This document shows, piece by piece, positions 1 to 22,421 of a stretch of DNA of 22,421 nucleotides. A program made the position numbers and the translations under genes. Origin of the DNA: a virus; IMG/VR virus record IMGVR_UViG_3300030098_004712, positions 1 through 22,421 of that record. One strand, written 5' to 3'. The notes beneath the pieces are model-generated. The model searched no databases. It was not told where the DNA came from and saw only the letters and a program-made list of their open reading frames with translations. Numbering within the stretch: position 1 is the stretch's first letter; every line of letters starts with the position of its first letter.

Positions 1-26
1 TTGTTTATCTAATAGGATTTCATGAT

Positions 27-383
27 TTAAGACACCCTCCCTATGTTATTATTATAGTATTTTTTTTTTCTATGCCCCTCAGACCCTGACTTTATGTTAT
101 GACATCGATTACATAATGTTTGAAGGTTAGACTCTATTAATGCTAACTCAGGATTAGTCTTAACTCTTTTAATGTGGTCAACTACTTTGCCCTCAATTAT
201 TTTTCCAAAACGCTGACATACTTCGCACAATGGTTGCTTAGTAATATAGTATTTCCTAAGGGTTCTCCATTTAGTAGTATTATAAAAAGGATTGTCATTG
301 CCTCTATCTTTAAAACTCTTAGAGTCCTGTTTAGTTTTAGCTATCCATGTTTTATTTTTTCCTTTAGGTTTTATTGGAGTCAT
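27..383 (-). CDS. HNH endonuclease, probably terminase-associated
   Basis: This 118-residue protein carries a complete HNH nuclease core. A zinc-binding CxxC pair (C53, C56) is followed by the VDH motif (D69-H70), an Asn at N87, and a second CxxC-H-N group (C91, C94, H95, N96). The N-terminal 30 residues are basic. Small HNH proteins of this size lie beside the terminase genes in many cos-type phages (HK97 gp74 is the model) and assist terminase in cutting DNA during packaging. It is the last gene before the left edge, so terminase is expected just outside the window. The leader before its ATG is A/T-rich, as elsewhere. The fold is clear; the packaging role is inferred from family and position. 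Confidence 0.88.
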   Translation of the reverse strand: MTPIKPKGKNKTWIAKTKQDSKSFKDRGNDNPFYNTTKWRTLRKYYITKQPLCEVCQRFGKIIEGKVVDHIKRVKTNPELALIESNLQTLCNRCHNIKSGSEGHRKKKYYNNNIGRVS

Positions 384-430
384 ATATATATTTTATTTTT
401 AAATTTGTTATTGATATTGTTTGATAGAAT

Positions 431-712
431 TTAATCATTTGCTTTAGTTTTAAATTTATCAAGGACTGTCTTAATCTTAGAACATTTCTCGTAAGCCTCC
501 TCCCCCTCATAATATAACAACATTGTTTCAATTATGTCGATAGGTATTTCAACTATATCAGGATTAATTAAAAAGTGTTGAGCTCCTATGTCCAACAATT
601 CGTCAATCGTCCAGTCCTCAAATAATATTTTATAAGTATTGTTTATAGCTTCGTTTATAACGTCACTATTATAATCATTTAACTTAGTATATTTATAATC
701 TTTATATCTCAT
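431..712 (-). CDS. hypothetical acidic protein, early operon
   Basis: This 93-residue protein is not recognised. It is acidic and rich in Asp, Glu, Ile and Tyr, with predicted helices and no membrane segment, signal peptide or cysteine cluster (a single Cys near residue 77). Its start overlaps the end of the VRR-NUC nuclease gene by 11 bases, so the two are probably translationally coupled. A 47-base gap separates it from the HNH gene. Its place between two nucleases suggests a DNA-metabolism accessory or host-takeover role, but nothing in the sequence proves that. It is accepted as real because it keeps tight packing and has a codon use like its neighbours. Confidence 0.75.
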   Translation of the reverse strand: MRYKDYKYTKLNDYNSDVINEAINNTYKILFEDWTIDELLDIGAQHFLINPDIVEIPIDIIETMLLYYEGEEAYEKCSKIKTVLDKFKTKAND

Positions 713-1052
713 TTAAATAGTCGTCTATTATTTTTTTAGTGTCATCAAAACCTTTACAACATACACAAAGATAACCTCTTGCAATGGCATTAGTTTGAAA
801 TTGTTTTTGCTCTTTAGTCATTTTACCTTTTAATGTTTTTAATTCAATGAATAGTCCTTTATACATTCCTTTACTTTCAAAGATTAATAAATCAGCTACT
901 CCTTTCAAATATCCTGTTGACTTTAACGCATTGCGTTGACTCCAACTATTTAATTTAACTCCTCCCATTGTCGCAGTGAATAAAGTATTTGGATAAGCCA
1001 ATTTAATATATTTAACAATTGATGTTTGCAATCTTTGTTCTTCTTTACTCAT
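702..1052 (-). CDS. VRR-NUC domain nuclease
   Basis: This 116-residue protein fits the VRR-NUC branch of the PD-(D/E)xK nucleases almost end to end. Visible signatures are an N-terminal Glu/Gln-rich helix (EEQRLQ), the GVADLLIF strand with the metal-binding D54, the GLFIELK strand with E70 and K72, and a Lys-Thr-x-EQ helix around Q82. Stand-alone VRR-NUC proteins are common in phage replication modules and are thought to act on branched or junction DNA. The start follows five bases after the upstream gene. The family call is strong; the substrate is not known. Confidence 0.9.
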   Translation of the reverse strand: MSKEEQRLQTSIVKYIKLAYPNTLFTATMGGVKLNSWSQRNALKSTGYLKGVADLLIFESKGMYKGLFIELKTLKGKMTKEQKQFQTNAIARGYLCVCCKGFDDTKKIIDDYLNEI

Positions 1053-1057
1053 TTTGT

Positions 1058-1342
1058 TTAAAATAATTTTATTTGTTTTAAGTCAGGATTGATTAAAGTT
1101 AAATCCTTATATACAATTGGTTTGCTGTCTGCGTCAATTAATTTCTTATTTGACATTTTAACATTTATATTGTCTAACATTAAACCCGCTTTTAATTTAC
1201 CTATCCAATTTGTATAATTCCTCATTTTAGGATAAATACAAGACTTATAGCTGTTGCCCTCTCTATCTTTAAAAAAAACATAATAAAATATGTCTCCATA
1301 TTTAGAACGTTCTTTTTTAACTTTTGTTACTACTACTCTCAT
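1058..1342 (-). CDS. hypothetical protein ending in a clamp-binding-like peptide
   Basis: This 94-residue basic protein is not firmly recognised. The N-terminal half alternates hydrophobic and charged residues (MRVVVTKVKKERSKYGDIFY), which would suit a small beta barrel such as an OB fold. The last five residues are QIKLF, close to the bacterial sliding-clamp binding pentapeptide QL(S/D)LF, and sit at the very C-terminus, a usual location for that motif. It lies directly before the VRR-NUC nuclease and overlaps the preceding gene by 26 bases. A role as a clamp-tethered replication or recombination accessory is inference only. Confidence 0.75.
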   Translation of the reverse strand: MRVVVTKVKKERSKYGDIFYYVFFKDREGNSYKSCIYPKMRNYTNWIGKLKAGLMLDNINVKMSNKKLIDADSKPIVYKDLTLINPDLKQIKLF

Positions 1343-1505
1343 TGTTTAAATTTTTATTACACCACAATTCAAAATCATAAGAAAAACCTGTCTCGCGTTT
1401 TACTCTAGCTTTATAACCTGACTTTAACAGCCTAGCTTTTTTCCTTAGACATTCCAGTCTCCCTGATGTTTCTAATAGATAATATTGTTCTCCTTTATAT
1501 ATCAT
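1317..1505 (-). CDS. small basic hypothetical protein
   Basis: This 62-residue protein is Lys/Arg-rich in its middle (RKKARLLKSGYKARVKRETG) with a polar Asn/Ser tail. It has no recognised domain. The start ATG at 1505 overlaps the TGA of the preceding 50-residue coiled-coil gene as ATGA, and its end runs 26 bases into the next gene. That arrangement supports translation by coupling. The basic core could contact nucleic acid, but this is a guess from composition. Confidence 0.65.
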   Translation of the reverse strand: MIYKGEQYYLLETSGRLECLRKKARLLKSGYKARVKRETGFSYDFELWCNKNLNNESSSNKS

Positions 1506-1654
1506 TTAAATATGTTTCTAATAGAAAAAGTAAACTGCCAAAACCTTTTTTTCTTTTCATAAGATTCTAGTTCTTTTTTAAGTTCTGCGTTTTCTTTTCT
1601 TAACTGGTTATTGTCTTCTTGTAATGTGGTTATTAATTTTATTTCTGAACTCAT
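1502..1654 (-). CDS. small coiled-coil protein (50 aa)
   Basis: Reading the minus strand from the ATG at 1654 gives 50 residues ending in TGA at 1502. The middle, about residues 10 to 36, is a Glu/Lys/Leu-rich heptad region (LQEDNNQLRKENAELKKELE) typical of a short coiled coil. The tail is aromatic and basic (RFWQFTF). The gene is linked at both ends by ATGA overlaps, to the 21-residue membrane peptide upstream and the 62-residue protein downstream. The coupling and the regular heptads make it a credible gene despite its length. Function unknown. Confidence 0.7.
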   Translation of the reverse strand: MSSEIKLITTLQEDNNQLRKENAELKKELESYEKKKRFWQFTFSIRNIFK

Positions 1655-1716
1655 ATTGATATTATTATTATTCCTAAGAATGTTAATACTATAATTCCAA
1701 ATGTTACTGCTTCCAT
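1651..1716 (-). CDS. tiny single-span membrane protein (21 aa)
   Basis: The ATG at 1716 begins 21 residues that are almost entirely one hydrophobic helix (VTFGIIVLTFLGIIIISI) after a short MEA start. It begins three bases after the stop of the SSB-like gene and its TGA overlaps the next ATG as ATGA. It is one of five small membrane proteins in this operon. Its size alone would not justify a call. The exact fit between two coupled genes and the clean transmembrane composition do. Function unknown. Confidence 0.55.
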   Translation of the reverse strand: MEAVTFGIIVLTFLGIIIISI

Positions 1717-1719
1717 ATT

Positions 1720-2043
1720 TTAAAATATATCATTATTATTATTATCCTCGTCAATGTCCTGATATGCTACTCTTAACTCTTTGCATATTAAATTAGTAAA
1801 CCATTTCGACTGACCTTTTTTGTCAGTATATGACTTACAATTGATGTCAAATTGAATCTCTATAATGTCGTCAATAGCTACTTTGTCAATTAAACCTATA
1901 TTGTCGTTGTTTAGTTGTATCATAACTTCTTTATTCCATTGTCTATCTAACTCAATCACAAACTGTCTATAAGAAAACTTGTCGCTTATTTTAACAGTGT
2001 TTTCGACCTTAATTAATTTTCCTTGTATTTCAAATAATTCCAT
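1720..2043 (-). CDS. DUF3127 single-strand DNA-binding-like protein
   Basis: The protein, 107 residues from the ATG at 2043, matches DUF3127, an OB-fold family of Bacteroidetes that is thought to replace or resemble SSB. It begins GKLIKV, contains the QFVIELD and VMIQLNND strands, an acidic linker strand (DIIEIQFDINCKSY) and a KWFTNL strand. The tail is acidic and ends DIF after a run of four Asn, recalling the acidic, hydrophobic-ended tip with which SSB recruits partners. An 18-residue upstream extension is open, but the ATG at 2043 begins exactly at the family start and lies ten bases after the previous stop, with an A/T-rich leader. It sits among replication genes. Confidence 0.82.
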   Translation of the reverse strand: MELFEIQGKLIKVENTVKISDKFSYRQFVIELDRQWNKEVMIQLNNDNIGLIDKVAIDDIIEIQFDINCKSYTDKKGQSKWFTNLICKELRVAYQDIDEDNNNNDIF

Positions 2044-2053
2044 AATTATAATT

Positions 2054-2578
2054 TTATAAATTGTTAAACGCTTTTTTATTATTTTCGGCAATTTCACCTA
2101 ATAAATCAATCTTACTGTTAAGAATCTTAATATCTCTTTTATTTATCTCTTTTTTTTTATCCTTTTCTATTTCCTTGTATATTACTATTTCTTCTTCTTC
2201 TTCTTTAAGTGTATCGTAACCCTTAACTAAGTCTTTGAATACTGTTAACAAATTATGTTTTTCTAATAATTTAATAACTGCTAAATGAGGTTTGCATTTA
2301 GGATTCAATTGACCATATTGAAATTGGATAAATTTAGGGATGAGCCACTTTTTGCCGTTCTCTAGCAGCTTTATCCTGTTTTTAAATCTCTCTAAGATTT
2401 CTGTTTGATTTAAAGGCAAACCAATCATAAACTCAGCGAGTCTAAAATTAACCTCCCAAACTCCGCAATTATTGCATCTATCTAATATATATAGATAAAA
2501 CAACTTTTCTGTTGGAGTTAGCTCCATGAACCAACTGTCCTCCCATTTTGCGGTCTCTGTAAATCTTTTTTTGCTCAT
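2054..2578 (-). CDS. phage replication protein, DnaD/primosome-like
   Basis: This 174-residue protein has an N-terminal winged-helix-like half, about residues 1 to 115: WEDSWFMELTPTEKLFYLYI, a CNNCG turn, a Leu-rich helix, and a KFIQFQYG strand followed by Asn-Pro-x-Cys-x-Pro-His. This layout is familiar from phage replication initiators and helicase-loader proteins with DnaD-like N-termini. The C-terminal 60 residues are highly charged (EEEEEI, KDKKKE) and look flexible. Its ATG overlaps the TGA of the DnaA-domain gene as ATGA, so the two are expressed together. The role in recruiting host helicase is inferred from family resemblance and operon context; the family match is moderate. Confidence 0.7.
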   Translation of the reverse strand: MSKKRFTETAKWEDSWFMELTPTEKLFYLYILDRCNNCGVWEVNFRLAEFMIGLPLNQTEILERFKNRIKLLENGKKWLIPKFIQFQYGQLNPKCKPHLAVIKLLEKHNLLTVFKDLVKGYDTLKEEEEEIVIYKEIEKDKKKEINKRDIKILNSKIDLLGEIAENNKKAFNNL

Positions 2579-2997
2579 ATATTTTGTTTTTTATTTAATA
2601 ACATTATTAACCTATCTTTTTTTTGTGTTAATCTTTTTAAGTCTTTGTCGATGTCTTTAATGTTTTTGACCAAATCAATAGTTGTGTTGTCAGCATTTAA
2701 AGAGCTTATAACAAAATTATAATCTTTTATCGCTTTGCTATCTTTATTGTCTAAATATCCCTGTAATGTCTTACAATGATATATGACAGAGCTATGATTT
2801 AAATTTAAACATTTAGCAATGTTTTGAAACTTCATGCCTAAGTCATGTCTCAAAATATAGCAAATTAATCTCCTCCCTTCCATGACGTTTCTGTGTCTGT
2901 CTTTTGACAAAACTTCTTTTTCTTTTAAATCGTAATACTCATTAACTGCGGTTTTAATAATATTAATTTCCTCCTCTATAATTGTATTGTTTTTCAT
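2575..2997 (-). CDS. DnaA domain IV-like initiator
   Basis: This 140-residue protein contains the C-terminal DNA-binding domain of DnaA without the ATPase. Residues about 30 to 83 match: a basic helix (SKDRHRNVMEGRRLICYILR), the DLGMKFQNIAKCLN helix, and the signature NHSSVIYHCKTL, the counterpart of the DHTTVLHA segment that reads DnaA boxes. The C-terminal 35 residues are a Lys/Asp-rich coiled coil (IDKDLKRLTQKKDRL). It is followed by the DnaD-like protein through an ATGA overlap. It probably binds the phage origin or host DnaA boxes and brings in the partner protein. The domain call is firm, the mechanism inferred. Confidence 0.85.
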   Translation of the reverse strand: MKNNTIIEEEINIIKTAVNEYYDLKEKEVLSKDRHRNVMEGRRLICYILRHDLGMKFQNIAKCLNLNHSSVIYHCKTLQGYLDNKDSKAIKDYNFVISSLNADNTTIDLVKNIKDIDKDLKRLTQKKDRLIMLLNKKQNI

Positions 2998-2998
2998 T

Positions 2999-3334
2999 TT
3001 AATTTAATTTAATTAACTCTCCTTTTTGATTCAAAGGTCTTCCTGTTGAATCGTATTTATAAAAATCTTTACATTCTCTTATTATTTCTCCTTTATTGTT
3101 ACATATATAATCTTTATAAAAAACCTCTTTGCCTCCTTCGTTATATAATTTATCCATAATATTATCCTCAAAATCAATTAACTCATTATTCCCGTTAAGC
3201 TCAAATCTGTGATAATTTTGCAATCCTTTTTCAAAATCATACTTGTCGCCCCATTTACCCAGTTCGTTTAAAAATACACCCTTAAAAGTCAATTTAGAGG
3301 GCATTTTAAATGAAAATACATGTTTGATAAACAT
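2999..3334 (-). CDS. hypothetical protein (111 aa)
   Basis: The protein is not recognised. It is soluble, with many aromatic and charged residues. Its second half contains short repeats of a strand-turn pattern with Gly-Glu and Gly-Arg turns (NNKGEIIRE, STGRPLNQKGELIKLN), like small beta-hairpins. The ATG at 3334 begins one base after the TAA of a 23-residue membrane peptide gene, which favours this start over the Met at residue 11. It ends one base before the DnaA-like gene. Function unknown. Confidence 0.7.
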   Translation of the reverse strand: MFIKHVFSFKMPSKLTFKGVFLNELGKWGDKYDFEKGLQNYHRFELNGNNELIDFEDNIMDKLYNEGGKEVFYKDYICNNKGEIIRECKDFYKYDSTGRPLNQKGELIKLN

Positions 3335-3335
3335 T

Positions 3336-3407
3336 TTATAATAAAATTATTAAAATTAATACTATCAAAGAAAAATAAGCTATTAAGCATTTTATTAAAT
3401 GTCTCAT
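3336..3407 (-). CDS. tiny single-span membrane protein (23 aa)
   Basis: A 23-residue peptide starts at 3407 with a short basic head (MRHLIK) followed by one strongly hydrophobic helix (about residues 7 to 23), and ends in TAA. The ATG overlaps the TGA of the preceding 129-residue gene as ATGA, and the next gene begins one base after its stop. The positive head predicts an N-in orientation. It is the second of the micro-membrane proteins of this operon. Support comes from coupling and composition only. Confidence 0.5.
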   Translation of the reverse strand: MRHLIKCLIAYFSLIVLILIILL

Positions 3408-3793
3408 AATTTTTTTTCGTTTAATTCGTCCTCTCCAAAGATTCCGTGTTGATAATAATTCATTGATTTTAAAATTCCTCGGCTCATGGCTCTTTTTTCC
3501 GCCATTTCAACAAAATATTTAGAATAAGATGTCTCAGGACTTGCTGAAGCAAATGTTTCAACCATTTTTTTATCTCCTTGAAAAACATTGCATTTAATAA
3601 CAACAAAATCTTTCTCGCATTTTACAATTTCATAAATACATTTTAGATTGTTTTTTGCTTGTATTTTTTCAATTCCTGCTCTTGTTATTATTACAAAATT
3701 TCTAGTTTTGTCAATATGAATGTCCGTTTTACTTAAATCGTTTTCCTGAAATAATTGTTTAACGAACTCTTGACCTTTTAAATTTTTACTCAT
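3404..3793 (-). CDS. hypothetical protein, possible recombination or ssDNA-annealing relative
   Basis: This 129-residue protein has a beta-rich middle (FVIITRAGIEKIQ; CEKDFVVIKCNVFQGD) and a conserved-looking C-terminal segment: an ASPETS turn, then MAEKRAMSRGILK, then a Gly-Glu-Asp-Glu tail. The A-E-x-R-A-x-x-R helix plus acidic tail reminds me of helices in phage annealing and ERF/Rad52-type proteins, but the protein is shorter than those families and I could not identify the other hallmarks. Position early in the replication operon fits a DNA-transaction role. I treat it as hypothetical with that hint. Coupled by ATGA to genes on both sides. Confidence 0.7.
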   Translation of the reverse strand: MSKNLKGQEFVKQLFQENDLSKTDIHIDKTRNFVIITRAGIEKIQAKNNLKCIYEIVKCEKDFVVIKCNVFQGDKKMVETFASASPETSYSKYFVEMAEKRAMSRGILKSMNYYQHGIFGEDELNEKKL

Positions 3794-3915
3794 ATTTGTT
3801 TAATTATTAATTTATCAGTGTGTTTTTTCCAATAATAATTTTTTGATTTATTATATGTTATAATATAATTACAATTAGAATCAAGATATGTAGTTCTTTT
3901 TATTTTTTTCTCCAT
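3790..3915 (-). CDS. small basic tyrosine-rich protein (41 aa)
   Basis: Starting at the ATG at 3915, 41 residues are encoded, ending in a TGA that overlaps the next gene's ATG. The peptide is very Lys, Asn and Tyr rich with three Tyr pairs or near pairs (NYIITYNKSKNYYWKKH). It overlaps the end of the preceding 50-residue membrane protein gene by 16 bases. No domain is seen. It is accepted because it fills an otherwise empty stretch and is coupled to its neighbour. Function unknown. Confidence 0.55.
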   Translation of the reverse strand: MEKKIKRTTYLDSNCNYIITYNKSKNYYWKKHTDKLIIKQI

Positions 3916-4052
3916 TTATCTATATAGTTAGTAAAAAAATTACCGTCATTATTAAGGATTAATATGTCAAACGCTAATAATAGTAATAATACAGGTAAAA
4001 ATACTACTATAAAAACGAAAGCAATTAATCTAAATATAAAATCCTTTATCAT
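3900..4052 (-). CDS. small single-span membrane protein (50 aa)
   Basis: The ATG at 4052 opens a 50-residue protein with a basic N-terminus (MIKDFIFR), a long hydrophobic helix at about residues 9 to 33 rich in Val and Leu, and a polar C-terminus ending WRKK. The ATG overlaps the TGA of the preceding coiled-coil gene as ATGA. It is a membrane protein by composition; an uncleaved signal anchor is likelier than a cleaved signal, since no cleavage site is evident. Function unknown. Confidence 0.62.
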   Translation of the reverse strand: MIKDFIFRLIAFVFIVVFLPVLLLLLAFDILILNNDGNFFTNYIDKWRKK

Positions 4053-4264
4053 TTTTTTAATTTATTAATTAACATAATTCTCTCTCTCTCTAATTTATCT
4101 AATTTTGTAGATTCATTGACTAAGACAGGATTTTCAATAGTCTCTAAAGAGGATTTTAAATTGTTAATTACAGATTTTCTTTGTTTGTTTATCCTCTTAT
4201 TTAAAACATTAATTTTTTTTAAAATTTCTAAACTTGTGTTAGTTTGTGTTTTCTTTTTACTCAT
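4049..4264 (-). CDS. small coiled-coil protein (71 aa)
   Basis: This 71-residue protein is strongly basic and helical. Two Lys/Leu/Ile-rich stretches (ILKKINVLNKRINKQRKSVI and STKLDKLERERIMLINKLKK) are separated by an Asn-Pro break, suggesting a helical hairpin or antiparallel coiled coil. The start overlaps the preceding gene by eight bases as ATGAGTAA, and the stop overlaps the next start as ATGA. Unrecognised; may pair with the small membrane proteins around it. Confidence 0.68.
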   Translation of the reverse strand: MSKKKTQTNTSLEILKKINVLNKRINKQRKSVINNLKSSLETIENPVLVNESTKLDKLERERIMLINKLKK

Positions 4265-4463
4265 TGTTTCTCATTACTTCGTTAAAAATTTGTTTTGCGT
4301 TATTCATTCCGTCCTCATATCCTTTGAAATATTCTTGCTTTTTGACAGAGTCAGTTGTGTATAATGACACAACCATTGTTATAATAATTCCGAGAAAAAA
4401 TGCGATAATATTCCAAATTAACATCCCTTGCATTGATATTGTAGTGATTTCTTGTAAATTCAT
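4257..4463 (-). CDS. small membrane protein with GYxDG tail (68 aa)
   Basis: The protein has one hydrophobic helix at about residues 15 to 35 and a C-terminal tail containing GYEDGMNNAKQIFNEV. The preceding gene encodes a protein with the same plan, one membrane span then GYDNGYDDAYKDFQKIFNEL, so the two look like diverged tandem paralogues. The start overlaps the upstream stop as ATGA. The tail motif, Gly-Tyr-x-x-Gly repeated and followed by Ile-Phe-Asn-Glu, would form an amphipathic helix on one side of the membrane. Function unknown. Confidence 0.7.
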   Translation of the reverse strand: MNLQEITTISMQGMLIWNIIAFFLGIIITMVVSLYTTDSVKKQEYFKGYEDGMNNAKQIFNEVMRNNE

Positions 4464-4630
4464 TGATGTCTTTTTTTTAATTCATTAAAAATCTTTTGAA
4501 AATCTTTGTAGGCGTCATCATATCCGTTGTCATAACCTTGTCTCCAACCTATACTATAAAAAGTATAAGACAATAAACATGTTAAACATAAAAAACTGAT
4601 AATTATATATATAAACTCTATATTATTCAT
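4460..4630 (-). CDS. small membrane protein with GYxDG tail (56 aa)
   Basis: I choose the ATG at 4630 (MNNIEF) because it overlaps the upstream TAA as ATGAATAA, the same eight-base overlap seen at 7848. In-frame Mets further upstream would give up to 66 residues. The 56-residue product has a transmembrane helix at about residues 5 to 26 (IYIIISFLCLTCLLSYTFY) and a tail with three Gly-Tyr or Asp-rich turns ending QKIFNELKKRHQ. It resembles the next gene's product in plan and tail motif. Probably N-terminal anchor with a tail facing one compartment. Function unknown. Confidence 0.7.
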   Translation of the reverse strand: MNNIEFIYIIISFLCLTCLLSYTFYSIGWRQGYDNGYDDAYKDFQKIFNELKKRHQ

Positions 4631-4871
4631 TTTCATTTGTTTTTTTAATGTCTTCTGCAATTTCAGTCATCCAGTCATTATAAGACGGTTTGTGATTTAA
4701 AAATGTGTTTAATTGAGTGTTTAATCTTGTGACTAAATTTTGCAAAATAATCTCTCTTTTTTCTTTTTTGATTTCGTCCCAAGGTAAATTAACAGGGACA
4801 TGATATTCCTTAAACATTTTCTCTAAATGCTTTAAATCGTTAATTAATTTTTCTCTTAATTTTATATACAT
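4623..4871 (-). CDS. first gene of early operon, helical hypothetical protein (82 aa)
   Basis: This is the first gene after the terminator and intergenic region, so it probably leads the early/replication transcript. The 82 residues are mainly helical and charged (KLREKLINDLKHLEKMFKEY; KKEKREIILQNLVTRLNTQL), with a Pro-rich turn (VPVNLPWDE) in between and an acidic tail. No helix-turn-helix is evident, so I do not call it a regulator. No membrane segment. Function unknown; first-gene position often holds host-takeover proteins, which is only a hint. Confidence 0.72.
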   Translation of the reverse strand: MYIKLREKLINDLKHLEKMFKEYHVPVNLPWDEIKKEKREIILQNLVTRLNTQLNTFLNHKPSYNDWMTEIAEDIKKTNENE

Positions 4872-4898
4872 TGTTTTGTAATTTGTTTATGCTAATTT

Positions 4899-4914
4899 AA
4901 TGTTTTTAAACATT
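4899..4914. promoter_or_regulatory. 16-bp inverted repeat before the early operon
   Basis: Two seven-base arms (AATGTTT and AAACATT) flank a two-base centre in the gap between the late-unit terminator and the first early gene, 28 bases upstream of that gene's ATG. The short symmetric arms and the position suit an operator for a dimeric repressor or activator near the early promoter. I could not find a good match to the Bacteroidetes TAnnTTTG promoter box in this gap. A chance palindrome in A/T-rich DNA remains possible. Confidence 0.4.
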
Positions 4915-4964
4915 TTATCTAAATTGTTAAAAATAAGTTATTAACATTATTTTGTTAGTTATAT

Positions 4965-5000
4965 AAAAAAGAGGAGCAGAACGAATCCACTCCTCCTCAA
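4965..5000 (-). terminator. intrinsic terminator at end of late unit
   Basis: On the minus strand a stem of ten base pairs (two of them G-U) with a five-base UUCGU loop, built from GAGGAG and CTCCTC arms at 4971-4996, is followed directly by six T residues. This is a textbook factor-independent terminator, about 67 bases past the stop of the metallophosphoesterase gene. It separates the late transcript (structure and lysis) from the early operon. The rest of the gap 4872-5066 shows the 16-bp inverted repeat and otherwise plain A/T-rich sequence. Confidence 0.82.
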
Positions 5001-5066
5001 CAAAAAAACAAAGTTTTTAAGCCAAACAAATACTTATGAAGAAATTAAGTGGTCTAATATAAAAAA

Positions 5067-6326
5067 TTAAATGACAATCTCGATTATTTTCGATTTTACT
5101 TTTGACTTTTGTTCAGATTTGGCGTTATATTCAGCTAACTCATCGTTAATATTATAAAATTCTTTGGAGTTAGTGTGTTGTAAATCAATTCTTATGTCAA
5201 TTCGACTTTTATCCTCAAATAAAATATAAGTATTCTGAGAAGCTCTGGAGCTTAAATTTAAAGCATTTTCCGAGTAAGCGTTTGCTCCTACTAACGAAGA
5301 ACCTCGAGCGTAATAGTCAGAAATCTTACATTCGTGCATATGTCCAAATATTATAAAATCAACAATAATATGTCTTTTAGAATATTTAGAAATTATCTTA
5401 GCCATGTTGTTTGAGTTTGCTTTCCCTATTTGATGTCCATGAATTAACAACACATTTTGTCCCGCTATTTTAATTAATTTTTCTAATGGATTGCCTCCAA
5501 TAAATTTAATATCAGGATTCTCTCTAAATAATATTTTTAATATTTCGTGAACAGTATAGTCGTAATTATCTGACGCAACAATATCAATCCAACCATTTTC
5601 CTGAGTTATCCTGCTCTCGTTTCCTATGGTAGTCGCGAAATTAATTTCTAGGATTTCAGTGTTCTCGTAAATATCAATAATAAATTTAGATAATATGTCA
5701 ACCGCTAAAAATGTAGCTTTGCTACGATTTGTGCTTAAAGCCAAAAGTTCGTCAAGTCTTCTGTCTGAGTTTAAAATGTCTCCTGTGTTTGCAATTAATA
5801 TTTTTTCTATTTTATATAAATTAATAAGCTCTTTAATTCTTTGAGCAAATTTATAAAGTCTTTGAGACGCGACTTTGAAATCATATTTATTATGCGATAT
5901 ATTAACGAGTTCGTTAAAATGTAAATCAGACAAATGAATTATCATTGCAGATTTTTGATTGATTTCTTTATATTTTTTTTTAGATAATTTAAAAGAGTTT
6001 TGTTTTAATACTTTTATTAATTCTTTGTTATATTCTGAGACTGCATTTTCAATTCTTGCGTCCTCTCTAAACGCTTTATTTTTAATCCTGTTTTTGTCTT
6101 GGAGTCTTTGATTTGATTTTGCTAGAGAAACGTTTTCTTTTAATATTTCTCTGTCTGTTAATCCATTTTGAATAAAATATCTAACAGAGGTTCTAAACCA
6201 ATGAGCAGAAATATTTAAGTTATATTTTTCAATGAGGTGTTCTGCTATCTGAGTATAGTTTAATCCTTGCTCAAATAACAGAATCATCTCATCTTGAAAC
6301 TCGCTATGTTTTAATATTTTTCTCAA
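5067..6326 (-). CDS. helix-turn-helix plus metallophosphoesterase protein
   Basis: This 419-residue protein joins an N-terminal helix-turn-helix-like region (about 10 to 55, LFEQGLNYTQIAEHL) and a charged helical linker to a calcineurin-type metallophosphoesterase. The metal-site motifs are present in order: D134-x-H136 in DLHF, G182-D183, G235-N236-E237, H296-x-H298, and G328-H329-x-H331. All expected ligands are there, so it should be an active phosphoesterase, possibly a DNA nuclease in the Mre11/SbcD style. I see no capping domain that names a substrate. It is the last gene before the terminator, after the lysis genes. Similar HTH-phosphoesterase proteins are known in phages without a settled role. 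Confidence 0.85.
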   Translation of the reverse strand: MRKILKHSEFQDEMILLFEQGLNYTQIAEHLIEKYNLNISAHWFRTSVRYFIQNGLTDREILKENVSLAKSNQRLQDKNRIKNKAFREDARIENAVSEYNKELIKVLKQNSFKLSKKKYKEINQKSAMIIHLSDLHFNELVNISHNKYDFKVASQRLYKFAQRIKELINLYKIEKILIANTGDILNSDRRLDELLALSTNRSKATFLAVDILSKFIIDIYENTEILEINFATTIGNESRITQENGWIDIVASDNYDYTVHEILKILFRENPDIKFIGGNPLEKLIKIAGQNVLLIHGHQIGKANSNNMAKIISKYSKRHIIVDFIIFGHMHECKISDYYARGSSLVGANAYSENALNLSSRASQNTYILFEDKSRIDIRIDLQHTNSKEFYNINDELAEYNAKSEQKSKVKSKIIEIVI

Positions 6327-6328
6327 AT

Positions 6329-6706
6329 TTATTTTTTTATTTTCTCAATCGACCTTCCCGCGAAATAAGCTCCGTAACACGTTATTAATAACGTTTGATA
6401 AATAGGTTTATAAGCGTCATTAATTGTGAATCCTCCTGCATTACCGTCAAAAAAGCTCATTATAACAAAAACAACTGTTAAGAATATAAGAATCAAAGGT
6501 CTTATATTGGTTGACAACCAGTGACCGCTTTTAGCGTCCGCTTCCCAACGTCTCGTGACCTGCTGTTGAGCTGATGATTCTGCGTTCATTAATAATTGTT
6601 TTAATTCCGCTTTCGCTTTTAATTTATCTTTTTGGGTAGTAATAGTTTTATCTAAAATCCCTTCTGCGTTATTTAATAAACTCGAAAATATATTATTTAA
6701 AATCAT
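6329..6706 (-). CDS. holin, 3-TM family
   Basis: This 125-residue protein shows the layout of the three-TM holin family (GTA-holin-like): a soluble helical N-terminus (about 1 to 55), the conserved RRWEADAKSGHWLSTNIRPL segment just before the membrane region, a first span near 69 to 86, and a further hydrophobic region around 100 to 117 that includes the GAYFAGRSIEKI end. The conserved Trp, the Asp and the Asn-Ile-Arg-Pro are all present. It lies two bases upstream of the phosphoesterase gene and follows a small membrane protein and a DUF5675 protein, making a lysis cassette. Confidence 0.8.
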   Translation of the reverse strand: MILNNIFSSLLNNAEGILDKTITTQKDKLKAKAELKQLLMNAESSAQQQVTRRWEADAKSGHWLSTNIRPLILIFLTVVFVIMSFFDGNAGGFTINDAYKPIYQTLLITCYGAYFAGRSIEKIKK

Positions 6707-6708
6707 AA

Positions 6709-6930
6709 TTAGTCTTGTTTAAAGAAGTTTAATAAAATTAAAATTGCAATAATGCCGACAAAACCCTCGTTACCTAGTTTATTAACTACGCCCACAATAT
6801 TTCCGATAATATTAACTCCAAAAAAAGAGCCGAATATTATCTCCGCTAATATGCCAACCGCAAATAAGTTAAATAATAAAGAAGTGAAGTCCTTGAAAAA
6901 TCCGTTTAAAGTGTCAAAAATGTTATCCAT
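6709..6930 (-). CDS. small two-span membrane protein, lysis region
   Basis: The 73-residue product has two hydrophobic segments, about residues 15 to 35 and 40 to 70, rich in Phe, Ile and Gly, with only short polar ends (MDN and KQD). It sits between the DUF5675 gene and the 3-TM holin gene, two bases before the latter. A second holin, an antiholin or a pinholin-like protein are reasonable ideas from position and size; nothing in the sequence decides between them. Confidence 0.72.
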   Translation of the reverse strand: MDNIFDTLNGFFKDFTSLLFNLFAVGILAEIIFGSFFGVNIIGNIVGVVNKLGNEGFVGIIAILILLNFFKQD

Positions 6931-6961
6931 GTTTTTATATTTTTAAATGTTAAAATTATTT

Positions 6962-7441
6962 TTATGAGTCAAAATCCTCAATAGTAATGTAAACTTTGTC
7001 TCCCTTGTCTAATTGTCCTGCAAGACGTTTATAAATGTTTTTATATGCGATTGACGACTTACCCGCGAAACCTTTTTCGTTTTGGTTATTGTTTACGCTG
7101 TCCGCTACTAACAAACAACCTGAGCTGTCCGCTGATGTGTTTCCGCAGTGTATTAATATATATTTAAAATTTGGAACGTTTTGAAGCTCTAACATTCCTC
7201 TTTTATTGTCTATGTCTGCAAATCTCGTTTTATATTTATTATAAAAACCCCCTTCGGTTCTATATTTAATCTCATATTTTCCTGACGGGATTCTTGTGTG
7301 ATTCATTATTTTTTTATCTCTATATGTGTCCTCGATAGTATAACAAAGAAATTCTCGTCCTGCTCTTTTGTTATTTAAAGAAAATAAAATCCCTAATGTT
7401 GACTCTAAGGATGTTGAATATCTATAAAGTAATAACTCCAT
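6962..7441 (-). CDS. DUF5675 family protein, candidate cell-wall enzyme
   Basis: This 159-residue protein matches DUF5675: an N-terminal strand pair, the RIPSGKYEIKYR strand near 50 to 60, then MLELQNVPNFKYILIHCGN with H98, followed by SSGCLLV with C109. The His-Gly-Asn plus Ser-x-Gly-Cys pattern resembles the catalytic His and Cys of L,D-transpeptidase-type enzymes, though DUF5675 has no proven activity that I know. No signal peptide or membrane span is seen, so a holin would be needed for release. It is placed with the holin genes and is the best endolysin candidate in the window. Its start overlaps the upstream stop by one base (TAATG). Confidence 0.78.
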   Translation of the reverse strand: MELLLYRYSTSLESTLGILFSLNNKRAGREFLCYTIEDTYRDKKIMNHTRIPSGKYEIKYRTEGGFYNKYKTRFADIDNKRGMLELQNVPNFKYILIHCGNTSADSSGCLLVADSVNNNQNEKGFAGKSSIAYKNIYKRLAGQLDKGDKVYITIEDFDS

Positions 7442-7848
7442 TATCTAAATTTTTGTAAAATCAAATTATCAATAATATTTTGAATGTCTTTTTTTGTTGC
7501 ATTTAATTCAAAAGAAATATTTGCGTTAAATCTTTTTTCTTGCTTCCCGTCATTAAAAATGATAATAGTCGGCAAAGCCATTATATTATATTTGTCTTTT
7601 AAGGATTCGTTTTCGTTTATGTCAACTCTATATTTTTGACATTCGTTTAATTTGCTTAAGTCTTCAAATTTATTTTTGTCGTTCCATTCTGCCCAAAATT
7701 CAATGACAACAATATCGTTAGATATTTTTTTATCAAAACTTTTAGCATTTATAAAATCTTGACTATATAATGAAACAGAATTTAATAATAAAAATCCTAT
7801 TATAAATATATATGAAATAATATTATTAACAATAAATTGTTTATTCAT
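7441..7848 (-). CDS. exported thioredoxin-fold protein lacking CxxC
   Basis: From the ATG at 7848 the product has 135 residues. I prefer this to a start eight codons upstream because it overlaps the previous stop as ATGAATAA and puts the hydrophobic segment right after a short polar head. Residues 8 to 26 are hydrophobic and end SLYSQ, a likely signal peptide. The mature part is a thioredoxin fold: VVIEFWAEW, where CGPCK should follow but NDKNK does (N56, N59 replace both cysteines), then VDINEN, and ALPTIIIFNDGK with the cis-Pro P93. Only one Cys remains (C70). It cannot be a normal disulfide reductase; a structural or binding role in the periplasm is inferred. Confidence 0.82.
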   Translation of the reverse strand: MNKQFIVNNIISYIFIIGFLLLNSVSLYSQDFINAKSFDKKISNDIVVIEFWAEWNDKNKFEDLSKLNECQKYRVDINENESLKDKYNIMALPTIIIFNDGKQEKRFNANISFELNATKKDIQNIIDNLILQKFR

Positions 7849-8110
7849 AAACTTTATTTTCGATTCTTTCAATCCTTAATAAAATTTGCTCTAATTGTTT
7901 ACTCTGATTTAAAATCTCGTTTCTAATCATTTCGTCTTTTAAAGTAAATTCTATTTCAGAAACTTCGGGTTTTGGTTCTTCCATTGCTACGTCTATTTTT
8001 GCATTTAATTGATAATACATGCCAATAAAAGAAGCAACAATAACTCCAATAGCTATCAAAGTTTTAATGCTGAATTTGAAAGTTGTGTCTTCGTTTAATT
8101 CTTTTGTCAT
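7841..8110 (-). CDS. membrane-anchored coiled-coil protein (89 aa)
   Basis: The protein has a polar acidic N-terminus, one transmembrane helix at about residues 15 to 34 (LIAIGVIVASFIGMYYQL), a short Pro/Glu linker (EEPKPEVSEIE), and a C-terminal heptad helix (ILNQSKQLEQILLRIERIEN). Proteins of this plan are frequent in phage lysis regions and could act as an inner-membrane spanin part or holin partner. No lipobox partner was found nearby. It lies between the barrel-like gene and the thioredoxin-like gene, overlapping the latter by eight bases. Confidence 0.72.
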   Translation of the reverse strand: MTKELNEDTTFKFSIKTLIAIGVIVASFIGMYYQLNAKIDVAMEEPKPEVSEIEFTLKDEMIRNEILNQSKQLEQILLRIERIENKVYE

Positions 8111-8113
8111 TTT

Positions 8114-9205
8114 TTAAAAAAATAAATAGTTAATTCCTGTTTTTATGTTAAACCAATTTCTCTCAAACATTTGATTGTAATTGCCTTCGACAAATAATCC
8201 GAAATTTTTGTTTTTTCCGATTCTAGTCCCTACAATTAATCCGATGTTATAATCAATCCTTTCGTTGTTTAATTCTATATATTGTGAAATATTGTCGTCT
8301 ATGTCACTAACCCAACGTTTCGGAAAAACGTCCGTCCAACTATGAATCCAAAAATTATCCGAATAATGATAAAACGACAATCCTAATGCGAATGAAAATT
8401 CATGAGTTAAACCGAGACTGTCCTGCATATCCAACTGATACTCCCTAACGATTCTCCCGTAATGATATTTATAAAATTCTTGGTCTGTCTCCGCAATACG
8501 CTCTCCGTCAGGATTCGTCCAATACCAGTCGTAATAATCATACCAGTCGTCCTGTCCGTTACCTTCTCCGTCAAAATACCAGTAATGGTCCTCATAGCCA
8601 TAATCAAAAGCTAATTGCCACCAAGGATGACCCGCGTCAATATAAGACTGAATTGCGTTATATTCATAACCTAACGGTCTCCATGTATTTAAACCGCCAA
8701 AAGTGAAATTTAATTTATTACCGATTTTAACTCTAAAACGCGTGTCAATATTATAAAATCTAACGTCTGCTAGACCGTTTTCTAAGTGTTCAGCTTTAAT
8801 GACATAATAGTCTGATAAATAACGAAGAAAATAATGTTTATTTCTAAACTCTCTATTTTGTTGTCTTTTTGTTTCTAATTGGAATTTATATTCTAAACCT
8901 TTAACCGCTCCGATTAAAGTGTTATCTGTGTGATATTTTTCCGAACCGTCATAAAAATTATTTTTTTTATTTTGATGTTTAAAACGAGCGATTTTTCTAA
9001 TGCCTATATTTAAAGAAAAATCATAAGGATTGTCTTGTGTTAAATCGATTAACTGGTTGTTTTGCATAACATATTGACCCTGCGAAAATAACGCATTGTT
9101 AACGCCCAAAGAACCGTAAAAAGTCGAAAATTTAAACAAATCGTCAATTTGACCTTTTAATCCTAAAGTCATCAATAAACATAATATAAATAATATTTTT
9201 TTCAT
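8114..9205 (-). CDS. secreted, outer-membrane-barrel-like protein
   Basis: This 363-residue protein starts with a clear signal peptide (basic MKK, hydrophobic core, likely cut after residue 18, LGLKG-Q). The mature chain alternates polar and aromatic residues as in beta strands, for example SLNIGIRKIARF, FTFGGLNTW, SFALGLSFYHY, NIGLIVGTRIG and FGLFVEGNYN, and ends in ...GINYLFF, the terminal aromatic typical of outer-membrane barrels. Residues about 205 to 232 form an insert extremely rich in Trp, Tyr and Asp that may be an extracellular loop. It has no known enzyme motif. Exported barrel proteins in a phage could block or change receptors, but a virion role cannot be excluded. Start overlaps the upstream stop as TAATG. 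Confidence 0.78.
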   Translation of the reverse strand: MKKILFILCLLMTLGLKGQIDDLFKFSTFYGSLGVNNALFSQGQYVMQNNQLIDLTQDNPYDFSLNIGIRKIARFKHQNKKNNFYDGSEKYHTDNTLIGAVKGLEYKFQLETKRQQNREFRNKHYFLRYLSDYYVIKAEHLENGLADVRFYNIDTRFRVKIGNKLNFTFGGLNTWRPLGYEYNAIQSYIDAGHPWWQLAFDYGYEDHYWYFDGEGNGQDDWYDYYDWYWTNPDGERIAETDQEFYKYHYGRIVREYQLDMQDSLGLTHEFSFALGLSFYHYSDNFWIHSWTDVFPKRWVSDIDDNISQYIELNNERIDYNIGLIVGTRIGKNKNFGLFVEGNYNQMFERNWFNIKTGINYLFF

Positions 9206-9396
9206 TATTTCGAATTATAATCTTTTGAGTTTAATTTAACAAGGTTTTTTGTTTCATATTTACTGACAATTTTAAATAAATCTATTTTCCATGCAGGGAC
9301 AGGACGTGACTCGTGTCTCTGTTTTTTATTCCATTCAATAACTTTAGGATTAATCCTGTTGGATTTCCTCCTGTTGTGATTTTCTTTTTTTGTCAT
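9205..9396 (-). CDS. small basic hypothetical protein (63 aa)
   Basis: The ATG at 9396 opens 63 residues, rich in Lys, Arg and Asn (ENHNRRKSNRINPKVIEWNK), with no recognised domain. It overlaps the end of the preceding 60-residue gene by 47 bases, an unusually long overlap here, so either gene may start elsewhere. Its stop meets the start of the barrel-like gene as TAATG, which supports translation of the downstream part at least. An AGGAGG lies inside the overlap. Function unknown. Confidence 0.6.
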   Translation of the reverse strand: MTKKENHNRRKSNRINPKVIEWNKKQRHESRPVPAWKIDLFKIVSKYETKNLVKLNSKDYNSK

Positions 9397-9532
9397 TTTT
9401 TTTACTGTTTATTATTATTTGTTCATGCCATAATTTTAATAATTTAGGGTTTTGAGAAAGCATGTCAAAAAACTCTCTTTCAGGAATCTGTCCTGAATAC
9501 CAACATTGTAATATGTTTTTTTCGTTTTCCAT
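9350..9532 (-). CDS. small hypothetical protein after tail genes (60 aa)
   Basis: The 60-residue product has an N-terminal helical part (KNILQCWYSGQIPEREFFDML; LLKLWHEQII) and a charged Lys/Gln tail. It begins one base after the 274-residue tail gene ends. The Trp-Tyr-Ser-Gly and Pro-Glu-Arg-Glu-Phe pattern suggests a compact helical protein of regulatory size, but I do not recognise it. Its 3' end overlaps the next gene. Confidence 0.65.
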   Translation of the reverse strand: MENEKNILQCWYSGQIPEREFFDMLSQNPKLLKLWHEQIIINSKKNDKKRKSQQEEIQQD

Positions 9533-9533
9533 T

Positions 9534-10358
9534 TTAATTAATTTGTGTTGCTTCGAAAATTACTTCAAAATTTAAATACCAAGTAGCGGTCCTGTCGTGT
9601 TCTTCGTCTCCGATTCTTCTAATTGTCACGAAACATGAATCATATTTATTAATTGCAACGGGAGAAGGCGTGTCGATAATTTGTTCAACGTAATTATTAG
9701 CTGAACTAGCAGGGAAGGTGTGAGTTGTCTGAGATAATAAATAGATTCTCGTTGCGGTTGTCCCGTTAGCAGTAGAATCTTTTTTCCATATGCTTAATGT
9801 TATTGCTTCAGGTTTTGAACTAGAAACTCCGTGACCATTAATCCAACCAAAAACCTTAGTCAAATTACATTCAACAGGAGCAACAAAAAAGCCATATCTC
9901 GCACCCCAGTTGTTATTCTTAGAGTCTCCGTTAGATAACGAAGCCGATGTATTTATATTAAATTGAGTATCGTGTGAATAATTACGTAAATAATCATTAG
10001 TGTCTGTTGTTCCCCCTGAGAATACTATTTGTTGGTTAAAATTATATTTTTTTTGCGTTAACGTTTTATTATAAAAGTCTGACGCTTCAAAATATATCAT
10101 TGTCCCAATAGGAAAACCTGACGCAATAGTGACAGAATCTATATTAATAATTTTAGCTGCTGCTGCGTTGGGAGCTGAAGCTGTGACCATTTTTGTTGTT
10201 CCGTCAGGTGCTTGTAAAATTAATTTTGTCCCGTCTTGAATTATAGAATTTGGTAATTCTGAAGTCGTTAACGAGGTAATAGTCGCCCCTCTTGTAACTG
10301 CTGCGGTTAGCGTTCCAATAGCTCTGGTGTTGAATTGATTATTTAAGTAAAAGCTCAT
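9534..10358 (-). CDS. distal tail / receptor-binding type structural protein
   Basis: This 274-residue protein is Thr, Ser and Asn rich and predicted all-beta. Its N-terminus (about 1 to 110) carries Ala/Thr repeats like a fibre shaft or tail-attachment region (TAAVTRGATITSLTTSELP). The C-terminal half (about 140 to 274) looks like a beta-sandwich (FGWINGHGVSSSKPEAITLS, CFVTIRRIGDE, WYLNFEVIFEA). No enzymatic motif is seen. Following directly after the tail-tip gene, it is the best candidate for the adhesion or receptor-binding protein. The category is inferred from composition and position. Confidence 0.65.
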   Translation of the reverse strand: MSFYLNNQFNTRAIGTLTAAVTRGATITSLTTSELPNSIIQDGTKLILQAPDGTTKMVTASAPNAAAAKIINIDSVTIASGFPIGTMIYFEASDFYNKTLTQKKYNFNQQIVFSGGTTDTNDYLRNYSHDTQFNINTSASLSNGDSKNNNWGARYGFFVAPVECNLTKVFGWINGHGVSSSKPEAITLSIWKKDSTANGTTATRIYLLSQTTHTFPASSANNYVEQIIDTPSPVAINKYDSCFVTIRRIGDEEHDRTATWYLNFEVIFEATQIN

Positions 10359-10360
10359 AA

Positions 10361-12415
10361 CTATTTAAAATATGCGTTTTTATTCGGTTTTTTGGTGTTT
10401 GTTGTAACATATGAGGGAACTGTTGTATTCGTGCTTGAAGAAGTATCTAAAACGCTTTTAAACCATTCTCCCGACACTTCGTCAAGTCCTGTCTGAATTT
10501 CAAACCCGTTGGGAATGTATCGAAAATCTGTCGAGTCCTCTGTGATTTTAATTGAGTTTGTAAAGTCCACAATATATCCCGCTCCACCTTTTAAATATAT
10601 TGTCATTTGGTTTTTGTCAACGAAAACACGCTGACCCCCTAAAATTAACTCCGCCATTAAATTTAATAAGGTTGCTGATGTCCCCGCTTGAGACTGTTGC
10701 CATGTGTCCGCAACTACATAAGCCGAACCGTTCCATACTTCGAGCCTTCCGACACTGGCGTTAGTTGGTCCGTCTCCAATTAAAACCTCGTCCTGATATT
10801 CTAGCGAAGCACCGTTCCCAACTTGTGAAAAATAATCTTGCTTAACAGTTATATTACCCGCAACGCTATATAAAACATAACGTCCGTAATTTTTAGAAGG
10901 ACTCATGAATTGTGTGACAGGATGAGGAGCTTGTGCCGCGACTGAAGCTGTTGAACTTGCCGAAACTTGACCGCTTCCATTTGGAGGAGTGGCTAAAGTC
11001 CCTGTCCCTAAAACCCAAGGCTCAGCAGAAAATTTAATGCTATAAATAGCACTTCTCGGAAGCTCAGCGGTTATAAAATTAAAACTTCCCGTTTGAGGAC
11101 TTGCGAAATTTGTCCCTGTCACTGGTAATCCTAAATTTTGCACCTGAAAATAATTTGTTACAGGTATTCCTGACGAGTCCCAAACTTGATTCGTCTCGTC
11201 CCAATATTCATTCGTTGTGTGGTCATTATATAATTGAACGCCCACATATTGAAAAGCTGTCAACGCACCCGAAAAGCCGTTGATAGTAGTGCTATAATTA
11301 AAACTATTAGTCACAATGTCTGTGCTTACCCACCAAGAAACCTCAATCGCATCGTTAGCGGTAGCTGTTAAAGCTCCTAAAACATGAGTTGACGCTGTTC
11401 CTCCTGAGAATTGATTTGACGGAGTGACTTTTAATAAACTAGTTTTCCCAAAAGTGTCATATGTTATCGCAGCTCTAAACAAAGGCTCGTAAAACTCTTT
11501 TTTCATTCCCGCTAGTTTTATAATATTTGTATCGTCTAAAGTGACAACAAAACTTGAACCCGCTATTTTGTTTAAATCCCAAGTCCCATTACCGAGAGCG
11601 TTGTCCGCTTCGTCATAACGCCTATATTCAACCGTCCCCGTTGTTTGATACCTTTGCAATTGTATAAAATACCACGCTCCCCGACTTTGAAAAATTCTTG
11701 CTCCGAAAACTTTGCAGATATTTTCTAAAACTTCTAAAGCGGAAACAGGATTCTCGATTCCGTTTTCGTCTATTTGCAAAAATGCGTCTGCATATATTTG
11801 CGTTTTCTCAACAGGGTCAGAAGCCTGAGCTCCTATATTAGACATGGAGTCTTCGTATAAATCAACCATTGTATATAAAAAGGTATTTCCCGTCCCGAAG
11901 TCTGCAATATAACCGCACAAAGATAACATGTCTGTTATATATGCTAGAGCTTTATATCCTGTCCCTGCGTTATATGTTGCAACATGATTAAAAGGCAAAT
12001 CTTTTAATCTACCTAATCCGTCAATTGCTTCTACGTCTAACTCAAAAGGATAATCAACGTCCTCCTCGGCTAAATTTTCAGCTACAATAAAACCTCTCCA
12101 ATAAACCTCCCAAGACGAACTCCTAAAATAAGATAATTTAACAGTAAAACGCCCCTCGTCTGCTGCTCTTAATAATGCTAAAAAACCGTTTAAAGTTGCG
12201 TTTGTTATCATCATTGTAAAGTTGCAAGAGCTTCCTTTTATTGGTTGATAACGTTCGTCGTTTTCTCCGTCCCATTTTACAGTGACGCCCGTTGGCGTCA
12301 AATCAAACTCAGTGTCCATGTTTCCTGAGGACAAAGTAGAATCTAAAATTTCTAATTTCCAAAGAGTCCCGTTTTCAGAATAATGCTCGTTTTTATATCT
12401 ATTATATAAAGCCAT
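10361..12415 (-). CDS. tail-tip / baseplate protein
   Basis: The protein has 684 residues. Its N-terminal 140 residues contain a pattern I associate with tail-tip proteins of Bacteroidetes phages: GVTVKWDGENDE, then VYWRGFIVAEN, then YPFELDVEAIDGLGRLKD. A central part includes ENICKVFGARIFQSRGAWYFIQ (about 220 to 250), and the C-terminal part is a series of beta strands. It probably forms the hub under the tail tube that carries the adhesin. Its start is preceded by the A/T-rich leader TATAAAATAAA. No lysozyme or peptidase motif was seen. Exact homology to Dit or Tal types is not established. Confidence 0.75.
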   Translation of the reverse strand: MALYNRYKNEHYSENGTLWKLEILDSTLSSGNMDTEFDLTPTGVTVKWDGENDERYQPIKGSSCNFTMMITNATLNGFLALLRAADEGRFTVKLSYFRSSSWEVYWRGFIVAENLAEEDVDYPFELDVEAIDGLGRLKDLPFNHVATYNAGTGYKALAYITDMLSLCGYIADFGTGNTFLYTMVDLYEDSMSNIGAQASDPVEKTQIYADAFLQIDENGIENPVSALEVLENICKVFGARIFQSRGAWYFIQLQRYQTTGTVEYRRYDEADNALGNGTWDLNKIAGSSFVVTLDDTNIIKLAGMKKEFYEPLFRAAITYDTFGKTSLLKVTPSNQFSGGTASTHVLGALTATANDAIEVSWWVSTDIVTNSFNYSTTINGFSGALTAFQYVGVQLYNDHTTNEYWDETNQVWDSSGIPVTNYFQVQNLGLPVTGTNFASPQTGSFNFITAELPRSAIYSIKFSAEPWVLGTGTLATPPNGSGQVSASSTASVAAQAPHPVTQFMSPSKNYGRYVLYSVAGNITVKQDYFSQVGNGASLEYQDEVLIGDGPTNASVGRLEVWNGSAYVVADTWQQSQAGTSATLLNLMAELILGGQRVFVDKNQMTIYLKGGAGYIVDFTNSIKITEDSTDFRYIPNGFEIQTGLDEVSGEWFKSVLDTSSSTNTTVPSYVTTNTKKPNKNAYFK

Positions 12416-12447
12416 TTTATTTTATATCGTCTTTTAAAAAGAATTTG

Positions 12448-12570
12448 TCAATCTTTTTTTTCATCAATTTTGCATTTGCAAATTTCTTGATTTTCGTCAG
12501 ACGGTTCACAATTTGAACCCTCAGGACAGTCCAGAATTTCTGGATTTTCTGTGTCGTATTCTTTATCCAT
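12448..12570 (-). CDS. small acidic four-cysteine protein (40 aa)
   Basis: The ATG at 12570 follows a very good A/T-rich leader (AATTAAAAATATAAAAAA) and encodes 40 residues. The peptide is acidic with four cysteines at positions 15, 21, 31 and 33 (C-x5-C-x9-C-x-C), which could bind a metal or form disulfides. Codons end mainly in A or T and use GAC for Asp, as in the neighbouring genes. The overlapping frame 12417-12602 gives a Lys-rich peptide with atypical codons, so this frame is preferred. It lies just before the tail-tip gene. Function unknown. Confidence 0.6.
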   Translation of the reverse strand: MDKEYDTENPEILDCPEGSNCEPSDENQEICKCKIDEKKD

Positions 12571-12591
12571 TTTTTTATATTTTTAATTATT

Positions 12592-12643
12592 TTGGTTAAC
12601 ATAATATTTTTATTTGTGTTTTTTGTTGGTTAACATAATATTT
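12592..12643. repeat. 18-bp direct repeat pair
   Basis: The sequence TTGGTTAACATAATATTT occurs at 12592-12609 and 12626-12643, 34 bases apart. Read on the minus strand each copy contains AATATTATGTTAACC. One copy lies in the 3' end of the 56-residue gene and the other before the four-cysteine gene. A short local duplication of a leader region is the simplest explanation; a protein-binding site is the alternative. Confidence 0.75.
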
Positions 12644-12780
12644 ATTATTGATTTTTGTTCTAATCTGTTATTTAAAGAACTCAATGCAAGTAATGTATAT
12701 ATATTAAAAACAGGTAAAAGTCCCTTAAATCGCTTAAAAATAGCCTTAAACAAGATTTTTATATTATTAATATATTTCAT
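12610..12780 (-). CDS. small basic hypothetical protein (56 aa)
   Basis: An open frame from the ATG at 12780 to the TAA at 12610 encodes 56 residues. It starts basic and amphipathic (KYINNIKILFKAIFKRFKGL), continues with a hydrophobic part (LPVFNIYTLLALSSL) and ends basic. The amphipathic or hydrophobic character suggests membrane association. It sits in what would otherwise be a 223-base gap, 13 bases after the head-tail joining protein gene ends. No family recognised. Presence of one of the direct repeat copies in its last codons suggests the 3' end is recently rearranged. Confidence 0.5.
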   Translation of the reverse strand: MKYINNIKILFKAIFKRFKGLLPVFNIYTLLALSSLNNRLEQKSIINIMLTNKKHK

Positions 12781-12793
12781 ATTTTTTAGATTA

Positions 12794-13108
12794 TTATTGT
12801 TTTATTTTAACTTTAAGTTGAGTCCATTTTTTACGACCATGGTGCAAAACTTCATCGATGTAATATGTGTTAGAATCAAAAGAAACTCTCATTTGTTGTG
12901 TAACGTCTGACGCGTATCTAATAGTAAAAATGACCGTTGTTATGTCAGTTATTCTGTCCGCTTGGTCTTTCTCATTTCCTGATTTATAAATTACATGAGC
13001 CCAAACGCTCCTCAAAGTTGCCCAAGAAATCGTCATGTCTCCGAAAGCCGATTGAGACTCTGAAGGTTGTTGAATTGTAATTCGTCTGTCTAATTGTCCT
13101 ATATTCAT
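12794..13108 (-). CDS. head-tail joining protein
   Basis: This 104-residue protein matches the phage head-tail joining family (SPP1 gp16 / HK97 gp7-like stopper): it begins MNIGQLDRRITIQQP, followed by FGDMTISWATLRSVWAHV, then DRITDITTVIFTIRY, then YYIDEVLHHGRKKWTQLKV. Length and the characteristic LDRRITI start agree with the family. It seals and links the connector to the tail. In most siphophages this gene lies between the gp6-like connector and the gp10-like gene; here it is downstream of the tape measure, two bases from its stop, which is unusual. Confidence 0.88.
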   Translation of the reverse strand: MNIGQLDRRITIQQPSESQSAFGDMTISWATLRSVWAHVIYKSGNEKDQADRITDITTVIFTIRYASDVTQQMRVSFDSNTYYIDEVLHHGRKKWTQLKVKIKQ

Positions 13109-13110
13109 AA

Positions 13111-15642
13111 TTAACTATTTATACCTCTTACACGTGTTCTGTTTTGTTTTGCTCTGTCTGAAACGAGAATTATATCGTCTCCTGATATTTTACCCACTAC
13201 GTTAACTGTTTGCGTTTGCTCTCCCATAATAGAGCTTAATTTGTCTAACGGAATAACCGCCTCAGCACCCGCCTCTCCGATGAGGGCAGTTGTAGGACCA
13301 GTCACGATTCCTCCTTGTGCCATTGCAGGAATAGGAGTTGAAGCTATTAAGGCAACCTGAGCCGCTCCCATTGCTCCAATAACTGCCGCCAGTGGGATAT
13401 TTGGTAAAGCGGAAGCCACCCCCGCAGCTGTGTTTATAACTGCGTTTGCTATTGCCATTGCTTTGTCTGCGATTGCTTGTTTCTTTTTTTGTTGAGCCAT
13501 TTTTTGCTGAAACTTCTCTTGAACGCCTGTCATGTTTTCGTCATGAGTCTCCTGAAGTTCTTGCAATTTAGCGTCTTTTAATTGTTGATTCATTGTTGAA
13601 TTTTCTATGTCCTCAACTTGATTGTCAAACGCTTTCTGCAATGCTTCTTCTTCAGCAGCTTGGTCATTTTCAAGTCCCTGCATTTTCATTTCGAAATATT
13701 GAGAAAATATCGCACCAACACCCGACATGATTGTCCCTGCTGTGTCAGCAAATTTTTGCAATCCTTTTGCTAAATCTTCGCTAGTTTTTTTTCCTTCTTT
13801 TCCTAATTTTGCAAACTCATCTTTTAATTTTTTTATTTCGTCTGACGCAGGGTCAATCCCGTTGTCTATTAAAGTTGTAATTTGAGACTCAATTAAACTA
13901 GCTTTTTCAGCGTTCGCGTCAAAATCTTTGCCCATTTCTCCAAAAACTTCGGCTTTCTTGTCAATAGCTTCGAATTGAGTTGTAAACTCTTTCATTGATT
14001 CCGTTGCGTCAAAAGTAGCTTTTTTGTTTTTTTTCAAATCTTTATTTGTCGTATCAATATTTGACAAGTCAATTTCTTTGTTATATCCTTCAGTTGCTTT
14101 TGTTAAATCAAGCGTTTCGTCAACTACGTCCTTAGTTGTGTCTTTTTGTTCTTTTAATTCTTTATTGAATTTTTTTATATCTTTGCCTGTGCTGACGCTT
14201 CCGTTAGCAACATTTTTCAAACCGTTTCCGTAATTCTCTAAACTGCTTGTTGTATTGTCAACCTTAGCAGCTAATTTTTTTGCTCCAAAAGCCTCAAGAA
14301 GTTTTTTCATGCCTTTCATGACAGTAATTAAACCCTTTAATAAAAATCTAACTATTGAACGCCATATTTTAACAAAAAATGTTTTTATACCATTGAATAA
14401 ACCTTCCCAACCTCCCGCAAAAATTCTCTGAAAAAATCCTAAAATATCTAAAATAAAATTTAATACTGTTTTAATAGTGTTACCAATAACGTTAAAAACT
14501 CTAGTAACTATTTTCATAACAAATGGACCTATCCTCGCCCAAATGTCAGCAATGAATTGCACTGTTACCTGAACAACTTTGCTAATTAATGACATTGTCT
14601 GAATAACGATTTCTTTAATAGTCGTAAACATTTGAGAGCCTTCTCCTGATGTAAAATATTCTTTTATTTTTTCCCAATTTTGAACAATCAAAACAGCTGC
14701 CATTGCTAAAGCTCCAACGATTAGTCCTATTGGTCCTGTTAGCATTGCCATTGTTCTTGCTATTTTTGGAATTATAATCATAACTTTTCCGAAAGCCATT
14801 AACAACGGTCCTAAAGCTGCTGCAATCATTCCAATTTTGACAATTAATTCTTTTGTGTCTGTGTCTAAATTTGCGAATTTGTCTGCTATGCCTTTTATAA
14901 ATGTAGCTAATTTTTGAAGGTGCGGGATTAATATTGCTCCGATTTGTTCGGTAACATCCATGAAAGAGTTTTTCAGTTGTTGTATAGGTCCGAGACCTGC
15001 CTGAGCAGCTGCCTGAGCTGAGCCTCCATATTGATTCTCTAGTTCGTTTAATATTAAAGTCTGAGCGTCTGCAAGTCGGTTTGTTTCAACTAATGCCTTA
15101 ACCGTCTTTTTTTGCTCATCTGAAAACTGAATCCCCGCTCTACTTAATGCAGATAAATTGGCAACAGGGTCGTTCAACGCTTTACCTAACATAATTGACG
15201 AACTTTTTAAATCTCCGTCTAATCTAGTCGCTAAGTCTAACGCGATTTCTTGAGTTCTTTGAAATTGCTCTCCTGCTATATTTGTAAAAGTTAAAAGCTG
15301 AGCGGTTGCTCCCTGCAAAATGTCTTCGTCTCCGAAAATTGTAACTTTTTGTAAGTCGGCAGCCATTTTTTTAAACTCGTCTGCTGTGAAACCCGCTGCT
15401 CCTCCTGTTGATTTAATACCCGCTTCAACTTGTGCGATTGCCTTTTCTTGTTTATCGAAAGTTTTAACAGCAAGAGCTCCGAATCCTGCTAACGGTAACG
15501 TCAAACCCATTGTCAAAGATTTGCCCGTGTTTTGCATTTTTTTTCCGAACTTTGTAAAAGTTTTTTCGGCTTGTTGCATTTTGGTTCTAAAATCTTTAAT
15601 ATTAGCTCCTAAATTTACCGTAACACTTCCTAATCCTGCCAT
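13111..15642 (-). CDS. tail tape measure protein
   Basis: The 843-residue protein is a typical tape measure. It starts with a conserved domain (about 1 to 240, SVTVNLGANIKDFRTKMQQA ... DPVANLSALSRAGIQFS), has hydrophobic stretches near 268 to 322, helical and Lys-rich middle parts, a coiled coil of Glu/Gln/Lys near 655 to 730, and the usual C-terminal GGIVTGPTTALIGEAGAEAV signature. If about 0.15 nm of tail per residue applies, the tail would be around 125 nm long; that is a rule of thumb. Start overlaps the end of the G-T frame by 13 bases. Confidence 0.95.
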   Translation of the reverse strand: MAGLGSVTVNLGANIKDFRTKMQQAEKTFTKFGKKMQNTGKSLTMGLTLPLAGFGALAVKTFDKQEKAIAQVEAGIKSTGGAAGFTADEFKKMAADLQKVTIFGDEDILQGATAQLLTFTNIAGEQFQRTQEIALDLATRLDGDLKSSSIMLGKALNDPVANLSALSRAGIQFSDEQKKTVKALVETNRLADAQTLILNELENQYGGSAQAAAQAGLGPIQQLKNSFMDVTEQIGAILIPHLQKLATFIKGIADKFANLDTDTKELIVKIGMIAAALGPLLMAFGKVMIIIPKIARTMAMLTGPIGLIVGALAMAAVLIVQNWEKIKEYFTSGEGSQMFTTIKEIVIQTMSLISKVVQVTVQFIADIWARIGPFVMKIVTRVFNVIGNTIKTVLNFILDILGFFQRIFAGGWEGLFNGIKTFFVKIWRSIVRFLLKGLITVMKGMKKLLEAFGAKKLAAKVDNTTSSLENYGNGLKNVANGSVSTGKDIKKFNKELKEQKDTTKDVVDETLDLTKATEGYNKEIDLSNIDTTNKDLKKNKKATFDATESMKEFTTQFEAIDKKAEVFGEMGKDFDANAEKASLIESQITTLIDNGIDPASDEIKKLKDEFAKLGKEGKKTSEDLAKGLQKFADTAGTIMSGVGAIFSQYFEMKMQGLENDQAAEEEALQKAFDNQVEDIENSTMNQQLKDAKLQELQETHDENMTGVQEKFQQKMAQQKKKQAIADKAMAIANAVINTAAGVASALPNIPLAAVIGAMGAAQVALIASTPIPAMAQGGIVTGPTTALIGEAGAEAVIPLDKLSSIMGEQTQTVNVVGKISGDDIILVSDRAKQNRTRVRGINS

Positions 15643-16342
15643 GTTGTTATATTTTTATTTTTACTAATTTTACTGTATTTCTTTTTTATAAATTCAGCAT
15701 GTTTTCTTCTCTTATCGAGCTCGTCTTTGCTCATCTTTTTGCTTTCTCCTTTCTCCCAGTCAAACTTAACTAAGTCTGTTGGTTTTAATGTCCTTCCTCT
15801 TTTCATATGAGGCTGCAAAATAATTGTCCCTAGCCACCTTGTCCTCTCCCACTCTAAACGTTCTTTTAATTCAAAATGCTCCCAAAAACCTTGAGTCCTA
15901 AATGAAAACGTTTTAGGAGTCATATCCCAAAACTCATCCTCACTTAAATTCAAAACTCCAAAAGCAATTTTAAATAAATCCTCCCACTCTAAAGAATCTT
16001 TATTTTTTATTTTTTTTTTCCTGTTACAGCTTTTTCTTTTTTATCAGGTTTTGATTGAAATTTGGTAAAAATATCAAGAGACCTTGTAATTAAACTTTCG
16101 TCTTCGTCAATATAGTCAGCAATTTGCTCAACTTTTAAATCGAAGTCCGTGCCTGATTTTCTTGCTCCGTCCTCTAAGCCAACATATATCAAAAATATTG
16201 CTTGTTTTAGAGTTAAATCCTTTTCTAATTTTCCTAAGTCGCTTAATTTAATATTACACATTTCACAAAACTGAGCTAACGCCCAAAAACCATAACGGAT
16301 TGCTCTTTCTTTTCCGCCAACCGTAATTAATTCGTATTTCAT
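15630..16342 (-). CDS. tail assembly chaperone G-T, -1 frameshift product
   Basis: The second chaperone frame has no ATG where it should begin. In the -1 frame relative to G, reading from the ten A residues at 16010-16019 gives IKNKDSLEWEDLFKIAFGVL, then SEDEFWDMTPKTF and a conserved-looking EHFELKERLEWERTRW segment. This W-x-x-L ... FW-x-M-T-P pattern is typical of phage tail assembly chaperones. The pattern starts upstream of the only possible non-ATG start (TTG at 15953), so translation must arrive from G. A one-base slip gives 111 + 126 = 237 residues. It overlaps the tape-measure start, as in lambda G/T. Confidence 0.8.
16007..16342 (-). CDS. tail assembly chaperone G
   Basis: This 111-residue protein (MKYELITVGGKERAIRYGFW) is the short chaperone that precedes the tape measure. 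It has a conserved-looking helical middle with FCEMCNIKLSDLGKLEKDL and a Lys-rich end, VTGKKK, that lies on the slippery A tract. It normally ends at the TAA at 16007. Its place after the major tail protein and before the tape measure is the standard one. The product binds the tape measure during tail tube assembly in the lambda model. Confidence 0.82.
   Translation of the reverse strand: MKYELITVGGKERAIRYGFWALAQFCEMCNIKLSDLGKLEKDLTLKQAIFLIYVGLEDGARKSGTDFDLKVEQIADYIDEDESLITRSLDIFTKFQSKPDKKEKAVTGKKK
16010..16019 (-). promoter_or_regulatory. -1 frameshift slippery site (ten A residues)
   Basis: The minus strand reads GG followed by ten A, then TAA. It contains A AAA AAA, an efficient bacterial -1 slippery sequence, directly before the G stop codon. 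No obvious upstream Shine-Dalgarno-like enhancer or downstream pseudoknot was worked out; the tract itself may suffice. Sequencing error in the homopolymer is a caveat, but the frame relationship fits a classic G/G-T pair. Confidence 0.72.
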
Positions 16343-16386
16343 AAGTTATCTTTTTTAATTCATTAATATTTGTTTTTTTTAATATA

Positions 16387-16412
16387 ATAGAGAGGAGAAA
16401 ACTCCTCCCTAT
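16387..16412 (-). terminator. strong hairpin after major tail protein gene
   Basis: An 11-base-pair stem (one G-U pair) with a four-base TTTT loop lies 15 bases past the stop of the major tail protein gene. The arms include GAGGAG and CTCCTC like the terminator at 4965-5000. On the minus strand it is followed by TATTATATT, weak as a U-tract, so it probably works as a partial terminator or RNA-stabilising hairpin that lowers expression of the chaperone and tape-measure genes relative to the tail tube. Confidence 0.6.
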
Positions 16413-16426
16413 AATATTAATTTTTA

Positions 16427-16849
16427 TTAGTTCGTTGTGTCTGCAAGAACTCCTGAACCTTGGAAAGAAGCCGAATAAGTCATCGAGTCTTCCATTGGTG
16501 CGTCTGCTGATAAACTCGTTAAAAGAGCTGTTCCGCTCCAATAAGAATCTCCAGTCACTGGAGTTGTTTGAATGAATTTAATCGTGCAAACTGTTCTGTT
16601 TTCGTATATAGACCACAATTCCGTGATGTTTCCTGTTCCGAAATTAAGTAATCCTTCGACATCAATTGTCCAACTACGTTGACCGTATAGAGCTTCTGCC
16701 CAACCTGCCGAACTCTTTGCACTTGTATCTCTTGTCTCTAAAGACATTGAGATTGAGGCACTTGTTGAGGTTGCAATTGTGACATATCCTGCTCCTTTGT
16801 CAACTTGAACAATGAAATCCGTTCCGTTGAGTGATGTAGTAGTCGCCAT
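16427..16849 (-). CDS. major tail protein
   Basis: This 140-residue protein is a tail-tube subunit of the TP901-1/lambda V type: an N-terminal GTDFIVQVDKGAGYVTIATS, SLETRDTSAKSS and WAEALYGQRSWTIDVEGLLN with the Trp-rich strand, followed by beta strands WSIYENRTVCTIKFIQTT and SYWSGTALLTSLS, ending in a GSG tail. Size and the D-T-S-A-K motif fit. It follows the small Lys-rich gene and precedes the hairpin. It would polymerise as hexamer rings around the tape measure. Confidence 0.88.
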   Translation of the reverse strand: MATTTSLNGTDFIVQVDKGAGYVTIATSTSASISMSLETRDTSAKSSAGWAEALYGQRSWTIDVEGLLNFGTGNITELWSIYENRTVCTIKFIQTTPVTGDSYWSGTALLTSLSADAPMEDSMTYSASFQGSGVLADTTN

Positions 16850-16870
16850 TTCTAAATATTTTAATAATTA

Positions 16871-17068
16871 TTAATTCTTTTTACTTTTTTTCTCTTTTTT
16901 TTCTTCTTTCATCATTATTTGTTCGCTGAAAACTTTTCCGTCTCCTGCTTTTATTATATTTTCATAAGTCAAATCTCCTATATCAAACGGAACTGTTAAA
17001 ATTGTTCCTGCTTTCCAATTATTATCCTCATTAAAATATACATCTTTTGTTAATTCAAGTTTTTTCAT
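16871..17068 (-). CDS. small Lys-rich protein in tail module (65 aa)
   Basis: The 65-residue protein has a beta-like N-terminal half (KLELTKDVYFNEDNNWKAGT) and a strongly basic Lys/Glu tail (KKEKKSKKN). It lies between the tail terminator and the major tail protein. I do not recognise it. Its plan, a small beta domain followed by a basic tail, is like the 62-residue gene at 18626-18814, though sequence similarity is not evident. A virion accessory or scaffold role is possible. Confidence 0.65.
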   Translation of the reverse strand: MKKLELTKDVYFNEDNNWKAGTILTVPFDIGDLTYENIIKAGDGKVFSEQIMMKEEKKEKKSKKN

Positions 17069-17079
17069 ATTACTTTTTT

Positions 17080-17508
17080 TTAAACATTATTAATTCTAAA
17101 ATTAAAATCCATCCCTCGACCGTATATCCCGTTATTACCTCCGTCTTTTTGAAAGTCGTCCGCTTGAGTTATATAATCAACGCTTTGAATTTTTATTGTA
17201 TTTGCTGTCCCTGTGTAGCGGTTTAACGTTGCTAAAACTGCTGCTGATAGTGTTTCCAAATCGCTATACGTTTCAGTATAAATAGTTATTTGAACTCTAA
17301 AGACATCAATTAAAGCTGAACCACCCGCAGAAATACTCTTGTCCGCAACAGGGTCAACTGAAACTATATTATATGTTATATAAGGGAAAGCTCGTGCTCC
17401 TGATTGTGTTGCATTAACTATTTGAGGCATTATTCTCGTTCCAACATTTGAGCTAATTGTCCCGTTGTTAGATAATAAATTGAATATGCCTTTCCCTATC
17501 GCTGCCAT
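17080..17508 (-). CDS. tail terminator / tail completion protein (DUF3168-like)
   Basis: This 142-residue protein matches the DUF3168 tail-completion family: IGKGIFNLLSNNGTI, AFPYITYNIVSVDPV, then SALIDVFRVQITIYTETYSD, LETLSAAVLATLN and VDYITQADDFQKDGG near the end. Such proteins form the ring that ends the tail tube and meets the head. The position between the gp10-like and major tail genes is standard. Start overlaps the upstream stop by one base (TAATG). Confidence 0.82.
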   Translation of the reverse strand: MAAIGKGIFNLLSNNGTISSNVGTRIMPQIVNATQSGARAFPYITYNIVSVDPVADKSISAGGSALIDVFRVQITIYTETYSDLETLSAAVLATLNRYTGTANTIKIQSVDYITQADDFQKDGGNNGIYGRGMDFNFRINNV

Positions 17509-18023
17509 TATCTTTTATATTTACCGTTTTTTAACATTCTTTTTGTTCTTTTTTCGATAACCTCCTGAGCGTCTTTAACCATGTTTTTTCGAACTAAGGC
17601 TTTTTGAGACTCATAAGCCTTCCTCATGTAACCAAAACCCGAGAAAACGCCTTTATACATGCCCCACTCAATACCAACCGCATAAGAAGCTGTCCTGACT
17701 TCTTCGTTTCCGATTTTTTGTTTTGAATATTTTTTGTTTGCATTTGGTCTAACTCCTGCAAAAACAACGTCTTTGTTTTTAGTTCTTTTAACTTTAAATC
17801 CTATACTTTTTGCTAAATATCCTGTTGACTGTCCTTCGACTGAAGCTGATAGGTTTTGTCTTGCCGCTTTAATAAATGGTTTTGAGTTTTGTCTTAATAT
17901 AGATATTAAAAAACGTCTTTTATAACCTTCAGGGAGTGTTTTTAAAAACTTTTTAACATCGTCATTGTCAACAAGTTCAGCTGTCAATAAACCTTTTTTC
18001 ATTAATGGAAGTCCTTTAGCCAT
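17508..18023 (-). CDS. HK97 gp10-like head-tail / tail component
   Basis: The 171-residue basic protein fits the HK97 gp10-like family: LKTLPEGYKRRFLISILRQ, KPFIKAARQNL, then YLAKSIGFKVKR, a VVFAGVRP strand, SYAVGIEWGMYKGVF, and a C-terminal helix with YMRKAYESQKALVRKN. It is expected at the head-tail interface. It lies four bases after the gp6-like gene and before the tail terminator, in canonical order. Confidence 0.85.
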   Translation of the reverse strand: MAKGLPLMKKGLLTAELVDNDDVKKFLKTLPEGYKRRFLISILRQNSKPFIKAARQNLSASVEGQSTGYLAKSIGFKVKRTKNKDVVFAGVRPNANKKYSKQKIGNEEVRTASYAVGIEWGMYKGVFSGFGYMRKAYESQKALVRKNMVKDAQEVIEKRTKRMLKNGKYKR

Positions 18024-18027
18024 AATG

Positions 18028-18636
18028 TTAAAAATTAAAAATTCTGTATTGTCTTAATATTGATTCTGCTCCCTGCGGTATTTTATAAGCTGTTTTTCCA
18101 ACGATAACCTCCTGACGGTTTTCGTATAAATGCCCGATAATTAAATACATTGCATTTAATAATTGTTTTGGAAATCCTGTCGCAGATGTTGAAGCATATC
18201 CTGCAACGAATTTAATTTCAACAGCGTTAGTTCTTTCGTAAGTAGTCGGAAACGTTGAGTTATAAGCTAGAGTAATTCTCGCGGGTTTGCCTTTTAAATC
18301 AGTATCATAATTTGAAGTGTCCCAAGTTTGCAAAGTATTCTGAGAGTCATAATATTTAACATGAGTAACCGCAGAAACTGGATTCGCCAAAAGCTCAATT
18401 GTTACATTACCATAAGGAAACTTGTCTAAATATTGATTATATGTAGCCGAAAGCAATTGATAACCTGTGAAGTTTTCAACGTATTCTCTTGCTGAGCTTA
18501 TAATCGTTCCGATTAACGCGTCATCGTCAGAAGTATCAACTTTTAAAAATAATTTTGCCTCTGATAACGCAATCGGTTCTGAGGTCGCTGCGGTGTGTAA
18601 CACTTTGCTAAATACGCCAACGTTTTTATATTCCAT
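18028..18636 (-). CDS. head-tail connector, gp6-like
   Basis: This 202-residue protein has the gp6-like connector signature: PIALSEAKLFLKVDTSDDD, then LIGTIISSAREYVENFTGYQ, a beta segment with NPVSAVTHVKYYDSQN, and a C-terminal helix with PKQLLNAMYLIIGHLYENR. Its usual length is shorter, about 100 to 200, so this is a full version with the inserted beta region. It sits below the portal as a ring. Starts overlapping the preceding gene by 11 bases. Confidence 0.9.
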   Translation of the reverse strand: MEYKNVGVFSKVLHTAATSEPIALSEAKLFLKVDTSDDDALIGTIISSAREYVENFTGYQLLSATYNQYLDKFPYGNVTIELLANPVSAVTHVKYYDSQNTLQTWDTSNYDTDLKGKPARITLAYNSTFPTTYERTNAVEIKFVAGYASTSATGFPKQLLNAMYLIIGHLYENRQEVIVGKTAYKIPQGAESILRQYRIFNF

Positions 18637-18814
18637 TTGTTATAATTGATTTTTCTTTATTTATAATTTTTTTTTCAATTTTTCTTTTTAATGGTTTCAC
18701 AAAACCTAATTTATAATATTCTATAAATTGAGACGGAGGGAAAGTTAATTCCTGAGTCGGAAAATAAGTGTTTCCCCCTCTCTCAAATTGTTTAATAATT
18801 ACAGATTTAATCAT
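18626..18814 (-). CDS. small protein after capsid gene (62 aa)
   Basis: The 62-residue protein has an N-terminal beta-like part (KSVIIKQFERGGNTYFPTQE, PPSQFIEYYKLGFVKPL) and a Lys-rich tail (KRKIEKKIINKEK). Small genes of this kind between capsid and connector are common and may be head accessory or decoration-like proteins, but I cannot assign it. It begins 15 bases after the capsid stop and is overlapped by the connector gene by 11 bases. Confidence 0.68.
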   Translation of the reverse strand: MIKSVIIKQFERGGNTYFPTQELTFPPSQFIEYYKLGFVKPLKRKIEKKIINKEKSIITNGI

Positions 18815-18829
18815 TAATCTAAATTATTT

Positions 18830-20086
18830 TTAGTCTCTTGTTGCATAAACTAAAGCGTCAGTTGCTGCTGTAACCAATTGACCGTCTAATCTATGGAACA
18901 TAATGAAACCAACGTTTAACTCGTCAGCATATCTCTCATCTAATCTAAGAAGTTGAGGTTGCCCAACCATTCTGATTTTGTATTGAGAAATATCTCCGAA
19001 TACCATTGTTTTGCCTCCAGAAGCACCTGCTGCTGAAAGATTTTCATTCAAATAAACAGGCTTTCCGAAAATAACCCCTGCATTTCCATCCTCGCTAAAT
19101 GATGGTCTAACACCGCTTAAAATGTCAGCATTAGCAATTAAATTGCTGTTAACTGTCATTTGCTTGATATTTTTCCATAAACCGTCTGTCATAAACCAGC
19201 AAGAATTATCTCCTCTATATGCTGAATTAACTGCATGATAAACCTCATTTAACTCTGCTAATGTTGGAGTGTCTGCTCCAAAACCAACACCTGAATCAGT
19301 TGCCGCATTGTTAATACCTGTTGGAGCAGATGAACCTGAACCTCCTGTTAATTGCTCATCAATACCTTTAGCTAATCTTCTTGCAAGAATATCAACTAAC
19401 CAATCATTTACGTTAAAACCCTCATCAGTTAATAACTGCTTAGAAATCTTAACAACTTTTGATGTAAAAGTATAAGCATTTAAAATTGTGTTTCCAAATG
19501 TTATATCAGAAACAGCAACTGCAGAACCTTCTGTCATCATTGCTCCCGTTGTAGTATCTGATGTATTCGGATAATACAATGGAGAACCTGTTGCTGTATT
19601 TATGATTGAGCCATGTTTTGCTCCTGCTGTCATTACAGAAGAAAAACCTCCTTGTAATTTCATATTCAATTCATCAGAAAAAGATTTAGGAACTATATAA
19701 CCTCCTAAAGAATCAGTTGCAGTAGTTTGAGCTGCTGTACCCCTTACTTCAACTAATTTTCTTTCAGCAGCATTTAAACCTGAAAAACCTCTTTTGATGT
19801 ATTTTGAAAATGCAGCACTTCTTGCTTCTTTTTCGTCAACAGATATGTCATCCTTTACAGGAGTTGATTCTGCTGCTAATGACTTATTTAAGTCAGTTTG
19901 CGTTTTTAAAGTTGATGCTGCTTTTCTTAGCTCTGCTTCTTTTTCATACAATCCATCCCATTTAGCTTGCTCATCTTTCGATAAGTTTCTTTCTTCTGTT
20001 TTAGCTGTTTCAAGGATGTTATCCATTTCTTGAACTAAAGCAACTCTCTCTTCTTTAATCGCTTTTAAATTATTTATATTACTCAT
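18830..20086 (-). CDS. major capsid protein, HK97 family
   Basis: The 418-residue protein is an HK97-fold capsid. Residues 1 to about 75 form a Glu/Lys coiled coil, the scaffold-like delta domain that the protease removes; cleavage probably falls near 100 to 117 (KRGFSGLNAA ... VEVRGTAAQ). The core has SLGGYIVPKSFSDELNMKLQ, YYPNTSDTTTGAMMTEGSAV, an ILARRLAKGIDEQLTGGSG E-loop/spine region, and C-terminal VFGDISQYKIRMVGQPQLLR. It follows the protease gene by 21 bases. It is the major capsid protein with high confidence. Confidence 0.96.
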   Translation of the reverse strand: MSNINNLKAIKEERVALVQEMDNILETAKTEERNLSKDEQAKWDGLYEKEAELRKAASTLKTQTDLNKSLAAESTPVKDDISVDEKEARSAAFSKYIKRGFSGLNAAERKLVEVRGTAAQTTATDSLGGYIVPKSFSDELNMKLQGGFSSVMTAGAKHGSIINTATGSPLYYPNTSDTTTGAMMTEGSAVAVSDITFGNTILNAYTFTSKVVKISKQLLTDEGFNVNDWLVDILARRLAKGIDEQLTGGSGSSAPTGINNAATDSGVGFGADTPTLAELNEVYHAVNSAYRGDNSCWFMTDGLWKNIKQMTVNSNLIANADILSGVRPSFSEDGNAGVIFGKPVYLNENLSAAGASGGKTMVFGDISQYKIRMVGQPQLLRLDERYADELNVGFIMFHRLDGQLVTAATDALVYATRD

Positions 20087-20107
20087 TTTTTTATAAATTT
20101 TTTAAAA

Positions 20108-20710
20108 TTATTTAATCATTTTTAATTTTAACTCTCTTAAATTCCTTTGATAACTATTTGCTTTCTTTTCTTTGTTTTCTGTTTTTTCTTTATTTTCTTT
20201 GTATACTTCATAAGCTCTTACAGCCACTGAAGCTTCTGTATAAGCCGGGTATGTTACTGGTGAAATATCAAATAAAGTATCCACTTGATTTATTGTTCTT
20301 ATAGTTCTGCCCTCTTCATCTTCATTCCATTCATCACCCCCTTCAGCTATTGTAAAACCAAAAGAGCTTTGAGTTATATCTCCTCTTTCCATACTAACTA
20401 CTAAATCTTTTGCGAAATTAGTATCTGGTGTATCTATTTCATATTTTAAACCTCTTTCATCTACTGACAAACTTAAGGTCCCAGCTGTAGTTCTCCCTAA
20501 TACATAATCTGGATTATGATTAAATAAAGCCCTCACATCTTGGTTATTTTCAATTACAGTATCAAAAGCACTTCTTGATATAGTTTCGAAGAAGCCCCCT
20601 AAATTTTCAGATTCAGAATTAAATACTGAAGCATATCCTATAATTTTTTTTGTTTTATTTTTTTTATCATCTACGACTCTAAACTCGTTAGCGAAAATTC
20701 TTCTTTCCAT
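20108..20710 (-). CDS. prohead protease from internal start (200 aa)
   Basis: In the same frame, ATG at 20710 (MERRIFANEF) is preceded by TTTTAAAAATAAAAAT, an A/T-rich leader of the type used by nearly all genes here, and starts exactly at the beginning of the protease domain. Its 200 residues equal the normal length of a free HK97-type protease. An internal start would make both a full-length protein and a free protease from one gene, as with nested scaffold/protease genes in lambda. This is inferred from leader sequence and domain boundary; no experiment supports it. Confidence 0.55.
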   Translation of the reverse strand: MERRIFANEFRVVDDKKNKTKKIIGYASVFNSESENLGGFFETISRSAFDTVIENNQDVRALFNHNPDYVLGRTTAGTLSLSVDERGLKYEIDTPDTNFAKDLVVSMERGDITQSSFGFTIAEGGDEWNEDEEGRTIRTINQVDTLFDISPVTYPAYTEASVAVRAYEVYKENKEKTENKEKKANSYQRNLRELKLKMIK

Positions 20711-21832
20711 ATTTTTATTTTTAAAATTGTTATACTCTTTTTTATTTTCTTTGACTGTTATAATTTCAATATCTTCATCATCATCAAAGCCATCAAATTT
20801 TTCAAAATAATTATTTATATATTCTTTCCATTCTGCAGGTCTTTCATTTTCTGCTGTTTTTAAACACTCTTCTTTATCTCGTTGAATATAAATAACTTTA
20901 GCATCTAACTCTTCAACTAATTTCTTTCTAACTTCTTTTAATGGAGACGAATTTATAATCCATGCTGTTATATTATTATCTCTTTTTATTTTATTAAAAA
21001 TTGTATCTCTAACTTCAAATACATAATCTTTTATAATACTATTATGCTCATGAGTTTTAGAAATACTTAAAGCTTGATGTACTTTATCAAAATCAAATAC
21101 TAAATCTGAAGGGCTTGCATTATTTCTAATATAAGTAGATTTACCTGAACACGAACAACCCATTATTAAATAAATATTTCTTTCTTCTTCTTTTTTTATT
21201 TCTTGTACTTTTCTTTTAGCCCATGCAAAACCTGGGTCACCTCCCCATAAAGCCCATGCTATCCTACCATTACTTGGATAACCTTTTTCGCCTTGTCTAA
21301 AACCTTCAGCTTTTTTATCAACTTCATGTCTACTAAAAAAAGAAAACATTCTTTTAACCGTTTTAAGACTTAAGGATTTTTTATTTTTTATATCTCGGGC
21401 TCTTGCCACACCTACAGCTGTTCCTCCTCTATTAAATTCCTCTCTCCATGCTAATCCTTTTTCAGCTTCTTCTATCATTTCATTAGTTGGTTCTGTATTA
21501 ATATCATCTAAAGCTCTTTCTTGTTCATCATCCATTTTACCTTCTCCTGCTGGATAATAAGCTATCATTTCAATATTTTCATCTTCAAGCCATATTCTAA
21601 CTTTTGCTTCATCTTCATATTTATCTATAGGAAATAATAATTCCATTGGAGCTCTTTTCTCTCCATTATCTACTTCTTTTAACTGGCCTGAAATAACTCT
21701 TATTTCTTCTGGAATAGAAACAAGTCCAGCTTTTGGAAATACATGGTCTCCTCCTTTTATAGTTCTAAAAGAATCTTGCTTGAAATCTTTTGGGTCCCTT
21801 ACCCTTGCTGTATTAAAATTTTTATATGGCAT
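20108..21832 (-). CDS. four-part head protein: N-terminal phage domains, P-loop kinase-like domain, prohead protease
   Basis: A 574-residue fusion. Residues 1 to about 110 include DPKDFKQDSFRTIKGG and an acidic helical region. Residues about 120 to 212 hold GLAWREEFNRGGTAVGVARA, HEVDKKAEGF and GRIAWALWGGDPGFAWAKRK, a domain I recognise from phage head-region proteins but whose role is unknown. Residues about 218 to 345 are a P-loop kinase-like domain: Walker A GCSCSGKS at 225-232, DFDK near 247, AWIINSSP, and a Cys-Arg-Pro helix. Residues 375 to 574 are the HK97 prohead protease: H439 in NHNPD, S490 in SSFGF, and SPVTYPAY. Starts overlap the portal stop. The protease half would process the capsid delta domain. 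Confidence 0.88.
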   Translation of the reverse strand: MPYKNFNTARVRDPKDFKQDSFRTIKGGDHVFPKAGLVSIPEEIRVISGQLKEVDNGEKRAPMELLFPIDKYEDEAKVRIWLEDENIEMIAYYPAGEGKMDDEQERALDDINTEPTNEMIEEAEKGLAWREEFNRGGTAVGVARARDIKNKKSLSLKTVKRMFSFFSRHEVDKKAEGFRQGEKGYPSNGRIAWALWGGDPGFAWAKRKVQEIKKEEERNIYLIMGCSCSGKSTYIRNNASPSDLVFDFDKVHQALSISKTHEHNSIIKDYVFEVRDTIFNKIKRDNNITAWIINSSPLKEVRKKLVEELDAKVIYIQRDKEECLKTAENERPAEWKEYINNYFEKFDGFDDDEDIEIITVKENKKEYNNFKNKNMERRIFANEFRVVDDKKNKTKKIIGYASVFNSESENLGGFFETISRSAFDTVIENNQDVRALFNHNPDYVLGRTTAGTLSLSVDERGLKYEIDTPDTNFAKDLVVSMERGDITQSSFGFTIAEGGDEWNEDEEGRTIRTINQVDTLFDISPVTYPAYTEASVAVRAYEVYKENKEKTENKEKKANSYQRNLRELKLKMIK

Positions 21833-22421
21833 TATTTTTTCTTTTTTCTTTTATTAACTTTTTTTGATTTTTCTTCGTCTACTTTTATAGTTTCTATAGA
21901 CTCAGTCGGTTCTTTTGGGGCATCTGAGGGGGTCATGTTTAAAGGTATATAATATTTATCTCCTCCTTCGATAGCATTAAGATTTTCAAATCTTCTTATT
22001 TCATTTTGTGAAATTACCCCTAAATTCCATAATGTTCTATAAAATTCTGAACGACTTTTTGAATCTCCTCTTAATAATCCATCTACTTTAAATTCACAAT
22101 ACATTCTACTTTTTTCATTTTCTTTAAATAATTTTTTATTTAATTCTTGCTCCCAGTTTCTTAAATAAGGATATAATGTATATTTTACAAACTCCAAAGA
22201 CTGCTGTTCTATATTTGAATACGTCGCAGCATCTAATGACATTACTAAGTGGGGTTGAACTCTAAAAATTCTACAAATTTCTATTACACTAAATTTTCTG
22301 GTTTCTATAAACTGAGCATCATTTGGGGGAATAGATATATTTTTAAAAGTCATCCCTTCTTCTAAAATTGCTGTTTTATGTGCATTACTACCTCCGTTGT
22401 TTGCATATTTTTGGTTCCATG
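21832..22421 (-). CDS. portal protein, C-terminal part (cut by window edge)
   Basis: The frame is open from 21832 to the edge at 22421, so the N-terminus is missing. Visible are about 196 residues. They include the family end-region: KTAILEEGMTFKNISIPPND, AQFIETRKFSVIEICRIFRV, QPHLVMSLDAATYSNIEQQS, and the FVKYTLYPYLRNWEQELNKK helix. An internal Met at 22353 should not be taken as the start, since the LEEGM context continues upstream. The end carries a Lys-rich tail. Terminase is expected upstream outside the window. Confidence 0.93.
   Translation of the reverse strand, partial: WNQKYANNGGSNAHKTAILEEGMTFKNISIPPNDAQFIETRKFSVIEICRIFRVQPHLVMSLDAATYSNIEQQSLEFVKYTLYPYLRNWEQELNKKLFKENEKSRMYCEFKVDGLLRGDSKSRSEFYRTLWNLGVISQNEIRRFENLNAIEGGDKYYIPLNMTPSDAPKEPTESIETIKVDEEKSKKVNKRKKKK

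Follow-up and report, generated by a model that had tools for sequence, protein, structure and literature searches.

Several known phage proteins share parts of the gene described here, in which two domains (D1 and D2) and a P-loop kinase precede a prohead protease. The 'prohead serine protease' of Staphylococcus phage vB_SauS_308 (Peeveelvirus; UKM35917.1) likewise joins an N-terminal P-loop kinase to an S78 protease at the portal-capsid position (E 2.5e-49). However, this protein has 339 aa without D1 or D2, a perfect internal Shine-Dalgarno (SD) sequence lies ahead of its protease, and its annotation mentions the protease only. The protease-capsid proteins of Roseobacter CRP-811 and Synechococcus S-CBS3 display D2 (in S-CBS3 also D1) N-terminal to an S78-like protease in the same gene position, but they lack the kinase and their protease runs on into the capsid protein. 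The prohead protease of the archaeal virus Halovirus HGTV-1 (889 aa, L010:1606-4272) draws on the same repertoire as the arrays (TUDOR, DUF3721-like, D2), although its protease is N-terminal, the accessory domains come after it and the kinase is missing. The same kinase domain is found in the packaging region in PHROG 4581 ('terminase small subunit') and in the mycobacteriophage 'polynucleotide kinase', but there it is free-standing or joined to HNH, with no protease.

A further parallel is offered by polyvalent proteins. According to Iyer et al. (2017; PMC5512222) these are multidomain and shuffled, are linked to head proteins (portal, MuF) and are proposed to be ejected with the DNA. The arrays share with them the trait of several shuffled domains per polypeptide linked to head genes. 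A word search of that paper returned no prohead protease-kinase arrays of this kind. In a word search covering part of the literature, neither a prohead protease-kinase fusion nor DUF5824 or DUF2945 in phages was found described; likewise, a partial literature search found no description of a shuffling array, turnover of the kinase cassette or nested starts. Both enzymes are of known kinds, and PHROG 9644 already groups the two as an unnamed pair.

The window, the whole stretch of 22,421 nucleotides that was analyzed (IMG/VR record IMGVR_UViG_3300030098_004712, positions 1 to 22,421), carries the fusion gene flanked by a portal gene and an HK97-type capsid gene. The single frame of 574 residues at 20108-21832 that the preliminary description had reported is real and lies on the minus strand; the plus strand across the same interval contains many stops. 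Its motifs were found where they had been placed (SFRT at residue 21, GLAWREEF at 126, WALWGGDPG at 193, GCSCSGKS at 225, DFDK at 247 and ENERP at 328). The features are as follows.

20108..21832, minus strand: 574-aa fused gene, D1-D2-kinase-S78 prohead protease (open frame and homologues L002-L004)
21518..21832, minus strand: D1, residues 1-105, tentative member of a domain type (RPYPNEHAAR...EAxxWL) located ahead of proteases in other phages
21182..21490, minus strand: D2, residues 115-217 (GLAWREEF...WGGDPG), five-helix domain (phrog_2859, E 1e-31)
20795..21178, minus strand: kinase domain, residues 219-346 (fold matches; PHROG 4581, E 5e-32)
21137..21160, minus strand: Walker A GCSCSGKS, residues 225-232, with G225, G230 and K231 invariant in 24 fusions
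20754..20756, minus strand: approximate point (residue ~360) of the extra ~80 residues in L002-L004, from alignment
20708..20710, minus strand: M375, in-frame ATG starting the protease part, candidate internal start, aligned with the starts of free-standing proteases
20204..20668, minus strand: Peptidase_S78 prohead protease core, residues 389-543, with H439 and S490 (Pfam, TIGR01543, Foldseek)
21832..22419, minus strand: portal protein, C-terminal part, upstream neighbour; the gene continues beyond the window
18830..20086, minus strand: HK97-type major capsid protein, downstream neighbour, 95.9% identical in L003
27..383, minus strand: HNH endonuclease gene at the contig end, at the position found before the terminase genes in relatives

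An HNH gene occupies the equivalent end position in the relative G001. A run of ten Ns at about 22422-22431 of contig G000, in the portal gene just beyond the window, breaks the portal frame.

A frameshift or assembly error joining two genes, which the preliminary description had named as a result that would overturn it, has a practically negligible probability. An N run nearby in the same contig would favor such an error, but it affects the portal gene only and the fusion gene is free of it. A search for the four-part order identified three further IMG/VR contigs (L002-L004) with the same D1-D2-kinase-protease order in one intact frame at about 75% identity, each with one extra domain, and the kinase-protease pair is also fused in sequenced isolates. 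For practical purposes the homologues refute an artefact, and it was rejected. The extra domain of L002-L004 consists of about 80 residues between kinase and protease that the window lacks; Pfam DUF3721 matches the homologous stretches in relatives, weakly. From the sequences, this DUF3721-like piece would have been either lost precisely in frame in the window or gained in L002-L004.

By profile, catalytic residues and portal-capsid position, the C-terminal part is assigned as an HK97-type S78 prohead protease. Pfam Peptidase_S78 matched residues 389-543 (E 2.4e-50, 171 bits against a cut-off of 21) and TIGR01543 of NCBIfam also matched (E 2e-31, 109 bits against 59). In an alignment of 24 fusions H439 was present in 24/24 rows and S490 in all 23 rows having a residue there. 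The earlier claim of an HK97 protease with these two residues is supported. T4 prohead protease gp21 (5jbl, E 2.9e-4) was among the PDB Foldseek matches of the protease part, and a comparison of the window protein with PDB sequences gave nothing beyond a chance match. PHROG 9644, 'head maturation protease', spans residues 220-557 and thus comprises kinase and protease together.

In an AlphaFold model of residues 215-574, built from the 24 fusions (mean pLDDT 84), residues 219-346 adopt a gluconate-kinase/polynucleotide-kinase-like P-loop fold. The kinase-protease part and D2 were modelled apart because a 111-row fragment alignment misplaced the D1 and kinase pieces in the full-length model. 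Foldseek against the PDB placed gluconate kinase 1ko4 (E 2e-5, probability 1.00) and polynucleotide kinase 4gp6 (E 2.4e-5) first, so that the kinase-like fold anticipated from the sequence was recovered. Pfam AAA_33 gave no match for the window, and relatives scored 13-22 bits against a gathering threshold of 27. Seven residues of the kinase (G225, G230, K231, T233, D247, R275 and R331) were invariant across the 24 fusions; the Walker A, acidic motif and lid arginine roles of K231, D247, R275 and R331 were assigned by analogy. The predicted fold and these four invariant residues argue for the kinase being an active enzyme, and since the catalytic residues are conserved across the 24 fusions, kinase and protease both look active. 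A stretch between the two domains appears disordered in the model (pLDDT about 40). This low-confidence linker is compatible with a polyprotein that may be cut later, as the preliminary description had also proposed.

The kinase-protease pair recurs widely, so the four-part protein is less singular than first thought: fusions were detected in Staphylococcus phages, in Corynebacterium, Mobiluncus, Dermabacteraceae and Actinomyces genomes and in many metagenomic phages, and the pair already lies inside PHROG 9644. The actinobacterial fusions are prophages. Wherever the flanks were covered, the gene order was portal, fusion, capsid. Six accessory domain types were found ahead of the protease: D1, D2, DUF5824, DUF3721, TUDOR and the kinase. 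Scans with D2, D1 and DUF5824 each gave at least 80 loci. HMMs built here and applied to 4241 frames of all loci, some of them cut by contig ends, revealed 30 different accessory-domain orders ahead of S78, plus portal-array fusions. The kinase lies before D2 in L145-L164 and after D2 in the window, and DUF5824 lies before the kinase in L100-L105. As a separate observation, some portals (L020, L032, L046, L054, L059, L089 and others) carry D2, DUF5824 and DUF3721-like domains at their C-terminus; in other phages these same domains sit ahead of the protease, one gene further on.

Close relatives differ by whole cassettes. L146 and L255 are 94% identical, with L255 precisely lacking the kinase; L157 and L279 are 96% identical, and L102 and L274 are 94 and 84% identical, apart from in-frame absence of the kinase. 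The difference between L157 and L148 is a D2-DUF3721-DUF5824 block. Elsewhere in the loci of these kinase-presence/absence pairs, no kinase was detected beyond one chance-level piece. Such exact in-frame presence or absence between proteins that are 94-96% identical elsewhere marks the kinase as a dispensable cassette. On the protease tree the kinase label changed at least four times, two being the least number forced by strongly supported branches, and shuffled labels never gave so low a count; protease domains at near-zero distance occurred both with and without the kinase. The window and L003 show a similar pattern locally: the array gene is 69-79% identical, the portal is 93% identical over its C-terminal 173 residues and the capsid 95.9%. 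Thus, the array gene, having diverged from L003 amid flanks of 93-100% identity, is a site of exchange or of fast change. Five further genes, downstream of the capsid gene, have 100% protein identity to L003 (stretches compared, 18028-20086 and 21832-22353). The fusion represents a single configuration of a domain array that is shuffled, each cassette having been gained and lost repeatedly.

Internal starts ahead of the protease were found in several lineages that use SD sequences. The Staphylococcus fusions contain AGGAGGTGAGGAAAATG in frame directly ahead of the protease, with an SD pairing of -16.3 kcal/mol; among 965 internal start codons from these loci that served as controls, 0.2% reach this value. 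An internal SD and start at the same place in L122, Corynebacterium (L123) and Actinomyces (L124) ranked at 0.6-1.7% of controls; those of other fusions ranked at 5% of controls or weaker, with L125, L169 and L170 being weak. Ahead of its scaffold part, the kinase-scaffold fusion L131 likewise contains an internal AGGAGG together with an ATG, CAGGAGGAAACGATG. In L141-L144, L146 and L163 no start codon was present close to the protease. In the window, alignment placed the starts of the free-standing proteases of SfV and Klebsiella phage 1 three to four residues from M375. The window's own genes lack SD sequences, and synonymous conservation around M375 was not above that of the rest of the gene. 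Internal initiation at M375 is possible.

The gene encodes an HK97-type prohead protease with an N-terminal array of exchangeable cassettes, one of them a small, catalytically conserved P-loop kinase. The reading that we favor, at about even odds (probability roughly 0.5), is that the kinase is a passenger which enters the prohead on a partner protein located inside it, usually the protease and once a scaffold. The C-terminal protease domain would bring its passengers inside the prohead, and there the protease may cut the flexible linkers. The kinase might either act on packaged DNA or nucleotides or be retained and ejected with the DNA. The protease would also be made alone from an internal start in Gram-positive-type relatives, possibly from M375 in the window, so maturation need not depend on the passenger. 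Loading into the prohead is suggested by the two kinase partners, protease and scaffold, both being prohead-internal. In HK97-type phages, however, the protease and its fragments usually exit the head, and the passenger could thus be lost with them. In SPN3US the prohead protease cuts N-terminal propeptides, and propeptides generally exit the head (PMC10052503). A precedent for delivered multidomain head proteins is given by the polyvalent proteins of Iyer et al. (2017; PMC5512222).

In the chief alternative, the kinase would belong to the packaging machine and phosphorylate DNA ends or nucleotides; carried on the protease to the place where the DNA enters, it would heal 5' ends at or near cos. 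We regard this as doubtful, although several results fit it. Outside fusions, the nearest relatives are free kinases that adjoin an HNH nuclease gene where a cos-type genome ends, ahead of the terminase genes; their annotations read 'terminase small subunit' or 'polynucleotide kinase', and examples come from Lactobacillus A2 (L012) and mycobacteriophage Tortellini (L014). This agrees with the preliminary description, which placed similar P-loop proteins as separate genes near terminase or portal; a position near terminase holds for Lactobacillus A2, mycobacteriophages and Butyrivibrio Bo-Finn. Others form fusions with an HNH endonuclease, and both orders occur (L165:1495-2169; L013:3722-4417 from Bo-Finn; L129:3210-4007; also L172). 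HNH was found in 12/20 kinase-protease records against 3/20 array records without kinase (Fisher p 0.008; p 0.016 with long records and Staphylococcus collapsed), which suggests a link with DNA ends or packaging, but the lineages are non-independent, contig ends differ and the association may reflect lineage. The window itself has an HNH gene at its end, and polynucleotide kinases are among the fold matches; gluconate kinase, however, fits the fold equally well, and near-identical relatives manage without the kinase. The sole kinase-scaffold fusion seen lies at L131:3995-4924, where the kinase's partner matches the head scaffolding family phrog_233 (E 6.5e-16).

The fusion might also be neutral, arising from overlapping genes through a lost stop, with the protease made mainly from an internal start and the fused product an unimportant by-product. 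The strong internal SDs and starts at the protease boundary in several lineages would agree with this, as would M375 lying three to four residues from the natural start of free-standing proteases. We think it unlikely, since dozens of phages with differing domain orders keep the frame open across long arrays, several members have no start near the protease and the catalytic residues of the kinase are invariant. Far less probable still is a functional coupling in which the maturation protease is controlled or powered by the NTP-binding domain, corresponding to the first of the two alternatives in the preliminary description. Physical fusion in several lineages would speak for it, but the linker is flexible, near-zero-distance protease domains occur with and without kinase, the kinase is absent from relatives 94-96% identical, and it is joined elsewhere to a scaffold protein or an HNH nuclease. 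Taken together, the presence and absence of the cassette, the changes on the tree and the local divergence make it improbable that the kinase takes part in the protease reaction itself. Direct regulation was rejected as a likely explanation on the absence of the cassette in near-identical relatives. Of the earlier interpretation, the real fusion, the kinase-like fold and the separate P-loop genes stand, whereas functional coupling is disfavored.

The passenger reading could be extended to the arrays at large. Tentatively, and as a possibility at most, the portal-protease junction may be a general loading bay in HK97-type tailed viruses of bacteria and archaea, where rapidly shuffled cassettes of all six types would be addressed to the prohead interior by a prohead-internal partner. 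The protease would then release them, and they would reach the host along with the DNA and act as effectors early in infection. To our knowledge, D2, DUF5824, DUF3721 and TUDOR are not enzymes; the array would therefore also be explained if these domains bound DNA or served a structural purpose during head assembly. The purpose of the domains that are swapped ahead of many prohead proteases is a general and testable question. If passengers are loaded and delivered, the prohead protease gene would act as a natural address tag on phage effectors, and engineered laboratory phages could readily exploit it to deliver proteins. For annotation, some caution is needed, as 'prohead protease' entries may hide a conserved kinase and their starts may be nested.

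With regard to the accessory domains themselves, D1 may be akin to a widespread phage domain that precedes proteases. An HMM built without the window matched the window at E 5.5e-4, exceeding 200/200 shuffles, in a short match only. Neither D1 nor the DUF3721-like domain, each used as the sole query, matched anything in the phage collection. A small N-terminal domain (FIERCMSDE...RLAVCYAQ) lies ahead of the DUF5824-like part in L102 (from 3143 on) and L274 (from 670 on). The D2 model (residues 108-222) consists of five helices with a pLDDT of 97; it matched no fold in a search of solved structures in the PDB and no Pfam family, and its fold matches among predicted viral proteins were named portal, prohead protease, XkdF, ParB and TUDOR. 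D2 is very common in phages, with at least 600 stretches in the scan (L017-L096), and it is found on its own in Pseudomonas phage PaBG (L008:2965-3297) and Synechococcus S-CBS4.
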